From Chloroflexi bacterium HGW-Chloroflexi-10 (GTDB taxonomy: Bacteria; Chloroflexota; Anaerolineae; Anaerolineales; Anaerolineaceae): DNA of 64,000 nt. Location of the stretch: positions 62,001-126,000 of the forward strand of contig PHBZ01000014.1 in NCBI GenBank assembly GCA_002840755.1, read 5' to 3'. The position numbers and the translations under genes were made by a program. Of the stretch, positions 1-64,000 are shown piece by piece. The notes beneath the pieces are model-generated. The model did not search any database. It saw nothing but the letters and a program-made list of their open reading frames with translations, and had not been told where the DNA came from. Position 1 is the stretch's first letter, and each line of letters starts with the position of its first letter.

Positions 1-2244
1 AAGAGTGTTGTGGAATACCAGGCACAACCGCCCGCACCGACGGCTACACCGACGGCTACCGCGACACCGACTGCTACTCCAACACCAACTTCAACACCGA
101 CCAATACGCCTACGGAAACATCGTCACCCACCCCAACGGCTACAGTCACAGCCACATCGACAGCTACCGCAACGGCTACAGCCACCCGAACAGCAACCCC
201 AACCGCTACCCGGACCAACACGCCCACAGCCACGAGAACAAGAACAGCCACAGCTACAAAAACAAGAACACCAACGGCAACCCGGACCAGAACACCGACA
301 GTGACTCGTACGTCGACTCCATTGCGAGAATATATGCCATTGATATTAAAGCTACCTATTGGGTCAGGCGGATACCCGGCTCCTCGCCAGGGTATATTAG
401 AAGAAACGCAAACGTTGAGTGAACGAAATGCCTATCCCGCACCGGGTATTGAAGAAGAAAATGGTTATCCCGCGCCGGGTATTGAGGAAAGCAATTCCGA
501 AACAGCTACACAGGCAAGCGAAGAGCCGAGCTTGTTTGACGCGATTATTAATTTCTTCAGTAACATGATTGATTCAATCAACACTTCCAGCAGCAACTCC
601 TGGGGTGCCGGCAAGGTATTGGCTATGCCGGAAGTACAGGGAGAGAGTGAACAGACGAATATCCAAATCGACTACCTGTATGATCCGCTCAACCGCCTTA
701 CCGAAGCCAATTACGAGGATGGGAGTTATTATCATTACGATTATGATGCGACCGGCAACCGGCTGAGTGAGACGACGATGACGGGAACGACTGGTTATAT
801 TTATGATGCTGCCAACCGCCTGACGAGTGTGGACGGCGTGGCTTACACCTGGGATAATAATGGTAATCTGCTGAATGACGGCGTTTCCACTTACACCTAT
901 GACTACAACAACAAACTGGTAGGGCTCACTCAAGGAACGGATACATACAGTTATGCCTACACTGGTTTGGGTGACCGCATCCAGCAGATTGTGAATGGGG
1001 TCACAACGGATTATGTGCTGGATATTAACACCGGGTTGACGCAGGTTGTGCAGGATGGGACGAACAGCTATGTGTATGGGGTGAACCGGGTGGCGCAAAG
1101 CACGAGCACTCAGACGGAATACTTCCTCGGGGATGCATTGGGGAGTGTGCGCGATCTGACGGATGCCGCTGGTGTGGTGACGCTATCGCAGAGTTATACG
1201 CCTTACGGCGAGGTGCTGGCGACTAGCGGAACGGGTGAGACAGATTATGCCTATACCGGGGAGATGTATGACTCCGGGACGGGATTGGTGTTTTTACGGG
1301 CGAGGTATTACAGCGCCGGGGATGGACGGTTTTTGAATCGGGATACGTGGGAAGGAAATTATAAATCTCCTGTAACCACAAATCGTTGGGTATACAGTAT
1401 TAATAATCCGATTATTTACTCAGATCCTAGTGGAAATATTTATGACCGTGCTAAAGCCGTTCGAGTAGCTGAACAATATGATTTGATGGCTGAATTTCCA
1501 CCAAAAGGGTATGATTACACTTTTGTAGGAACAGATTGTACATCATTTGCTAGTTTTGTTTTGTGGGAAGGCGGTGTTCGCGATTCTCGAACAGGGCCTT
1601 TGTTTATAAATGGAAAATTTCTATATGATTATCATAGTAGTGAAGGGTCATATTGGAATGGAAATTGGGCACAAATAGATTCCCCGTGGTTTAGCCAACC
1701 TAATCTTAATTTTTCAAGTTGGATAAAAACTCCAGATTTCTTTACTTTTCTTACAAAAACTAATAAGTATAAGTCATTTGAAATATTGAATGATCAAAAT
1801 TTGGAAGAACAAATACAGATTAAAGCAAAAATTAAAGAAATTGTTGTTGGTGATTTAGTTTTTTATGGCGAAGCCCCGAATTTTAATCACGTTGCCGTGA
1901 TTGTTGATCTGTTCTCTCCAATGACATCTTTTTCCACATATCCTATACCTGATACTGGATTTAATGGGGTTTTACCAGTAGATTGGACAGACTATCTCAG
2001 AGGTTACGCACAACCAGGAAATGACGGAAAGCGAGTATATGGACCAGAATTTGAGTTAATTCGAAATATGTTATCTGAAAAAGCAGAAGAAGTATGGAGT
2101 CAGACTATTTGCAATGGAAATGACCTACCTCAAATTCCTCGTGTTGTTGAACGAAGTGGGGGAATTTTGTATCATGAAAGTCGCTCCATTAACAATACTG
2201 TAAATCCATATCAAAAATTTACTATTGTTCATATTACAGATTAA
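1..2244 (+). CDS. Rhs/YD-repeat protein, 5' truncated by window, with cysteine-hydrolase-like C-terminal tip
   Basis: The frame is open from base 1, so the N-terminus lies outside the window. The visible protein starts with a Thr/Pro/Ala linker (about residues 8-110), then a short Tyr-Pro-Ala-Pro-Gly repeat, then YD repeats (for example YDPLNRLT, YDATGNRL and YDAANRLT). The Rhs core ends with the usual closing motif (GLVFLRARYYSAGDGRF ... DPSGN near base 1430). The roughly 270-residue tip contains DCTSFASFVLWEGG (Cys near residue 513) and GDLVFYG followed by NHVAVIVD (His near residue 630). This Cys/His pattern resembles the amidase_6/NlpC-P60-like fold. Base composition falls sharply to AT-rich where the core ends (about 1350), as in polymorphic toxins with exchangeable tips. 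Rhs proteins are large cell-surface or secreted proteins. A toxin role for this tip is inference; an autolysin-like role is the alternative. Confidence 0.85.
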   Translation, partial: KSVVEYQAQPPAPTATPTATATPTATPTPTSTPTNTPTETSSPTPTATVTATSTATATATATRTATPTATRTNTPTATRTRTATATKTRTPTATRTRTPTVTRTSTPLREYMPLILKLPIGSGGYPAPRQGILEETQTLSERNAYPAPGIEEENGYPAPGIEESNSETATQASEEPSLFDAIINFFSNMIDSINTSSSNSWGAGKVLAMPEVQGESEQTNIQIDYLYDPLNRLTEANYEDGSYYHYDYDATGNRLSETTMTGTTGYIYDAANRLTSVDGVAYTWDNNGNLLNDGVSTYTYDYNNKLVGLTQGTDTYSYAYTGLGDRIQQIVNGVTTDYVLDINTGLTQVVQDGTNSYVYGVNRVAQSTSTQTEYFLGDALGSVRDLTDAAGVVTLSQSYTPYGEVLATSGTGETDYAYTGEMYDSGTGLVFLRARYYSAGDGRFLNRDTWEGNYKSPVTTNRWVYSINNPIIYSDPSGNIYDRAKAVRVAEQYDLMAEFPPKGYDYTFVGTDCTSFASFVLWEGGVRDSRTGPLFINGKFLYDYHSSEGSYWNGNWAQIDSPWFSQPNLNFSSWIKTPDFFTFLTKTNKYKSFEILNDQNLEEQIQIKAKIKEIVVGDLVFYGEAPNFNHVAVIVDLFSPMTSFSTYPIPDTGFNGVLPVDWTDYLRGYAQPGNDGKRVYGPEFELIRNMLSEKAEEVWSQTICNGNDLPQIPRVVERSGGILYHESRSINNTVNPYQKFTIVHITD
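25..330 (+). repeat. Thr/Pro/Ala/Arg-coding low-complexity tract
   Basis: Imperfect ACN/CCN codon repeats encode a PTATPT-like linker in the Rhs protein. Such linkers are typical of extracellular proteins in Anaerolineae and probably span the cell envelope. A second in-frame reading here is an artefact of the repetitive composition. Confidence 0.8.
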
Positions 2245-2278
2245 ATGAGAATTTACTTGATCAAGTAAGGAAGAAAAA

Positions 2279-3604
2279 ATGAAAAGATGGTTTGTTTTAA
2301 CGCTAATAATATTAACTGGATGTACACAGATAAAAAATAACAATAATTTAATTAATCAACCATATTTTATAAAGTCAGAAGAGGTTAAACAAAGTGATGT
2401 AAATTTACCCTCACCGTCAATTAAACAAACAGAGGATATTTTTTCAACAGAAGGAGAACTTGAGCGAACGATTGTGACGCCTTCAGATATTATTATATCG
2501 CCCACTCCAGTGATTTTAGAAACCAATTCTTTTATATCTAGTACCCCAAATGTTTCGCTAAAACCCGAAACATCTTTTAGAGGGTTTACTTTCAAAAGTT
2601 GGAAAAAAGAACATTATGTTGATTACAGTTATTTTAGAACACCACGACAAATACAAGCGGATAAAAATGGGGTTATATGGGTTGCTTATAAGGAAGGATT
2701 AGTTCAAATTGATGATGATATTGTCAAAACGTATACAAATCAAACTATTTTTAATTGTACCGATTGTTATTTTCCAATTGATGGTATGCGCGTTTTACCT
2801 TCTGGTGTGGTATGGATTATTTTTGGAAGGGATTTAATTAAGTATGACAATGAGGAATTCACCAAAATGACTAATATTTTTCCAGTATCCAACTCGACTG
2901 GCGGATACCATTTTTTGAGAGGAGATACTGGAGATGAATTATGGGTGGCTGATAATCAACAAAATATTTGTGTATTTGAAAATAATTTACATTGTATAAA
3001 ATTTGACATCCCTTATTCACCTATTTTTAATTCAATAGCAAAAATTAACCATGATCATTATTGGTTAGGAACGAGCAATGGATATTTGGTGGAATATGAA
3101 GGAAAAGTTAATCGGGTTATTAACATTTCTGATTCAGTTTCAGATCTTGAAGGAAGGGACATAGGCTACTTAGTCTATAATCATGAGACCAAAGCTCTAT
3201 GGGGAGCCATGACAGATTTTGCAACTTGCGGAACGGTTATTCCAAACGAAAGCATCGCAGTATTTGAAAAATCAGAAGATGACTTATGGAAAATTATAAA
3301 AAAAGAAATGTTTAATGGCGGTGAAGTCGATTGTTATATAAACATCTCTTCAATGATTATGGATGAGAATGGAAAAATCTGGCTGACATTTAATATGAAT
3401 CCTAAATATGGAAATATATTCCTTTATGAAGGCACTACATGGGCAAATTTAGCAGGACAAATACTACCAATTGAAAAAGACCAAAAAGTACAAAGTGGAG
3501 GAATTGTAAATCAGTTTATCTATGGTATAGCAGTTACAAATAACGCTTTATATGTGGTTTGTAATGAAGGAATTTACATAGCTTATGGACATTCATTAGA
3601 ATAG
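2279..3604 (+). CDS. Lipoprotein with beta-propeller-like repeats
   Basis: A 441-residue protein that begins 34 bp after the Rhs gene, with an AAGGAAG ribosome site before the ATG. A hydrophobic signal ends in the lipobox LTGC, so it is probably a lipoprotein on the outer face of the membrane. A Ser/Thr/Pro linker runs to about residue 95. The rest holds repeated blades with NGxIW-type turns (NGVIWVAYKEGLVQID, SGVVWIIFGRDLIKYD, DELWVADN, NGKIWLTFN), like two-component-regulator-type propellers. It is AT-rich like the Rhs tip and probably co-transcribed with it. Its position right after a toxin-like tip makes an immunity or surface-partner role possible, but nothing in the sequence proves that. 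Confidence 0.7.
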   Translation: MKRWFVLTLIILTGCTQIKNNNNLINQPYFIKSEEVKQSDVNLPSPSIKQTEDIFSTEGELERTIVTPSDIIISPTPVILETNSFISSTPNVSLKPETSFRGFTFKSWKKEHYVDYSYFRTPRQIQADKNGVIWVAYKEGLVQIDDDIVKTYTNQTIFNCTDCYFPIDGMRVLPSGVVWIIFGRDLIKYDNEEFTKMTNIFPVSNSTGGYHFLRGDTGDELWVADNQQNICVFENNLHCIKFDIPYSPIFNSIAKINHDHYWLGTSNGYLVEYEGKVNRVINISDSVSDLEGRDIGYLVYNHETKALWGAMTDFATCGTVIPNESIAVFEKSEDDLWKIIKKEMFNGGEVDCYINISSMIMDENGKIWLTFNMNPKYGNIFLYEGTTWANLAGQILPIEKDQKVQSGGIVNQFIYGIAVTNNALYVVCNEGIYIAYGHSLE

Positions 3605-3723
3605 ACCCAACCCTACTTTGATAAAAGCAATAAAATTGTAGAATACCTAGAATGGATTATTGAAAATTATTCCTATCAGTAGACCCGCAAATCAGAAAAT
3701 CCTTTTTTACATTAAGTACTAAT

Positions 3724-4650
3724 ATGAAAATCCGAATTTCTATATTGATAATTTTATTCCTCTTAACTGGCTGCTACTCGCAGCCGGTTGAGACTCTTTC
3801 TGTGGAGATGGTTTCTCCAACAGTAACGGAAATATCGCCAGTGGAAACACTGGAACCGGTCAGCTCACCTATGGTGACGCTGACGCCAACCCAAAGGCCC
3901 ACTCCGACACCGGAACCTTCATTGACTCCGGTGATTGATCCGACCTCCACGAGTACACCCAGGCCAGTGGTTACCCTGACCAAAGATGAGGCGAGAAATA
4001 TTACCAATATACTGACTGAAACCAACGAATGCCAATTGCCGTGCTGGAAAGGTCTCACTCCAGGCGTGTCAACTATTGGAGACATCAAAGACTTTTACGC
4101 AGAACTGGGATTGGAAATTCTGGAAGAAAAATATAATGAAGAATTTGGAGAGATTGGATTCTTTATACCAAATTCAGAAAATGGAAAACAAAATCTTAAT
4201 TCTGAAGAAGATGAAGAAATTTTAGTTCGGGTATATTGGGATAAAGGGATCGTAAAATCTATCGTTATCTTTTTAGAAGAAGTACCCGAATTTCTCAATG
4301 TGGATAAACAATTGAAACAGCTTGGTTATCCTGATTCCATATATTTACATGACCCTTACACTGATTGGATGGGTTTTATTCTCGAATACCGGAAATTCGG
4401 ATTGCTCTTTGCCCTGGATAGTAAGACATCCTCACAAGCCACAATTTGTTTGGGGGATTCATTGAAAAAAGTTATCAAGGTGGAATTGTACGACCCGGAA
4501 AATCCTGTAAATATTTATGATCAGTCGAATTTATTTGGCGAATTAATCAGTGAGACTTATGCTGACCCCGGATATTCGATAGAAGATATTATGGGGCGGA
4601 TTATAAACAATGAATGCATACACTACCTGGATTTTTTCAGTCAATGGTAA
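3724..4650 (+). CDS. Lipoprotein, paralogue of the 4937-5884 gene
   Basis: A 308-residue protein with signal peptide and lipobox LLTGC, then a Thr/Pro-rich linker to about residue 85, then a globular domain. The domain opens with TLTKDEARNI and NECQLPCWKGLTPGVS. The same pattern (TLTNNDANRM, GDCEMPCIWGIVPGET) opens the protein at 4937-5884, so the two are paralogues. Conserved Cys residues near the start of the domain and at the C-terminus (NNECIHYL) could form a disulfide outside the cell. I recognise no named family. The linker is GC-richer than the AT-rich domain. The context, downstream of an Rhs protein, suggests a duplicated partner or immunity-type gene, but the function is unknown. 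Confidence 0.65.
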   Translation: MKIRISILIILFLLTGCYSQPVETLSVEMVSPTVTEISPVETLEPVSSPMVTLTPTQRPTPTPEPSLTPVIDPTSTSTPRPVVTLTKDEARNITNILTETNECQLPCWKGLTPGVSTIGDIKDFYAELGLEILEEKYNEEFGEIGFFIPNSENGKQNLNSEEDEEILVRVYWDKGIVKSIVIFLEEVPEFLNVDKQLKQLGYPDSIYLHDPYTDWMGFILEYRKFGLLFALDSKTSSQATICLGDSLKKVIKVELYDPENPVNIYDQSNLFGELISETYADPGYSIEDIMGRIINNECIHYLDFFSQW

Positions 4651-4689
4651 ATCAATTTTCTGCCAGTGAGATTAAAACCCATCTCTCTC

Positions 4690-4773
4690 CCTCGCAAAAA
4701 AGGTCGGGACTTCGCCTCGCAAAAAAGGTCTCCTTCGCTGCACTCGGAGCGCTTTGCGTCGGGACTTCGCCTC
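4690..4773 (+). repeat. Interleaved short direct repeats in the gap between lipoprotein genes
   Basis: CCTCGCAAAAAAGGTC occurs at 4690-4705 and 4715-4730. GTCGGGACTTCGCCTC occurs at 4703-4718 and 4758-4773 and overlaps the first repeat. The block is GC-richer than the genes on either side. It contains no convincing gene and looks like residue of a repeat element or of recombination. Confidence 0.6.
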
Positions 4774-4936
4774 ATAAAAAGATGCTCGTCATCATCCCCA
4801 GCCCTTCTTCCCCTACTGGTTAGGGAAAGCCATCGATGCTATGAATGATTGATGCTAAAATGGATTGTGGGAGGGATTCTAATGAGGAAAGAACTTTATG
4901 GTTTTAGCTGCATTACAGGAAATAGTAGAGCTTGCT

Positions 4937-5884
4937 ATGAATAAGAAAATTATATTGCTTGCCGTACTATTTTTTAGTTTGTTTTTTGTTGGTTGTTCAA
5001 GAATTATCTTAAATAATCATGAACAAGGAGTTTCTACTACGAAAACTCTTGTTGAAACAAAAAGTGGGCAAACGCCCACAATACTAATAAAAACAACTGT
5101 AGTTCAAACAACGCCTCCTACACAGGATTTTACGAATACACCCACATTAATCCCCCCACCAAGTGTTACACCAAGTCCATATCCAAGTTTAACCGCCTTA
5201 GCAACATTGACCAATAATGACGCAAATCGAATGGTGTTTGATCTGATAAAAACCAATGGTGATTGTGAAATGCCATGCATTTGGGGAATTGTTCCCGGTG
5301 AAACAAAATGGGAAGTTGTTAAGCAGCAATTTTCAGCATTGAGATTTGAATTTATACCCTATCCTTACAAATGTATAGATGAGACAAAGCATGAATGTAC
5401 AACATATTATGTAGGTAAAATTATTAACGACTTGCATTACGGATTTGAGGTATCGGTTGAAGATGAAAACATAACTGACGTGAGTATCAGGAGTCAATCT
5501 GCAAAAGGATATTTTTCTTTAGATAAAGTCTTGAATGAATTTGAAATTCCTTCAGATATTTATATTAACGCACCTACAGCATATATAAGTTCAAATTTGC
5601 CCGCTTATATTGTATTATTCTATGATACTCAAAATCTGGCGATTTCGTATGAAATCCGGGGAAAGGTTTTTAACAATGTTCTTCGAATATGTCCATATAA
5701 TTACGAAACAGATCTTAGGGTAAATGTATACGAACCAAATTCACCATATTACATGAACTATAAGAAATATTTTACAGACAGAAAATATTATCCGATTGAA
5801 GAGAAAACAGGTCTGGATATATCCGACTTTTATGAATTGTTTGTAAACAAAGCGGAGAATAATTGTTTAGATCTAAAAAAATAA
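4937..5884 (+). CDS. Lipoprotein, paralogue of the 3724-4650 gene
   Basis: A 315-residue protein. I place the start at ATG 4937 because the signal peptide (KKIILLAV, lipobox FFVGC) begins there; an upstream in-frame ATG at 4898 would add 13 residues ahead of it. A Thr/Pro linker runs to about residue 90. The domain then starts with TLTNNDANRMVFDLIKTN and CEMPCIWGIVPG, matching the neighbour at 3724, and ends in a Cys-containing NNCLDLKK. It is strongly AT-rich. It is predicted to be an extracytoplasmic lipoprotein of unknown function, and duplication within the Rhs-linked island is the main clue to its role. Confidence 0.65.
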   Translation: MNKKIILLAVLFFSLFFVGCSRIILNNHEQGVSTTKTLVETKSGQTPTILIKTTVVQTTPPTQDFTNTPTLIPPPSVTPSPYPSLTALATLTNNDANRMVFDLIKTNGDCEMPCIWGIVPGETKWEVVKQQFSALRFEFIPYPYKCIDETKHECTTYYVGKIINDLHYGFEVSVEDENITDVSIRSQSAKGYFSLDKVLNEFEIPSDIYINAPTAYISSNLPAYIVLFYDTQNLAISYEIRGKVFNNVLRICPYNYETDLRVNVYEPNSPYYMNYKKYFTDRKYYPIEEKTGLDISDFYELFVNKAENNCLDLKK

Positions 5885-5904
5885 TTGGAAATGACGAATT
5901 GAGA

Positions 5905-6110
5905 TAGAGATGATGTTGGTATTTATAATCTCGGAAGAGGAAGTCCTATTCTCCATTAATCGGGGGAGGCTTGCCGCATTCGGGATAAATATCCAAAAAT
6001 GTGGGACCGGTGTATCGTTGAAACAGAATAGAATGTGTTTGATGACTTTGAGGAATCTCGATGGAATATAGTTGGCTCATTAGCAAGAGTCTATTTGCCA
6101 GGAGCCGTAT
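5905..6110 (+). pseudogene. Possible gene remnant between lipoprotein genes
   Basis: One plus-strand frame through about 5975-6110 reads like protein (FDDFEESRWNIVG and LARVYLPGAV) but is cut by in-frame stops. No start or complete reading frame is present. It may be the decayed 3' end of another surface-protein gene, or chance. Confidence 0.2.
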
Positions 6111-6122
6111 AGAGGTGGGCCG

Positions 6123-7499
6123 TTGTTGAATAATTCAAAAAACACTTCAAAACTTTCGCTTTATGTTTTTCTTATATTGATTTATTCATCTGTATTGGTT
6201 TCCTGTACAAAGTCAAATGACAGGAATCAAATAACTATTCCAACGGTACAAGTGACACAGAAGGAAGACAATAAAGTCAACGGAGTACCTGCACTTACAA
6301 AAACTCCTCATATTGGGACACCAAATCCTGGGCTGGAAAATGAAAGTATTTCCACAGAATATATTCTCCCCAAAGGGGAATATATTCTTTTTTCACAAAA
6401 CTCACAAATTAAAGCCTTATCTGAAGACAATAAAATATTCACTATTTTGGAAGAACTTCCTCAAGACACTTTTCCCGCATATTTTTTCTTCTCGCGTGAC
6501 CTAAGCAAGATCGCATACATAAATTTGATAAATTCTGAATCAATCCGATTTATGGAATTGCGCTCAAATAAAAGATGGAGCTTGAAGATAGAAAAATATT
6601 GTCAGGGTATATCTCCTTTAATTGGAAGTTGGTCCCCTGATGGGAATTTCGTCAGCTTTATTTGTGATCAAATATATGTTGTTAATGTAAATAACGATGA
6701 TGTATTCCAGATTAGCAATGTGGATTTACCAACGAGATTCAGAAGCGCAAGTTGGTCCCCTGATGGAAAAATGATATTTTATAACTTTATTCCGGAAATA
6801 AGTTATGGTAATAACACAGGATTTGAAGGATTTTATTTGACTAATGTGGCTATTAATAAAAATGATCAGATTGAAGTGGGTGAAACAAAATTTTGGAATT
6901 TATGGTTATCTTCGACTAATTATGAATGGTCTTCAAATGGGGAATACATAATAAGTGGAAATTATCCGGTGATTCATGCTTTCAAATTATCAGATTTTGG
7001 GTTAAAAAGCCGGTTAATCAATATTGAATTCGAACACAATTTTGATCCGAATAATATGTTTCCGGAGTTGTGTGTTCATTGGTCGCCTTCCAGCAATGAG
7101 ATCGCATTCAGTCACGGCAGAGTTCTTGCAAAAACTTCTTTAATGGATGGGAAAATAGAAAAACTAGTATATTCAGTGGATTATATTCTGGATTGGATCT
7201 GTTACCCTGGCGAGGATGAAAACTATTGCAAGGGCAAGAAGGAAAATATTGTTGATTTCTATTTTGATATTGGGAAACGATACATAATCACTATCAATGG
7301 CAACAATCTTAATTTGCGGGCTGAGCCTGATATGGAAAGTGCCATACTGGAGCAATTGAAAACAGGTGAGGAAATTACGATATTGGATGGCCCAACCCAT
7401 ACTGAAGATGGGATTTGGTGGTATGTAACCGGTGAAAAATCGGGGATAAAAGGATGGATTGTTGAAAACAAAGACTGGATTGAGGTTTTAAAGGATTAG
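6123..7499 (+). CDS. Lipoprotein with TolB/PD40-like propeller and C-terminal SH3b domain
   Basis: A 458-residue protein. TTG 6123 (or TTG 6126) is taken as the start because GAGGTGGG lies just upstream and the signal peptide follows directly; the lipobox is VLVSC. After a short linker there are WSPDG-type propeller motifs (SWSPDGNFVSF, SWSPDGKMIFY, EWSSNGEYIIS, HWSPSSNEIAF), as in TolB-like/WD40-like repeats. The last 75 residues form a bacterial SH3 domain (LNLRAEPDMESAILEQLKTG ... WWYV ... GWIVE), which usually binds cell-wall or surface ligands. It is probably anchored outside the membrane. It is AT-rich like its neighbours and ends the lipoprotein series of the island. Confidence 0.75.
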   Translation: MLNNSKNTSKLSLYVFLILIYSSVLVSCTKSNDRNQITIPTVQVTQKEDNKVNGVPALTKTPHIGTPNPGLENESISTEYILPKGEYILFSQNSQIKALSEDNKIFTILEELPQDTFPAYFFFSRDLSKIAYINLINSESIRFMELRSNKRWSLKIEKYCQGISPLIGSWSPDGNFVSFICDQIYVVNVNNDDVFQISNVDLPTRFRSASWSPDGKMIFYNFIPEISYGNNTGFEGFYLTNVAINKNDQIEVGETKFWNLWLSSTNYEWSSNGEYIISGNYPVIHAFKLSDFGLKSRLINIEFEHNFDPNNMFPELCVHWSPSSNEIAFSHGRVLAKTSLMDGKIEKLVYSVDYILDWICYPGEDENYCKGKKENIVDFYFDIGKRYIITINGNNLNLRAEPDMESAILEQLKTGEEITILDGPTHTEDGIWWYVTGEKSGIKGWIVENKDWIEVLKD

Positions 7500-7582
7500 T
7501 TAAATATCATTTAACCAGTTAGGGATGAGATTGTGTAGCACGCGATTCTAATAACTGGCTAATTTGAATACTCAAAAAAATA

Positions 7583-7617
7583 TTGGGTGAGCGCATTCAG
7601 CAGATTGTGTATGGGGT
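7583..7617 (+). pseudogene. Rhs core relic
   Basis: This 35-bp stretch matches bases 967-1001 of the Rhs gene with three mismatches. It encodes the GERIQQIV-type core motif (GDRIQQIV in the intact gene). No reading frame surrounds it. It marks an old Rhs copy or a recombination end point at the right edge of the AT-rich island. Confidence 0.7.
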
Positions 7618-7656
7618 GATGTTAGCCAGTGGATTTGTCACGATCACAAAAAGCAT

Positions 7657-7693
7657 AAGAGGTTGATTCTTTTTCGGATCGACCTCTTTTTTA
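7657..7693 (+). terminator. Rho-independent terminator
   Basis: The arms AAGAGGTTGAT (7657-7667) and ATCGACCTCTT (7678-7688) pair with one G-U, and a T run follows. It closes the Rhs/lipoprotein island before the ECF promoter. Between 7694 and 7785 I see no other feature. Confidence 0.75.
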
Positions 7694-7785
7694 TTGCTTT
7701 AGGGTCCACCAAATCTATCTGTTCCTGTCCTTTTAAATTGATTTCTGTCACCGGATTGGTTCCTGTATACTTATTTTAAATTGTC

Positions 7786-7806
7786 ACTTTTGTCCTATTT
7801 CTCCGT
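7786..7806 (+). promoter_or_regulatory. Putative ECF-type promoter of the first sigma operon
   Basis: ACTTTT at 7786-7791, a 12-base spacer and CGT at 7804-7806 match exactly in spacing the motif at 12063-12083 upstream of the second ECF gene. AAC/ACTT-type -35 and CGT-type -10 elements are usual for ECF promoters. It suggests autoregulation or shared control. Confidence 0.5.
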
Positions 7807-7858
7807 TTAACATAGTGAATGCATTCAACATTCCAGGCCGTATGGCGAAAGGACAATT

Positions 7859-8419
7859 ATGGTGGAACTATCAGAATTGAATATGAATCAAAAAACACAC
7901 TCGAAAAGTTTTTCGACACTCGCGATTGATGCAAAAAATAACCCTACCTCTTTTGCGGTGTTATACAACCATTATATCCAACCGGTATACCGGTATCTAC
8001 GCAGCCGGGTTCAGACCACGCAGGAGGCTGAGGATCTGACTTCGCAGACCTTTATGACTGCTTATGAACGGATGCACGCCTATCAGGAAAGAGGTTACTT
8101 TTCCGCCTGGGTTTTTCGAATAGCACGCAGCAAATTAATTGATCATTACCGCGGAAGCAAGCCGTTCATTTCACTGGATATGATTGAAAACACCGCGACA
8201 ATGGGCGATACGCTCGGTCAGGTTGTGCACCAGGATGAGATGCAGATTCTCAAACAAATCATCCATGATCTGGATGAGGAGCAGCGGGATTTAATTCAAC
8301 TGCGCTATGTGGCTAATCTTTCGTTTGCTGAAATTGCCCAAATTTTGGGAAAACGCGAAGCCGCTGTTAAAAAATCTTTATACCGTTTACTGGCCGGTAT
8401 TAAAAGCCGGATGGAGTAA
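7859..8419 (+). CDS. ECF-type RNA polymerase sigma factor
   Basis: A 186-residue protein starting at ATG 7859 after GAAAGGA. Region 2 is visible from about residue 30 (FAVLYNHYIQPVYRYLRSR, then EDLTSQTFMTAYERM and WVFRIARSKLIDHYR). Region 4 follows at about 135-185 (LDEEQRDLIQLRYVANLSFAEIAQILG ... AVKKSLYRLL). The length and two-domain layout fit group 4 sigma-70 factors, which direct RNA polymerase to stress or envelope promoters. The downstream gene starts 3 bp after the stop and encodes a single-span membrane protein, the usual place for an anti-sigma factor. The upstream ACTTTT-N12-CGT motif suggests autoregulation. Confidence 0.92.
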   Translation: MVELSELNMNQKTHSKSFSTLAIDAKNNPTSFAVLYNHYIQPVYRYLRSRVQTTQEAEDLTSQTFMTAYERMHAYQERGYFSAWVFRIARSKLIDHYRGSKPFISLDMIENTATMGDTLGQVVHQDEMQILKQIIHDLDEEQRDLIQLRYVANLSFAEIAQILGKREAAVKKSLYRLLAGIKSRME

Positions 8420-8422
8420 ATT

Positions 8423-9844
8423 ATGAAAAACTTTGAACCTACCAATGAATTTGAGAATCAATTACGGGAAGCTGTGCGTGTGACAGATGCCAGCCCGGAA
8501 TTTGTTCAGAATTTAAAAATGGAGATCCTGAGTACACCTCAAAAACAAACCCGACAGCCGCAAAGGCTGGTATTACGGCCGGCATGGGCGCTTGGGCTGT
8601 CCCTGGCCCTGGTTTTGGTGATCGCGACTTTACCGAGCGCCGTGAATGCTTTCCGACAACTTTTTGGGTTTGTTCCCGGAATCGGTTTGGTGGAGCAGAA
8701 CCGGCCTTTAAAGATGATCGCACAGCCTGTCTCGGAAACACGCGATGGAATTACGCTGACCGTAGAACAGGTGCTGGTCTATGACGATCATATTGAAGCC
8801 GCTTATTCCGTTGAGGGGATTGCAGCCGAAATGCGCCAGGCAGATAACCATCCTGACACGGCCGCGCTGTACTGCAACGGGGCGGATATGTACCCCAACC
8901 TGCAACTAACGGACGGCAGCGTAGTGCAAGCGGACCCGATGGCGCTGGGCGGGCAATGGCTCTCCGCAGGGTACAACGCCGGCCATTCTTTTTCTGCCGG
9001 CCTGCCGACCGAGACCAGCGAAATCACTTTTACCTTAGACTGCCTGCAAGAAACCAAACGGGGGGGCGCCCCGGAAAACTGGGCGATTGCGCTTCGTCTG
9101 GTTAGCGTTCCACAGGACATGGTCATCGGTGAACCCGTTTACGCGGTCGACCCAGCCGAGAACGCGCCAGTCTCCGGAGCCGGGATTCACTTCACACTGG
9201 AGAATGTTGTACCGCAAGAGGACGGCTATCACTTCTTCTTCCGCTTCAACACACAAAACGATGCGCCGGATTTTCTGAATGCCGCCCCTGGCAGGATGCA
9301 GGTGATTGATTCCAAAGGAAACAGCATCGAACTGATCAACGCGCTGCCCTGGTCTCCCTTTGAGCAGGTGGACGTATGGGAGTACCGCTCGGTCCGCATG
9401 CCAGCTAAAGGGCCTTTGGAGATCGTTATTGACGGCGCACAACTTTTCTACGCAGCCCAGAAACATTCCTTTGAATTCTCTCCCGGTGAAAACCCCCAGC
9501 CCGGCCAGACATGGACGATTGAAGAGCACTTCCAGGTTGGTGAGATTGGCTTCACAGTCCTATCGGCTGAAATGGTAACCTGGGAAGGACACCAGGGTTT
9601 TCAATTCGTGATGGAAGCAGACCAGTCCGATACGAAATTCTACGCTGAAGTTCTGGACATGACCCCGAGCGACCCGCAATTCGAAATGTGGTCTACTTTT
9701 GGCAGTAACGCACCCGCGCAGCGCATCACCCCCGGTTTTGTTTACCGGGATGAGATTCCGCAAAACATTCTGGTAACCTTCAACACGGTTACAGAAACTG
9801 TAGATGAAACCTGGAAACTTGAGTGGAATCCACCGGCTGAATAA
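8423..9844 (+). CDS. DUF4179-type membrane protein, probable anti-sigma factor
   Basis: A 473-residue protein, translationally close to the sigma gene (3-bp gap). The first 50 residues are cytoplasmic and could bind the sigma factor. A single membrane segment follows (WALGLSLALVLVIATLPSAVNAF), then the motif FRQLFGFVPGIGLVE and DGITLTVEQVLVYDDHIEAAYSV. These are hallmarks of DUF4179-type proteins found beside ECF sigma genes in Firmicutes and Chloroflexota. There is no zinc-finger HxxxCxxC anti-sigma motif. The region around 110-240 (AxYCNGADMYPNLQL ... ITFTLDCLQE ... PENWAI) is shared with the lipoprotein at 9914-10603. The sigma-binding role is inferred from gene order and topology. Confidence 0.8.
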   Translation: MKNFEPTNEFENQLREAVRVTDASPEFVQNLKMEILSTPQKQTRQPQRLVLRPAWALGLSLALVLVIATLPSAVNAFRQLFGFVPGIGLVEQNRPLKMIAQPVSETRDGITLTVEQVLVYDDHIEAAYSVEGIAAEMRQADNHPDTAALYCNGADMYPNLQLTDGSVVQADPMALGGQWLSAGYNAGHSFSAGLPTETSEITFTLDCLQETKRGGAPENWAIALRLVSVPQDMVIGEPVYAVDPAENAPVSGAGIHFTLENVVPQEDGYHFFFRFNTQNDAPDFLNAAPGRMQVIDSKGNSIELINALPWSPFEQVDVWEYRSVRMPAKGPLEIVIDGAQLFYAAQKHSFEFSPGENPQPGQTWTIEEHFQVGEIGFTVLSAEMVTWEGHQGFQFVMEADQSDTKFYAEVLDMTPSDPQFEMWSTFGSNAPAQRITPGFVYRDEIPQNILVTFNTVTETVDETWKLEWNPPAE

Positions 9845-9859
9845 TATTTTTACACAGAA

Positions 9860-9897
9860 AACCAGGCGGGGTGATCGTAAACTCACCCTGCCTGGTT
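9860..9897 (+). terminator. Strong hairpin between anti-sigma and lipoprotein genes
   Basis: The 15-nt arms at 9860-9874 and 9883-9897 pair with one G-U around an 8-nt loop. No T run follows on the plus strand directly. It may be a partial terminator or an RNA-stability element that lowers expression of the downstream lipoprotein. Confidence 0.55.
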
Positions 9898-9913
9898 GAA
9901 TAGAGGTGTTTTT

Positions 9914-10603
9914 ATGCGACAAATTTTTCTGGTTCTGATTTGCTGCTTTTCCCTGACAGTAATGGGAGCGTGCAGCGCCGCACCCGCCGCCGCAACAAAC
10001 ATGGAAGCGACCCCAACCCGGGAAACCGGTACGACAGAATCCACGTTAACCGCCACCAGCACACCAACGCTGACGTCTACGCCTGCCAACACCCCAACCG
10101 CGGTTACCCCAACTGTTCCGGCCGCATTCCCTATTGCAACGATGGAGAATGTACCAACCCTAAGCGCCTACCAGACCTACGGCATGCGCCTATTGGAAGA
10201 ACCTGTGGGTGTAACCCGCGCAGGAATCACGGTAGCTGTGGAACAGGTGAATGTTTATGCGAACCAGGTGGAACTGGTCTATACGGTGCGGAATATTCCC
10301 CAGGATGATTTATTTGACCCCATGGGTGATGACAACAGTTTGAGCTGCGGTGGGCCGGACAGTTACCCTAATCTGATCCTGCCGGACGGAACGGTTATTT
10401 TTCCGGAAAATTACCTGCTGGATGGCAAGGCAAGCGATATCTTTCAACCTCTGGTGAATTCGTATTTAATCCACGTGTATCAGACTACGATCCCGGATGA
10501 AATTACGGATTTGACGCTGGCTTTGCACTGTTTAGAACTCGCCAGGTTAGACAGCGCGCCGCTTAATTGGGAAGTCCCATTCCGCATTGTTGGGGTGAAG
10601 TGA
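9914..10603 (+). CDS. Lipoprotein sharing the extracytoplasmic domain of the anti-sigma-like protein
   Basis: A 229-residue protein; ATG 9914 follows AGAGGTG. The signal peptide has lipobox VMGAC, followed by a Thr/Pro linker to about residue 75. The globular part starts with AGITVAVEQVNVYANQVELVYTV, which lines up with DGITLTVEQVLVYDDHIEAAYSV of the upstream protein. It continues in parallel (SCGGPDSYPNLILPDG against YCNGADMYPNLQLTDG; LTLALHCLE against ITFTLDCLQE; APLNWEVPFRIV against APENWAIALRLV). It is therefore a soluble-domain paralogue of the anti-sigma sensor region. It could compete for, or present, the same extracellular signal. That role is inference; no family name is assigned. 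Confidence 0.75.
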   Translation: MRQIFLVLICCFSLTVMGACSAAPAAATNMEATPTRETGTTESTLTATSTPTLTSTPANTPTAVTPTVPAAFPIATMENVPTLSAYQTYGMRLLEEPVGVTRAGITVAVEQVNVYANQVELVYTVRNIPQDDLFDPMGDDNSLSCGGPDSYPNLILPDGTVIFPENYLLDGKASDIFQPLVNSYLIHVYQTTIPDEITDLTLALHCLELARLDSAPLNWEVPFRIVGVK

Positions 10604-10697
10604 GAAACAAGAAAATAGAGGGCCTGAGTTACCGCCTGCCAGAAGATACCTTCACATTCCAAATCAGAGATTGCGGGTGAACCCTAACCAGGTTTTC

Positions 10698-11972
10698 TCA
10701 CTTACTGCGGATTACCAGTTCCTGCAACTTCTCAAACGAGGTTACCCAGGCGATGCGGCGCAGGAAGCTTTCCAGGGTTGGGCTTTGGGCGCGCAGGTCA
10801 CGCACGGCGGCGCCGACAGGGTCTTCACCGGCGGCACCACCGGGGCTATCGGCATAGGCTCCGTGAAAGGCAAAATAGGCCTGATTGAGCTTGCGGATCA
10901 AATAACCATTTTCCAGGATTAACTGCCGGCGTTCTTCCATGTAGGCTTCCGCCTCTTCAATTTTTCCAGCCGTGAGCAGCGCGTCGACGGTTACCCGGGT
11001 TTCGTGCATGGCAGCGCGAAAATCGAATGGCGCTGGTCCGGTTGATTGCTGCTCAGGTTGAGGAGCCGCCGCCTGTGGTTTGACGGCAACCGGTTCGGGC
11101 AGGTATTGCGGGTAATAATTTTCAACGGCTAAACTCCCCAATTCCTTGCCGGCAATGGACGCAGCAGTTTCATTAATGATGCGCAGTTCAGGCGATTCAT
11201 CATAGAGCATCCCCAGTGGACGCAGGGTGAGAAAATTATGGATCCACTCGTGCGCGACGACTTCGGACAGCCAGGGCAGATCGCTGGTCTCCATGACCAT
11301 GGTCGGATAAACCCCCACACCACCGACCGGCACCACCAGGGCGGAGACATTGAGCGTTTTTTCAACTTTTTCTTCCAGGGCGACAATTTCGTCCAGAGTC
11401 AGGTCCGGCAGCAGCGAGATATCCGCATCCTGACGGATGACATCCCGCGGAGAGACAATCAGCGCGTAGGGCAGCGGGGTAGTGTGATACTGAAGCGGCG
11501 GCAGCGGCTGCCCGGCCGCGGTTAAGCCGCTGGCGGCTAAAATATCGGCAAGCTGCAATTGCAAGACGGATTCGGCGAGGAAACCGACGTGGTTCATTTC
11601 CTCCAGCACCTGATGCTGGCGCTGCAAATACTGCGCGGCGGCCTCCTGCGGCTGGCGGATGTTCGGGTCTGCATAGATCTGGTTGATTTTTGACTTCAGA
11701 TCACGGTTCTCATTGACCAGGTCTATATAGTGTTGGATCACGACCTGCTGCTGACTGCTGGTCAGGAATCTTTCACTGCCGAGGGCAGCCTGCGCCGCCT
11801 TGCGCCAGAGCGCATCCAACATCCAGGAAATATAATCAAATTCTATAAAGCGCGTGTGTATGCGCACGCGCTCATCAAATGCCAGGGAAGGCATTCCACT
11901 GTTACTGAACATCAATATAGAAATCCAGAGCACAATCACAATCAGCAATATTCTTCTGGTCCACTTCCACAT
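10698..11972 (-). CDS. Single-span membrane protein with HEWIH metallopeptidase-like motif
   Basis: A 424-residue protein. One N-terminal membrane segment (ILLIVIVLWISILMFS) puts most of the chain outside the cytoplasm. Near residue 240 it has VVAHEWIHNFL, an HExxH zinc-site motif, and a downstream NETAAS with a candidate third ligand Glu, as in gluzincin-type peptidases. A short Gln/Pro/Ala linker lies at about 290-310. The C-terminal part is helical (MEERRQLILENGYLIRKLNQAYFAFHG). It is transcribed away from the ECF operon at 12102 and convergent with the lipoprotein at 9914. A membrane-tethered peptidase is likely; the substrate is unknown. Confidence 0.6.
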   Translation of the reverse strand: MWKWTRRILLIVIVLWISILMFSNSGMPSLAFDERVRIHTRFIEFDYISWMLDALWRKAAQAALGSERFLTSSQQQVVIQHYIDLVNENRDLKSKINQIYADPNIRQPQEAAAQYLQRQHQVLEEMNHVGFLAESVLQLQLADILAASGLTAAGQPLPPLQYHTTPLPYALIVSPRDVIRQDADISLLPDLTLDEIVALEEKVEKTLNVSALVVPVGGVGVYPTMVMETSDLPWLSEVVAHEWIHNFLTLRPLGMLYDESPELRIINETAASIAGKELGSLAVENYYPQYLPEPVAVKPQAAAPQPEQQSTGPAPFDFRAAMHETRVTVDALLTAGKIEEAEAYMEERRQLILENGYLIRKLNQAYFAFHGAYADSPGGAAGEDPVGAAVRDLRAQSPTLESFLRRIAWVTSFEKLQELVIRSK

Positions 11973-12062
11973 AAGCTATACAATCCCTTTACAAACACCT
12001 CCCACAATACCGGAGGGGTGATATCATTAAAAAAATTCAATTAATCTTACACCAGTTTTGAA

Positions 12063-12083
12063 ACTTTTATGGCACTTGTACGT
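12063..12083 (+). promoter_or_regulatory. Putative ECF-type promoter of the second sigma operon
   Basis: ACTTTT at 12063-12068, 12 bases and CGT at 12081-12083, with the extended -35 GAAACTTTT. Motif and spacing equal those at 7786-7806. It lies about 20 bp before the sigma gene start. Confidence 0.55.
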
Positions 12084-12101
12084 GCTTTAAGGTAGAGCAA
12101 G

Positions 12102-12671
12102 ATGACACTAACGTTAACTACAGAAAGGAATCTGATTGAACGCGCCCGCGATGGGGATGCGGATGCTTTTGAATCCCTGATTGAGGCCTACACACCGCAG
12201 TTATACACTGTCGTGCGGCGTCTGGCTCAGGATGAGCAGCAAACCGAAATGGTTTTGCAAGAGACCTTTTGGCGCGCATGGCGGGCATTGTCACGTTATC
12301 AAACCGATAAACCTTTTTTACCATACCTGGTAACGATTGCTGCCAATTACCAGCGTGACCTGTGGCGTAAAGAACATCGAAATTTCGACCTGGATAGTCT
12401 TACTTATGACATCCACGATGATCAAGTATCACTTCAGGAGCAAGCGGAGAACCAGCAGTTCCTCGGAGAATTAGGTGAAATTATTCAAAAAATGCCGCCG
12501 GCTTACCGGATGGTAATTACGCTGCGGTATGACACAGAATTTAGCTATGAACAAATTGCTGAAACATTGGATATGCCGATCAATACCGTGCGCACCCATC
12601 TGCGCCGGGCTAAAGAGTGGCTGCGTATCAATATGGGAGACCGTGAATGGATGAACTGGAACACAACCTGA
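12102..12671 (+). CDS. ECF-type RNA polymerase sigma factor
   Basis: A 189-residue protein; the start ATG follows AAGGTAGAG. Region 2 is clear at about 15-95 (GDADAFESLIEAYTPQLYTVVRRL, ETFWRAWRALSRY, FLPYLVTIAANYQRDLWRK). Region 4 lies at about 130-180 (MPPAYRMVITLRYDTEFSYEQIAETLDMP ... VRTHLRRAKEWL). It starts an operon: the next gene overlaps its end, and further overlapping genes encode membrane proteins and an efflux system. This sigma factor therefore probably controls that exporter. The upstream ACTTTT-N12-CGT element suggests it reads its own promoter. Confidence 0.92.
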   Translation: MTLTLTTERNLIERARDGDADAFESLIEAYTPQLYTVVRRLAQDEQQTEMVLQETFWRAWRALSRYQTDKPFLPYLVTIAANYQRDLWRKEHRNFDLDSLTYDIHDDQVSLQEQAENQQFLGELGEIIQKMPPAYRMVITLRYDTEFSYEQIAETLDMPINTVRTHLRRAKEWLRINMGDREWMNWNTT

Positions 12672-13057
12672 TGCATATGAAAAAATCTCATTCCACCTGT
12701 GAGTTGAAACAACGTTTGCGCGCTAATTTTCGAAAACGATATGAACGCCATAAACGCCTGCAACAAATAGGCGGCCTCGCCAGCTGTGTGAGCGGGGTAA
12801 TATTGTTGATCCCTACCGTGCAAACCTTATGGGTTTCACCAGAAACCTTGAATTTACGCTGGTCGGCGATCCGCAACAGTTTGGAATGGTTATTTAATGG
12901 TCAGGCCCAATGGCAATCCGTACAACATTTACCGGGATTGACCGGTGAATTGCTGGCAACATTCGCGTTAACCACCTGGGTTGGCCTGGGAATGTTAGCT
13001 GCCGGCAGCGGCATCAGCCTGAATGCCTGGTTACCCGGAACAATGAGGAAAGCATGA
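12647..13057 (+). CDS. Small two-span membrane protein, possible anti-sigma partner
   Basis: A 136-residue protein. ATG 12647 follows GGGAGA; ATG 12671, overlapping the sigma stop as TGATG, is an alternative. The first 40 residues are charged and cytoplasmic (KKSHSTCELKQRLRANFRKRYERHKRL). Two hydrophobic segments lie near 42-62 and 103-126. No zinc anti-sigma motif is present. It overlaps the sigma gene and overlaps the next gene by 4 bp, so translation is coupled. An anti-sigma role follows only from gene order. Confidence 0.6.
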   Translation: MDELEHNLMHMKKSHSTCELKQRLRANFRKRYERHKRLQQIGGLASCVSGVILLIPTVQTLWVSPETLNLRWSAIRNSLEWLFNGQAQWQSVQHLPGLTGELLATFALTTWVGLGMLAAGSGISLNAWLPGTMRKA

Positions 13058-13725
13058 GCCAAAACTGGAAATGGGTCACGATCATCCTGATGATTATTGC
13101 GATAGGAGTATTGACCAGCGCGATCCTCTTCAACTGGAGTAATTGGGAACTGATACCCGGTACAGATTTTTTTCAGGATCCCGATCAAAAAACTGCCGAA
13201 CACATGGAGAATAGCGAGATTCCCAATTTTCTCAGCATTCCGGCCGGTTTGGTGACAGGTTATTTAGGGAGTGTGATCCTGATGTATTTGCTGCCACAGC
13301 GCCTGCGGGTGATCGCAGAGCGATTCAGCAGAAGCCCAAAAAATTTCTACCACCTGGTGTTGGTAGGTTTTCTGGGGTTATTGCTCTTCAGCGCGATTGG
13401 GGCCGGATCTGTATTAACCCTGGGTACTTTTCCCTTCCTCTTCCTGGTTTTACTGATTGAATTTTTGGGTACCTGGTTAGGGTACACAGCCTTGAGTTAC
13501 CGCCTGGGTATTTTTTTTCAAATGAAAACCGGCTGGTTTACGGGCAGCCCACTCATCGCATTGGGCTTTGGTCATATTATTTTTTACGCTCTGCTGCAAA
13601 TACCATTATTTGGTATTGTGCTTATGATTTTGTTAGTCAGCCTGGGGTTGGGGGGAATGCTTGCCACTCGTTTTGGCAGCGACCAACCCTGGAGTTTATC
13701 TGTACTTAAGGAAGGTTTCGAATGA
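13054..13725 (+). CDS. Polytopic membrane protein, about six helices
   Basis: A 223-residue protein that starts in an ATGA overlap with the preceding gene and ends in an ATGA overlap with the MacA-like gene. Hydrophobic segments are visible near residues 6-24, 62-82, 108-128, 130-150, 172-195 and 197-215. No family is recognised. Its place between the sigma partner and the exporter suggests an accessory membrane component or a second regulator of the ECF factor. Confidence 0.6.
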   Translation: MSQNWKWVTIILMIIAIGVLTSAILFNWSNWELIPGTDFFQDPDQKTAEHMENSEIPNFLSIPAGLVTGYLGSVILMYLLPQRLRVIAERFSRSPKNFYHLVLVGFLGLLLFSAIGAGSVLTLGTFPFLFLVLLIEFLGTWLGYTALSYRLGIFFQMKTGWFTGSPLIALGFGHIIFYALLQIPLFGIVLMILLVSLGLGGMLATRFGSDQPWSLSVLKEGFE

Positions 13726-15131
13726 AGAAAGCTGTAATTATCGTCTTAATTATCGCCGTGCTTGGTGTGGGAGTATATTTTGGTTCTCAGTTTATACAAA
13801 AGAACAATGCCAGTAAAATGGCCGAAAGCTTCCAAACCGTAACGGTTGAACGCGGGGATCTCACGGCGTTGGTGGGAGCCACCGGCATTGTACGTTCAAA
13901 TCAATCTGCCATCCTCACCTGGGAAACCAATGGCCAGATTGGTGAAATCAATGTTCAACTGGATGACAGCGTGGCAGCCGATGAAATTCTTGCCTCGCTG
14001 AAACAATCATCCGTGAATCAATCGATCATTCTGGCCGCCGCAGACCTGGTCGCCGCGCAAAACGCCCTGGATGACTTGCTTAGTTCTTCTTTGCCGCGCG
14101 CTCAGGCACAAGCAGCCCTGGCGAACGCTCAGGAAGCGCTGGATATTGCATCCGACCGCCGCGAATCAAAAGACTACAAACGGGCATCACAAAACATTGT
14201 TGATCAAGCCTACGCCAATTATATTCTGGCCCAGGATGAAGCCAGCAAATGGGAGCAACGATACGATACCGTGGATAACCGCCCCGCAGAAGATCCCGAA
14301 CGGGCGGCTGCTTTCAGTGCCTGGGCCCAGGCCAAACAAAAATTAGCCCAGGCCGAAGCCAATTGGCGCTATCTTTTGCTTGAACCGGATTCTTTGGAAA
14401 TTGCCATTGCAGACGGCAACCTGGTTCTGGCACAAGCTCAATATGATGCGGCTCTGAAGGAATGGGAACGTTTGAAAGACGGTCCCGATCCGGATGACAT
14501 TCGAGCGGCTGAAGTGCGCATCGCTTCGATTGAGAGCACCATTGATTCCATCAACCTGCGGGCGCCGTTTGGCGGCACCATTACCGAGGTGCTCTCCAAA
14601 ACCGGCGACCAGATTGCTCCCGGAACTGTCTCTTTCCGGATTGATGATCTCTCGCATTTATTGGTAGATGTGCAGATTCCTGAAGTTGATATCAACCGGA
14701 TCAAGGTGGGTATGCCGACACGGATCACTTTTGACGCCATTCTCAACGAGGAATACAGCGGAAACGTTACTGAGGTAGCCCGTGTAGGAACAAATGTAGG
14801 TGGATCGGTCAATTTTAACGTCACTATCGAATTATCTGACGCGGATGAACAGGTTTTAACGGGAATGACCGCAGCCGTGAATATCATCGTCAGTGAAATA
14901 GAAGATGTCATCATCATCCCCAATCGCGCTGTCCGCCTTCAGGATGGAAAACGGGTTGTATTTGTGCTCAAACCCGGTGAAATTACCCCACAAGCCGTTC
15001 CGGTGACGATTGGCGCCTCTTCGGATACCTATGCCGAAGTCATCAGCAGCGAAATCAAAGTGGGAGATATTCTGGTACTGAATCCGCCAACCCAATTCAG
15101 TCCCGGCGGCCCAATGGGCGGCGGATTCTAG
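13722..15131 (+). CDS. Efflux periplasmic-adaptor-type subunit (HlyD/MacA family)
   Basis: A 469-residue protein with one N-terminal membrane anchor (KAVIIVLIIAVLGVGVYFGSQF). The biotinyl/lipoyl half-motifs flank an Ala/Gln-rich coiled coil (about 105-250, ALANAQEALDIA to LVLAQAQYDAALKEWERL). The second half follows (IDSINLRAPFGGTITEVLSKTGDQIAPGT), then beta-barrel and membrane-proximal parts (VDVQIPEVDINRIKVGMPTRITFDA; IIIPNRAVRLQDGKRVVFV). A Gly/Pro tail ends the chain. It overlaps the previous gene by ATGA and precedes the ATPase and MacB-like permease. It would link the permease to extracytoplasmic export. The typical layout is three-part MacAB, but no outer-membrane channel gene is nearby. 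Confidence 0.88.
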   Translation: MKKAVIIVLIIAVLGVGVYFGSQFIQKNNASKMAESFQTVTVERGDLTALVGATGIVRSNQSAILTWETNGQIGEINVQLDDSVAADEILASLKQSSVNQSIILAAADLVAAQNALDDLLSSSLPRAQAQAALANAQEALDIASDRRESKDYKRASQNIVDQAYANYILAQDEASKWEQRYDTVDNRPAEDPERAAAFSAWAQAKQKLAQAEANWRYLLLEPDSLEIAIADGNLVLAQAQYDAALKEWERLKDGPDPDDIRAAEVRIASIESTIDSINLRAPFGGTITEVLSKTGDQIAPGTVSFRIDDLSHLLVDVQIPEVDINRIKVGMPTRITFDAILNEEYSGNVTEVARVGTNVGGSVNFNVTIELSDADEQVLTGMTAAVNIIVSEIEDVIIIPNRAVRLQDGKRVVFVLKPGEITPQAVPVTIGASSDTYAEVISSEIKVGDILVLNPPTQFSPGGPMGGGF

Positions 15132-15137
15132 AGGTAT

Positions 15138-15830
15138 ATGATGACTGATTGGGTAATTGAAACCCGAGACCTGAAAAAGATTTACCAGATGGGCGAGATC
15201 GAAGTCCGCGCATTGGATGGTGTGGATATACAAATCGAACGCAGCTCCATCGTTTCGATCATGGGGCCTTCCGGTTCCGGAAAATCCACCCTGATGAATT
15301 TGCTGGGCTGCCTTGATCGTCCCAGTGATGGTGAATATATCCTGGACGGCGTCCAGGTAGCCAACATGAATGATGACCAGCTTGCCAATGTACGTAACCA
15401 TAAGGTCGGTTTTGTCTTTCAAAGTTTTAACCTGCTCTCGCGCCAAACCGCCCTGGCCAACGTGGAATTACCGTTACGGTACGCCGGAATGAGCAAAGGA
15501 CGCCGCGATAAAGCAGTGGAAGCGCTTACATCCGTTGGCCTGGGAGATCGTGTCGGACACCGCCCTACAGAACTTTCCGGCGGGCAGCAGCAGCGTGTGG
15601 CGATTGCCCGCGCACTGATTAACGACCCGGCGATTATTATGGCGGATGAACCAACCGGCAACCTGGATTCACGCTCCGGGAAAGAAATTATGGAATTAAT
15701 TCTTTCGCTTAACCAGACCCGTAAAACCACCATTATCATCGTAACCCATGATCCTCTGGTGGCAGCGCAGACTCAGCGGATTATTCGCTTAAAAGATGGC
15801 AAATTATTTACCGCGGAGGAGACCGAATGA
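15138..15830 (+). CDS. ABC transporter ATP-binding protein (MacB/LolD type)
   Basis: A 230-residue protein starting after GAGGTAT. Walker A is GPSGSGKST, the Q-loop lies in VGFVFQSFNLL, the signature is LSGGQQQR and Walker B is IIMADEPTGNLDS followed by the switch His in IIVTHD. These are the features of the MacB/LolD/FtsE-type ATPase family that pairs with FtsX-like permeases. It lies between the adaptor and the permease, with a 4-bp overlap with the latter. It powers the exporter. Confidence 0.95.
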   Translation: MMTDWVIETRDLKKIYQMGEIEVRALDGVDIQIERSSIVSIMGPSGSGKSTLMNLLGCLDRPSDGEYILDGVQVANMNDDQLANVRNHKVGFVFQSFNLLSRQTALANVELPLRYAGMSKGRRDKAVEALTSVGLGDRVGHRPTELSGGQQQRVAIARALINDPAIIMADEPTGNLDSRSGKEIMELILSLNQTRKTTIIIVTHDPLVAAQTQRIIRLKDGKLFTAEETE

Positions 15831-17053
15831 ATATCTGGCAAGCCTTTGTTGAAGCTGTTGAATCTCTAAACGGTAATAAATTGCGCTCCGGACTGACTAT
15901 CCTGGGGATCGTTATTGGTGTTGCCGCTGTTATCGCCATGCTGGCGGTGGGCAATGGCGCCCAAAACACCATCACCGGTTCCATCAGCGGGTTGGGGTCC
16001 AATCTTTTATTTGTATTTCGGGGGAACCAAACCGAAGATGTGCGTAATCCCAAACCTTTAACTACCGGTGATGTCCAGGCAATCGCCGATCCTTTCCAGG
16101 CGCCTTCTGTTGCTCTGGTTGCGGCTGCTATTGCCGGTGATGCGGAGATAAGCTATGCGGGTGAACAGACCAACACGCAGGCGTATGGCGTCACACCGGA
16201 ATATGCCATGGTGCGAAATTACACGCTGGTTGAAGGTGAATTTATTACTGATGAACACGTACTGGGGCGCGCTTCGGTTGCGATCCTTGGGCCAGAAGTC
16301 GCCGATAAGATTTTTGGCCGGCATGAAGGCGTGACCGGCGAAACTGTGCGCATTGAAGGGCAGCCTTTCCGGGTTCTGGGAGTCCTCACGCCTAAAGGCG
16401 GTTCCGCCTTTGGGTCTGAAGATAATATTGTTCTGCTGCCGTTTTCAACCGCACAATCCCGGATTATACGACGATCGAGTGACCGGGTGGATCTCGTTTT
16501 GGTACAGGCGGCCACCGCAGAACTGGTCACCCAGGCTACGGATGAAATTGCCCAAATCCTGCGGGCACGGCATCGCACCGAGCTGGGTATTGATGACTTT
16601 ACCATCTTTTCCCAACAGGATTTTGTGGCTACCGCACAGACAATCACCGGCGTACTTACTGTATTTTTGGGCGGGATCGCCGGGATTTCGCTATTGGTGG
16701 GCGGCATTGGCATTATGAACATCATGCTGGTCTCAGTTACCGAACGAACCCGTGAGATTGGCCTGCGCAAAGCGATTGGCGCACGCCGGCGGGATATCCT
16801 GGTCCAGTTTCTAACCGAATCCTCGCTGTTATCCTTGTTTGGGGGTGTGATCGGAATCGGATTAGGCTGGCTGATCGCTTTTGTCGTCGGGAAAATTGCG
16901 GCTGCGAGCGGAACGCCGATTAACCCCGTTGTCGGAACGGATGCCATTTTGCTGGCGACATTGTTCTCTACGGCGGTTGGGTTGTTCTTTGGGATCTACC
17001 CGGCGAACCGGGCTGCCGGCCTGCAACCTGTTGACGCATTACGGCATGAATAA
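15827..17053 (+). CDS. ABC transporter permease (MacB/FtsX family)
   Basis: A 408-residue protein with one N-terminal helix (GLTILGIVIGVAAVIAMLAVGNGAQ), a MacB_PCD-like extracytoplasmic domain (about 45-270), and three C-terminal helices. The family motif GGIGIMNIMLVSVTERTREIG with the conserved RKAIGARRRDIL lies near 290-325, and YPANRAAGLQPVDALRHE closes the protein. It completes the tripartite-style exporter begun at 13722. Substrates of this family include macrolides, peptides and lipids; none can be deduced here. Confidence 0.93.
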   Translation: MNIWQAFVEAVESLNGNKLRSGLTILGIVIGVAAVIAMLAVGNGAQNTITGSISGLGSNLLFVFRGNQTEDVRNPKPLTTGDVQAIADPFQAPSVALVAAAIAGDAEISYAGEQTNTQAYGVTPEYAMVRNYTLVEGEFITDEHVLGRASVAILGPEVADKIFGRHEGVTGETVRIEGQPFRVLGVLTPKGGSAFGSEDNIVLLPFSTAQSRIIRRSSDRVDLVLVQAATAELVTQATDEIAQILRARHRTELGIDDFTIFSQQDFVATAQTITGVLTVFLGGIAGISLLVGGIGIMNIMLVSVTERTREIGLRKAIGARRRDILVQFLTESSLLSLFGGVIGIGLGWLIAFVVGKIAAASGTPINPVVGTDAILLATLFSTAVGLFFGIYPANRAAGLQPVDALRHE

Positions 17054-17070
17054 GCTGATGGATTAAAACA

Positions 17071-17112
17071 AAAAAAGAGCCATCCGGAAAATTTCCGGAT
17101 GGCTCTTTTTTT
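17071..17112 (+). terminator. Rho-independent terminator of the ECF/efflux operon
   Basis: A near-perfect stem (GAGCCATCCGGAAA with its complement) sits between an A run and a T run, so it may act in both directions. The stretch from 17113 to 17285 holds no gene I can see. Confidence 0.9.
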
Positions 17113-17285
17113 GTGCATAAAAGCAAGGGGATGTCGGATAATGGGAACACGTCGGGATAAATTTGATTTGAAAGAAAACCAATTGATTGGGCGAGGCTTT
17201 GGGATGCGTGATTCTGCCTCGCCTGTACATTAATCATTGAATTCATCAATCCATGAGTTTTGGTTATGCCTGCACCTTGTTTATC

Positions 17286-17759
17286 CTATAACGGTGCGAC
17301 CACAGCTTCCTCAAGCGTTTCTTTATCATGTTTAAAAGTAAATTTTGCCTGTATGGCTGTTCCATTAACAATTTGAGGAATCCAATAAGGAGCGTCCTGC
17401 CACATTAAGCCGTAGGGAATCTCTTTAAGCTTAAACCACGAGGGCCGTATCTCATTGCTTTCTCTTGGATCTCCAACCCATTTTTCCGCTGTAAAAATGG
17501 ATACCTGTTGACTCCATTCCATTTTCGAAGGGAACAGGAATGTTACCGTCCCTTTAAATTGCATCTCTTTTGCAAGGATTTTTACCCCTATTTCTTCTTG
17601 GACCTCTCTAATTGCAGTCACCTCAACTGTTTCGCCGGGTTCCACTTTTCCGCCTATTCCTGTGAACTTCCCCATGCCAAAACCTGTCTTTTTAAACCCT
17701 AATAAGACCTCTGGTTCGGAAGTGTTCATCAGGAGGAAACAAATTGTCGATTGAATCAT
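17286..17759 (-). CDS. Nudix hydrolase, MutT/MTH1-like
   Basis: A 157-residue protein. ATG 17759 is chosen because AGGAAAG precedes it; an upstream in-frame start would touch the phosphofructokinase stop. The Nudix box is present (GIGGKVEPGETVEVTAIREVQEEIGV), matching GX5EX7REUXEEXGU with all Glu ligands. The early KKTGFGMGKFTGIGGK and late SWFKLKEIPYGLMWQDAPYW resemble the MTH1/8-oxo-dGTPase type that cleans oxidised nucleotides. It starts 41 bp after phosphofructokinase and is probably co-transcribed with it. Confidence 0.88.
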   Translation of the reverse strand: MIQSTICFLLMNTSEPEVLLGFKKTGFGMGKFTGIGGKVEPGETVEVTAIREVQEEIGVKILAKEMQFKGTVTFLFPSKMEWSQQVSIFTAEKWVGDPRESNEIRPSWFKLKEIPYGLMWQDAPYWIPQIVNGTAIQAKFTFKHDKETLEEAVVAPL

Positions 17760-17800
17760 ATTTAACTTTCCTGACAGTTTTGCAAGAGCTAAATTTCTAA

Positions 17801-18883
17801 TCAATTCCCTAGAGAAATGCCCAGGTCGCGGGCGGTACGAACAGCATCTCCGTCGATATCCACCCGTTTTGGTTGTGCGAGTACCTCGGTTAGGGGCACC
17901 ATTACCATATTATCACCGCGCATTGCCACCATTTTACCCAGCTCTGCGTTGGCTACAGCTCGCACCGCCGCGGTGCCGAGACGGGTGGCCAGCCAGCGGT
18001 CAAAGGGTGTTGGGGAACCGCCGCGCTGTAAATGGCCCAAAACGGTAACGCGGGTTTCCACCTGACAATTCAGGCTGACAAAATCGGCAACCTGCTGGCT
18101 GATCCCGCCCAGCCGCTGTATATAAACCGCATCGCCCTGGCGGGCAACCACCTGTTCTCCACCAAGCGGATGTGCCCCTTCGGCCACAGCAATGATGCTA
18201 AAAAATGAACCGCGCATGATGCGATGCTGCACTTTTGCACAAACTGCCTCAAAGCGAAAGGGAATCTCCGGGATCAGGATGACATCGGCACCACCAGCAA
18301 TGCCGGCATACAGGGTGATAAAGCCGGCATCCCTGCCCATTAACTCCACTACCATTACGCGATGATGCGATTCGGCCGTGGTATGCAGTTTATCGATGGC
18401 CTCGGTGGCCGTCACCACTGCCGTATCAAACCCGAAGGTAAAGTCCGTACAACTGACATCATTATCAATTGTCTTAGGGACACCCACCACCGGTACACCA
18501 ATGTCGTGCAAATCGCGTGCGATTCCCAGTGTGCCGTCCCCGCCGACAACGATGAGCGCATCCAATCCCAGGCTGCGAATACGGTCATAAACTTGCTGTG
18601 AGGTATCTTCCACTATTTCCACGCCGTCTTTCATGACCTTACGCGCAAATGGATTACCGCGGTTGGCTGTGCCTAAAATGGTTCCGCCACGCTGGAGAAT
18701 GCCCCTGACCTCATTGATACTCAGTGGAAACACCCCGCCCTGGCTGACAAAACCGTCAAAACCATTGCGTACCCCTAACACATCCCAGCCATACTCACCA
18801 ATCGCCGTTTTCACCACCGCACGGATTACCGCATTCAATCCCGGTGCATCCCCTCCACCGGTTAATATTGCAATACGATTCAT
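17801..18883 (-). CDS. pfkA: 6-phosphofructokinase, group III type
   Basis: A 360-residue protein that phosphorylates fructose 6-phosphate in glycolysis. It shows LTGGGDAPGLNAVIRA at the start, the phosphoryl-donor motif VGGDGTLGIA near 115, PKTIDNDV near 135, and MGRDAGFI and IPEIPF later. Gly in GGDGT points to ATP as donor, while Lys in PKTIDND is the residue seen in pyrophosphate enzymes. That mix occurs in ATP-dependent group III enzymes such as those of actinobacteria. It is followed closely by the Nudix gene. Confidence 0.93.
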   Translation of the reverse strand: MNRIAILTGGGDAPGLNAVIRAVVKTAIGEYGWDVLGVRNGFDGFVSQGGVFPLSINEVRGILQRGGTILGTANRGNPFARKVMKDGVEIVEDTSQQVYDRIRSLGLDALIVVGGDGTLGIARDLHDIGVPVVGVPKTIDNDVSCTDFTFGFDTAVVTATEAIDKLHTTAESHHRVMVVELMGRDAGFITLYAGIAGGADVILIPEIPFRFEAVCAKVQHRIMRGSFFSIIAVAEGAHPLGGEQVVARQGDAVYIQRLGGISQQVADFVSLNCQVETRVTVLGHLQRGGSPTPFDRWLATRLGTAAVRAVANAELGKMVAMRGDNMVMVPLTEVLAQPKRVDIDGDAVRTARDLGISLGN

Positions 18884-19027
18884 GCTTGCTCCTTATTGCC
18901 ATTCATATCTTTGATTATACAATTTATCCAATCAGCCGGCCCTGAAACAAGATCCACAAAGTGCAAACCTTATATAAACATTACACAAACCTGCTGTCCG
19001 TATTTTACTTAGCGCTAGAATAGTAGC

Positions 19028-20419
19028 ATGCAAGCAATTATCTGGTGGATTCGACGCGATCTGCGGATTGGTGACAACCCGGCTTTATATGGCGCAATAC
19101 AGGCAGCCCTGGCGAATGGACGAGCGCTGATCCCACTTTTTATTGAGGACCCCAAGCTGTGGCATGCCACAGCCACCCCGCGCCAGCAATTTCTACATGC
19201 CGGTCTGCAAGCATTGAACCAACAACTGCAACTTCTGGGCAGCCGGCTGGTCGTTTGCCGGGGGGATGCGCTTGCGATTTTAAAGCAATTGGTAGAGGAA
19301 TATTCCGTCCATGCCATTTATGCCGAGGAAGATTACAGCCCGTATGCCCAGCAGCGGGACAGCCGCATCCGGAATGAGCTTCCACTGCATCTGGTAACCG
19401 GCCTGGTAGTGCGCCACCCGCTAACTATCCTGAAAAGTGACGGCACACCCTATACCGTTTTTACACCTTTCAGCAAAGCCTGGAAAGCGGTACCTATAAA
19501 ACGGATTCCACTACCGGCACCCGATTCGCTAGCGCCGTCACCGGCTGATATTTCGTGTGTGGATTTAGCGGCGGTACAGGGCAACTCTAACTTTCCAGCC
19601 GGGGAAACCGAAGCCAACAAACGCCTGGAAAATTTTTTACATGGGCCAATTCTCAGCTATGCAGAAGGACGCAACCGCATGGATCTGGATGGCACCTCCA
19701 GCTTATCCCCTTATTTGCGCTTTGGGATGCTCTCCGCCGTGCAGGCCTATCATCAGGCGCAAAACGTGCTTAACCAAACGTTTGATACGACAGAACGCAG
19801 CGGAATTGAAACCTGGATCAATGAGTTGATCTGGCGGGAATTCTATCTCAGCATCCTGTATCATTTCCCGAATGTATTAAAAGAAGCCTTTCAACCCAAA
19901 TACAGGAACATTCCCTGGCGAACCAGCCAGGCTGATCTGCATGCCTGGCAGCAAGGCTGCACCGGTTACCCGATCGTGGATGCCAGTATGCGTCAATTGC
20001 TTCACAGCGGCTGGATGCACAATCGGGGACGGATGATTACGGCCTCCTTCCTGGTGAAAGACCTGCTGATCAATTGGCAGGCCGGTGAAGACTGGTTTAT
20101 GGGGCATCTGCTGGACGGCGACCCAGCATCCAATAACGGCGGCTGGCAGTGGACCGCCGGGACCGGCACGGATGCCGCCCCTTATTTCCGAATTTTTAAC
20201 CCGATTTTACAATCAAAAAAATTTGACCCGCTTGGGGATTTCATTCGGCGGTGGATCCCGGAATTAAAAAATGTACCCGTGCGGTATATTCATGAACCCT
20301 GGCTGATGAACCCGCAGGAACAGGCGGCGGCCAACTGTACTATTGGCAAGGATTATCCTTCACCAATTGTGGAGCATGGTGCTGCACGAGAGCGCGCCTT
20401 GCAGGCTTATCGTGCCTGA
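19028..20419 (+). CDS. phrB: Deoxyribodipyrimidine photolyase
   Basis: A 463-residue class I photolyase/cryptochrome-family protein that repairs UV dimers using light and FAD. The N-terminal antenna domain starts with IIWWIRRDLRIGDNPAL. The FAD domain shows RNRMDLDGTSSLSPYLRFGMLS, WINELIWREFY, GYPIVDASMRQLLHSGWMHNRGRM and GGWQWTAGTGTDAAPYFRIFNP. These segments fit CPD photolyases better than cryptochromes. It is divergent from phosphofructokinase and stands alone. A link to the B12 photoreceptor genes at 45330-47541 is possible but not shown by position. Confidence 0.95.
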   Translation: MQAIIWWIRRDLRIGDNPALYGAIQAALANGRALIPLFIEDPKLWHATATPRQQFLHAGLQALNQQLQLLGSRLVVCRGDALAILKQLVEEYSVHAIYAEEDYSPYAQQRDSRIRNELPLHLVTGLVVRHPLTILKSDGTPYTVFTPFSKAWKAVPIKRIPLPAPDSLAPSPADISCVDLAAVQGNSNFPAGETEANKRLENFLHGPILSYAEGRNRMDLDGTSSLSPYLRFGMLSAVQAYHQAQNVLNQTFDTTERSGIETWINELIWREFYLSILYHFPNVLKEAFQPKYRNIPWRTSQADLHAWQQGCTGYPIVDASMRQLLHSGWMHNRGRMITASFLVKDLLINWQAGEDWFMGHLLDGDPASNNGGWQWTAGTGTDAAPYFRIFNPILQSKKFDPLGDFIRRWIPELKNVPVRYIHEPWLMNPQEQAAANCTIGKDYPSPIVEHGAARERALQAYRA

Positions 20420-20578
20420 TATGTTCTTTTTCCAACTATACAGGAAAAGATAGCGTGTCTTTTCAAAAATGCCCCGCTTACCGTGTTTTGTAGAGACGAT
20501 ATTAATCAGGTATATAATCATTAAAGGATCATTTTTGATTATTGAATTTTTATTCAATTGTTATTCGCGGAGGGAAAT

Positions 20579-21568
20579 TTGATTCCAAACCAGTGGTACG
20601 TAATTCTGGAAAGTCGTGAAATAAAAACAGGCAAACCAGTCGGGTTTACCCGATTGGGAGAAAAAATGGTCGCATGGCGTATGCCAGATGAGAAAATCGT
20701 TGTGCAAGCGGATTTATGCCCACATCGCGGCGCAGCGCTTCACCAGGGAAAAATTAATAACGACAATATTATGTGTCCATTTCACGGATTTGAGTTCGAC
20801 TCCGAAGGTACCTGTACGTTAATTCCGGCTAACGGCAAAAAATCTGTACCCCCAAAAATCTTTCAAGCAAAAACCTATCCAGCCCAGGAACGACATGGGT
20901 ATATTTTTATCTGGTGGGGTGAAGCCCGGGAAGAATACCCCCCGCTGCCAATCTTTGAAGAGTTGGAAAATAACAGCTTTCGATACGCCGATTATAAGGA
21001 AAGTTGGGCAGTTCACTACTCACGGGTAATTGAAAATCAACTGGATGTATTCCATCTGCCGTTTCCGCACGGCACCACGATTGGACGCGGTAATCGTACG
21101 GTTGCCGATGGTCCAATTGTTAAAATGGACGGTGAGGAAATGCAGATCTGGGTTTATAACCGTAAAGATGAAAATGGTCCTGCCAAACGCGCCGGCGAGC
21201 TGGGTGAACCAACCCGTGTCCCCTTCCTGCATTTTCGCTTTCCCCACCTCTGGCAGAATCACATATCTGAGGATATGCGCATTACCGTTTATTTCACGCC
21301 AATTGATGAGAATCATACTATGCTGTATAGCCGATATTACCAACGATTTCTAAAGCTGCCCATCCTGGGAGATTTCGTTTCCTGGTTAATCAGCATCTTC
21401 AGTATCACCATCCTGCATCAGGATAAACGCGTAGTAGAGAAACAACTCCCGATCAAATCTGATCTCAAGATGACAGAAAAGCTGATCGCGCAGGATCAGC
21501 CCATCATTCTTTACCGCCGTATCCGTAAAAATTTACAGGACGGGCTACCAATACAAAAGAAAAATTAA
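20579..21568 (+). CDS. Rieske [2Fe-2S] oxygenase-like protein
   Basis: A 329-residue protein. TTG 20579 is chosen because GGAGGG lies at 20569-20574; another TTG at 20558 lies upstream of that site. The Rieske ligands are Cys47-x-His49 and Cys66-x2-His69 (CPHRGAALHQG and CPFHGF). The C-terminal catalytic-like part has NQLDVFHLPFPHGTTIG, with an Asp and two His placed as mononuclear-iron ligands of Rieske oxygenases of the vanillate demethylase/pheophorbide oxygenase type. A late hydrophobic stretch (ILGDFVSWLISIFSITIL) suggests membrane contact. No reductase is adjacent. The substrate is unknown. Confidence 0.85.
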   Translation: MIPNQWYVILESREIKTGKPVGFTRLGEKMVAWRMPDEKIVVQADLCPHRGAALHQGKINNDNIMCPFHGFEFDSEGTCTLIPANGKKSVPPKIFQAKTYPAQERHGYIFIWWGEAREEYPPLPIFEELENNSFRYADYKESWAVHYSRVIENQLDVFHLPFPHGTTIGRGNRTVADGPIVKMDGEEMQIWVYNRKDENGPAKRAGELGEPTRVPFLHFRFPHLWQNHISEDMRITVYFTPIDENHTMLYSRYYQRFLKLPILGDFVSWLISIFSITILHQDKRVVEKQLPIKSDLKMTEKLIAQDQPIILYRRIRKNLQDGLPIQKKN

Positions 21569-21569
21569 A

Positions 21570-21620
21570 AAAGCAGGGATCAGGCAACTACCAATGTTCC
21601 TGATCCCCGATTCCTGCTTT
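21570..21620. terminator. Bidirectional terminator between convergent genes
   Basis: An inner 8-bp perfect stem (GGATCAGG with CCTGATCC) and an outer AAAGCAG/CTGCTTT stem lie between the stops of the Rieske gene and the DUF438 gene. Confidence 0.75.
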
Positions 21621-21624
21621 CCTA

Positions 21625-22845
21625 TCAATCATCCAATAATCGACGCTCGCCTTGCAGCTCACGAATGGCTTTGACATTCTGACTGACCTCGATGGTGCCG
21701 CGATATTTGCCGTGTGCGTCGCGCAGCGCGAAATAGCGGATATGGATAAACATGCCCATCATCTCGATCCAGAATTCTGCCACATCCCGTTTATTCGCGC
21801 GGAAATCTTCCAAAATGCGTTGTACCTTATCCACCGATTGCGGCGGATGGCAATTCTGTACTTTTCGTCCAATGATGGCCGGCAGGCGTTCAAAAATACG
21901 TTCCTGGGTTTGTGAGAAGAAACGTACTTCATCGTTCTCGTCCACGAATGTCACATCGACCGGAAGATTGGTCAGCATCAGGTTGATCTGTTCCAATGTA
22001 AGCGCACCGGTTTGCAAAGACAACAAGCCCGAGCCGGGTGTGTGCAGGGATTGGTTGACGGAAATTACGGGTATATCTGCCGTTTGCCTGAGCTGCCATT
22101 CCTTACTGGGGGTTAATTCATAAAAACCAATTTCATCTTCCTGATGACGAATCTGGAACCAATCCGCTTCTTTTAAGCGTTCCAATGCAGAAGGGAAGAG
22201 CACTTTGTCTTCCTTATAGAACATTTCCCGCATCTGGTGCTGAATATTCTCGTGCAGTTCATCCACTGCCGGCCAGTCTATGGCCCTCAGGTCTGAGAGC
22301 TGCGCCTGGAAGGCTTTCCAGAAAGCGCGGATTTGGTCCTGGATACCCCACATCACTGTCGAGGGTCCTGAAAAACCGTATTTTTCCAAAAATGGGAATA
22401 AAAGGCTTTCTTTACGGCGGTAATGCGCTTCAAATTTCATCACCTGCTCCAATGCTTCGACTACCTTTTGAGGGCCTAGCTGTGGATCCTTACGGAAGCT
22501 TTCCCAACGGGAGCGCAATTTATTCAGGTCACTTTCTGCGAGTTGATTCTCGGCGCGCAGGGTAAAGAGCGGATGCCCCGGAACCGTTTCCGGTGACTTT
22601 TGCAAATCCAGATGGTCCTTGAAAAAAGCAACATGCACATCACATAAGCGCTGAATTTCTTCCGGCGCAGTACCATCTTCAATCAACAACTGTTCGATTT
22701 CGGCAATTTCCACCGAACTGATTTCTTGCGTGAGGCTGCCAAATTCAGCCTTTACGGATTCAAGAGAACGACCTTCCTGCAACTGGCGCAGTACATTTTT
22801 TAAGGTTTCTTTGCGGCGGGTAGTGTTATTTATAAATTCACTCAT
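21625..22845 (-). CDS. DUF438 / hemerythrin-like / PAS protein
   Basis: A 406-residue protein starting at ATG 22845 after TTGGAG. The N-terminal DUF438 part (about 1-85) includes LRQLQEGRSLESVKAEFGSL. A hemerythrin-type helical bundle follows (about 85-235) with candidate iron ligands in EQVMKFEAHYRRKESLLFPFLE and DELHENIQHQMREMFYKEDKVLFPSAL. A PAS domain ends the protein (VTFVDENDEVRFFSQTQERIFERLP ... GRKVQNCHPPQSVDKV ... IRYFALRDAHGKYRGTIEVSQNV). Such proteins are thought to sense or handle O2 or NO. It is the last gene of a Crp-ferredoxin-DUF438 group. Confidence 0.9.
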   Translation of the reverse strand: MSEFINNTTRRKETLKNVLRQLQEGRSLESVKAEFGSLTQEISSVEIAEIEQLLIEDGTAPEEIQRLCDVHVAFFKDHLDLQKSPETVPGHPLFTLRAENQLAESDLNKLRSRWESFRKDPQLGPQKVVEALEQVMKFEAHYRRKESLLFPFLEKYGFSGPSTVMWGIQDQIRAFWKAFQAQLSDLRAIDWPAVDELHENIQHQMREMFYKEDKVLFPSALERLKEADWFQIRHQEDEIGFYELTPSKEWQLRQTADIPVISVNQSLHTPGSGLLSLQTGALTLEQINLMLTNLPVDVTFVDENDEVRFFSQTQERIFERLPAIIGRKVQNCHPPQSVDKVQRILEDFRANKRDVAEFWIEMMGMFIHIRYFALRDAHGKYRGTIEVSQNVKAIRELQGERRLLDD

Positions 22846-22874
22846 CAGTGACTCCAAAATGGGGGATAAGGTGT

Positions 22875-23087
22875 TTAATCCTGCCAGGTTATCTCAAAGC
22901 GGCAGGTGATGGCATGCACCGGACAAAGCCCTTCACATACAGCGCAATAAGTACAACGCTGCGGATCGGAGAATACCGGTTTGGATCTGTGCATGCTCAG
23001 TGCCGTCTCGGGACATAGGGCAGCGCACTGCCCACAACCAGTGCAGGCTTGTTGATCAATTTCAGGGAGAATCCAATCGTTGTTCAT
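22875..23087 (-). CDS. Small 2[4Fe-4S] ferredoxin
   Basis: A 70-residue protein starting at ATG 23087 after AAAGGTG. It carries two cluster motifs, CTGCGQCAALCPE and CTYCAVCEGLCPV, each CxxCxxCxxxCP. It is an electron carrier located 29 bp before the DUF438 gene and probably made with it. Confidence 0.92.
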   Translation of the reverse strand: MNNDWILPEIDQQACTGCGQCAALCPETALSMHRSKPVFSDPQRCTYCAVCEGLCPVHAITCRFEITWQD

Positions 23088-23167
23088 CTTTTCAACACCT
23101 TTCAATACGCTTTTCTCAGTTTACCCCCGGGCTTGCGAAATTTATACGACTTTTGTCGGAATTAAGG

Positions 23168-23827
23168 TTAATCGAGATTCATCAGTCTTTCCAACCCCTC
23201 ACGGTCCACCAACACAATTCGCTGCCGGTCACGGCGGATCAAGCCATCCTCGTGCAGCGATTTCAGAGCCCGACCAATCATATCGCGCACGGTGCCCAAA
23301 TTTTCCGCCATTTCATCCTGAGTCCAGTTACCCTGCAAACCATTGTGATCGGCATTTGTCAGTAAAAAGCGCGCCAGGCGGCCTTTTACCGAACGCAGCG
23401 CCAGATCTTCCACCAAACCGGTTAGATGAATAAGGCGCTCACCAAAATCCTGTAAAAGGCGGTAACTGAAATCGGCATGGGTTTGCAACAAAGTACGGAA
23501 AGCTTCTACCGGGATTACCAGTACTTGCAGAGCACTCATCGCGCGGACACTGGCCTGGTTTAGCCCATTCGGGTTCAGAGCCGGCACTGTGTTAAATGAC
23601 TGCCCGGTGCTCAAACGCGCCAGCACCTGTTCACGTCCCTCCGGGGAAATGCGATATACGCGCGCTTCACCCTGCTCAATAAACAACGCCGCTGTACAGG
23701 GATCCCCCTCCAAAAGAATTTCACTTCCTAGCGGATAATTTCGTCGAACGGCTACACGCTCTATAGCTTCCCTGGTTGAAGGATTGAGATCGGCAAAAAA
23801 GGGAATGGGGTTCAATGGGTGCGGCAT
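23168..23827 (-). CDS. Crp/Fnr-family transcription regulator
   Basis: A 219-residue protein. The cyclic-nucleotide-binding-like domain spans about 10-125 (NYPLGSEILLEGDPCTAALFIEQGEARVYRISPEGREQVLARL). The C-terminal winged helix spans about 150-215 (WTQDEMAENLGTVRDMIGRALKSLHEDGLIR). It lacks the N-terminal Cys cluster of Fnr, so it is not a classic oxygen iron-sulfur sensor; a DNR-like NO sensor or redox-controlled form is possible. It leads the ferredoxin and DUF438 genes on the same strand. Confidence 0.93.
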   Translation of the reverse strand: MPHPLNPIPFFADLNPSTREAIERVAVRRNYPLGSEILLEGDPCTAALFIEQGEARVYRISPEGREQVLARLSTGQSFNTVPALNPNGLNQASVRAMSALQVLVIPVEAFRTLLQTHADFSYRLLQDFGERLIHLTGLVEDLALRSVKGRLARFLLTNADHNGLQGNWTQDEMAENLGTVRDMIGRALKSLHEDGLIRRDRQRIVLVDREGLERLMNLD

Positions 23828-23864
23828 GCATGCATTGTAACCAAATTAACTTGAGATCACAAGA

Positions 23865-23903
23865 AAAAGACCCGGGGAGTAGGGAATTTCATTACTCCCC
23901 GGT
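23865..23903 (-). terminator. Terminator after the ABC permease operon
   Basis: The stem CCGGGGAGTA/TACTCCCCGG is followed on the minus strand by a T-rich run. It separates the ABC operon (ending at 23909) from crp. Confidence 0.85.
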
Positions 23904-23908
23904 TTCTA

Positions 23909-24649
23909 TTATTTTTCCAGGCGCTTTGTGAAATAACGCAGCATGGCTACCAAATACACTCCCTGCAAGATAAAACCAGCAACCAAAAGCAGCAGGGTCT
24001 GCCAGAAATTGAGGAACGCCAATGTCCAATACAACTGCATCGGCCAGAACGGCGGCAATATCCCGAAAAACCAGCGAGCAGGGCCTGAAACAAAATAGGC
24101 CGCCAAAACCGGCATAAAAAACATTCCGCTGAGTTTCATCAGGGCGAAACCCTGCACCTTGTTCTGCGCGAATCCGGCATAAAAGAGGGCATATATGGGT
24201 GTTAACCCAGCGGACGCCAGAGAAACCAGCAACATTCCGCCCAGGCTCAGGTCACACAGTCCGGACAGCGGCAGCATGACCATATTGCCAACCAATCCCA
24301 GCAGAACCGGTACGCTGATACGATAGCTAAAATAGCCGCGCAGAGACAGCGGCGTCACCTGAAGTGCCTCAATCGTATGGTCATCCCGTTGATCCAAGAG
24401 TAAGAAACCAACTACCGATCCATAAATCATCGGTATGAGCATCACCATCATACTCATGAGAAGCGGAATATACAGCGTAAGGTCAAAATCAAACCACGCA
24501 AGAATCTGGTCAAACAAAAACGGCAAACCCCAGCGCAAAACAAATCCCAGAAACAAGGGAACATACACCATCCATTTTAGCATCGGGTCGCGGCGGACAT
24601 TACGCATGTCTATCGGTCCTAATGCCTGAATTGCCTGCACCATGTTCAT
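23909..24649 (-). CDS. ABC-2-type exporter permease, second subunit
   Basis: A 246-residue protein with six hydrophobic segments, starting after AGGAGG. Its N-terminal MRNVRRDPMLKWMVYVPLFLG and DQRDDHTIEALQVTPLS resemble the permeases of the mycobacterial Rv2686c-2688c fluoroquinolone exporter. It lies 9 bp after the other permease in an operon of ATPase, permease, permease. It is the likely half-partner of the 24659 gene in one exporter. Confidence 0.82.
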   Translation of the reverse strand: MNMVQAIQALGPIDMRNVRRDPMLKWMVYVPLFLGFVLRWGLPFLFDQILAWFDFDLTLYIPLLMSMMVMLIPMIYGSVVGFLLLDQRDDHTIEALQVTPLSLRGYFSYRISVPVLLGLVGNMVMLPLSGLCDLSLGGMLLVSLASAGLTPIYALFYAGFAQNKVQGFALMKLSGMFFMPVLAAYFVSGPARWFFGILPPFWPMQLYWTLAFLNFWQTLLLLVAGFILQGVYLVAMLRYFTKRLEK

Positions 24650-24658
24650 CTTTTCCTC

Positions 24659-25351
24659 CTATCCTACCTGCATATAACTCTGCAAACGACGGTTTGCCCA
24701 CCAGCCAGCTGCAAAAACCCAGGCCATACCGGCCAGAATTCCATAGACGAGCATTCCCGGAGCTTCCGGCTGAAAAGCAGCGTTGATTAATATCAATAAG
24801 GGCTGCAGCGGATGGAGATAAAACAGCCAATGCTGCCAATGACCCAGATACGCATCCAGCGGCAGGGTGAGAAAACCAATCACCAAAACCGAAGGCAGCA
24901 AAAAAGCATTAATCGAAGAATAATGAGTCACCATTACCAGACCACTGAATAGAAACAAGCCAAAAGCCAGTAACAGCCCCGCCAGGAAAAGAATTGGATT
25001 AAACTTCACGCCAACAAATACAACAACGATCATCAGACTCTCTATGCAGGCAATGAGAAACAAGCTGCCAAACTTGCCGCCCAGGTATTCCGTTCCACGC
25101 AGCGGACTGACCACCTGCGCCAACAGAGTACCTTCATTTTTCTCCAGCAGTAATAACCCGGCAACAAAGTAAAAACTGGTTACCACCAGATTACCAACAA
25201 CAAAAGCACCGATTAACCAGCGCAGATCCCACCTTCCGGTCTGGGTGCTGATCAGTAGGAAAAATACAATCACAATCCCGCTGACAATATAAAAACCATT
25301 GCGCCATTGCAGACGGACATCATTCGTCAGTGTCACCCAGAGCCTTTTCAT
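24659..25351 (-). CDS. ABC-2-type exporter permease, first subunit
   Basis: A 230-residue protein with about six membrane helices. The cytoplasmic segment LLLEKNEGTLLAQVVSPLRGTEYLGGKF is typical of ABC-2 permeases, where it contacts the ATPase. Its start overlaps the ATPase stop by 4 bp, so translation is coupled. Confidence 0.82.
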   Translation of the reverse strand: MKRLWVTLTNDVRLQWRNGFYIVSGIVIVFFLLISTQTGRWDLRWLIGAFVVGNLVVTSFYFVAGLLLLEKNEGTLLAQVVSPLRGTEYLGGKFGSLFLIACIESLMIVVVFVGVKFNPILFLAGLLLAFGLFLFSGLVMVTHYSSINAFLLPSVLVIGFLTLPLDAYLGHWQHWLFYLHPLQPLLILINAAFQPEAPGMLVYGILAGMAWVFAAGWWANRRLQSYMQVG

Positions 25352-26202
25352 AAGAGCCTCCTGCCCGTTACCTGAATAAACACATCTTCCAGGGTAGCTT
25401 CCTGCGTGTGGATGGTCTGCACTGGCTGAGTGCGAATCAAATTCAAGAACTGACTGTTACCGCCCAGACCTTCCAAGGCAAATTCCTCTTTCAACAGTTT
25501 GCCGTTGGAACGCACTTCCACCTGGACGATTGGCTGCCCGTATTGCAACTTCAACTGACGCGGGGTATCAATCATGGCAATCTTCCCGTCCACAATTAAA
25601 CCGACATGATCACACAATTCTTCGGCAACATTCATATTATGGGTGGTTAGAAAGATCGTCTTTCCCAGATTTTGCTGTTCGCGAATCATATCCTTGATCA
25701 TGCGCGCATTCACCGGATCCAAGCCTGAGGTGGGTTCATCCAGAAATAACACTTGCGGATCATGTAACAAAGCCCGCGCCACGGTCAGGCGATTGCGCAT
25801 CCCTTTTGAAAAAGTTTCCACAGGCTGCCTGGCATCGGCTGCCAAACCTACCTGTTCCAGGATATGCATAGGGTTTTGGGTTCCGCGGCTGTAAAGACGT
25901 GAAAAATACACCAGATTTTCCAACGCAGTCAGTTTAAGAAAATGATTGGGGAATTCAAAAGATACCCCGATATGTTCATATAAACTGGCATCCCATACAG
26001 ACAGATCTTTTCCTAACAGGGTTACATTGCCCTGGTACCCTTTCAATAAACCAATCAGGACTTTTTGCGTGGTTGATTTTCCGGCGCCACTGGGACCTAA
26101 GAAACCAAATATTTCGCCCGAATGGACGGAGAAATTCAAACCCCGCACGGCATCTGCTTTGGCCTGCGGATAACGATAGTGTAATTGCGATACTTCAATC
26201 AT
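25348..26202 (-). CDS. ABC transporter ATP-binding protein
   Basis: A 284-residue ATPase with Walker A (GPSGAGKST), a degenerate signature (FSKGMRNRLTVARAL), Walker B (VLFLDEPTSGLDP) and the switch His (LTTHNM). The C-terminal 60 residues are the usual extension of drug-exporter ATPases (IQVTGRRLL end). It energises the two permeases downstream. Confidence 0.93.
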   Translation of the reverse strand: MIEVSQLHYRYPQAKADAVRGLNFSVHSGEIFGFLGPSGAGKSTTQKVLIGLLKGYQGNVTLLGKDLSVWDASLYEHIGVSFEFPNHFLKLTALENLVYFSRLYSRGTQNPMHILEQVGLAADARQPVETFSKGMRNRLTVARALLHDPQVLFLDEPTSGLDPVNARMIKDMIREQQNLGKTIFLTTHNMNVAEELCDHVGLIVDGKIAMIDTPRQLKLQYGQPIVQVEVRSNGKLLKEEFALEGLGGNSQFLNLIRTQPVQTIHTQEATLEDVFIQVTGRRLL

Positions 26203-26214
26203 GTTTTCTCCTGT

Positions 26215-26249
26215 AATAAAAAAAGCCAGGTCGGTTTGGCCGGCCTGGC
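26215..26249 (-). terminator. Terminator between tetR and the ABC operon
   Basis: GCCAGG...CCTGGC with an inner stem, followed on the minus strand by seven or more T. Read-through from tetR into the ABC genes is thus limited. Confidence 0.85.
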
Positions 26250-26270
26250 GGATTGGTGTAGACTGGAAAA

Positions 26271-26870
26271 TTATTCTTTCGCTACATATCCTGCAACCAG
26301 GTCGAGTAAAATGTTGAACGCGTCTTGAAACGCAGTTCCAATTTCTTCAGCATGCAAACTGACATAAAATAATGCCTTCATCAATGCGGAAATCAGGACC
26401 GGGTCGTGGTCCTGCACCACACCGGATGCCTGCCAATACTGCATCAATTCACCCACAAAGCCATCATCACTTTTGAGATGCCCCTGTACCAATTCGGGGG
26501 GGAGCTTGCGCAGAAGAATTTCGTAGTCCTGCGGATTAAAGTTGCCGAACATAGGGTGAGAACGGTAAGCATGGAAAGCTTCGTGCAGCAGGGCGCGTAC
26601 CTGTTGATAAGGGGTGCCGGTTTGAATGGACTGCAAACGCTGGATAGTCTCCAGGCGATATTCCGCTTCAAAATTCTCCAATACTTCAAAAAAGAGATGC
26701 TCTTTTGAGTCATAGAATTTATAAAAGGCACCTTTTGAAATTCCTGCTGCAGTGGTCAGGTCTTCTACGTTCGTCTTGCGAATACCATACGTCGACAGAG
26801 AATGCTTCCCGGCTTCGAGAAGCTTCCTGCGGATAATATCCTGTTCCTGTTGAGAAAAACCTCTTGGCAT
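26271..26870 (-). CDS. TetR-family transcription regulator
   Basis: A 199-residue protein starting at ATG 26870 after AAAGGTG. The N-terminal helix-turn-helix reads KHSLSTYGIRKTNVEDLTTAAGISKGAFYKFYDSKEHLFFEVL. The C-terminal ligand domain is variable, as usual. It lies just upstream of an ABC exporter on the same strand, so it probably represses that exporter and itself. A candidate operator lies at 26893-26915. Confidence 0.92.
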   Translation of the reverse strand: MPRGFSQQEQDIIRRKLLEAGKHSLSTYGIRKTNVEDLTTAAGISKGAFYKFYDSKEHLFFEVLENFEAEYRLETIQRLQSIQTGTPYQQVRALLHEAFHAYRSHPMFGNFNPQDYEILLRKLPPELVQGHLKSDDGFVGELMQYWQASGVVQDHDPVLISALMKALFYVSLHAEEIGTAFQDAFNILLDLVAGYVAKE

Positions 26871-26892
26871 TGCAATCACCTTTGTAAATGTA

Positions 26893-26915
26893 TGACTATA
26901 TAATTTTTTTAGTCA
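26893..26915. promoter_or_regulatory. Putative operator of the TetR regulator
   Basis: An inverted repeat TGACTA-N11-TAGTCA encloses TATAAT, 22 bp upstream of the tetR start. Form and place fit an autoregulatory TetR site. It also faces the hydrolase gene at 27001. Confidence 0.55.
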
Positions 26916-27000
26916 CACTGATTTTACACCATTTTCCAGCGTTGTAAAGGGGATTCATGAAACTCTTGCTATAATTAATTTATTATTGCAGGAGGAACCC

Positions 27001-27831
27001 ATGATCGTAGCTGTACAGGATATCCCGGTATTTGCATCCGTAGTTGGCAGCGGCAAACCATTAATCGCCATCCACGGTTTTGTACCGGATCACCGTTTGA
27101 TGAAAGGCTGCCTCGAACCCGCGTTTACGCGGCGCCAAGGCTGGCGACGGATTTATTTTGACCTGCCCGGGATGGGTATGACCCCGGCTGCTGAGCATAT
27201 CCGCAACAGTGATGATATGCTCAATCTGGTCATCGAAGTGATTGACCAACTTTGCCCTGAAGAACCTTTTGCACTGGTGGGAGAATCGTATGGCGGCTAC
27301 CTGGCCCGCGCGATTGTAAAAAAAATGCCGGAACGGGTATTAGGTCTGATGCTGCTTTGCCCGATGATCTTTGCCGATCAGAGCCAACGCCATTTACCGC
27401 CTCACTCTGTTTTGGAACGGCACGAAATGGCACTGGCAGCTTACCCTGTGGATGTGCGCCAGGAGATTGAATCCAACTGTGTCATCCAAACACCAGAGAC
27501 CCTCTACCGCTACCAGGAAGAAATTCTGCCGGCTATCCAGGTTGCGGATCATGATTTTCTGGAAAAATTCCGTAACGAAGGCTATGCGTTTTCCGAAGAT
27601 ATCGACCGCGGAATGACACCTTATGAACGGCCAACTCTCTTTCTCACCGGCCGCCAGGATGCCAGCACCGGTTACCAGGATCCCTGGAAAATTCTAGAAA
27701 ATTATCCGCATGCCAGTTTTGCCACATTGGACCGGGCTGGCCACAATTTGCAGATTGAACAACCGGGATTATTTAACACCCTTACTATGGATTGGCTGGA
27801 GCGTGTGGAACGGACTTTGAATAAAATCTGA
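27001..27831 (+). CDS. Alpha/beta hydrolase
   Basis: A 276-residue protein; ATG 27001 follows AGGAGG. The oxyanion-type motif IHGFVPDHR, the nucleophile elbow VGESYGG, the acid in GRQDASTGY and the base in RAGHNLQ form a complete Ser-Asp-His triad. It is closest in style to small hydrolases of the proline-iminopeptidase/MhpC group. It is divergent from tetR and could share the operator region. The substrate is unknown. Confidence 0.88.
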   Translation: MIVAVQDIPVFASVVGSGKPLIAIHGFVPDHRLMKGCLEPAFTRRQGWRRIYFDLPGMGMTPAAEHIRNSDDMLNLVIEVIDQLCPEEPFALVGESYGGYLARAIVKKMPERVLGLMLLCPMIFADQSQRHLPPHSVLERHEMALAAYPVDVRQEIESNCVIQTPETLYRYQEEILPAIQVADHDFLEKFRNEGYAFSEDIDRGMTPYERPTLFLTGRQDASTGYQDPWKILENYPHASFATLDRAGHNLQIEQPGLFNTLTMDWLERVERTLNKI

Positions 27832-27916
27832 CCATTACCCTGTATCCATCCTACTATTTTATTCACCCGAACAAGTTTTTTGAAAAGAATCGCAAACAGA
27901 TAGAAAGGCTCAAAAA

Positions 27917-28477
27917 ATGCTTGAACTCATAACGAAAAACCGCAGTTACCGCCGCTTTTATCAGGAAATTAGCATTTCCATGGAAACGTTACGGGCCTGG
28001 GTAAACCTTGCCAGGTTATCCGCATCGGGCATGAACGCACAACCCCTGAAATACCGATTAATCAACGATGCACAAACCTGTGCCCAGATTTTCCCGATGC
28101 TGGCCTGGGCTGGTTACCTGAAAGAATGGAATGGCCCCATAGAAGGAGAACGCCCTTCGGCGTATATTCTTGTTCTGGGCGATAAAAACATTCGCGAAAG
28201 TTTCGGAATCGATCATGGTATTGCTATGCAGAGTATTCTTCTGGGAGCAGTGGAGGCTGGTTTTGGCGGCTGCATCATCGGCTCCATCCAAAGAGAAAAA
28301 CTGTCCGAGGCAATCAAACTCCCCGAACAGTATCAAATATTAAACATCCTCGCGCTGGGTAAACCCAAAGAAAGTGTTGTGCTGGAAGAATTGCAAGGTG
28401 ATGATATCCGCTACTATCGTGATGCGGATGACGTTCACCACGTACCCAAACGAGGGTTGGACGATTTGATCGTCTGA
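27917..28477 (+). CDS. Nitroreductase-family FMN protein
   Basis: A 186-residue protein after an AGAAAGG ribosome site. The FMN-binding NRSYRRFYQE at the N-terminus, LARLSASGMNAQPLKYRLI, and the GGCIIGSIQREKLSEAIKLP segment are typical of short nitroreductases of the NfsA/NfnB superfamily. It would reduce nitro or quinone substrates with NAD(P)H. It stands alone, convergent with the patatin gene. Confidence 0.88.
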   Translation: MLELITKNRSYRRFYQEISISMETLRAWVNLARLSASGMNAQPLKYRLINDAQTCAQIFPMLAWAGYLKEWNGPIEGERPSAYILVLGDKNIRESFGIDHGIAMQSILLGAVEAGFGGCIIGSIQREKLSEAIKLPEQYQILNILALGKPKESVVLEELQGDDIRYYRDADDVHHVPKRGLDDLIV

Positions 28478-28488
28478 ACTTGCCGGCC

Positions 28489-29580
28489 TTACACAAACAC
28501 CTCTTTGGGATAATCCACATCCAGAAATTGATTAGCGGAACTGCGCCCTGATTCGATCAAATTCATGTAAGTAGCGCTACCCACCGGAATGTCAAAGCGG
28601 ATTGGAGAAACACCACAATCATTAATCTTGATTGTGCGTTTCTGATCAAGCGTATTGCGTTCATAATTGGCTTTTTGAAAGGAATCAAATAAGTTATCCA
28701 CAGTCAATTCCAAATATTCGCGCAGGGATTGCGGGTCTTTTTCCATATCCTGAGGTGATAATTCCGGGTAGAGGTAGCAACCCAGTGTTTGCCAGTTGAC
28801 ACCCTTGATATACCATGGATTATCCCTTGAATATTCAGGCGCATCAAAGATACGAATCGGGAAATTGTCATATAACCCACCATCCACGTAATAATCACCG
28901 TGACCAAACTGGCTGCCATCAAAACGTAATGCCTGGAAAAAAAACGGAATTGATATAGACATTCGTACAGCATCCGCTACGGCAACCGTTGGCGTTGTTT
29001 CATATGAAAATACCTCTGAGCGATATTTGCTGATATTGGCAGCAACAATGTGGAGTTCTCTGAAGCCCTTCTTGTGAAAATCGGCAAATGTGGCACGTCC
29101 ATTCCCGCCACAATGTTGAGCTACGACAGCCTGCATCCAATCATAAAAATATTGACTGGAATACCAACCAAACTCATTGATCAGACGGCTGGTACAGGCT
29201 AATTCTCCATTACGCAACCCCAACGCATTCATGATCTCTACTGACCTGGTCTGGGCTGTATGAACCTGGGGTACTTTGGAATAATCCAGGCTAGAAAAGA
29301 GATTCATGATCTCGCGGTGTGTCAAGCGTAAACTTAGTAGAGCTGCCGTAATAGCGCCTGCCGATGTTCCGGCAACCCGTTCAATTTGCATGAGTATGCC
29401 GCGATTTTCCAATACCTCCAACGCACCACAATAAGCCAAACCGCGAATGCCGCCCCCTTTAAATACCATGTTTTTATAAGGGTAGTGATACAAAGGCGGG
29501 TTTTCCTGGCGGTTCAATTGAGCCATCAGGAATGTGGAGCGATTTTTAAATTTTATATAGGTTCTGTGAATAGCATTCAT
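28489..29580 (-). CDS. Patatin-like phospholipase
   Basis: A 363-residue protein starting at ATG 29580 after GAAGGAAAA. It carries the patatin oxyanion motif KGGGIRGLAYCGAL, the nucleophile motif GTSAGAITA and the catalytic Asp in VDGGLYDNFP, the complete Ser/Asp dyad. Substrate is likely membrane lipid acyl chains. The N-terminal 35 residues are basic. It is monocistronic, convergent with the nitroreductase. Confidence 0.93.
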   Translation of the reverse strand: MNAIHRTYIKFKNRSTFLMAQLNRQENPPLYHYPYKNMVFKGGGIRGLAYCGALEVLENRGILMQIERVAGTSAGAITAALLSLRLTHREIMNLFSSLDYSKVPQVHTAQTRSVEIMNALGLRNGELACTSRLINEFGWYSSQYFYDWMQAVVAQHCGGNGRATFADFHKKGFRELHIVAANISKYRSEVFSYETTPTVAVADAVRMSISIPFFFQALRFDGSQFGHGDYYVDGGLYDNFPIRIFDAPEYSRDNPWYIKGVNWQTLGCYLYPELSPQDMEKDPQSLREYLELTVDNLFDSFQKANYERNTLDQKRTIKINDCGVSPIRFDIPVGSATYMNLIESGRSSANQFLDVDYPKEVFV

Positions 29581-29686
29581 ACGTTTTCCTTCAGTGTTTA
29601 AAAAGAACAACTTTTATTTTTCTGTAAGTTATTAATCTATCCCTACCCTATATACGCCTAATCGCTCTTTAAGTTGCACAAATTAA

Positions 29687-29718
29687 AACAAGCCTGCCGA
29701 AATTTCAGCAGGCTTGTT
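29687..29718 (-). terminator. Terminator of the SlyD gene
   Basis: AACAAGCCTGC/GCAGGCTTGTT perfect 11-bp stem with a T run on the minus strand. Confidence 0.88.
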
Positions 29719-29739
29719 TGGTATTCCGGATTATATTAT

Positions 29740-30276
29740 TTAGCCGCAGCCGCCGCCGCAACCACCTTCACTACTGCCACAAGTTGCGCAGCCGCCACCG
29801 CCTACACGGCCGGATTGTAACTCGTCATCGGAAGCCATGCGCAAATCTACAATGGTTGCCACAAATTTGAGTGTTTTTCCAGCCAAAGGATGATTCATAT
29901 CCAAGCGCACATCATTTTCGCCAATTTCCATGATATTGGCATTAATTAAACGACCCTGCGGATCGCTCAAACGAACGGCTTTCCCTATTTCCAATGGAAA
30001 ACTGGGTGGGAATTGATCCCGGGGAATATCCACAAAGGCGTTATCGTCATATTCGCCATAAGCATCTTTTGCAGCAACTGTAATTTCTTTGGTCTCGCCA
30101 ATCTGCAAACCAAACAATTCGGTCTCCAGACCCGGAATAACATTGCGATGTCCCTGCAGGAACTGCAATGGGCCATAGCCTTCGCTGGAATCGATCAATT
30201 GATCGTCGACGGTCAACGTGTATTCCATGCTGACCACAATATCCTGCGCAACAATATCGGGTATTCGTTCTGTCAT
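29740..30276 (-). CDS. slyD: SlyD-type FKBP peptidyl-prolyl isomerase
   Basis: A 178-residue protein. The split FKBP domain (YTLTVDDQLIDSSEGYGPLQFLQGHRNVIPGLE ... MNHPLAGKTLKFVATIVDL) is interrupted by the insert-in-flap chaperone domain (about 70-125). The tail is rich in Gly and Cys (GGGGCATCGSSEGGCGGGCG), replacing the His-rich metal-binding tail of E. coli SlyD; it could bind nickel or zinc. It acts in the cytoplasm in protein folding and metal handling. Confidence 0.95.
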   Translation of the reverse strand: MTERIPDIVAQDIVVSMEYTLTVDDQLIDSSEGYGPLQFLQGHRNVIPGLETELFGLQIGETKEITVAAKDAYGEYDDNAFVDIPRDQFPPSFPLEIGKAVRLSDPQGRLINANIMEIGENDVRLDMNHPLAGKTLKFVATIVDLRMASDDELQSGRVGGGGCATCGSSEGGCGGGCG

Positions 30277-30292
30277 TAGTAACTCCTTGTTT

Positions 30293-30320
30293 AAAAAAAC
30301 CGGTAATGTGGAGTAACCGG
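30293..30320 (-). terminator. Terminator of the chemoreceptor gene
   Basis: CCGGT...ACCGG with a loop of about 10 nt, followed by seven T on the minus strand. It lies after the chemoreceptor stop and right before the SlyD ribosome site. Confidence 0.7.
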
Positions 30321-30398
30321 GTCATATTTGAATGCGATTATATCACAAAAAACCCTCAGTATTTCAAAAACATGGCTGTACAGCCCGAATCAACCTGA

Positions 30399-32483
30399 CT
30401 ACGTTAGTTTGAAGCGGGTGACAAGCGCCCGCAGATCTGCCATCATAACGTTGACAGACCGGGTTACTTCCAGAACACTCTCAACCTGAGCGCTGATCTC
30501 CTGGGTAGAAGCGGAAACTTCTTCTATAGCAGCTGAATTTTCCTGAGAAATCGAAGCAATTTCTTCTATGGCTTTAGCTACATTAGCAGAAGAGCCGCCA
30601 ATCTCTTGCGTGGCCGCAATATTTTCCTCTACTACCGCAGAAACGGTTTCCATCGAATCAGCCAGCTGGTCCATAGCACCCAATACCTGAGCTAATGCGT
30701 TTTTTACCTCACTGACCTGGTAAACTACCGCACGTGAACCGCCCAAAATTTCCTCCAATGCCTTTCCGGCCTGGTAGGTGTTGGATGCGCCGTTTTCCAC
30801 TTCTGAAGCGCTTTCTTCCATCGTAAAAACCGCATCTGCAATGGTGGACTGAATATTCAAGATCAAACTGCCAATTTCCCGAGTAGCGGCCGCAGAACGC
30901 TCTGCCAGCTTACGCACCTCATCTGCGACAACGGCAAAGCCTTTGCCATGTTCCCCTGCACGGGCGGCTTCTATTGCAGCATTGAGTGCCAGCAAATTGG
31001 TTTGAGAAGCGATATCTCCTATTGTTTGGACGATTACGCCGATCTGATCAGAACGAGCACCCATTTCCTGCACTTTTTCAGAAGATTGCATCACTTTGTC
31101 TTTAATAAGCTGCATGCCCTGAATGGTATTTTGAACAATTTCAGAACCGGAAACAGCCGCTTTCAAAGCTTTTTCTGATTCTGACTGCATCGATTCTACA
31201 CTTTCTGATACCAATTGGGTGCCATTATTAATCTTCCGGGTCATTTCCGAAGCCCGAGAAATTGCGAGCGCCTGCTCCTGTGCCCCACTGGCAACCCCAC
31301 GAATCGCCTGGTCTACCTGCTCGGCAGAGACCATCGTCCGGCTGGCTGCAATACTCTGTTGGGTTGTGCCTTTGGTGATATCCTGCATGGTCGCAGCAAT
31401 TTGAGTAGAGGCTTGCTGCGAAGCCGCGACCACGACAGAAAGATTCTGAGCAACGCTTTCCAATTGATCTATATTCTTTCCCAAATTCTCAATGACAGAT
31501 TTCAAATTATGCAGCATATTCCGGAAGGACCAGCCCAATGAATCTTTATCCGAACGTGGCTGATATTCCTGTGTCAGATCTTGCTGACCCATTTTGTCGG
31601 CTACCATCGCTAATTCCTGAAATTCTTTTACCATCAGGTTAAATGAATCTGCCAGTTGAGCAAATTCATCATGAGTATCAAACACAACATGCTGCTCCAA
31701 ATCACCTGCCTGCGCAATCAATTCGGCCACCGAGGCCAGTTGTTTCAAAGGCCTGGTAACTGAACGAGTGATCACAAAAGCAAACACACTGGTAATTACT
31801 ACAGTAACTGCACCAAAGACAACCAGGTAACGAACCAAATCACCAGAGAAAACCCTGGTTATATCCAATTGATCAAAGCCATTCGCCAAACCGTCGTTTA
31901 AAAAGGAAACTGCCATTAACATCACAATGACACCGGCTGCACCGGCAGCTGCCACCGTGAGCATTAATTTCACACTGATCGGGTAACGGTTAAAATTTCT
32001 AAGGATCAGAAACACAAATAAACCGGTAAGGATAATACCAACCACAGCGGTTTCATTAATCGGATTAACATATTCCATTTTCGTAAAGGAGTCGCTGCTG
32101 GTAATTAACGCACCCAGAATGATCGAAACAAACATGCCATTGGCACACATTTTGGGATCAAACACACGGTTAGAAACATAAACTAAAGATAAAGCCACCG
32201 CCGGTCCGATAATCCAGGAACCACCACTTTCGACCAATTTGGTAACAAAAAGCAACAAACCAATGGGCAGAATGATCATCCAACCCACCCGGTTATATAA
32301 ACCTTCATGCGTAAATTTACGTGCCCATACCAGAATACCCACCGCGACCAGGGCTAAAACCGGCAGAACGATTGTCCCACCCTTCGAAATCATAAGGAAT
32401 ACACCATAGACAATTACAAAAAAGATAATTGCCGTCATAAGATTCAAGGTACGGAAAATTTTTTGTGTTTGTTCCAATTTCAT
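30399..32483 (-). CDS. Methyl-accepting chemotaxis protein with multi-span N-terminus
   Basis: A 694-residue protein. About seven hydrophobic segments occupy residues 14-250, with no large extracytoplasmic sensor domain. A HAMP linker follows ([26 protein letters not shown]). A long coiled coil then carries the conserved signalling hairpin [24 protein letters not shown], followed by [25 protein letters not shown], which contacts CheA/CheW. Sensing may be intramembrane (energy taxis or lipid state). No other chemotaxis gene is nearby. Confidence 0.93.
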
Positions 32484-32642
32484 TCAGCATCACTCCCAAA
32501 CCATCATGTCATTTCGGATTCAAAAACAGGGCACTATAAGCATACCCATATTATGAAAAAATAATCATAAAAAACTGATAAATTCAGTCTAAATATTTGG
32601 TTAAATGAAGCATAGAAAAATTAGCATCAAATTGTACCTTGA

Positions 32643-33092
32643 TCAACCGGTGATTCGTTTATGAAAAGTAAATTGCGTTTTTACATGCTGATAACCAATT
32701 GCCTTGTAAAAGACATGCGCATTCTCTCTTATACTATTGGAACGCAAACGAATATCAAGCAAAGTATTTTTTATAGCCCATTCTTCCGCCGCCTGCATAA
32801 GCATTTTACCTGTTCCCTGCCCCCGGAAAGTCTCCTCTACAATCAATCCGCCAATCTCGGCAAACGGTTCAGTTTCCAGATACAGTACCTGTAATACATG
32901 CACCCAGCCAATCACTCCACCGTTTTGATTGACTGCTACAAATACCGCCTGTTCAACGTCAGCTAAAATAGTTTTTAAGCGACTGGCAACGCCTGATTCT
33001 TCAACCGGATAACCTAATTGCCCACACAAACGGCAAATGTCCGCGATATCCTGCAATTGCGCAGAACGTACTAAAACCTGTTTATCCTTCAT
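32643..33092 (-). CDS. GNAT-family N-acetyltransferase
   Basis: A 149-residue protein. The acetyl-CoA binding motif is GGLIVEETFRGQGTGKMLMQAAEEWA (RGQGTG is the Q/RxxGxG/A signature), followed by LRSNSIRENAHVFYKAIGYQ. It acetylates an unknown amine or protein. It is monocistronic, with GGAGG about 12 bp before the ATG. Confidence 0.9.
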   Translation of the reverse strand: MKDKQVLVRSAQLQDIADICRLCGQLGYPVEESGVASRLKTILADVEQAVFVAVNQNGGVIGWVHVLQVLYLETEPFAEIGGLIVEETFRGQGTGKMLMQAAEEWAIKNTLLDIRLRSNSIRENAHVFYKAIGYQHVKTQFTFHKRITG

Positions 33093-33224
33093 AAAGGGAT
33101 ACCTCCATCAATACCTAGTCAAAATAAATCTTACTATGAACTGAAAATTATTTAATAAAATATTTACGCCAAAATAAACATCTTGTTTTTTTTCTGGGCT
33201 ACAATTAAAACAATTGAGGTAAAA

Positions 33225-35687
33225 ATGCCCGCACAGGAATCTCTTTTTCATAAAATTGGTAAAAATCCAAAAGATCGTCTGGATTTCTCTTCGCCAGATA
33301 TGGTTCTTTCGCGTGGTTACCTTTTTGAAAAGGAAGGCAATTTCGCTGCGGCTATCCAGGAATACCGCCAATACATCCTAACTGAAACGCATAATGCCTG
33401 GGTGTTCGCTCACCTGGCGGATTGCCTGCGTGAACAAGGCAAGTACGACGAGGCACTTCAATTTTTTGAGCAGGCTCTAGACATTGAGAATCAATATGGA
33501 TGGGTGTTTGCCCAACGCGCCCTGACTTATATCCAACTGGAAAACCATGCCGAAGCGTTGGTAAACCTGCTGGAGGCAGAGAAGTATCTGCCCGCTGATG
33601 AATGGCTATTTGCTATGAAAGGGGAAACACTCCGGGAATTGGGGGAACTGGTAGAAGCGATTGAGGCTTTTGACCAGGCTATCCAACTGAAACCAGGGTA
33701 TGTATGGGCATTGGCGCACCGCGGAAGGACGTATAACGAACTGGGGCACTACGAAAAAGGTTTTGCCGATCTTGAAGACGCATTGCAGATGGATCCACAG
33801 TATGCCTGGGCTTATTACTGTATGGGCGAAGCCTATCGCAAGCAAAACAAAACCAAACTGGCACTGGCAGCGTATCAAAAGGCCCTGGATATTCTCCCTG
33901 ATTATCCCTGGGTTTTCAGCGCACGTGGCCAGTTGTATCAGGCAGTTCGTGATTTTCCGAAAGCCTTGAAGGATTTCAATAAACTTCTGGCGTTTTGGCC
34001 AGAAGATGCCTGGGTTCATGCCGTCCGAGGTGATATTCTGGAGCAAATGAACCGTCTTCAGGAAGCCGTTACGGCGTATCAGAAAGCCCTGAGTTTGCGC
34101 CCGGATTATGCCTGGGTACATGGACGTTTGGGGGCCGTTTATCGCAGTCAGGGCCGCCTGGCAGACGCGATAACATCACTCAGCCTGGCAATTTCTCTGG
34201 AACCTGAATACGGCACTGCCTGGGGGGAGCGCGGAGAAACCTACCGGCAAATGGGAAATTTTGACCTCGCCCTGGCCGATCTCAACCAGGCAAATCAATA
34301 CTTAAATAATGATGAATGGATTTTGGCTGTGCGTGGTGAAATATACCGTGGCCAGAACCAATTCGATCTGGCATTACAGGATTTTAATGCCTCACTAGCG
34401 ATTGATCCGCGTTACGATTGGGCGCTCTCTCATCGCGGGCGTCTGTACCGCGATATGGACCGCCTGGAAGATGCACTGATGGATTTCAACGCCGCTTTGC
34501 AAACCAAACCGAACTATATCTGGGCGCTCTATCAGCGCGGCGAATTACTTATTCAAATGGATCGATTGGATGAAGCAGAAACCGATTTACAAAAGGTCCT
34601 GGAATTAAACCCTCATTATCATTATGCCTTCGAAAGCATGGCTGAACTGTATATGAAACGGCGGGAATATCACCAGGCGATCATCTACCTGGAAAATGTG
34701 CTGAAAAACCAGGTGGATGATATTTGGGCCTGGGGGCAGTTAGCCCTGGCCTATGAAAAATCCACCCAATTTTTGCAGGCGGTGCAGGCATACTCCAGCT
34801 TATTGGACCTGGACAGCAATAATGCCTGGGCGTTGCAGCGCAGAGCGCTTCTCTATCATTACGAATTGGATAAGATTGACCTGGCAATTGCCGACTATGA
34901 TAGTTATATTGCACTTAACCCCAATAATGGTGTTGTGTGGAGTTCACGGGGTGTGGCTAAAAAAGTATTATTTGATTATCACGGCGCATTGGCTGATTTT
35001 AACCAGGCTATCCTGCTGGATAATCAGGATAGCTGGGCCTATGCACGGCGCGCTCAGGTTCAGCGCACCTTACGGAATTACATAGCGGCTATGGATGATA
35101 TTAACCTGGCGCTATCCATCGCGCCGCAAGAAGCATGGATCCTGGCGATACGCGGCTTGATCTATCTGCTCACCGGGCAATATGAACCGGCATTGGCCGA
35201 TTACACCCGGGCGCTGGACCTAGAAAAATGGAATAGCTGGTCCTGGGATCGCAAAGGCGAGGTCCATGTGAACCTACAGCAATGGGATGAAGCATTGGAA
35301 TGTTTCAACCAATCGATTGCTTTTGGAGAGAAAGAAAATATTAATTTTTTCAACCGCGCGATTGTCCAGCGTATTTTGGGCAACATGGAACAATCCGAAA
35401 AAGATCTGCAAACCGCCATTCAAAACATCAAAGACTATCTCGTTTCCCAGCCCGGGGATTTTCGTTCACAATTCAACCTGGCAATGTTCCTGCTTTTTCA
35501 AGGCAACCTCACCACCGCTCTGGAGCAAATTCAATTTACCTTGCAACAAAATCCGCCTTCTTATTTTATCGAGGAAGCCATTGTAGACAACCTGGATCAA
35601 ATGAATAAGTTCTTTCCCGGATTGGACGGGATAGCAGCTGCCAAAAAAATTCTTCAGACGCATCTCTCCGATTTTAAGGACAGGTGA
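33225..35687 (+). CDS. Large TPR-repeat protein with Trp-marked repeats
   Basis: An 820-residue protein; ATG 33225 follows GAGGT. About 20 tandem 34-residue TPR units fill residues 35-800. Most units begin with a Trp at the same helix-A position (AWVFAHLADC, GWVFAQRALT, EWLFAMKGET, VWALAHRGRT, AWAYYCMGEA and similar; about 17 of 20). TPR solenoids scaffold protein complexes. The regular Trp would line one face of the superhelix. No signal peptide or enzyme domain is present, so it should be cytoplasmic. The partner is unknown. Confidence 0.92.
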   Translation: MPAQESLFHKIGKNPKDRLDFSSPDMVLSRGYLFEKEGNFAAAIQEYRQYILTETHNAWVFAHLADCLREQGKYDEALQFFEQALDIENQYGWVFAQRALTYIQLENHAEALVNLLEAEKYLPADEWLFAMKGETLRELGELVEAIEAFDQAIQLKPGYVWALAHRGRTYNELGHYEKGFADLEDALQMDPQYAWAYYCMGEAYRKQNKTKLALAAYQKALDILPDYPWVFSARGQLYQAVRDFPKALKDFNKLLAFWPEDAWVHAVRGDILEQMNRLQEAVTAYQKALSLRPDYAWVHGRLGAVYRSQGRLADAITSLSLAISLEPEYGTAWGERGETYRQMGNFDLALADLNQANQYLNNDEWILAVRGEIYRGQNQFDLALQDFNASLAIDPRYDWALSHRGRLYRDMDRLEDALMDFNAALQTKPNYIWALYQRGELLIQMDRLDEAETDLQKVLELNPHYHYAFESMAELYMKRREYHQAIIYLENVLKNQVDDIWAWGQLALAYEKSTQFLQAVQAYSSLLDLDSNNAWALQRRALLYHYELDKIDLAIADYDSYIALNPNNGVVWSSRGVAKKVLFDYHGALADFNQAILLDNQDSWAYARRAQVQRTLRNYIAAMDDINLALSIAPQEAWILAIRGLIYLLTGQYEPALADYTRALDLEKWNSWSWDRKGEVHVNLQQWDEALECFNQSIAFGEKENINFFNRAIVQRILGNMEQSEKDLQTAIQNIKDYLVSQPGDFRSQFNLAMFLLFQGNLTTALEQIQFTLQQNPPSYFIEEAIVDNLDQMNKFFPGLDGIAAAKKILQTHLSDFKDR

Positions 35688-35758
35688 TACACCTGAACCA
35701 CTTAATGCGCTTCCGGAATTAAAATTAAACAACATCTTTTAGAATAAGGAAGCCAAAT

Positions 35759-36493
35759 ATGATCAAACGAATTCTTTGGATTATTCCAGTCATCCTGGTG
35801 CTTCTGGTGGCTGCTTTTATTATCTGGGGTAATTCGCCGGCTAAACCGGAAGCTGCTGCGTTCGAATCCCTGCAAAGCAATGCCCAGGTCAATGTGGTTC
35901 AATCCTCCGCATGGATCAGCTTCATTCCGGTTGATGGCCACACTACACCGGCCCTGATTTTTTATCCTGGCGGAAGGGTAGATTATCGCGCCTATGCCCC
36001 ACTCTTGAATGCCATCGCCGAAAAAGGCACCCCGATTTACCTGGTTAAAATGCCATTAAATCTGGCCGTTTTTGGAATCAATAAGGCTGATCAAGTCATC
36101 CAAGCTAACCCGCAGTACTCTCAATGGGCCATCGGTGGACATTCCTTGGGTGGCGCAATGGCCGCCAACTATGCCAGAAACAATCCTGATGAGATCGACG
36201 CAATGATTTTATGGGCGTCTTACCCAGCTGAAAGCGATGATTTTTCGACGACAAATTTGTCCGTACTTTCGATAAGCGGCACATTGGACGGTTTGTCCAC
36301 TCCGGAGAAAATCCAAGCCTCCGCCATTTTACTGCCTACCAGTACGGTATGGGAAAAAATAGAAGGCGGCAACCATGCCCAATTTGGCAGTTATGGAGCA
36401 CAACCAGGCGACAATCCGCCTGGCATCTCTGAAGCCGATCAACAGAAGCGAATTATTGAGGCAACCAGTATGTTTTTATCCAATCTGCCATAA
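35759..36493 (+). CDS. Membrane-anchored alpha/beta hydrolase
   Basis: A 244-residue protein with an N-terminal anchor (ILWIIPVILVLLVAAFIIW). The triad is Ser in GGHSLGG, Asp in GTLDGLST and His in GGNHAQFG. YPGGRVDYRAYAPL is typical of Abhydrolase_5-like esterases. It probably acts outside the membrane. It is 71 bp after the TPR gene. Confidence 0.85.
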   Translation: MIKRILWIIPVILVLLVAAFIIWGNSPAKPEAAAFESLQSNAQVNVVQSSAWISFIPVDGHTTPALIFYPGGRVDYRAYAPLLNAIAEKGTPIYLVKMPLNLAVFGINKADQVIQANPQYSQWAIGGHSLGGAMAANYARNNPDEIDAMILWASYPAESDDFSTTNLSVLSISGTLDGLSTPEKIQASAILLPTSTVWEKIEGGNHAQFGSYGAQPGDNPPGISEADQQKRIIEATSMFLSNLP

Positions 36494-36591
36494 TCTGTTT
36501 CTCAGTCTGGTAAATTATCCACAAATTTTGATGGTAGAATTGCGCGTGAAAAATATCACAATTTTACAGCGCCAACACGTGGAGGTATACA

Positions 36592-37794
36592 ATGCTGCCC
36601 ATCGAAATGCAACCCAATATTTATTGGGTGGGAATTAATGACCGCGTCACCGAGCTTTTTGAAGGCTTATGGCCCATTAAACAGGAAGGCGTTTCTTATA
36701 ATAGTTATCTGATTCGCGATCAAAAAAATGTACTGATCGACCTCTCCCGAGAAACGACCACTGAAGATCTGCTCAGCCAGATCAATGCGCTGGTCCCTCT
36801 GGCCAATCTGGATTATGTAGTCATCAACCATATGGAACCCGATCATTCCGGTGCATTATTCGCCTTGCGGCAGATCGCTCCTCAGGCCACCATCATTGGA
36901 TCCGCCAAGGCAGTCGAAATGATGAAGCAGTTCTACGGTATTACAGAAAACATCATGGTAGTCAACGATGGAGACACATTGGCGTTGGGCAACCATACCC
37001 TTAAATTTTTTTCTACCCCCTTTCTGCACTGGCCGGAAACAATGATGACCTATGAGATCAGCCAACAAATTCTATTCAGCTGCGATGCTTTTGGTGGATT
37101 CGGCGCATTACCGGGTAGTATCTTTGATGACCAATACCACAACCTGACGGTGTACGATAATGAAGCCTTGCGTTATTTTACCAACATTGTCTCTGCGTTT
37201 TGCCGACCGGTTCTAAAAACTCTGGATAAATTAAGCGACCTCCCGGTTCAGATGGTCGCACCATCTCATGGCCTGATCTGGCGCAGCCAACCTCAACACA
37301 TGCTGGCGTTGTACAAAGAATGGGCTGGCTATGATAGCAGCAACGCCCATCCAGGTGTGACATTGCTATACGCATCCATGTACGGCAATACCGAAAAAGT
37401 AATGGAAGTGATCGCACAGGGTATTGCCAGTGAAAATGTAGCGCTGCGTATTTTTAACATATCCCACACGCATATCAGTTATATGCTGCCTGCCATGTGG
37501 GTCAACCAGGGTTTATTGTTAGGCATGCCCACTTATGAAGGCAATATCTTCCCTCCAATGAAAGCCGTATTGGATATGTGTAAGACCAAACATGTTTTTC
37601 ATAAAACCGCAGCACGCTTTGGCAGCCATGCATGGCATGGTGGCGCCCAACGCCACTTTGAAGAAATGGCTGAACTGCTCAAATGGGATCTGCAGGAGTG
37701 CTTTGAATTTTCCGGAGGCGCCAGCCCAGCAGAACTGCAAAAAAGCTTCCAATTTGGCGCTGCCTTCGCCAGAAAATTTAAAACAGGCGTATAA
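36592..37794 (+). CDS. Flavodiiron protein (A-type)
   Basis: A 400-residue protein that reduces O2 or NO at a di-iron site. The beta-lactamase-like domain has the iron ligands in NHMEPDHSG (HxExDxH-type) and later HWPETMM, D in CDAFGGFG and H in APSHGLIW. The flavodoxin domain starts near 255 (LYASMYGNTEKVMEVIAQGI) and binds FMN. It lacks a fused rubredoxin, so it is class A. It starts after GAGGT and ends in a terminator that overlaps its stop codon. Together with the Crp-ferredoxin-DUF438 group it suggests an anaerobe coping with O2 or NO. Confidence 0.95.
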   Translation: MLPIEMQPNIYWVGINDRVTELFEGLWPIKQEGVSYNSYLIRDQKNVLIDLSRETTTEDLLSQINALVPLANLDYVVINHMEPDHSGALFALRQIAPQATIIGSAKAVEMMKQFYGITENIMVVNDGDTLALGNHTLKFFSTPFLHWPETMMTYEISQQILFSCDAFGGFGALPGSIFDDQYHNLTVYDNEALRYFTNIVSAFCRPVLKTLDKLSDLPVQMVAPSHGLIWRSQPQHMLALYKEWAGYDSSNAHPGVTLLYASMYGNTEKVMEVIAQGIASENVALRIFNISHTHISYMLPAMWVNQGLLLGMPTYEGNIFPPMKAVLDMCKTKHVFHKTAARFGSHAWHGGAQRHFEEMAELLKWDLQECFEFSGGASPAELQKSFQFGAAFARKFKTGV

Positions 37795-37809
37795 AACGCC
37801 TGTTTTTTT
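37781..37809 (+). terminator. Terminator overlapping the flavodiiron stop codon
   Basis: AACAGGCGT...ACGCCTGTT followed by T7; the stop codon lies in the loop region. Confidence 0.9.
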
Positions 37810-37827
37810 GGTTGGTTAATTACAGGT

Positions 37828-39060
37828 TCAACTGCGGGCAGTATACAATTCTACAATCTTTAGAATCACCTGCGCTGCTTTTTCCAGAGAATCAACCGGA
37901 ATAAACTCAAAACGTCCGTGGGCATTATGGCCACCGGTAAAGAGATTGGGACATGGCAAACCCATATAGGACAATCGGGAACCGTCAGTTCCTCCCCGCA
38001 CCGGGATAATCTTTGGCTCTATCCCCAATGCTTCGATTGCTTCTTTGGCGGTTTCAATAATATGCATTACCGGCAGTATTTGTTCTTTCATGTTGTAATA
38101 TTGATCTTTCAATTCCAACACTGCCGTTCCTTCACCATATTTGAAATTAATCGTTTCAACAGCTTTTTGAATGAGATTTTTCTGCCATTCAAATTTTTGT
38201 TTGTCGTGTTCACGGATAATGTACAGTAAGCTGGTTTCTTCCAGCTTGCCATCGAAACGCATCAGGTGGAAAAAACCTTCGTATTTTTCGGTATGCTCCG
38301 GGCGCATTTGGGCGGGCAACATTCCAGCCAGATCCATGGCAATATTAATGGCATTGATCATTTTATTTTTGGCCGTACCGGGGTGTACGCTGCGGCCTTT
38401 GACAACTATCCTTGCGCCGGCGGCGTTAAAATTCTCATATTCCAATTCACCTACTTCACCCCCATCAACCGTATAGGCGAAATCTGCGCCAAATTTTTGT
38501 ACATCAAACAAATCCGCTCCACGCCCTACTTCTTCATCCGGTGTAAAGCCAATTTTAAGTGTGCCGTGTTCAATTTCGGGATGTTTGACCAGATATTCAA
38601 CCGCAGCCATAATCGCCGCAATTCCGGCTTTATCATCTGCTCCCAACAAAGAATTTCCATCAGTGGTGATGAGAGTCTGACCAATGTACAGGTTCAAATC
38701 CGGGAAATCCTGTGGAGAAAGCAGAATATTCTGTTCCGAATTAAGCACAATTGCATCGCCAGCATAATTCTCTACAAATTGCGGTTTTACATTCGCGCCA
38801 CTCATATCCGGGCTGGTATCCATATGTGCAATCCATCCGATAACCGGAACAGGTTTATGGGTATTGGCTGGTAAAGTGGCCATCACATATCCATGCGCAT
38901 CCAAACTCACATCCTGCAATCCCAGTGTCAGCAGTTCTTTTTGCAGTAATTTAGCCAGAACAAGTTGTTTCGCCGTACTGGGACAACTATCCGATTGAGG
39001 ATCAGATTCGGTATCAACTTGCACATAACGTAAAAAACGTTCAACCACAACACTCGTCAT
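37828..39060 (-). CDS. pepT: Peptidase T (tripeptide aminopeptidase)
   Basis: A 410-residue zinc M20 peptidase that removes the N-terminal residue of tripeptides. Zinc-site motifs are AHMDTSPDMSG, LGADDKAGIAAIMAA, TPDEEVGRGAD and GGTDGSRLSYMGLPCPNLFTGG. Length matches the family (about 410). It is monocistronic and divergent from the aminotransferase. Confidence 0.95.
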   Translation of the reverse strand: MTSVVVERFLRYVQVDTESDPQSDSCPSTAKQLVLAKLLQKELLTLGLQDVSLDAHGYVMATLPANTHKPVPVIGWIAHMDTSPDMSGANVKPQFVENYAGDAIVLNSEQNILLSPQDFPDLNLYIGQTLITTDGNSLLGADDKAGIAAIMAAVEYLVKHPEIEHGTLKIGFTPDEEVGRGADLFDVQKFGADFAYTVDGGEVGELEYENFNAAGARIVVKGRSVHPGTAKNKMINAINIAMDLAGMLPAQMRPEHTEKYEGFFHLMRFDGKLEETSLLYIIREHDKQKFEWQKNLIQKAVETINFKYGEGTAVLELKDQYYNMKEQILPVMHIIETAKEAIEALGIEPKIIPVRGGTDGSRLSYMGLPCPNLFTGGHNAHGRFEFIPVDSLEKAAQVILKIVELYTARS

Positions 39061-39327
39061 TTTTTACTCCCAAATTTGGATTTTCCGAAAAACCAGTTTG
39101 CCATTCCGATATTCGCTTTTCAATGAATATCAACCTATCGGTTCATCTCAATCAGCCGGGCATGAGGTAATGTTGAGACGTTACCAACTCTCTTATTATT
39201 CTACAAGCTGGCAGGAAAGTAAAGCGTTTTTCTGCGTCTGCTACAAACGTTTTTATAATTTTTTCCCCAACATGAACAGCTTATGGCATAATAGGAAATT
39301 AGATTTTGATCCAAATGGAGACTATTT

Positions 39328-40419
39328 ATGCAAAGTTATCCTATTCCCATGATTCCAGGCCCGGTTCAGGTTCCTGATCAGATCCTTTCAGCTTACTTGG
39401 CACAATATGGTTCCGCCGATCTGGAATTGGAATTTCTTGAACTTTACCAACAAACACAAAAACAATTACAACAATTACTCGGTACTAAGAATGATGTGAC
39501 CATTCATAGCGGAGAAGGGATGATTGCCTTATGGGGTGCATTAAAAAGCTGCCTGCTGCCCGGTGACCGTGTTTTAGCCCTGGCTACTGGTGTTTTTGGG
39601 TATGGCATCGGTGAAATGGGCAAGTCCATTGGGGCACAGGTTAAAACAATTGGATTTGCGTACAATGAAACCCTACATGATTGGGAAATGATTGAAAAAG
39701 CCATTGTCGAATTCCAACCAAAGATGATTACAGTAGTGCATGCCGAAACGCCATCCGGTACCTTAAACCCAATTGAAAAGCTGGGTCAACTGAAACGCAA
39801 ACACGAGATACCGCTCCTGTATGTGGATACCGTTGCCAGTGTGGGTGGAACCCCGGTGGAGGTTGATGAGTGGGGCATAGACCTGGCTCTGGGTGGTTCA
39901 CAAAAGGTATTATCCTGCCCGCCGGATATGTCTTTTCTTGCGGTCAGCCCGGCTGCCTGGGACATCATTGAGCAGATCGGGTATGTTGGGTACGATGCCC
40001 TGCTGCCCTTCCGTGAAGCCGTTCAAAATTTCTCATTTCCTTATACACCCAACTGGTATGGCATGGCAGCGCTCAACAAGGGCGCCGCTCTGCTTCTGGA
40101 TGAAGGCTTGACGGATGTTTTTCGCCGCCATCAGGAAACCGCTGTTTATTGCCGGGAACAATTGCTCCACATGGGCTACGAATTATTTCCCGCCGTGGAC
40201 GCCATTCCCTCACCAACCGTAACCGCTGTTCATGTTCCCAGCGGGTATAACTGGGAAACATTTGATAAACGGCTACGAAAAGATGGGCTGGCTGTCGGTG
40301 GCAGCTACGGCCCTTTAACCGGAAAAGTCTTTCGCTTAGGCCACATGGGCAGCCAGGCAAATATGCAACTGCTCCATCAAGCCATGCAGGTTCTGGAAGC
40401 CGCTATAAAGGAAAAATAG
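39328..40419 (+). CDS. Class V aminotransferase (alanine-glyoxylate/serine-pyruvate type)
   Basis: A 363-residue PLP enzyme. IPGPVQVP opens the family. The PLP Lys lies in GGSQKVLSCPPDMSFLAVS, and the Asp that holds the pyridine ring is in YVDTVASVGG. GKVFRLGHMG is the C-terminal phosphate/carboxylate motif. Likely roles are glyoxylate or 2-aminoethylphosphonate-type transamination; the substrate cannot be fixed from sequence. Purine catabolism would be another option. Confidence 0.9.
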   Translation: MQSYPIPMIPGPVQVPDQILSAYLAQYGSADLELEFLELYQQTQKQLQQLLGTKNDVTIHSGEGMIALWGALKSCLLPGDRVLALATGVFGYGIGEMGKSIGAQVKTIGFAYNETLHDWEMIEKAIVEFQPKMITVVHAETPSGTLNPIEKLGQLKRKHEIPLLYVDTVASVGGTPVEVDEWGIDLALGGSQKVLSCPPDMSFLAVSPAAWDIIEQIGYVGYDALLPFREAVQNFSFPYTPNWYGMAALNKGAALLLDEGLTDVFRRHQETAVYCREQLLHMGYELFPAVDAIPSPTVTAVHVPSGYNWETFDKRLRKDGLAVGGSYGPLTGKVFRLGHMGSQANMQLLHQAMQVLEAAIKEK

Positions 40420-40431
40420 ATCTTTTTGGAG

Positions 40432-40488
40432 AAAGGGTGGGGCCGGGCGATAAAGAATACTATTTTCCCAATGCCAGACCCACCCTTT
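40432..40488 (+). terminator. Terminator-like inverted repeat after the aminotransferase
   Basis: AAAGGGTGGG (40432-40441) pairs with CCCACCCTTT (40479-40488) across a long loop, just before the tetR promoter. Confidence 0.55.
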
Positions 40489-40515
40489 TCCTCAAACCAT
40501 TAACTCTTTCAGACC

Positions 40516-40550
40516 TTGACAATCATTATACCGATCGGTATAATGATTGT
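40516..40550 (+). promoter_or_regulatory. Consensus promoter inside a perfect 32-bp TetR operator
   Basis: TTGACA at 40516-40521, a 17-bp spacer and TATAAT at 40539-40544 are exact sigma-70 consensus. The bases 40519-40550 form a perfect palindrome around a core TATACCGATCGGTATA, and it ends where the tetR ATG begins (40551). The predicted +1 falls at or next to that ATG, so the mRNA should be leaderless. Bound regulator would block polymerase completely. Confidence 0.85.
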
Positions 40551-41120
40551 ATGTTAGATAACCGCGAATTTCTCCTCCGCAATGCATGCCACTTATTTGC
40601 CACTCGTGGTTATGATGCTGTTGGTGTTCAGGAAATTGTCGAAAGCAGCGGGGTAACCAAACCCACGCTTTACCATTATTTCGGTTCGAAACACGGTTTG
40701 CTGAATGCAATTCTGGAAAACCAACTGCTTCCTCTTTCCGCACAACTGGCAGATAGCTGCCGTTACCAACAGGACCTGGTATATTCACTGGAACAAATTG
40801 TGCGGTTCTACTTTCAGTTTGCTCAACGCGAACCTGGTTTTTTTCGTTTGTGGATGACAATCCGCTTTGCCCCGCCCGAAAGTATCCCCTACCAGGCGAT
40901 AGCGCCCTATTTGAACCAACAACATCAACTGATTTCCAACCTCTTTCAACAGGCAGCCGAGCAACACGGAAATATGCGAGGGCGACATAATAGCTACGCT
41001 GTTTCTTTAATGGGGATGATTTTCTCTTATGCCGCCATGGGCATTCAGGGAGAACATGAGATTAATGATCAACTGGTCTACACCGCGGTTCACCAGTATA
41101 TGTACGGGATTTTCTCGTAA
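40551..41120 (+). CDS. TetR-family regulator with leaderless promoter
   Basis: A 189-residue protein. The start at ATG 40551 is fixed by the operator-promoter directly upstream and by the domain boundary; an upstream in-frame extension would run through the operator. The helix-turn-helix reads FATRGYDAVGVQEIVESSGVTKPTLYHYFGSKHGLL. The ligand domain contains FFRLWMTIRFAPPES. It is followed by the GH13 gene, which carries the same operator core. It is very likely an autorepressor that also controls that gene, with a sugar, or another small inducer, as ligand. Confidence 0.92.
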   Translation: MLDNREFLLRNACHLFATRGYDAVGVQEIVESSGVTKPTLYHYFGSKHGLLNAILENQLLPLSAQLADSCRYQQDLVYSLEQIVRFYFQFAQREPGFFRLWMTIRFAPPESIPYQAIAPYLNQQHQLISNLFQQAAEQHGNMRGRHNSYAVSLMGMIFSYAAMGIQGEHEINDQLVYTAVHQYMYGIFS

Positions 41121-41130
41121 CTCATTTTTT

Positions 41131-41160
41131 TTGAAAGGAATCTATACCGAACGGTATAAA
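41131..41160 (+). promoter_or_regulatory. Promoter and second TetR operator before the GH13 gene
   Basis: TTGAAA at 41131-41136 and TATAAA at 41155-41160 are 18 bp apart. TATACCGAACGGTATA at 41143-41158 sits between and over them and differs from the tetR operator core at one central base. The predicted +1 is at about 41167-41169, at the ATG, so this mRNA too should be leaderless. Confidence 0.75.
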
Positions 41161-41168
41161 CAAATATT

Positions 41169-42533
41169 ATGCAAACACCAAATTGGACCAAAGACGCTTT
41201 TTTCTACCATATTTACCCCTTGGGGCTTTTGGACGCACCTGCCGACAATCAGTTTCACCTACCACCTGAGTCTCGCTTAAAAAACCTCTATCCGTGGTTG
41301 GATCATCTCCAATGGCTGGGAGTCAACGCGCTTTACCTTGGGCCACTTTTCCAATCCGGACGCCATGGATACGACACCAGTGATTATTTTCTGGTAGACC
41401 GCCGTCTGGGCAGCAACCAGGATATGAAAGAACTGGCTGACGAAATCCACCGGCGCGGAATGCGCCTGATTTTAGACGGGGTATTCAACCATACCGGCCG
41501 ATCTTTCTGGGCTTTTCGCGACATCCAGGTCAATGGGCAGGCATCTGCCTATACCGGCTGGTATGAGGGGCTGCGTTTTGATGAACACAACTCCTCTGGC
41601 GACCCTTTTACCTATCAGAATTGGGCCGGTCATGATAGTTTGCCAAAATTGAACCTGACCAATCCGGATGTACGCAATCACTTACTGGCAGCCGTCCAGT
41701 TCTGGATGGATGAATGGGAAATTGATGGGTTGCGGTTGGATGCCGCAGATTGCATTGATATTAACTTCTGGCAGGACCTACGCCGATTTACCGAACGGCT
41801 CAACCCCGAATTCTGGCTAATGGGGGAAATCATTCATGGCGATTACAGCCAATGGGCCAACCCACAAACTTTGCATGCCACAACCAATTACGAAGGTTAT
41901 AAGGGGTTATGGTCCAGCCTGAATGATGCCAACTATTTCGAGATAGCCTACGCTCTAAACCGGCAATTTGGCAAACACGGTATCTATAAAGACCTCAATC
42001 TATATAATTTTGCCGACAATCATGATGTCAACCGGGCAGCCAGCCAACTTCTCAACCCCGCGCATCTCTTCCCCTTATATTCGTTATTATTTACCATGCC
42101 CGGTATCCCCTCCATTTACTATGGCAGCGAATGGGGAATTAAAGGAAAACGAACGGAACAGAACGACCTGGAACTACGCCCAGCCATCAACCTGCACCAA
42201 TACATTCAAGCCGCTCCGGAGCCGCAACTGCCACAAACTATCCGCGACCTGGCTAATCTGCGCCGCGATCTGCCAGCAATCCGTTATGGAGATTACCGCC
42301 AGGAATCGGTTTCTGCACAACAATTGGTCTTTTGGCGCAGCTATGCCGGGCAAAACGTTCTGGTGGCTATCAACAGCAGTGCGCAGCCCGTCGACATAAA
42401 GGGAATCAAGGTCCCACAGCACCAACAGGCGCACACCGTATGGCCCCATCCACACCCGTTGCAAACCAACAACGGGACCCTGGATGTAAGCATACCGGCT
42501 TGCGGATTGATGGTTTTTTCGTTCGAAGCATAA
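41169..42533 (+). CDS. GH13 alpha-amylase-family glycosidase
   Basis: A 454-residue cytoplasmic enzyme (no signal peptide). The four GH13 regions are visible: DGVFNHTG, DGLRLDAAD with nucleophile Asp191, LMGEIIHGDY with acid/base Glu220, and FADNHDVNR with Asp286. GYDTSDYFLVDRRLG and PSIYYGSEWGIKG fit the alpha-amylase or neopullulanase/cyclomaltodextrinase region of the family. The C-terminal beta domain ends at about 450. There is no Shine-Dalgarno at useful distance; the operator-promoter ends 8 bp before the ATG. It is probably repressed by the upstream TetR and used for intracellular alpha-glucans. Confidence 0.93.
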   Translation: MQTPNWTKDAFFYHIYPLGLLDAPADNQFHLPPESRLKNLYPWLDHLQWLGVNALYLGPLFQSGRHGYDTSDYFLVDRRLGSNQDMKELADEIHRRGMRLILDGVFNHTGRSFWAFRDIQVNGQASAYTGWYEGLRFDEHNSSGDPFTYQNWAGHDSLPKLNLTNPDVRNHLLAAVQFWMDEWEIDGLRLDAADCIDINFWQDLRRFTERLNPEFWLMGEIIHGDYSQWANPQTLHATTNYEGYKGLWSSLNDANYFEIAYALNRQFGKHGIYKDLNLYNFADNHDVNRAASQLLNPAHLFPLYSLLFTMPGIPSIYYGSEWGIKGKRTEQNDLELRPAINLHQYIQAAPEPQLPQTIRDLANLRRDLPAIRYGDYRQESVSAQQLVFWRSYAGQNVLVAINSSAQPVDIKGIKVPQHQQAHTVWPHPHPLQTNNGTLDVSIPACGLMVFSFEA

Positions 42534-42538
42534 TAGCT

Positions 42539-42575
42539 GGTGCTTTACCTGCTCAACAAAAGCAGGTAAAGCACC
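42539..42575 (+). terminator. Inverted repeat after the GH13 gene
   Basis: GGTGCTTTACCTGCT and AGCAGGTAAAGCACC form a perfect 15-bp stem with a 7-nt loop. No T run follows, so termination may be weak or need a factor. From 42576 to 42767 nothing else is visible. Confidence 0.75.
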
Positions 42576-42767
42576 CATTCCTTGGGAGAGATGGGGCAAT
42601 GAAAGATTGATTCTCTGCGCAAGTTGCCCCGGCGGAGCTGCTAGCCACCACGTGATAATGATAGATGGTATGTGGATAAGTTGAAGGGGATTATTTCACC
42701 GAGGGCGGTATTTGTGAGACTATGGCGCAAGGCACCCGCATCTGGTTTTTTTGAAAACTTACGCCGT

Positions 42768-43346
42768 TTAAAAAACAATCCACAAGACAATAAAACCGAG
42801 AAGCAGGCAGGCAGCCGTTGCAGCCAACCAGATCAGGGCTTTTTTTCTTTTCTGATTTTGTTTGTTTTTATTTACTGCTACTGCATCATTAAGAATTTCT
42901 TCAATTGCAAACTCGGTCAGGTTCAATGATTCAGCCAACGCTTTGCGAATGACATCCGGTGGATTACCCATTTCAACCAGGCTGCGTGCCCGGCGAACCG
43001 CATCGGCGCGCAATGGGTTGGCAGCAGGAACATTCTTTACACCGCTGCTAGCAGGTATGGTTAATTGGGGCGAGCTTTTTTGATTCTCTCTCAAAATAGC
43101 CTGGATTTGTGCGCGTGTCACCCATTGGTGTGCTAACTGCTCCGGAAAATTTAAAGGCATTTCCATTAACAAAATATGTTCGCCACCCTTTTCAATTTCA
43201 AAACTGATACCGCAATTCGGGCAAAATATCTGATTTGGCTTTGGGTTTTTTCGCCGAATTTGCAAAAAACCGCTCTGACAGATTGGACAGCGTGCCTTAC
43301 GAGTCCATTCATCAGGAAAATGCTGCATAGCAGTAAAAGTCGACAT
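42768..43346 (-). CDS. Zinc-ribbon protein with C-terminal membrane anchor
   Basis: A 192-residue protein. The N-terminal zinc ribbon has CPICQ and CPNCG, 18 residues apart. Charged helices follow (LVEMGNPPDVIRKALAESLNLTEFAIEEIL), and the chain ends in one membrane segment (ALIWLAATAACLLLGFIVLWIVF). It is likely tail-anchored with the ribbon in the cytoplasm. No function is recognised. Confidence 0.75.
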   Translation of the reverse strand: MSTFTAMQHFPDEWTRKARCPICQSGFLQIRRKNPKPNQIFCPNCGISFEIEKGGEHILLMEMPLNFPEQLAHQWVTRAQIQAILRENQKSSPQLTIPASSGVKNVPAANPLRADAVRRARSLVEMGNPPDVIRKALAESLNLTEFAIEEILNDAVAVNKNKQNQKRKKALIWLAATAACLLLGFIVLWIVF

Positions 43347-43435
43347 CTAAATTTCCATCCTGTTGTTCTTTCTCCCTTTATTATAGAAAAATATTTGTTT
43401 AGATCTCGTTTACAGATTGTTACTTTTTTGTTACA

Positions 43436-43467
43436 ACAAAAAACCGGCCAGCATTTAGCTGACCGGT
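43436..43467 (-). terminator. Terminator of the DegV gene
   Basis: ACCGGTCAGC...GCTGGCCGGT followed by T7 on the minus strand. Confidence 0.85.
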
Positions 43468-43487
43468 GTAGACTATTTCATTCCTGG

Positions 43488-44333
43488 TTAACCCGCCATA
43501 TAAGCTATTGAGATTGTACCTGGCCCGGTATGCGCTCCAACTACAGGGCTTACAAAAGAAAGTATATTTTCAACGGGATGAAAACGATCTTCCAGTTCTT
43601 TCTGCAGTTCTACCGCCGCAGCATGCGCACCGGCATGAAACACAGAAACGCGCACCGGTGTACGTTCACCAATTCCTTTTTCAACCAAGCTGACCATACG
43701 ATTGATTGCTTTTTTGCGGGAGATGACACTCTCCACAAGTTCAATTTTTCCCTCGCGGATTTCCAAAACGGGTTTAATATTCAGAGCAGTGCCCATCAGT
43801 CGTTTTGCGCTATTAATACGCCCCCCGGCAGCCAGATACTTCAAAGTGTCCACAGTAAAATATACACCGATTTTCCCGTACGTTTCCTGGGCTAACAATT
43901 TACATTCATCCAAAGTTGCACCGGATTGGGCAGCCCGCGCCACTGTAAGTACCTGGAAGGCCAGTGCCATGGAAACCAGCCCCGTATCCAAAATCTGCAC
44001 CCGGGTTGAGTCAAAAGATTTTTGGGCTTGTTCCGCCGAAAAGTATGAACTGGAAATGCCACTGGAAATTCCAAGGTTGAGGACGTCATAACCATCGTTA
44101 ATAATACGGGTGAAAGCTTCTTCATATTCATGCACAGTTACCTGACTGGTTGAAGGAACGCTATCACTATTTGCCAAACGCCGGTAAAACTCGTCCGGTA
44201 AAATATCCACCCCGTCACGTAAATTTTGTCCTTCCCAGATGAGGGTTAACGGCACCACTTCAATTGGATACTGGCGTATCAAATCAGGAGGAATATAGGC
44301 ACTACTGTCGGTGAGGATTTTTACTTTAGCCAT
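43488..44333 (-). CDS. DegV-family fatty-acid-binding protein
   Basis: A 281-residue protein opening with KILTDSSAYIP and DEFYRRLANSDSVPSTSQVT. SSGISSSYFSAEQA, LDTGLVSMALAF and LKYLAAGGRINSAKR follow, and GAHTGPGTISIAYMAG closes the protein. These are the DegV family motifs. DegV/FakB-type proteins bind fatty acids and present them for phosphorylation by FakA; no FakA gene is nearby. The upstream gene on the same strand is the NTPase at 44417. Confidence 0.92.
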   Translation of the reverse strand: MAKVKILTDSSAYIPPDLIRQYPIEVVPLTLIWEGQNLRDGVDILPDEFYRRLANSDSVPSTSQVTVHEYEEAFTRIINDGYDVLNLGISSGISSSYFSAEQAQKSFDSTRVQILDTGLVSMALAFQVLTVARAAQSGATLDECKLLAQETYGKIGVYFTVDTLKYLAAGGRINSAKRLMGTALNIKPVLEIREGKIELVESVISRKKAINRMVSLVEKGIGERTPVRVSVFHAGAHAAAVELQKELEDRFHPVENILSFVSPVVGAHTGPGTISIAYMAG

Positions 44334-44416
44334 TGTTTATCTCCGTTTGGACATTTGATTGAGTATACTCTAAAAAATTATCTTTATTTTGAAAGTGTAA
44401 AATAAATAGCTCCCGG

Positions 44417-44968
44417 TTAAGGTCCAGGATATAAATGCGGGTTGCGAAATGGAATTAAAGCCAGAATCACAGCTGGTAGATACAGATACGTGCGATCAAT
44501 CAGGTCACCGGTAAGCAGCCCTACTGCCCCATTTTTTTGTTTTGAATTAGATTGCCCAAAGATAATATCATCCGCATCACCCAATTCCATACCACCCTGT
44601 ACCAGTTTTGCTATAGCAGGCGGCAAGTAAAATGCGGCACTGCGGGCTTTTCCGGTTAGCTGCGCAGCACGAGAATGTACTACCACCCAGGCAAAGGCAG
44701 ACATGGCATTATCTGCATCAAATTGAACACCACCTTCAATCGCAGCCCAATATTCAGCCTCGGGATTCTGATCCTGAGCATACGTAACCCGATTTGCTGC
44801 GCCTTGCCAGGTTTCAATATCCCCAACCGGTTGGGCAGACACTCCAGAAGGGACGCTTACTGCCAACCACGAGAATTCCGTGTCCGGAAAAAGCTGCTGA
44901 AAACCGGATTGGATTGCCTGAACTTTAACCGGGTTTAGTGATGCAATGACAACATGTTGGGGTGACAC
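44417..44968 (-). CDS. yjjX: Inosine/xanthosine triphosphatase, YjjX/DUF84 family
   Basis: A 183-residue protein in the usual family size. The start GTG 44968 follows AGAGGA and precedes HVVIASLNPVKVQAIQSGF, the family opening; an upstream in-frame ATG at 45025 would add 19 residues without match to the family. PSGVSAQPVGDIETWQGAANRV and YWAAIEGGVQFD are active-site segments. The enzyme removes ITP/XTP from the nucleotide pool. Located 83 bp before the DegV gene, which it may share a transcript with. Confidence 0.9.
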   Translation of the reverse strand: MSPQHVVIASLNPVKVQAIQSGFQQLFPDTEFSWLAVSVPSGVSAQPVGDIETWQGAANRVTYAQDQNPEAEYWAAIEGGVQFDADNAMSAFAWVVVHSRAAQLTGKARSAAFYLPPAIAKLVQGGMELGDADDIIFGQSNSKQKNGAVGLLTGDLIDRTYLYLPAVILALIPFRNPHLYPGP

Positions 44969-45058
44969 TATTCGAAATCCTCTCCAGAAAGAATTATCAA
45001 AATTATACTGTAAATCTGAGATCAAAAATCACAAAAACAATTGTTTTCAATGAAACGA

Positions 45059-45081
45059 CCCTGGTCTTACGACCAGTTTTT
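45059..45081 (+). terminator. Orphan hairpin with T run
   Basis: CTGGTC...GACCAG with flanking C/G and T5 on the plus strand, in a gene-free stretch between 44969 and the regulator promoter. No plus-strand gene precedes it within 2.5 kb, so it may end a small RNA. The gap otherwise holds only AT-rich sequence and the promoter region at 45179. Confidence 0.5.
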
Positions 45082-45178
45082 CAAAAACAAGGATTAATTT
45101 AACATTAACCAACCAATTTCTCATTCTAATTTAATGTAAATTATATAAGATAATAATTATCTTATTTACCAGAATAGG

Positions 45179-45257
45179 TTGACAAAAGCAATTAAAAAGA
45201 TTATAAATTTATTATACAAATATTAATATGATTCTTACAAAATTTGTGTAATATGAT
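45179..45257 (+). promoter_or_regulatory. Promoter with repeated motifs before the first MerR-B12 gene
   Basis: TTGACA at 45179-45184 and TATAAA at 45202-45207 with 17 bp between them. Downstream are direct repeats: TACAAA at 45215 and 45236 (21 bp apart) and TAATATGAT at 45224-45232 and 45249-45257 (25 bp apart). They lie in the 5' leader and could be binding sites of a CarH-like repressor. Confidence 0.6.
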
Positions 45258-45329
45258 CGTATAAGTCTAGATGACAGTTGCTTTTATCTACGGTAATTTT
45301 CACCGGCTATTCTATAAGGAGCAAGCACA

Positions 45330-46289
45330 ATGACATCCATTATCGACTTTTCCGACGAACCTCGTTACACAATCAAAGCAGTTAGTGTTCAAACCGGGAT
45401 ACGTCCTGTGACTTTACGTGCCTGGGAAAGACGGCACGATTTACTAAGTCCACATCGATCTGACAACCGCTATCGTCTTTATTCCGAACGCGATGTTGCT
45501 ATTCTGCGCTGGATTAAATCCCGTGTTGATGGCGGCATTTCCATCAGTAATGCAGTAGTGGAATTGCGCCAAATGACGCGCAGTGGTATCTGGCCAGATG
45601 CTGTTCCGGCTGCGCCAAGCCGTACCCTCTCACAACCCAAGGCCACTCCGGAAACCTATACCCATTGGCTGTATGATGCACTTATCAACCACAACGAAGA
45701 GCGTGCCAGTGAAATCATGCGGGAGTTACACGCCAGCTTTGACCTGATAACCATCTTTATCCGAATATTGAGCCCCACTTTGATCGCAATTGGTGAGGCC
45801 TGGTATCGTGGAGAAATCCGGATTACCACAGAACATTATGCATCAAATTTTCTGCGGGCTAAATTGATGTCGCTGTTACAGGCGTATCCCACCCGCCGCA
45901 ATGCCCCTTATATCCAGCTCGGCTGCGCTCCGACCGAACAACACGAGCTGGGCAGCCTGATGATGGCCGTTCTGCTGCGTAGTGAAGGATATCGCGTGGA
46001 ATATCTTGGCCCTGACCTCCCGATTGAGGACCTGGTTGATTACGCCAGTTATGAATTCCCCAACATGATTGTAATGACAGCTTCCACTGAACTCTCTGCC
46101 TTTGAAATGCGCCGCCTGAAAGAGAAATTAGACCAGCTTACCCCCGCTCCCTTGCTAGCCTATGCTGGCAGCGCCTTTGATCACAATCCAAAGGTACAAA
46201 GCATGGTGCCTGGCCTGTACCTGGGTGAAAATTTTGAAGATGCAATTGAAACAATCTCTGAACTTTTGCAGGAAAAAGAACTCGCATAA
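45330..46289 (+). CDS. MerR-type B12-binding regulator (CarH/LitR-like)
   Basis: A 319-residue protein. The MerR winged helix spans about 12-80 (YTIKAVSVQTGIRPVTLRAWERR ... RLYSERDVAILRWIKSRVDGG). A helical B12-cap domain follows with GEAWYRGEIRITTEH, giving W158-x9-E168-H169, the CarH photoreceptor motif. The cobalamin fold starts with CAPTEQHELGSL, where His is the probable lower cobalt ligand. CarH/LitR proteins bind adenosylcobalamin, form tetramers on DNA in the dark and release on light. A light-controlled repressor is likely; the operator is not proven. The stop is followed by a strong terminator. Confidence 0.93.
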   Translation: MTSIIDFSDEPRYTIKAVSVQTGIRPVTLRAWERRHDLLSPHRSDNRYRLYSERDVAILRWIKSRVDGGISISNAVVELRQMTRSGIWPDAVPAAPSRTLSQPKATPETYTHWLYDALINHNEERASEIMRELHASFDLITIFIRILSPTLIAIGEAWYRGEIRITTEHYASNFLRAKLMSLLQAYPTRRNAPYIQLGCAPTEQHELGSLMMAVLLRSEGYRVEYLGPDLPIEDLVDYASYEFPNMIVMTASTELSAFEMRRLKEKLDQLTPAPLLAYAGSAFDHNPKVQSMVPGLYLGENFEDAIETISELLQEKELA

Positions 46290-46318
46290 CCTCATCATTT
46301 TATTCTTTGTTTAAATAA

Positions 46319-46351
46319 ACAGGGTTTGTCTAAAGATTAGACAAACCCTGT
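46319..46351 (+). terminator. Terminator between the two B12 regulators
   Basis: ACAGGGTTTGTCTAA and TTAGACAAACCCTGT, a perfect 15-bp stem with a 3-nt loop, followed by ACGTTTTT. Each regulator gene therefore seems to have its own promoter. Confidence 0.8.
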
Positions 46352-46551
46352 ACGTTTTTATGATATAGAAGTGGTTTTGTGATATCCTTTGCATCAATAA
46401 ACTGAACCGGAGGTCTTTTTTACCTGTCGTACTATTTGTAAATCTGGTTGCCTGGTGCAAAGAAAAAACAAATGAGTATTTTTCGAAAGCGATTGGTGGA
46501 TTAAGACGCAAGAATACGTTAAAACTCTATTTATTGATAGGATAAAGCGCA

Positions 46552-47541
46552 ATGGAAAGTATCAGCCCCAATCAATTTTCTGAAGAAAAAGATCTGTTAC
46601 CGATTTACAATATTAAAGCGGTTTCCAGTATGTTAGATCTCTTGCCCGTTACTTTACGCGCATGGGAACGGCGCTATGGTATGCCCAGCCCGTCACGTGG
46701 TCAGCAAGGATACCGGCTATACTCGGAATACGATGTTCGCCTGTTACGCTGGTTAAAACGGCAAAATGATGCCGGCATGAGCATTGGACAGGCGGTTAAA
46801 TATCTCACTGAATTACGCAACACCGGAAAAGATCCCGCTCAGGATTATATCGAAGAAAATAAATTGGCAAATATCACAAAAACACCATTTTCTCTCGAAT
46901 CACTTGCCAATCATTTTTATCATCACCTGTCACTGTTTCAAGATGAAGCTGCCACAGACACTTTACGCCGCGCCTTTTCACTCTACAATGTCGATCAGGT
47001 GCTCAACCAGGTGGTAGAACCGGCTTTGGTAGAAATGGGTGAAGCCTGGCATCGTGGTGAGTTACCCATTGCTGTTGAACATTTCGCCACGCAATTCTGT
47101 ATTCAGCATTTGATGAGTATGTTGGCCTCTTCCTCCCAACCCACCCGTGAAGGAACAATTGTTGCCGCTTGCGCACCTGGCGAAATGCATCAGGTCGGTT
47201 TGCTTAATCTGGTGGTCATATTGCGCTGGCGTGGATGGAATGTAAAATACTTTGGTCAGGATCTCAGCCTGGAAAGGCTGGTTGAAACTTTAACGGTATT
47301 AAAACCCGATATGCTCTTGTTTTCGGCTACCCGACGCGAAAGTGCTTTGGCATTATCTCAATTAAACGAAGTCCTCAACGATTACCCCTTTGAAAAACCT
47401 CTGGTCATTCTGGGTGGGCAAGCATTTGATGACCAGAGCCTGGGTGCAGATATTCCCGGTGAGATCATCCAACTGCCTCCGAGCGAAGCCGTGGAACAAA
47501 TTGAAAAACGTATTTACAGGCGGGCAGCCCACAAGAGCTGA
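46552..47541 (+). CDS. MerR-type B12-binding regulator, second copy
   Basis: A 329-residue paralogue of the 45330 gene. The MerR domain (YNIKAVSSMLDLLPVTLRAWERRYGMPSP) is followed by the B12-cap motif GEAWHRGELPIAVEH (W166-x9-E176-H177) and the cobalamin fold (CAPGEMHQVGLLN with the candidate ligand His). RBS GGATAAAG lies before the ATG. With two such proteins in tandem, either two light regulators or a repressor pair like CarA/CarH is possible. It heads a run of genes for a transporter and carotenoid-type enzymes. Confidence 0.93.
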   Translation: MESISPNQFSEEKDLLPIYNIKAVSSMLDLLPVTLRAWERRYGMPSPSRGQQGYRLYSEYDVRLLRWLKRQNDAGMSIGQAVKYLTELRNTGKDPAQDYIEENKLANITKTPFSLESLANHFYHHLSLFQDEAATDTLRRAFSLYNVDQVLNQVVEPALVEMGEAWHRGELPIAVEHFATQFCIQHLMSMLASSSQPTREGTIVAACAPGEMHQVGLLNLVVILRWRGWNVKYFGQDLSLERLVETLTVLKPDMLLFSATRRESALALSQLNEVLNDYPFEKPLVILGGQAFDDQSLGADIPGEIIQLPPSEAVEQIEKRIYRRAAHKS

Positions 47542-47614
47542 GCCACTAAAAATCAAGTTTTCATTGACTGCATGTTTTTCGGATCTGTATTTTATTCATT
47601 AAAGGATGATTTCC

Positions 47615-48826
47615 ATGACTGATCGCAAACGTCTATTTTCGATATTTTTAATCGTATTTATTGATCTTTTGGGTTTCAGCATTATTCTGCCATTATTACC
47701 TTTTTACGCCGAAACATTTGGCGCATCCCCAACCGTGGTGGGATTATTGGTGGCCATTTATGCAGCCGCACAGATGATCAGCGCGCCTCTCCTCGGACGT
47801 CTTTCAGACCGTTTTGGACGCCGTCCTTTGCTGCTCATCTCGATTCTGGGCGGGTCGATTGGATTCTTTTTATTGGGTATTGCGCAAACCTTAACCATGT
47901 TATTCATTGCCCGTCTGCTGGCCGGAATCACCGGTGGGAATATCAGCATTGCTCAGGCATACATCACCGATGTGACCGACAGTAAAAACCGTTCGCGTGG
48001 GTTAGGCCTGATAGGCGCTGCCTTTGGATTAGGCTTTATTATCGGGCCGGCATTGGGTGGAATTCTCAGTCAGTGGGGGTATGCGTTGCCGGCTTATACA
48101 GCTGCCGGGGTTGCTCTGGTGAATTTTTTCGCTGCTTTGTTATGGCTGCCAGAATCCTTGACGGCTGAACGCAAGCAGGAGATCGTTAACCAAAAACGAC
48201 CGGCGATTTCAATCAAAGCTTTGGGTTCGGCCTTGCGCCGCCCGGTTGTCGGTAATTTATTACACACCCGCCTGATTTATGGCTTTGCCTTTGCGCTATT
48301 CCAAAGCATCTTCGCTTTATACGGACAGTATCGTTTTAATTTGAATTCTCAGAATATCGGATATATTCTCGCTTTTGTGGGCGTGCTTTCAGCAATTACC
48401 CAGGGATTTGTCATTGGCAAACTCTCAGATCGCTTTGCTGACCGCCAGCTTATCTTTTTCTCCGTGTCAACCATATCAGCCAGCATGCTGGCCTGGGCAC
48501 TTGCACCCAACGTGATCTTCCTGATCATCGTTCTGGCACCCATTGCTGTGAGCGCCGGTATCCTCAACACGATCATCAACGCTGCTTTAACCAAAGCCGT
48601 ACCGCCTTCCGAATTTGGCGGAATTCTCGGGCTATCCGCCTCTCTCGAAAGCGCTACCCGGGTTATTGCACCCACCATTGGCGGCCTGCTACTGGATAAA
48701 TTGGGCACTTCTGCGCCTGGGATTCTCAGCGCCGGCGTTTTGATCTGGCTGAGCAGCTACGTCTTCCGCAATATCTACCGCAGTAAAACTATTGAACCCA
48801 TAATTCAAACCAATACTATCGCTTAG
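47615..48826 (+). CDS. MFS drug:proton antiporter, DHA1/Tet type
   Basis: A 403-residue protein; ATG 47615 follows AAAGGATG (an ATG at 47606 lies inside that site). Twelve helices are visible. The loop motif GRLSDRFGRRPLLLIS is the MFS motif A, and GPALGGILSQWGY the motif C of antiporters. It probably exports a drug or a pigment intermediate. It is 73 bp after the second B12 regulator and 36 bp before the SRPBCC gene. Confidence 0.9.
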   Translation: MTDRKRLFSIFLIVFIDLLGFSIILPLLPFYAETFGASPTVVGLLVAIYAAAQMISAPLLGRLSDRFGRRPLLLISILGGSIGFFLLGIAQTLTMLFIARLLAGITGGNISIAQAYITDVTDSKNRSRGLGLIGAAFGLGFIIGPALGGILSQWGYALPAYTAAGVALVNFFAALLWLPESLTAERKQEIVNQKRPAISIKALGSALRRPVVGNLLHTRLIYGFAFALFQSIFALYGQYRFNLNSQNIGYILAFVGVLSAITQGFVIGKLSDRFADRQLIFFSVSTISASMLAWALAPNVIFLIIVLAPIAVSAGILNTIINAALTKAVPPSEFGGILGLSASLESATRVIAPTIGGLLLDKLGTSAPGILSAGVLIWLSSYVFRNIYRSKTIEPIIQTNTIA

Positions 48827-48862
48827 ATCAATCATTATTTCAGACAAAAAGTAACGAGACCA

Positions 48863-49318
48863 ATGAAGTTATTTCAATCAAAATTTTTCGTCAAAGCCAC
48901 CCTTGCCTCCGTTCTGGCTTTTCATCACGATACCAGCGCCCTGGTTCAATTGACGCCCTTCCCCATGCGAGTCGATTTACACCAGTTTGAACCGCTGTCA
49001 GAAGGCTCACTGGCTCTATTCACCCTGCGTCTCGGCCCTATCCGCCTACCATGGAAAGCCCGACATGAGCAGGTCGGAAAGCAGGGTTTTACCGATGTAC
49101 AGATTGATGGACCACTGGCATTTTGGCGCCACGAGCACCGCTTTACTGAAACCATTAATGGTACCTGGGTTGCAGACACCATCCAATATCAATTACATCC
49201 CGGGTTAAGAGGATTTATGACGGGCCTATTCTTCAACCCGTTCATGTTACGCTTCCTCTTTTTCTACCGCAGCCTGGCTACCCGGCGGGGCGTCCGTTCA
49301 TATCAAAATGCCGGCTAA
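48863..49318 (+). CDS. SRPBCC-fold ligand-binding protein
   Basis: A 151-residue protein. KFFVKATLASVLAFHHDTSALVQLTPFPMRV and WKARHEQVGKQGFTDVQIDGPLAFWRHEHRFTE match the cyclase/dehydrase-like START fold. It overlaps the next gene by 11 bp. In other bacteria such proteins accompany LitR/CarH-controlled carotenoid or flavin genes. Ligand not known. Confidence 0.75.
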   Translation: MKLFQSKFFVKATLASVLAFHHDTSALVQLTPFPMRVDLHQFEPLSEGSLALFTLRLGPIRLPWKARHEQVGKQGFTDVQIDGPLAFWRHEHRFTETINGTWVADTIQYQLHPGLRGFMTGLFFNPFMLRFLFFYRSLATRRGVRSYQNAG

Positions 49319-50768
49319 CCCGCAAGTGCTGATCATTGGCGCCGGTATGGGTGGGCTGACCACAGCCTGCCTGTTACGCCTGGCTGGTCTGGATGTGACT
49401 ATCCTGGAAGCGCATGTCTACCCGGGTGGCAGCGCCGGCACCTTTTATCATCAGGGGTTTCGTTTTGATGCTGGCGCAACACTGGCTGGTGGATTTCTGG
49501 ATGGGGGACCTCACCAACAGGTTTTGGATCAGCTTGGGCTGGCGTTACCTTTCACAGCGGCAGACCCGGCCTGGCAGGTGCATCTTGCCGGACAAACCAT
49601 CACCCAATGGCGTGATCCGCAACGTTGGCAGGAGGAACGCCAGAAACACTTCCCCGACAGCGAACCCTTCTGGCTCAAGCAAGAAAAACTGGCGCGGCTG
49701 GGTTGGGATCTGATGCGCCGCGACTTTCCCTACCCACCGCAAAACGCGGCCGAATTATTACGGCTTATGCGCACACTGCACACAAGCTTAATCGACGCCC
49801 TACCTTACCTTACCCGCAGCATTCAGGATATCGCCCTGAAATATCTGTCTCCCAGCTTAAAAACCTTCCTCGATCTGCAATTATTGATTTCTGCTCAGGC
49901 CACCAGCCAGGAAACCAATGCACTCTATGGCTCAGCCGCGTTGGATTTACCCCGCCGCGGAGTGGTGCATGTTCACGGAGGCATGGGAGGGATTGCCGCA
50001 GCTTTAGCCAAATGGTTCACAACGCATGGCGGCAAAATCTATTACCGCCAACAGGTTACCCACCTGAAACGAGCAAAGACTGGCTGGCAAATTAAAACAA
50101 ATAAAGGCTTATCCTTCACCAGTGATTTGATCGTTGCCAACCAGACACCCTGGGGACTGAAAAATATTTTGCCAGAATTGCCTGAAAACAAACAGCTGAC
50201 CAAAAACCTTGAACCCACCTGGGGTGCTTTCATGCTTCATATCGGTGTGGAAAGCAGCCAACTGCCCCATATGCTGGGTTACCATCACCAGATTATTAAC
50301 GATGTCACCCAACCATTAGGGGAAGGCAACACGATTTTCTTATCCTTCAGCCCAACATGGGATACGCAGCGCGCTCCCCAGGGGATGCAGGCCGTCACTA
50401 TCTCCACCCACACGCGCATTGAACCCTGGTGGCAGCTTGCCGAATATGACCCTCAGGCTTATCAGGCACTCAAGGCAGCTTACACCCAAAAAGTTTTGGC
50501 GACGGCAGAGCAAGCTTTACCCGGTTTTTCGGCTGCCATCCGGCTAAAACTTCCCGGAACACCGCTCACCTTCCAACGCTTTACCCGCCGGCCCATGGGC
50601 ATGGTTGGTGGATTTCCCCAAACAAGTCTGTTCCATGTTCGCGGTCCACAAATTCCCTTCCCAAACTTGTGGATCACCGGTGATTCGGTCTTCCCCGGTC
50701 AATCGACAGCAGCGGTAACCCTGGGAGCCCAACGTCTTTCCCGCACTATTTTAGAACAGATTGGCTGA
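49308..50768 (+). CDS. CrtI-like FAD-dependent oxidoreductase
   Basis: A 486-residue protein. The dinucleotide-binding motif IIGAGMGGLTTACLLRLAGLDVTILEA and GGSAGTFYHQGFRFDAGATL open it. Mid-chain GVVHVHGGMGGIAAALAKWF and the C-terminal GDSVFPGQSTAAVTLGAQR complete the phytoene desaturase/carotenoid isomerase family pattern (CrtI, CrtH). It could desaturate or isomerise a carotenoid. No phytoene synthase is in the window. It overlaps the SRPBCC gene. Confidence 0.88.
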   Translation: MPANPQVLIIGAGMGGLTTACLLRLAGLDVTILEAHVYPGGSAGTFYHQGFRFDAGATLAGGFLDGGPHQQVLDQLGLALPFTAADPAWQVHLAGQTITQWRDPQRWQEERQKHFPDSEPFWLKQEKLARLGWDLMRRDFPYPPQNAAELLRLMRTLHTSLIDALPYLTRSIQDIALKYLSPSLKTFLDLQLLISAQATSQETNALYGSAALDLPRRGVVHVHGGMGGIAAALAKWFTTHGGKIYYRQQVTHLKRAKTGWQIKTNKGLSFTSDLIVANQTPWGLKNILPELPENKQLTKNLEPTWGAFMLHIGVESSQLPHMLGYHHQIINDVTQPLGEGNTIFLSFSPTWDTQRAPQGMQAVTISTHTRIEPWWQLAEYDPQAYQALKAAYTQKVLATAEQALPGFSAAIRLKLPGTPLTFQRFTRRPMGMVGGFPQTSLFHVRGPQIPFPNLWITGDSVFPGQSTAAVTLGAQRLSRTILEQIG

Positions 50769-50837
50769 GCAAATTCCTGTCTGCAATTTTTTCCATACAC
50801 AACGATCTTTGGTGTTATCATTTAACTATCCCACAGT

Positions 50838-52148
50838 ATGGAAACCATCAACTCCTCTCCACCCACACCCTACCGGGTAGAAGACCATTACACCCCTCGG
50901 CAGATTAAGTTCAATTACCAAATGGGCGTGATCAATGGTGTCTTATATATATTTGGCGCATCCCTATTGGATCCGACTCTTGTGCTGGTGGCTTTTCTTT
51001 CCAACTTCACTCAATCTTCCCTGATCCTGGGGATGGTTGTGCCAATTTTGCAGGCCGGCTGGTCACTCCCGCAGCTGTGGGTTTCCGGGATTGTCCAAAA
51101 CCAGCCTAAAAAAATAAAACTCTATCGCCTGGCTACATATGTACGGATTGCCGCATGGACAATCCTGGCGCTCACCATGAATCTGGTGCGTGAGCCTACG
51201 CTTCTTCTGGTGCTCTTCTTTATCACTTTTACCATTTCCAGCCTGGCTTCCGGGCTGGCCGGATTACCGTTTATGGAACTGGTCAGCAAGACGGTTCCCT
51301 CCCGCCGGCGCGGCGAGATGTTCGCCTGGCGGCTGGGTCTGGGCGGTATACTGGGAGTCGCTGGCGGTTTTTTCGTTCGCTGGATTCTCAGCCCACAGAG
51401 CCCTTTTCCCTATCCGAATGGGTACGGCATTCTGGCAATCGGCAACGTGATATTTGCCTCCATCGGACTTTTATTTTACAACCAGGTGCAGGAAGTGGCA
51501 GACACCCATGTGCTTCCGCGCCAACCGGTAACCGCCCAATTAAAAGAAGGTCTCACAATCTTCGACAAAAACCGGAATTTTCGTAACTTCCTGCTTTTTC
51601 AGGTATTGATGATTTTTTCCGGTGTGGCTGTACCATTTTTTGCAGTGTATGTACAACAACATTTGGGCGGCGATAAAAGCTGGGTTGGTATTTACCTGAT
51701 TATCACTGCCATCAGCAATCTGCTGGCCAATCTATTGTTTGGGCGTATCTCACGCCGGATCAGCAACCAGGTGGTATTACGCTGGGCTACACTGAGTGGA
51801 TTTATGATGTCGCTCTGGGTATTGGCATTGCTCTGGTTCGCCGGTCCACTGCAAATTTCCCCAGATTGGGCATCCCTACTGCTGGCGCCGGCTTTTATTT
51901 TCAACAGTTTTCGTCAAACCGGGATCAGTGTCTCTGGCAACAGCACATTGCTGAGCATTTCCCCGCCCAACAGCCGCGCAGTGATGGTAGGTTTTTCCCA
52001 AACGCTTATCGGAACCACTTTAATCATTACCGGTTTCTCGGGTGGGTTGGTGGACTGGCTCGGTTTGCCCTGGCTGGTATTAATGACTGCCGCTACCAAT
52101 CTGCCGGCTTTTTGGCTGGTTCGTAAAATTCACGAGGGGAATCAATAA
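50838..52148 (+). CDS. MFS transporter
   Basis: A 436-residue protein of twelve helices. The cytoplasmic loop carries LVSKTVPSRRRGEMFAWRLGLGG. Its family is unclear, and the motif A is weak. Its stop abuts the GTG of the regulator gene at 52149. The substrate is unknown. Confidence 0.82.
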   Translation: METINSSPPTPYRVEDHYTPRQIKFNYQMGVINGVLYIFGASLLDPTLVLVAFLSNFTQSSLILGMVVPILQAGWSLPQLWVSGIVQNQPKKIKLYRLATYVRIAAWTILALTMNLVREPTLLLVLFFITFTISSLASGLAGLPFMELVSKTVPSRRRGEMFAWRLGLGGILGVAGGFFVRWILSPQSPFPYPNGYGILAIGNVIFASIGLLFYNQVQEVADTHVLPRQPVTAQLKEGLTIFDKNRNFRNFLLFQVLMIFSGVAVPFFAVYVQQHLGGDKSWVGIYLIITAISNLLANLLFGRISRRISNQVVLRWATLSGFMMSLWVLALLWFAGPLQISPDWASLLLAPAFIFNSFRQTGISVSGNSTLLSISPPNSRAVMVGFSQTLIGTTLIITGFSGGLVDWLGLPWLVLMTAATNLPAFWLVRKIHEGNQ

Positions 52149-54765
52149 GTGTCTGTAAAGAAAGAAATGTCCATTCTTCTAGAAACCAAGCTTCAAATAC
52201 CACAATACAATCAACCACTGGTAGACCGGGCGGCGTTATTGAGCCGCCTGGATGAAGCGTCGCGGTATAAACTCACCCTGGTATCCGCTGCAGCAGGGTA
52301 TGGTAAATCCACCTTATTGAGTAATTGGTGTGCCCGGCGCAAAGAAAGCATGTTGTGGATCGCTCTCGACCGGGGCGATAACGACACCAACCGTTTCCTC
52401 ACCTATCTTGCGGCAGTGGTCCGCACCCTGGACGCCCAACTCGCCCGGGATCTGATCGAAATGCTGCAAGCGCCTCAACCGGTGAGTACGGAAGAGTTCC
52501 TGGCCAATTGGATATTCCAGGTATCCCAATCCAAGAAAACTATTTTTCTGATTCTGGACGACTATCACCTGGTGGAAGATCTCCACATCCATCAGGCGCT
52601 GAATTACCTGCTGGCGTATATGCCCACTAACCTGCATCTGATCATCAGCAGCCGCGAAACGCCAACTGCTTGAGATCCGCGCCGCTGAATTAAGTTTCTC
52701 TGCCCAGGAAATGGATGAATTGCTGCAGAAAAACGACCTGAAAAAGCTGACCCTCAACCAGCGCAGCAGCTTATGGCAGCGCACTGAAGGCTGGATCACC
52801 GGTTTACAAATGGCTTTACTCTCCCTGCAAAACCATCCGAATCCGGACGAGTTTCTGGCCCTCTTCAGCAGAAATCATCAATATATACTGGATTACCTGA
52901 TGGAGGAAGTTCTGAGTGACCTTGAGGAAGATCAACGCCTGTTTCTTTTTCAAACCTCCGTCTTACAACGCCTGAACCCAGCTTTATGTGATGCTGTTTG
53001 TGAACGCCAGGACAGCAGCGAACTACTGTCCTGGCTGGCCCGTACCAATCATTTTCTTATTCCTCTGGATAAAGCGAACCAATGGTTCCGTTACCACCAT
53101 TTATTTGCCGATCTCCTGCAAGCGCGCGCCGCCGGACAGGATGCGCAAATGCTCTCCAGCGCTCACCTGCGCGCCAGCCATTGGTATGCCCACCACGAAG
53201 AATGGGATGCCGCCTTGTACCACGCTGCTCAAGCCGGGGAATGGGAATGGGCAGGCCAATTGGTGGCAGAAAACGGGGCACAGAAACTCTATCGCGGTGA
53301 GCTATTAACTTTGCAGCACTGGTTGGAACTGCTTCCAAACCAACTTCGCCGCCAAAACAGCTGGCTTTGCACCCTGGCTGCCTGGACTTATCTGCTCACC
53401 GGCGATTTCAACCAATGCATGGATTGTGTTCAACAAGCCTTCCTAACATTGCCAGAGTATGCGGATAATGCGTTCCAAACCACCATCCAGGGACATTTAT
53501 CTGCCATCCAGGCTTATGGCGCCGCCTTTTCACAGGATAGCACGGCATCACTCGAATATGCCCAGCAAGCTCTCCATTTACTTCCACACACAGAAACAGC
53601 CATTCGCAGCGTGGTTGCTTTTACCCAGGCCGCCGGCGCCATCCTGCAGGATAATCTCACGTTGGCTCTCAACTTCGCTGAACAGGCTGCCCAGGCAGGC
53701 CAACACAGCAACCGGCATGTGGCCATTCCCGCATTGGGGATCGCCGGCAGTTTACTGCAAAACCGCGGCCAGCTGCATCAGGCTGAAGAAAAATTCAACA
53801 CCATTCTGGCCTGGTGTATGCGAGAAGATGGTACCTACTCACCGCTGGCTGCCCGCGGATTCAGCGGTCTATCCGGACTTTATCTGCAATACAACCGGTT
53901 GGAAGAAGCATTCAAGGCTGCCAACCAATCCGTAGAACTGGCCCGGCGCTGGGGCAGCCAGGACACCTGGCTGAGCAGCAACCTGCACCTGGTGAATTGC
54001 CTGGCAGCCCAAGGCGAAGTCACTCTGGCAGAAAAAATTCTGAAAGAAGCCCAGGGAAAACAATATACAACCCGTGTTAGCCCTGGTCTGGCAGAATTCT
54101 TACAGGAAACACGCGTCAATCTATGGTTAGCCAAGGGAGATTTCCAACCAGCTGTACTCTGGGCAAAAGAAATCTTGCAGGTAATGAACCAGGTTGAAAA
54201 CAGTTTGCAAATTCCGCTCTGGCGGGCCGTCATTCAAGCTTTGCTCACCCGCAGCGATAGCACTGTTCTGGCCCTGCCACTGATTGAAAGATTAACTAAC
54301 TATGCAACCCGCCAATACCAGGAACTTGCTTTGATAAGCGCGCTGATATTCCGCAGCACATACCTGCTATCCATTGGCGACGACCTGGCGGGTCGCAAAT
54401 GCTTGCTAGAAGCCATAGCGTTGGCTGAACATAAAAACTATATTCGTGTTTTCCTGGAATCTGGCCCCCTGGTGAAGCGGATTCTGCAAAACATGGCGCA
54501 AAAAGAGCTGCATCCCTTCGCCATCACCATCTGTAAATTTCTACCGGCTGCCCACACACTGATCGATTCGCTCAGCGAACGCGAATTGGAAATTCTGCAT
54601 CTGGTTGAAGCCGGTAAGACCAATCAGGAAATCGCTGATCTGTTGTGTATTGCCCTCAGCACGGTAAAATCTCACACCAATAATATTTTCAGCAAGCTGG
54701 GGGTTAAGAATCGCACCCAGGCACTGGCTAAGGCGCATGCTTTGAGCCTGTTGAAGCGCGAATAG
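52149..54765 (+). pseudogene. MalT-like LuxR-family regulator, broken by a frameshift
   Basis: An 861-residue-class regulator in two frames. The first 174 residues (to TGA at 52671-52673) hold the P-loop AAAGYGKSTLL and the ATPase part ending in IISSRETP. The second frame continues immediately with QLLEIRAAELSFSAQEM (readable from about 52664), the rest of the MalT-type STAND domain, a TPR-like region, and the LuxR helix-turn-helix near the end (LSERELEILHLVEAGKTNQEIADLLCIALSTVKSHTNNIFSKL). A segment of about a dozen residues usual in the family (PLPLxRLRAR-like, between SRETP and QLLEIRA) is missing, so a short deletion shifted the frame. The break may be a real loss or a sequencing error. 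Confidence 0.82.
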
Positions 54766-54905
54766 CGTTTAAACCCAATTTATTCCGATTCATATGAATT
54801 AATCCAACTTTGGTTGGATGGATTCGATGTGATGCGCTGTTATGCTAAAGACAAATATATGGCGAATTGGAAAATTGTACTTATTCTGAAATTCAGGAGA
54901 ATCCC

Positions 54906-55334
54906 ATGTGGTATAACACGATTATCATATCTATTTTAAAATCCCCTTTTCACCGCATCCTGAGCGGGAATACTGCCGTCATCACCTATAGCGGACATAA
55001 GAGCGGCAAGACCTACCACGTGCCATTCAACTATGTTCGTGCTGAAAACACTTACCTATCCACCAGCATTCCGCAGCGAACCTGGTGGCGCAATCTTCGT
55101 AAAGGAGCGCAAGTGCAACTCCTCGTTCACGGTAAAACAATACCTGCGTATGCACAGGTTTTAAGCACAGATGATCAAAAAGTTACTGCCTTGCGCAGCC
55201 TGATAAAAGCTGCACCGATGTATGCGCGCTATATGAAAATAAGCTTAAATGCTGGCGGAGAACCGGATAGCGACCAGATCCGCCAGGCGGCTGCCGAGCG
55301 TGTTCTCATTCGCTTCACTCCCGCGGAGAATTAG
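54906..55334 (+). CDS. F420/deazaflavin-type nitroreductase-family protein
   Basis: A 142-residue protein; ATG 54906 follows AGGAGA. HRILSGNTAVITYSGHKSGKTYHVPFNYVRAENTY and WWRNLRKGAQVQLLVHGKTIPAYAQVL are typical of the DDN-like family, which uses deazaflavin F420. Its stop overlaps by one base with the next GTG. Confidence 0.78.
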   Translation: MWYNTIIISILKSPFHRILSGNTAVITYSGHKSGKTYHVPFNYVRAENTYLSTSIPQRTWWRNLRKGAQVQLLVHGKTIPAYAQVLSTDDQKVTALRSLIKAAPMYARYMKISLNAGGEPDSDQIRQAAAERVLIRFTPAEN

Positions 55335-55561
55335 TGAGCCAATGCTTTTATGAGATCATCGTAGAAGGCCAACTCCCCCACAATTGGCAGAATTGGCTGA
55401 TGGCGCAAACAATAACTCACCAAAGGGATGGCAACACACGGTTATTGCTGGAATTCACCGATAGTGCTGCCTTGTATGGTTTGATTGCCCGCCTGCGCGA
55501 TTTGGGATTGGTTTTGGTCTCTTTACGGCGCTGCTCTTCCATTACAGCGGATGGCGGTTAG
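55334..55561 (+). CDS. Small protein of unknown function
   Basis: A 75-residue protein starting at GTG 55334 in a TAGTG overlap with the previous gene. It has one beta-alpha-like unit (FYEIIVEGQLP ... TRLLLEFTDSAALYGLIARLRDLGLVLVSLRR). No family is recognised. It probably co-expresses with its neighbour and with the flavoprotein 9 bp downstream. Confidence 0.65.
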   Translation: MSQCFYEIIVEGQLPHNWQNWLMAQTITHQRDGNTRLLLEFTDSAALYGLIARLRDLGLVLVSLRRCSSITADGG

Positions 55562-55570
55562 AATAGAATA

Positions 55571-56827
55571 ATGCCTGATCCCTCCCATCCACAATTCCAA
55601 GCTGCCGTCATCGGCGCCGGGCCTGCCGGCTTAATGGCTGCCGAAGTATTGGCACAGGGCGGCGTTTCTGTTCAAGTGTACGAGTCCAAACCTTCCGCCG
55701 GGCGCAAACTGTTGGTTGCCGGCAGCAGCGGGTTAAACCTGACCCGCGCCGAACCGTTTGATGTGTTTCTTTCGCGGTATGGCTCCCAAAGCCAGAACCT
55801 GAAACCGCTGCTGAAAGCGTTTGGACCGGACCAGCTGATTGAATGGGTGCATCATTTGGGTATTGAAACCTTTGTGGGATCTTCAGCCCGGGTTTTCCCT
55901 AAAGAAATGCTGGCGGCATCATTTTTGCATACCTGGTTGGAGCGCCTAAAAACCCTAGGAGTGCACTTCCATTATGAACACACCTGGCAGGGTTGGACTG
56001 AAAACAATGAACTGCGCTTCCACTCCCCACAAGGCGAAACAACTGACAAGGCGGATGCTGTCATCCTGGCGCTGGGCGGCGCCAGTTGGCCGCAACTGGG
56101 CTCCACCGGTGAATGGGCTGCCATTCTGAAACATCACGATATATCCCTCGCCCCCTTCCAACCGGCCAATTGCGGATTTGAGGTTCATTGGAGCGATTTT
56201 TTTCGCAACCGTTTTGCCGGTCAACCCTTAAAAACGGTTTCCCTGAACTTTACTGATGCGCTTGGGCGATCAATTACCCAGCAAGGCGAATTTGTCATCA
56301 CTGAACATGGCGTTGAAGGCAGTCTGATCTACTCTGCCGGAGCCTTACTGCGTGATGAGATCACAGCCAATCATAAGGCGGTTTTTTACCTGGATTTATT
56401 ACCGGATTGGCCGATTGAAAAATTGATAGAACGCCTGTCGCAGCCGCGCGGATCCCGCTCCATCGCCAGCCACCTGGAAAAAAGCGTTGGAATCAAAGGT
56501 GTCAAATCCGCTTTGTTATGGGAATTCCTGCCGCGGGAAACGTTTCAACAACCTGAACAGTTGGCAAAAGCCATCAAAGCTCTGCCAATTCCGTTAATTG
56601 CTCCACGCCCCATTGCAGAAGCCATCAGCACGGCAGGGGGAGTCCTTTTCAGTGAGCTCAACCAGGACCTCATGCTGCGCAAACTGCCCGGCGTATTTTG
56701 TGCCGGCGAGATGTTGGATTGGGAAGCACCTACCGGGGGTTATTTATTGACAGCTTGTTTTTCCAGCGGGCATGCCGCCGGATCAGGCGCTCTGGATTGG
56801 CTGAACCACAAAATAAATTTGAAATAA
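55571..56827 (+). CDS. HI0933/BaiN-type flavoprotein
   Basis: A 418-residue FAD protein. The N-terminal AAVIGAGPAGLMAAEVLAQGGVSVQVYE and GRKLLVAGSSGLNLTRAEP match the HI0933 family (TIGR03862-type). LGGASWPQLGSTGE and GGVLFSELNQDLMLRKLPGVFCAGEMLDWEAPTGGYLL close the pattern. It is an oxidoreductase of unknown substrate, in line with small-molecule reduction. Confidence 0.9.
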   Translation: MPDPSHPQFQAAVIGAGPAGLMAAEVLAQGGVSVQVYESKPSAGRKLLVAGSSGLNLTRAEPFDVFLSRYGSQSQNLKPLLKAFGPDQLIEWVHHLGIETFVGSSARVFPKEMLAASFLHTWLERLKTLGVHFHYEHTWQGWTENNELRFHSPQGETTDKADAVILALGGASWPQLGSTGEWAAILKHHDISLAPFQPANCGFEVHWSDFFRNRFAGQPLKTVSLNFTDALGRSITQQGEFVITEHGVEGSLIYSAGALLRDEITANHKAVFYLDLLPDWPIEKLIERLSQPRGSRSIASHLEKSVGIKGVKSALLWEFLPRETFQQPEQLAKAIKALPIPLIAPRPIAEAISTAGGVLFSELNQDLMLRKLPGVFCAGEMLDWEAPTGGYLLTACFSSGHAAGSGALDWLNHKINLK

Positions 56828-56986
56828 AGCGGAAACCCGGGAAGTTCTTTTTAAAATTCACTTACCCTGTCAATCCTTCATCTATAAGAAATGCAACTTT
56901 CCTGTCTTTTCTTCGTATTATTTAATATATGTCGAGGATATTATTTAATTGATCGGTATCCACCGGCTAAGGGATGAAAGGGAAAA

Positions 56987-58552
56987 ATGAAAAAATCCAG
57001 TTCATTTTTGGTTTTATTTGTTTTGTTAACTATATTATTATCCGCCTGCCAGAATAAAACGGTTAAGCTACCTGCGGATGTTCAGGCCGGCGATATTTTC
57101 TTGCAGGAATGCACTTATAAAATCGAAGGTAAAAAGCAACCCGCTCAATGCGGCACACTCCTGGTTCCGGAGAACCGCACCCTAAGCAATTCTCGACTGA
57201 TCCCGCTGCCCGTAATTGTTGTGCCGCCGACAAATGCGGATCTCAATAACATACCGATTTTCTGGTTAGAAGGCGGGCCTGGGCAATCCAACCTTAAATT
57301 CAACATTCCAGGTTGGATGCATGAAAACTTTCCTGTTGTTATGGTGGGTTATCGCGGCATGGATGGGGAAACACAAATGCAATGCCCGGAATTAAGCAAA
57401 GCGTTAGGCCAGGACCAATTACCGGCACATAGCAGTGAAGCCATTAACCTGAGCCGCAAAGCATTAACAGACTGTGCCACTCGCCTGACAAACGCCGGTT
57501 TTGATCTTTCTGCTTACAATATTGCTGAGACTATACAGGATATGGAAAATGCGCGTACCACCTTGGGTTATGATCAGATCAATTTATTCAGCATCAGTTA
57601 TGGTACCCGTCTGGCACAATTCTATTCACAAAACTTTCCCACAGTGATCGCTCATAATCTGATGGTCAGTGTTAATCCGCCCGGGCATTTTGTGTGGAAC
57701 CCGCAGCAAATCGATAATCAACTGGCCTATTACAACCAGCTGTGTCAGGCAGATCCCTATTGCGCTAATCAAACCAGCGATCTGACTCAATCCATACGCA
57801 GCGTTTTTGAAAATATGCCGCAGCGCTGGTTATTTTTCCACATTGACCCGGATAAGGTAAAAATGGGATTATTTGCCCTGCTCTTCCAACGCGATACAGC
57901 GGTCGTAGGATTTGACGCAATTCTGCGCGCTGAACAGGGCGACGAATCCGGACTGTTCTTATTAAGCATGGCTGCCGATCAAATGATTCCCAACCTGGGT
58001 ACCTGGGGCCATTTCTATGCAATGGGCAGCACGGATTACACCCCGAATTATGACTATTTTAACCAGCTCAACCCACCAGATTCGATCATAGGATCGCCGC
58101 TTTCCATACAAATTTGGGCGCCTAGCGATGGCTGGACTATTTTCCCTGTGGATAAAAAATATACCCAACTGCAACCCAGTGATGTTGAAACCCTGATGAT
58201 CAGCGGCAATGTAGATTTTTCCACCCCGGCTGAAAATGCCACCAATGAGTTATTACCCTTCCTCACCAATGGACACCAGGTGGTGCTGAAAGAATTAGGA
58301 CATGCCGGCGACGTCATCAATACCCAACCCGAAGCATTTAAACAATTAGCGTTTGGTTTTTACCAAAATGGCAGCATAGATGATTCTGCATTTCAATATG
58401 TACCCATGCAATTTAAGCCAAAATTCAGCCTGACATCTATTGCCAGAATTCTGATCGCCCTGCCATTTATCCTTATTTTGCTGGCTGGGCTGATTATCTG
58501 GCTGGTCATTCATAGAAAAGCAAACCAAAAAATGCTTAAAGCGGTACAATAA
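56987..58552 (+). CDS. Lipoprotein alpha/beta hydrolase with C-terminal membrane helix
   Basis: A 521-residue protein. Signal and lipobox LLSAC start it, and a C-terminal helix (ILIALPFILILLAGLIIWLVI) anchors the other end. The domain has GGPGQSN as oxyanion motif, nucleophile Ser in FSISYGTRLA (the usual first Gly replaced by Ser), acid in SGNVDFSTPAENA and base His in LGHAGDV, as in tripeptidyl-peptidase-like S33 enzymes. It likely acts at the cell surface on peptides or esters. Confidence 0.85.
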   Translation: MKKSSSFLVLFVLLTILLSACQNKTVKLPADVQAGDIFLQECTYKIEGKKQPAQCGTLLVPENRTLSNSRLIPLPVIVVPPTNADLNNIPIFWLEGGPGQSNLKFNIPGWMHENFPVVMVGYRGMDGETQMQCPELSKALGQDQLPAHSSEAINLSRKALTDCATRLTNAGFDLSAYNIAETIQDMENARTTLGYDQINLFSISYGTRLAQFYSQNFPTVIAHNLMVSVNPPGHFVWNPQQIDNQLAYYNQLCQADPYCANQTSDLTQSIRSVFENMPQRWLFFHIDPDKVKMGLFALLFQRDTAVVGFDAILRAEQGDESGLFLLSMAADQMIPNLGTWGHFYAMGSTDYTPNYDYFNQLNPPDSIIGSPLSIQIWAPSDGWTIFPVDKKYTQLQPSDVETLMISGNVDFSTPAENATNELLPFLTNGHQVVLKELGHAGDVINTQPEAFKQLAFGFYQNGSIDDSAFQYVPMQFKPKFSLTSIARILIALPFILILLAGLIIWLVIHRKANQKMLKAVQ

Positions 58553-58561
58553 AATCATCAA

Positions 58562-58709
58562 TCAGGTGACTAGGGTTCCGCTGCTGAGCAGGCCTGGACC
58601 GAGCGTCACACAAACACACCATTGGGGTGTAAAGTACCTGAGCGGATAAAAGCCTTGAGGGATTAGGTTGAGCGGTTTTTCAACGCGCATCAAATCTACG
58701 GAGGCTTTT
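58562..58709 (+). ncRNA. ykkC-class riboswitch
   Basis: The conserved core CTAGGGTTCCG is at 58570-58580 and the distal CTGGACCGAGCG at 58594-58605. GTGAC (58566-58570) pairs with GTCAC (58605-58609) as P1. CTGC-TGA-GCAG (58581-58591) forms the P2 hairpin, and ACACC/GGTGT a P3 hairpin (about 58616-58630). The conserved 3' segment TAAAAGCCT (58647-58655) is the exact complement of AGGCTTTTA (58702-58710), which overlaps the Shine-Dalgarno and start codon of the EamA gene. The layout is that of ykkC RNAs, which sense guanidine, ppGpp, PRPP or related nucleotides. The AGCG after GGACC leans to the non-guanidine subtypes, but this is uncertain. Confidence 0.75.
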
Positions 58710-59597
58710 ATGATTAAGAATTGGTCACCTTTAAAGAAAAACAGGCTGATTGCCCTATTTGTCACCTTTCTGTGGTCCACATCCTGGGTGTTGATTAAAT
58801 GGGGTTTGGCAGGTATACCACCACTGAAATTTGTGGCAATCCGCTACAGCATTGCCTGTGTGTGTTTATTACCGCTGATCCTGCCTGAAAACCAACGCAA
58901 AATCATCGCCAGTTTATCTAAAAAACAATGGCTGCTCTTATTTCTATACGGGATCGTGTTTTTTGGAATCACCCAAGGTGCTCAGTTTGTTGCGCTTAAG
59001 TATATTCCTGCCGTCAGCGCCAGCCTGATTCTCAGTTTTACAGTGATCACTGTTACACTGCTGGGTATTCCATTTTTAAAAGAAACTCCTTCCCGCTTGC
59101 AATGGCTGGGAATCAGTTTATTCGTTATAGCTATCCTGATGTACTTTTTTCCAATTACATTTTCCGGAGATCAATGGATCGGCATCGCTGTAATTGTTAT
59201 CGGCATGTTTGCCAATTCTGCCGGCACCTTGTTGGGACGACATATCAATCGCACTGGGAACATACCCGCTGTTACGGTCACCATTATAAGCATGGCTATT
59301 GGCGCTATTGTGTTGAATATCGCGGCAGCGTTGGAAGGACCTATTCCACACTTGAACTTTTCTCAGTGGGCTGTGATTGTGTGGTTGGCAGTTGTAAACA
59401 GCGCCCTGGCTTTTGTCTTATGGAATCACAGCCAACGGATTCTGCCAGCCAGCGAATCCAGCCTGATCAACAATACAATGCTTTTTCAGATTGCTATTCT
59501 GGCCTGGATCTTCCTCGGTGAAAGCCTTGGCCTTAAAGAATTAATATCACTTCTTATCGCCATTACAGCCATCTGGCTTGTGCAAAAACAAAAATAA
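58710..59597 (+). CDS. EamA/DMT-family exporter under riboswitch control
   Basis: A 295-residue protein with ten helices, two EamA units (about 10-140 and 155-290). ATG 58710 follows GGAGG at 58700-58704; an upstream in-frame start at 58668 would lie inside the riboswitch. FLWSTSWVLIKWGLAGIPPLKFVAIRY is the family opening. DMT exporters move amino acids, metabolites or cations. The ykkC leader points to a substrate linked to that ligand. Confidence 0.9.
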   Translation: MIKNWSPLKKNRLIALFVTFLWSTSWVLIKWGLAGIPPLKFVAIRYSIACVCLLPLILPENQRKIIASLSKKQWLLLFLYGIVFFGITQGAQFVALKYIPAVSASLILSFTVITVTLLGIPFLKETPSRLQWLGISLFVIAILMYFFPITFSGDQWIGIAVIVIGMFANSAGTLLGRHINRTGNIPAVTVTIISMAIGAIVLNIAAALEGPIPHLNFSQWAVIVWLAVVNSALAFVLWNHSQRILPASESSLINNTMLFQIAILAWIFLGESLGLKELISLLIAITAIWLVQKQK

Positions 59598-59689
59598 AAT
59601 CTCAACCCTGAAATAGATAACTTTTTTACCACAACCCTATATAATTATTAATGTTTATCAAACAGGTAGATTTTGTGAAAGGATCCCTT

Positions 59690-60124
59690 ATGTTAAAAGA
59701 ATTTAAAGAGTTTGCTATGCGTGGCAATGTTTTGGATTTGGCTGTCGGTGTCATCATTGGCGGGGCTTTTGGTAAAATAATCACCTCCCTGGTAAACGAT
59801 ATCATCATGCCGCCCATCGGCTTACTGCTTGGTCAGGTTAATTTCAAAGACCTTTTCATCGATCTCAGCGGGAAAGGCTATCCCTCACTGGCTGCCGCTC
59901 AGGAAGGCGGGGGAGCCACGATCAATTACGGACTGTTCATCAATACCCTAATAGACTTTATCATCGTCGCCTTTGTCATCTTTCTGCTGATACGCACGAT
60001 CAACCGCATGCAGCGGCCAAAACCCGTTCCGGCGCCGGCTGCTCCCACCAAAAAATGCCCCTATTGCACCAGTGAAATAGCATTGGAAGCCACGCGCTGC
60101 CCGTATTGCACATCGCAATTATAG
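59690..60124 (+). CDS. mscL: Large-conductance mechanosensitive channel with zinc-ribbon tail
   Basis: A 144-residue protein; ATG 59690 follows [48 protein letters not shown] is the MscL N-terminal and first-helix signature. The second helix is [25 protein letters not shown]. After a Pro/Ala linker the chain ends with two CPYC motifs (about 125-142), a zinc-ribbon-like tail in place of the usual helical bundle. It releases solutes under hypo-osmotic shock. Confidence 0.95.
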
Positions 60125-60167
60125 CGGTTGCACCGAATATTTTTCAGATCCTAACCAGAATAGCGGC

Positions 60168-60866
60168 CTACTCCCGCATTGTTTGGATTAATCCGGGCAA
60201 TTCAGTGATTCGTTCCAAAACATCATAAGCATGCTGCTGGGCTGTTTCAACCGGTACATGTTCATGAGCCCAGGTAGTGTGGTGCGGCACTAAAACACCC
60301 CGGCCGCCCAAACGCACTACCGGAAGTACGTCCGATTTCAATGAATTCCCAACCATGACCATCCGCTGTATGGGTATACCATATCGCTGCAAAAGGCGTA
60401 AATAGGTGGTTTCGTCCTTATTGCTGACGATTTCAAACGCTTCAAAATATTGGGCCAGGCCAGACTGGCTCAATTTTCTTTCCTGATCTATCAGATCCCC
60501 CTTGGTTATCACCAGCATACGCACTCCCCCATTCAACGATTGCAATGTTTCGTGCACGCCGGGTAACACCTCTACCGTGGTATTTACCATTTCATGCAAC
60601 ATATCCAGAATACGTTGGATCTCTGCTATACCAATACCACCAGCGCTCAGGCGAATAGCTGTTTCGATCATCGATAAGCCGAAAGATTTGAGACCATACC
60701 CATAAACCGGTATGTTTTGTGTCTCGGTTTTGAGCAATTCCGTTTCTACTACCGCTTCGGGCTGAAAAGGCTTCAGGATTTCATACAATGTTTCCTGTGC
60801 CCGGTAATAATAAGCTTCATTTTCCCATAAGGTATCATCCGCGTCAAAAGCGATCCAATCTATCAT
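60168..60866 (-). CDS. HAD-superfamily hydrolase
   Basis: A 232-residue protein. Motif I DADDTLWENE holds the nucleophile Asp, motif II ITKGD, motif III includes SNKDE, and motif IV VGNSLKSDVLPVVRLGG has the Asp for magnesium. It is a phosphatase of the YjjG/Reg-2-like group. It is monocistronic. Confidence 0.92.
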   Translation of the reverse strand: MIDWIAFDADDTLWENEAYYYRAQETLYEILKPFQPEAVVETELLKTETQNIPVYGYGLKSFGLSMIETAIRLSAGGIGIAEIQRILDMLHEMVNTTVEVLPGVHETLQSLNGGVRMLVITKGDLIDQERKLSQSGLAQYFEAFEIVSNKDETTYLRLLQRYGIPIQRMVMVGNSLKSDVLPVVRLGGRGVLVPHHTTWAHEHVPVETAQQHAYDVLERITELPGLIQTMRE

Positions 60867-60959
60867 CCTTCACTCCCAAATAAAAAAGGCATAAACAATA
60901 GCTGTATTATGCCATAAAACGATAAGCGTTTCCCCTGGTTATTGAATGTTTGTGTTTTT

Positions 60960-62657
60960 TTATCCCTGGCGCTTTAACCGAGCCGGTTTTCCATTGATAT
61001 GCAGTTTCTGTAATTTATTCAACACCTGGTCTACATATTGTTCGGAGATATCCACAAAGGTCTGGTTTTGCTGAATGGAAATAGCGCCCACGGCCTTACC
61101 GGGGATGCGCGCCTCATTGGCAATTGCACCCACCACCATCGTCGGACGAATTTGATCAGCTTTACCCAAACCAATGGACAGACGCACCATACCTTTTTCA
61201 GTACTCACATTGGAAATATTTTTTACGCGCCCACCCGATTCGGATGAACGTGGTTTACCACCATAGCTCTTGCCGCCACTGAGTACCTTGCCGGAAGGGT
61301 ATCTATCACTGCGAGCGCTGCGGGCTTTTTTATCCATATCCACCACGCCAACCGATTGAATACGGGCATACTTCTTGTGTTCTTTCACCAGTTTCAGGGC
61401 GGCGGCGGCAATCAATAACGGGTCATGGCCCATCTCTACCAATTTCCTGGCCAGTTCCATTTCCTGAGGTTCTTTGGAAAACGACAGACGCTCAAGAATC
61501 ATGTTTTCAAATTCCAGATGTCGCTTTTCAAGAATTTCTTTCTCGGTTGGCATTTTAGATACCAGCAGGGCCTGTTGGGTCACCTTTTCGAAACGGCGAA
61601 TACGGAACATTTCATTTCCGGTCACCAGCGAAATCGCAATCCCTTTAGCGCCAGCACGACCGGTGCGGCCGATACGATGAATGTATTCTTCCGCTTCAAA
61701 AGGCAGATCAAAGTTAAACACATGCGAAATATCCGGAACATCCAGGCCACGGGCAGCTACATCGGTAGCTACCAGAATACGTGTCTGCCCCCTGCGAAAG
61801 CGGTCGAGAGCGACTTCACGCGCGGGTTGGGAAAGATCGCCATGCAATGCTTCCGCTGAATACTGGGTTGCGTTTAATTGATCGGTGATTTCACCTGCGC
61901 GCAATTTGGTGCGGGTAAAAATCAGAGCATTGGAAAGGGGTTCCATCTCCAGTAAACGCAACAGAGCAGCAAACTTTTCTTTTTCCTGTACCAGGTACAT
62001 GCGTTGCTCAGTGTTTTCCACCGTTAATGTCTTGCTGGCGATCTTAATCTCCAGTGGTTTTGGCATATAATGGGTGGCCAGTTTTTTAATCTCGTAGGGC
62101 AGGGTTGCGGAAAAAAGTGCTTTCTGGCAATCAAATGGGGCATACGCCAGGATGGCTTCGACTTCGTCAATGAAACCCATCTTAAGCATTTCATCGGCTT
62201 CATCCAACACCCAGAAGCGCACCTGCGAAAGGTCTAAAGCATTTTTTTTCTGGATCAAATCCATCACCCGACCCGGGGTACCCACCACTACCTGGACACC
62301 GTTGGACAGCATGTGCAGCTGGCGTCCATAGGGCGCTCCACCATAAACCGGCAGTACCTGGATCGGTTGAAATTTGGCAAAAGTTTCAAAGGCTTTGGAA
62401 ACCTGCAAACACAACTCACGCGTCGGGGTCAGAATAAAACCCTGTACCGCTTTTAATTGCGGATCAATCAGCTGCAACATGGGCAAAGCAAAAGCCGCCG
62501 TTTTACCGGTACCGGTCTGCGCCTGACCTAACACATCTCGGCCTTCCAGCAATGCCGGAATAGCTTGCACCTGGATCTCAGTCGGGTTTTCATATTCCAA
62601 TGCCTGAACTGCCTGCAGCAGTTCCGGTTTCAAATTCAACGTTTCAAATAAATTCAT
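60960..62657 (-). CDS. deaD: DEAD-box RNA helicase (DeaD/CsdA type)
   Basis: A 565-residue ATP-dependent RNA helicase. Motif I AQTGTGKTAAF, PTRELCLQ, TPGRV, DEAD in VLDEADEMLKMGF, SAT, and ARGLDVPDIS with HRIGRTGRAG are all present. The C-terminal 75 residues are a DbpA-like RNA-binding domain (VRLSIGLGKADQIRPTMVVGAIANEA). It unwinds RNA in ribosome assembly or cold stress. An attenuator-like leader precedes it. Confidence 0.95.
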   Translation of the reverse strand: MNLFETLNLKPELLQAVQALEYENPTEIQVQAIPALLEGRDVLGQAQTGTGKTAAFALPMLQLIDPQLKAVQGFILTPTRELCLQVSKAFETFAKFQPIQVLPVYGGAPYGRQLHMLSNGVQVVVGTPGRVMDLIQKKNALDLSQVRFWVLDEADEMLKMGFIDEVEAILAYAPFDCQKALFSATLPYEIKKLATHYMPKPLEIKIASKTLTVENTEQRMYLVQEKEKFAALLRLLEMEPLSNALIFTRTKLRAGEITDQLNATQYSAEALHGDLSQPAREVALDRFRRGQTRILVATDVAARGLDVPDISHVFNFDLPFEAEEYIHRIGRTGRAGAKGIAISLVTGNEMFRIRRFEKVTQQALLVSKMPTEKEILEKRHLEFENMILERLSFSKEPQEMELARKLVEMGHDPLLIAAAALKLVKEHKKYARIQSVGVVDMDKKARSARSDRYPSGKVLSGGKSYGGKPRSSESGGRVKNISNVSTEKGMVRLSIGLGKADQIRPTMVVGAIANEARIPGKAVGAISIQQNQTFVDISEQYVDQVLNKLQKLHINGKPARLKRQG

Positions 62658-62749
62658 GACTTCCTAAACTCTTTCGGATGCACGAGAACATCCATTTGTT
62701 GTTAACCAGCGCATAACTTGTATACAGCCGGATTATATTTCTAAGCAAC

Positions 62750-62816
62750 AAAAAAGGACTTGCCGATCCTGGCAAATCCTTCCCGAAATTGCAAATGACC
62801 GTGTTGGCGGACTTGC
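62750..62816 (-). terminator. Attenuator-like leader of the helicase gene
   Basis: On the minus strand GGATTTGCC (complement of 62771-62779) pairs with GGCAAGTCC (complement of 62756-62764), followed by T6: an intrinsic terminator about 95 nt before the helicase ATG. A second copy of GCAAGTCC (complement of 62809-62816) lies upstream in the same leader and could pair with the same 5' arm instead, giving an antiterminator. A TATAAT-like element is on the minus strand near 62830-62838. Confidence 0.65.
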
Positions 62817-62866
62817 AGCCAAGCGAAACAATTATATCATGGAAGTTTTATTTGCGTGCAACCGAA

Positions 62867-63135
62867 TTTCTCAGATGATGAGACTGAAGGTGTTTTTCCA
62901 CATGACAGACAGGAGTGAGTCTGGTCAAATAACTTACTGTGGCAGAGCAAAAAATACCTTTATTCTCTTTTTATACCCGTAACTCTTTTTTAGACAGGGT
63001 GTTATCCATTTCAGGCAACAGTTAAACGTCCTGCTGCCTCTTAAATTGCAAATACAGTGAATATTGATTTTCACACTCAAAATCTATAAAGCCTTCATCG
63101 CAGCTATTTAAAGAATTGCTCACAGCTCACCTGAA
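62867..63135. other. Gene-free stretch before the ketosynthase gene
   Basis: Between the helicase leader and the ketosynthase gene no reading frame with a good start, no tRNA and no repeat was seen. It is AT-rich and probably holds the promoter of the gene at 63220. Confidence 0.5.
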
Positions 63136-63160
63136 CACCCGCTCAAACGGGTGGAATTTT
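63136..63160 (+). terminator. Weak terminator-like hairpin upstream of the ketosynthase gene
   Basis: CACCCG (63136-63141) pairs with CGGGTG (63148-63153), followed by AATTTTTTG. The stem is short. It ends about 60 bp before the ATG, so it may attenuate that gene. Confidence 0.4.
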
Positions 63161-63219
63161 TTGTTGCTTTTTAACAAAGAAAGACGCTCGGGCAAAAATT
63201 CAAAACCGGAGGAAACCAC

Positions 63220-64000
63220 ATGCACGAACAAAAACCGATTGCCATTGTAGGTATGGGGGCCATCATGCCAGAAGCATCCGATGCTCATAGCTTCTGGAAA
63301 AATATTCTCGCAAAAACAAATACCATTGGTGAAGTTCCACCAGACCGTTGGCCTACAACATTGTATTACCATCCCGACCCGAAGATGCCGGATAAATCTT
63401 ACAGCAAAATTGGCGCCTGGGTAAAAGATTTCCACTTTGAACCCAGTAAAATGCGAATTCCTATTCCACCGACCGTAATAGCGCAGATGGACCAAACCCA
63501 ACAATGGGGTATTGTAGCCAGTTACCAGGCATTATCCGATTATGGTTATCCGCAAAAGGGTCTCGACCCTGAACGCGTTGCCGTGATTCTGGGCAACTCC
63601 AACGCTGGTGAACGCCATTATCGCTCGACCATGCGCATCCTGTTACCGGAATACCTGGTTGCATTAAGCGATTCGGATGCCTTTCGGGGACTGCCGGAAC
63701 AGGTACAGCAGCAAATCCTTGCTGGTTTCAGTAATAATATTCAATCACAAATACCAGAAATTACTGAAGACACCATGTCCGGAGAACTTTCCAATATTAT
63801 TGCCGGCCGTATTGCCAATGTATTTAACTTCAGTGGTCCCAATTTTGTAACAGATGCTGCCTGTGCCTCGTCTTTATCCGCTTTACAGGCTGCTGTACAA
63901 GGCTTAAACGCCTATCAGTTTGACGCTGTCCTCACTGGTGGGGTTGACCGAAATATGGGACCCGAATCTTATGTAAAATTCTGTAAAATCGGTGCGCTCA
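63220..64000 (+). CDS. Beta-ketoacyl synthase of a PUFA-synthase/PKS-type enzyme, 3' truncated by window
   Basis: ATG 63220 follows GGAGGAAA; the frame is open to the window end (260 codons). The chain starts KPIAIVGMGAIMPEASDAHSFWKNIL, the modular ketosynthase opening, then EVPPDRWPTTLYYHPDPKMPDKSYSKIGAW. The active-site Cys215 lies in DAACASSLSALQAAV, followed by GGVDRNMGPESYVKFCKIGAL. The style (YHPDPKMPDKSYSKIG) resembles PfaA-type omega-3 fatty acid synthases or HglE-type glycolipid synthases more than modular type I PKS. Acyl-chain product unknown. Confidence 0.92.
   Translation, partial: MHEQKPIAIVGMGAIMPEASDAHSFWKNILAKTNTIGEVPPDRWPTTLYYHPDPKMPDKSYSKIGAWVKDFHFEPSKMRIPIPPTVIAQMDQTQQWGIVASYQALSDYGYPQKGLDPERVAVILGNSNAGERHYRSTMRILLPEYLVALSDSDAFRGLPEQVQQQILAGFSNNIQSQIPEITEDTMSGELSNIIAGRIANVFNFSGPNFVTDAACASSLSALQAAVQGLNAYQFDAVLTGGVDRNMGPESYVKFCKIGAL

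What the first reader, a model, noticed from the sequence alone, without database searches (positions are those of the whole stretch)
58562..58710. ykkC-class riboswitch with start-site sequestration upstream of an EamA exporter
Seen: the conserved CTAGGGTTCCG and CTGGACCGAGCG elements, a P1 stem, two hairpins, and the conserved TAAAAGCCT segment being the exact 9-nt complement of AGGCTTTTA, which covers the Shine-Dalgarno and start codon of the exporter gene. Known: ykkC RNAs sense guanidine or, in the variant subtypes, ppGpp, PRPP or related nucleotides. The downstream ten-helix EamA exporter is not the usual SMR guanidine pump. Inference: ligand binding holds the conserved segment in the aptamer, freeing the start site, so export is switched on by the ligand.
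Basis: partly seen in the sequence, partly recalled or inferred. Interest (0 to 1): 0.78.

Follow-up and report, generated by a model that had tools for sequence, protein, structure and literature searches.

The report
Orphan ykkC riboswitch controlling exporter translation
A real RNA switch of the ykkC family, of the orphan sort whose trigger molecule is unknown, sits in front of an exporter gene; its relatives keep an extra helix which suggests that the trigger is a phosphate-bearing molecule rather than guanidine.

Summary
Window 58559-58662 matches the whole Rfam Guanidine-I model (39 bits, E 8.8e-6; gathering score 63). The start-site complement is exact (10 pairs plus one U-G). The guanidine-marking A is C, so this is a subtype-2 ykkC RNA. 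It heads an EamA exporter. All 27 pattern-found relatives precede exporters: EamA, phn_DUF6-type EamA, or MFS. phn_DUF6/EamA are the published partners of subtype 2d, an orphan in the 2020 review. So: a new member of a known orphan class.

Added here: (1) start-site pairing by an aptamer P3 strand is matched gene by gene (no permutation of 20000 as good), though 8 of 23 sequences show no advantage; the window uses another P3 strand than most. (2) A -10-like box lies just before the aptamer. (3) These RNAs have the add-on helix P0, absent from guanidine-I, replaced wholesale between lineages (UCAAC/GUUGA, UCGAC/GUCGA, CCCAU/AUGGG). This argues for an anionic, probably phosphorylated ligand, against the printed guess of a guanidine-like toxin. 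Supporting letter conservation is partly circular. Nothing was tested at the bench.

The parts
58545..58550 (+). -10-like box TACAAT, overlapping the end of the upstream hydrolase gene; predicted transcription start about 58557
   Evidence: a TATAAT-like box within 1 mismatch in the same zone in 17 of 27 sequences (4.9 expected by shuffling; 1 of 27 in each of two zones further upstream). The zone was widened after a narrower one (10 of 27) cut boxes at its edge. A general promoter scan found no sigma-70 site here
58558..58563 (+). P0 5' strand UCAAUC, pairs with 58666-58671
   Evidence: P0 in relatives with compensatory changes
58566..58570 (+). P1 5' strand GUGAC (with 58605-58609)
58570..58605 (+). 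conserved ykkC core CTAGGGTTCCG ... CTGGACCGAGCG with hairpin P1b; C58604 is the subtype-2 pyrimidine (A in guanidine-I)
58616..58630 (+). hairpin P2 ACACC-AUUGG-GGUGU
   Evidence: direct reading; present in the fold with the start site held open
58634..58657 (+). P3 domain GUACC ... GGAUAAAAGCC UU G; U58635 and G58657 are the long-range pair (C-G in 28 of 29)
58646..58656 (+). start-site-sequestering strand AUAAAAGCCUU
58657..58671 (+). conserved 3' tail GAGGGAUUAGGUUGA with the P0 3' strand GGUUGA 58666-58671
58700..58712 (+). Shine-Dalgarno and start codon GGAGGCUUUUAUG; 58701-58711 pairs with 58646-58656 in the OFF fold
58710..59597 (+). regulated gene: EamA (DMT superfamily) exporter, 295 aa
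   Evidence: Pfam PF00892 142.4 bits; NCBIfam best TIGR00950 90.6 bits, below its cut-off of 230.2

Best explanation
It is a translational ON riboswitch of the ykkC family, subtype 2d (orphan), at the very 5' end of the mRNA of an EamA exporter. Without ligand, AUAAAAGCCUU of the aptamer's P3 pairs with the Shine-Dalgarno and start codon and the exporter is not made. Ligand holds P3 (and P0) in the aptamer fold, frees the start site, and the exporter removes the ligand or a related compound. Shown by computation: family membership, subtype marker, P1/P1b/P3/P0 helices, exporter association, the start-site helix. Inferred: ligand-driven switching, ON direction, the ligand being exported, and that the ligand is anionic/phosphorylated.
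For: RF00442 full-length match, E 8.8e-6. Model R1, built from the window RNA and 28 relatives, scores the 36 exporter RNAs given at 71.8 bits or more and the other ykkC RNAs there at 67 or less. Covariation: 91.5% of cells paired, 82 double-change cells, 0 of 500 shuffles reach either. Exporter genes follow 27 of 27 pattern-found loci: 20 EamA of the window type, 5 phn_DUF6 type, 2 MFS (most window-type ones recognised by N-terminal sequence). R1 in 396 Anaerolineae genomes: 16 matches in 15 genomes, before EamA (13) or phn_DUF6-type (3) genes. In 349 Pseudomonadota genomes the 4 best of 26 matches (63 bits or more) precede phn_DUF6-type genes. Start-site pairing own-versus-swapped: mean -17.24 against -15.00 (sd 0.50), 0 of 20000 permutations as good, 23 non-redundant sequences. 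Holding the window start site open costs 11.1 kcal/mol. P0: own score 6.69 against 6.20 permuted, 17 of 20000, 34 sequences, tails placed by the model (10 of 20000 with tails placed by eye); guanidine-I RNAs in the same geometry score 4.28. Subtype-2d partners and unknown ligand: PMC7266159 and PMC5912903 (passages).
Against: RF00442 score is under the gathering cut-off. No ligand known or tested. R1 does not separate the classes cleanly: the Pseudomonadota exporter RNAs L149 and L150 score 64.1 and 63.1, under the HAD-NUDIX RNA L026 (67); a split copy (L007) and a degenerate one (L142) score 36.6 and 26.3. phn_DUF6 matches are 75-138 bits against a curated cut-off of 288, so these are relatives, not certified members. 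The 27 loci were chosen by a pattern that fixes the marker C and much of the 3' tail, so conservation there is partly circular. In one search, 8 of 23 sequences pair with their own start region no better than the mean of swapped ones (L028, L039, L041, L042, L044, L047, L055, L060). L136 carries A at the marker position; L141 has no recognisable P0 and L028 a weak one; in L139 the EamA reading frame is shifted part-way. In PMC5912903 the subtype-2d consensus is called most similar to guanidine-I, with extra tail conservation stated only for 2a-2c.
Confidence: 0.85

Rival explanations
1. Guanidine-I riboswitch: senses guanidine and switches on a guanidine exporter.
For: Best and only Rfam match is Guanidine-I; DMT exporters and guanidine exporters share a superfamily (argument in PMC5912903).
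Against: Marker position is C (A in 56, G in 7 of 63 RNAs parsed from 60 loci taken as guanidine-I, nearly all by their high RF00442 scores); CACC instead of CACG in P3; P0 helix; R1 scores guanidine-I RNAs 53 bits or less. PMC6031431 says that subtype 2 was defined as the variants that do not recognise guanidine and that 2a and 2b do not respond to it. One exporter RNA (L136) does carry A.
Confidence: 0.05
2. One of the solved subtype-2 classes (2a ppGpp, 2b PRPP or 2c nucleoside diphosphate) put in front of an exporter.
For: Shares the pyrimidine marker, CACC, a G96-equivalent and a P0 helix with 2b; P3 is nearest to that of the one 2c-type RNA found, before a HAD-NUDIX fusion gene (L026, 67 bits).
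Against: Gene partners met are exporters only; tail and P0 sequence differ from the purine-gene RNAs (GGUUG.. against GGUUUC), the A74-equivalent is G in 25 of 29; the published sorting puts phn_DUF6/EamA in its own class.
Confidence: 0.15
3. Decayed or non-functional ykkC relic.
For: Low RF00442 score; U58635 turns the otherwise C-G long-range pair into U-G; C58643-U58655 mismatch at the P3 base.
Against: R1 96.9 bits for the window, although the window was in the training set; core motifs intact; matched start-site helix; a genome of the same genus and one of the same family keep gene and RNA.
Confidence: 0.04

Closest known systems
ykkC subtype 2d RNAs (orphan; EamA/phn_DUF6 and TauE genes; PMC7266159, PMC5912903)
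   Same: ykkC core, non-guanidine marker, EamA and phn_DUF6-type exporter genes downstream
   Different: P0 add-on helix is shown here; the passages read mention extra conserved tails only for 2a-2c. MFS exporters in 2 Ktedonobacteria are a gene type not named in those passages; no TauE gene was met among the genes looked at. The published 2d alignment was not available to compare
PRPP riboswitch (ykkC subtype 2b; PMC6031431)
   Same: pyrimidine 49, C78, G96, a P0 helix and mostly GG at its base (numbering carried over by eye)
   Different: position 74 mostly G not A; P0 sequence GGUUG not GGUUUC; exporter not purine genes
NDP riboswitch (ykkC subtype 2c), taken here as the RNA before the HAD-NUDIX gene in Ktedonosporobacter (L026/L067)
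   Same: GCACCU and GCCCGAGGGG in P3
   Different: P0 strands GAGCU/AGCUC (by eye), terminator-like stem instead of start-site pairing; one example only, assigned by gene context
Guanidine-I riboswitch (RF00442)
   Same: P1, P1a/b, P2, P3 layout and most invariant letters
   Different: A at 49, CACG, no P0; in print its genes are guanidine carboxylases and SMR guanidine exporters

Membership tests
ykkC motif (RF00442 scaffold) | full-length covariance-model match with P1, P1a, P2, P3 | tested here: met
   39.0 bits, E 8.8e-6, 1-107/107; P1, P1a/b and P3 pairs by covariation on 29 sequences (P2 was not counted)
ykkC motif (RF00442 scaffold) | score over Rfam gathering threshold (63 bits) | tested here: not met
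   the exporter RNAs seen score about 24-45 bits with this model
Guanidine-I riboswitch (subtype 1) | A at the binding-pocket position (A46, PMC6031431) | tested here: not met
   C58604; guanidine-I-type RNAs A in 56, G in 7 of 63 parsed
ykkC subtype 2 | pyrimidine at that position | tested here: met
   C58604; of 14 exporter RNAs not chosen by the pattern, 13 C and 1 A (L136), read
ykkC subtype 2d | EamA/phn_DUF6 or TauE transporter downstream | tested here: met
   EamA; RNA relatives precede phn_DUF6-type genes
ykkC subtype 2d | fit to the published 2d consensus | not testable with these tools
   the three papers tried for it are not held
ykkC subtype 2d | no response to guanidine, ppGpp, PRPP, NDPs | not testable with these tools
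   needs in-line probing
Polyanion-sensing ykkC aptamers (2a-2c) | add-on helix P0 from the two tails | tested here: met
   weak by duplex energy alone (680 of 20000); L141 is an exception
PRPP riboswitch (2b) | purine genes downstream and G96 | tested here: not met
   G58657 is present but the gene is an exporter

The most novel reading that the evidence does not exclude
The orphan ykkC subtype 2d senses not a guanidine-like cation but a phosphorylated, perhaps nucleotide-like, anionic metabolite, held by the P0 helix and PRPP-type phosphate contacts, and three kinds of exporter (EamA, phn_DUF6, MFS) remove it or a product of it.
Probability: 0.5. Interest if true: 0.75.

Novelty: new member of a known kind. 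Interest (0 to 1): 0.5.

Why it matters
Subtype 2d was named in the 2020 review as a remaining orphan of the ykkC family. A covarying P0 helix changes which ligands should be tried first (nucleoside diphosphates, phosphorylated sugars or amino acids, pyrophosphate-like anions) and the alignment gives about 30 natural RNAs, some with strong start-site helices, to test. Solving it would also give a substrate class to two uncharacterised EamA exporter families.

Tried and rejected
Rejected: guanidine-I identity (marker position, P0, CACC). Gathering-threshold Rfam scan of the window: empty. Looking for co-regulated enzymes that would name the ligand: 42 of the 49 neighbouring ORFs listed were scanned (one long and six short ones left out; neighbours of the window, L028, L040, L042 and L058 were not in that list) and no Pfam family matched more than 3 of 42 (best 25 of 82 families shown). 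The threonine-synthase-like gene near L039/L060 was dropped as a clue: it has its own SAM riboswitch. No solved structure matches the exporter by sequence. Viral contigs: 0 matches to the pattern. Looking for more 2c-type RNAs in 47 genomes of the Ktedonosporobacter record's class gave no further match above 37 bits (the weak ones were not read). Cyanobacterial low scorers in 6 genomes gave no member of this class (L144 and L146 are guanidine-I-like, L145 lacks the core). In 229 genomes of the Betaproteobacteria record's class 18 had RF00442 matches, 17 over the cut-off; only the centre itself scored like this class. P0 by duplex energy alone was weak (680 of 20000); by pair score 254 of 20000 with 30 sequences, 10 of 20000 with 34 after adding the Pseudomonadota RNAs and L141 with tails placed by eye, 17 of 20000 with tails placed by R1. 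The guanidine-I control was itself slightly better than its own permutations (139 of 5000), at a near-chance level of 4.28 against 4.06. The permutation tests do not remove relatedness.

Rows dropped: L058 (5' part at a contig end) but not; L039 also from the -10 count; near-duplicates of 90% or more; L007 (RNA split by an insertion) from alignments; two of 37 exporter RNAs and the HAD RNA did not parse. L040/L042 are the same records as L006/L005 and stay in the 27 and 29.

Full report
1. What is there. Between an alpha/beta-hydrolase-like gene (56987-58552; weak Pfam match just under its cut-off) and an EamA exporter (58710-59597, PF00892, 142 bits) lies a leader of about 150 bases. Rfam finds only Guanidine-I there, full length, 39.0 bits, E 8.8e-6, under the 63-bit gathering score. 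It is the only credible such match in the genome (the next two have E above 3).

2. Start site. TAAAAGCCT/AGGCTTTTA is exact and extends to 11 bp (58646-58656 with 58701-58711). The fold leaves 58701-58711 at most 8% unpaired; holding 58700-58712 open costs 11.1 kcal/mol. Nine or more perfect pairs between aptamer and start region occurred in 57 of 20000 letter shuffles.

3. Relatives. RF00442 searches found the same RNA plus an EamA gene in one genome of the same genus, one of the same family and one of the same order, the last with its RNA split by an insertion: with the window's own, 4 of 101 genomes. In 400 Chloroflexota genomes 27 had RF00442 matches at E 0.1 or less; two of the weakest (L032, L033) look like chance, and the others read fell by gene into guanidine-I, purine-gene, NCS2-permease, histidine-phosphatase, MFS, HAD-NUDIX and exporter groups (genes of several groups were named by eye). 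A pattern from the exporter group found 27 loci in all genome contigs: 22 with Chloroflexota names by my reading of the titles, plus one Betaproteobacteria, one Syntrophaceae, two cyanobacterial and one unplaced record. All 27 precede an exporter: 20 window-type EamA, 5 phn_DUF6-type, 2 MFS (most window-type ones were recognised by their N-terminal sequence, not scanned; several genes run off the locus). In L039 and L060 the RNA heads two DMT genes, window type then phn_DUF6 type, overlapping by 4 bases (the second gene was scanned with NCBIfam in L039 only). One Anaerolineae genome (G1183) has two such RNAs, one before each type.

4. Model test. R1, built on 29 sequences with P0 left unpaired, gives 71.8 bits or more to the 36 exporter RNAs among the 83 loci, 67 to the HAD-NUDIX RNA and at most 58 to the rest. 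In 396 Anaerolineae genomes R1 finds 16 matches in 15 genomes, before EamA (13) or phn_DUF6-type (3) genes; the weakest (L142, 26 bits) has a degenerate core and in L139 the EamA frame is shifted (most genes by N-terminal sequence). In 349 Pseudomonadota genomes, 24 have matches (26 in all); the four of 63 bits or more (104.3, 71.3, 64.1, 63.1) precede phn_DUF6-type genes, and the 13 that I read of the 22 weaker ones have the guanidine-I marker A. Two of these four score under the HAD-NUDIX RNA, so score alone does not draw the line.

5. Structure by comparison. On A1, 91.5% of 577 cells pair, 82 cells have changes on both sides, and no shuffle of 500 reaches these; slid controls pair 21-40%. 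P0, not part of the model's pairs, is seen in nearly all: GUCAACU/GGUUGGC, UCAACC/GGUUGA, UGCC.ACC/GGU.GGCA, UACC.ACC/GGU.GGUA, UCGAC/GUCGA (L149, L150), CCCAU/AUGGG (L148), AUCAACUC/GGGUUGGU (L143). With tails placed by R1, own partners beat permuted ones (6.69 against 6.20; 17 of 20000 as good; 34 sequences). L141 lacks it and L028 is weak.

6. Expression platform. For 23 non-redundant sequences the aptamer's 3' domain pairs with its own start region better than with those of others on average (0 of 20000 permutations), though relatedness is not removed by this test and 8 of the 23 show no advantage. In most of the rest the strand is GCACC(U) or a close form with AGGUGC; the window uses the other side of P3, AUAAAAGCCU. 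In both cases P3 must open, so ligand binding to P3 should expose the start site. L046 and L062 have A-rich strands that could pair with a downstream U-run as a terminator (reading). A TATAAT-like box sits immediately upstream of P0 in 17 of 27 (4.9 expected; 1 of 27 in each of two zones further up; a narrower zone first gave 10 of 27), so the transcript should begin with or close to the P0 strand; in the window the box overlaps the hydrolase stop codon.

7. Which subtype. The subtype marker (A in guanidine-I, pyrimidine in 2a and 2b; PMC6031431, passages) is C58604. phn_DUF6/EamA and TauE genes mark published subtype 2d, whose ligand was unknown in 2020 (PMC7266159, passages). The listings of library searches (some cut short of all papers found) show no later ligand report; the library lacks most subscription journals. 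A 2025 guanidine review (PMC12186494, passages) does not use the word subtype; two 2022 reviews (PMC10043782, PMC9971707; passages) gave nothing on 2d.

8. Ligand reasoning (inference). PMC5912903 (passages) reports tail conservation for 2a-2c, calls 2d most similar to guanidine-I and guesses a guanidine-like toxic compound. The RNAs here have P0, which in the PRPP aptamer holds the pyrophosphate and is absent from guanidine-I (PMC6031431). Letters equivalent to G48, C49, C78, G96, A103 are invariant in A1, C77 is C in 25 and U in 4, and 104 and 105 are each G in 28 of 29; this is largely circular, because the search pattern fixed 48, 49, 96-98 and 103 and asked for purines at 104-105; 77 and 78 were free. 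In the 14 exporter RNAs not chosen by the pattern, read by eye, 49 is C in 13, 78 is C in 13 of 13 readable ones, the G96-equivalent is G in 14, but GG at 104-105 is not kept in 7 (L028, L136, L140, L141, L148-L150). The P3 strands are close to those of the one 2c-type RNA (HAD-NUDIX gene). Hence my reading: an anionic, probably phosphorylated ligand. The exporters themselves give no substrate.

9. Verdict. A real, ordinary-looking member of an orphan riboswitch class with a clean expression platform. The window itself adds an unusual start-site strand; the comparison adds P0 and an MFS partner for the class. Whether P0 in 2d is already printed in papers that I could not read is not known.

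Noticed in passing
L007, - strand, about 1198-1445: An exporter-class ykkC RNA in a genome of the same order is split by a near-perfect inverted repeat of about 54 bases (MITE-like, by eye) in the P2 region; R1 matches the two halves separately (36.6 and 32.2 bits).
   Followed up: no
L012, L014, L015 (1492-1609 in L015): Subtype-2 ykkC RNAs upstream of histidine-phosphatase genes (L015 scanned: PspA/CobC-like; the other two by eye) in Chloroflexota, a gene partner not named in the PMC7266159 passages read; PRPP-like P0 GAAA/UUUC by eye.
   Followed up: partly
L016, L018-L023, L029-L031: Subtype-2 RNAs, several with long insertions, most before NCS2-type purine permease genes (recognised by eye in most, not scanned), with the tail GGUAGGUUCACUC or similar.
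   Followed up: no
L024, L025: Subtype-2 RNAs with a tail unlike the other groups; L024 precedes an MFS transporter, the L025 gene was not identified.
   Followed up: no
L026/L067, 1492-1624: Probable NDP (2c) riboswitch before a HAD-NUDIX fusion, with an AAAAAGCC/GGCUUUUUU terminator-like stem that resembles the window's start-site helix.
   Followed up: partly
L136, 1501-1629: Exporter RNA with A at the subtype marker and UCACCGGC in P3: looks intermediate between guanidine-I and this class.
   Followed up: no
L039 1-2157 and L060 1908-3937: EamA and phn_DUF6-type exporters in one overlapping pair under one RNA, possibly a heteromeric transporter; followed by a SAM riboswitch and a threonine-synthase-like gene.
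   Followed up: partly
window 63220-63999: Start of a beta-ketoacyl-synthase-like gene (polyketide/PUFA type by its N-terminus, by eye) running off the window.
   Followed up: no
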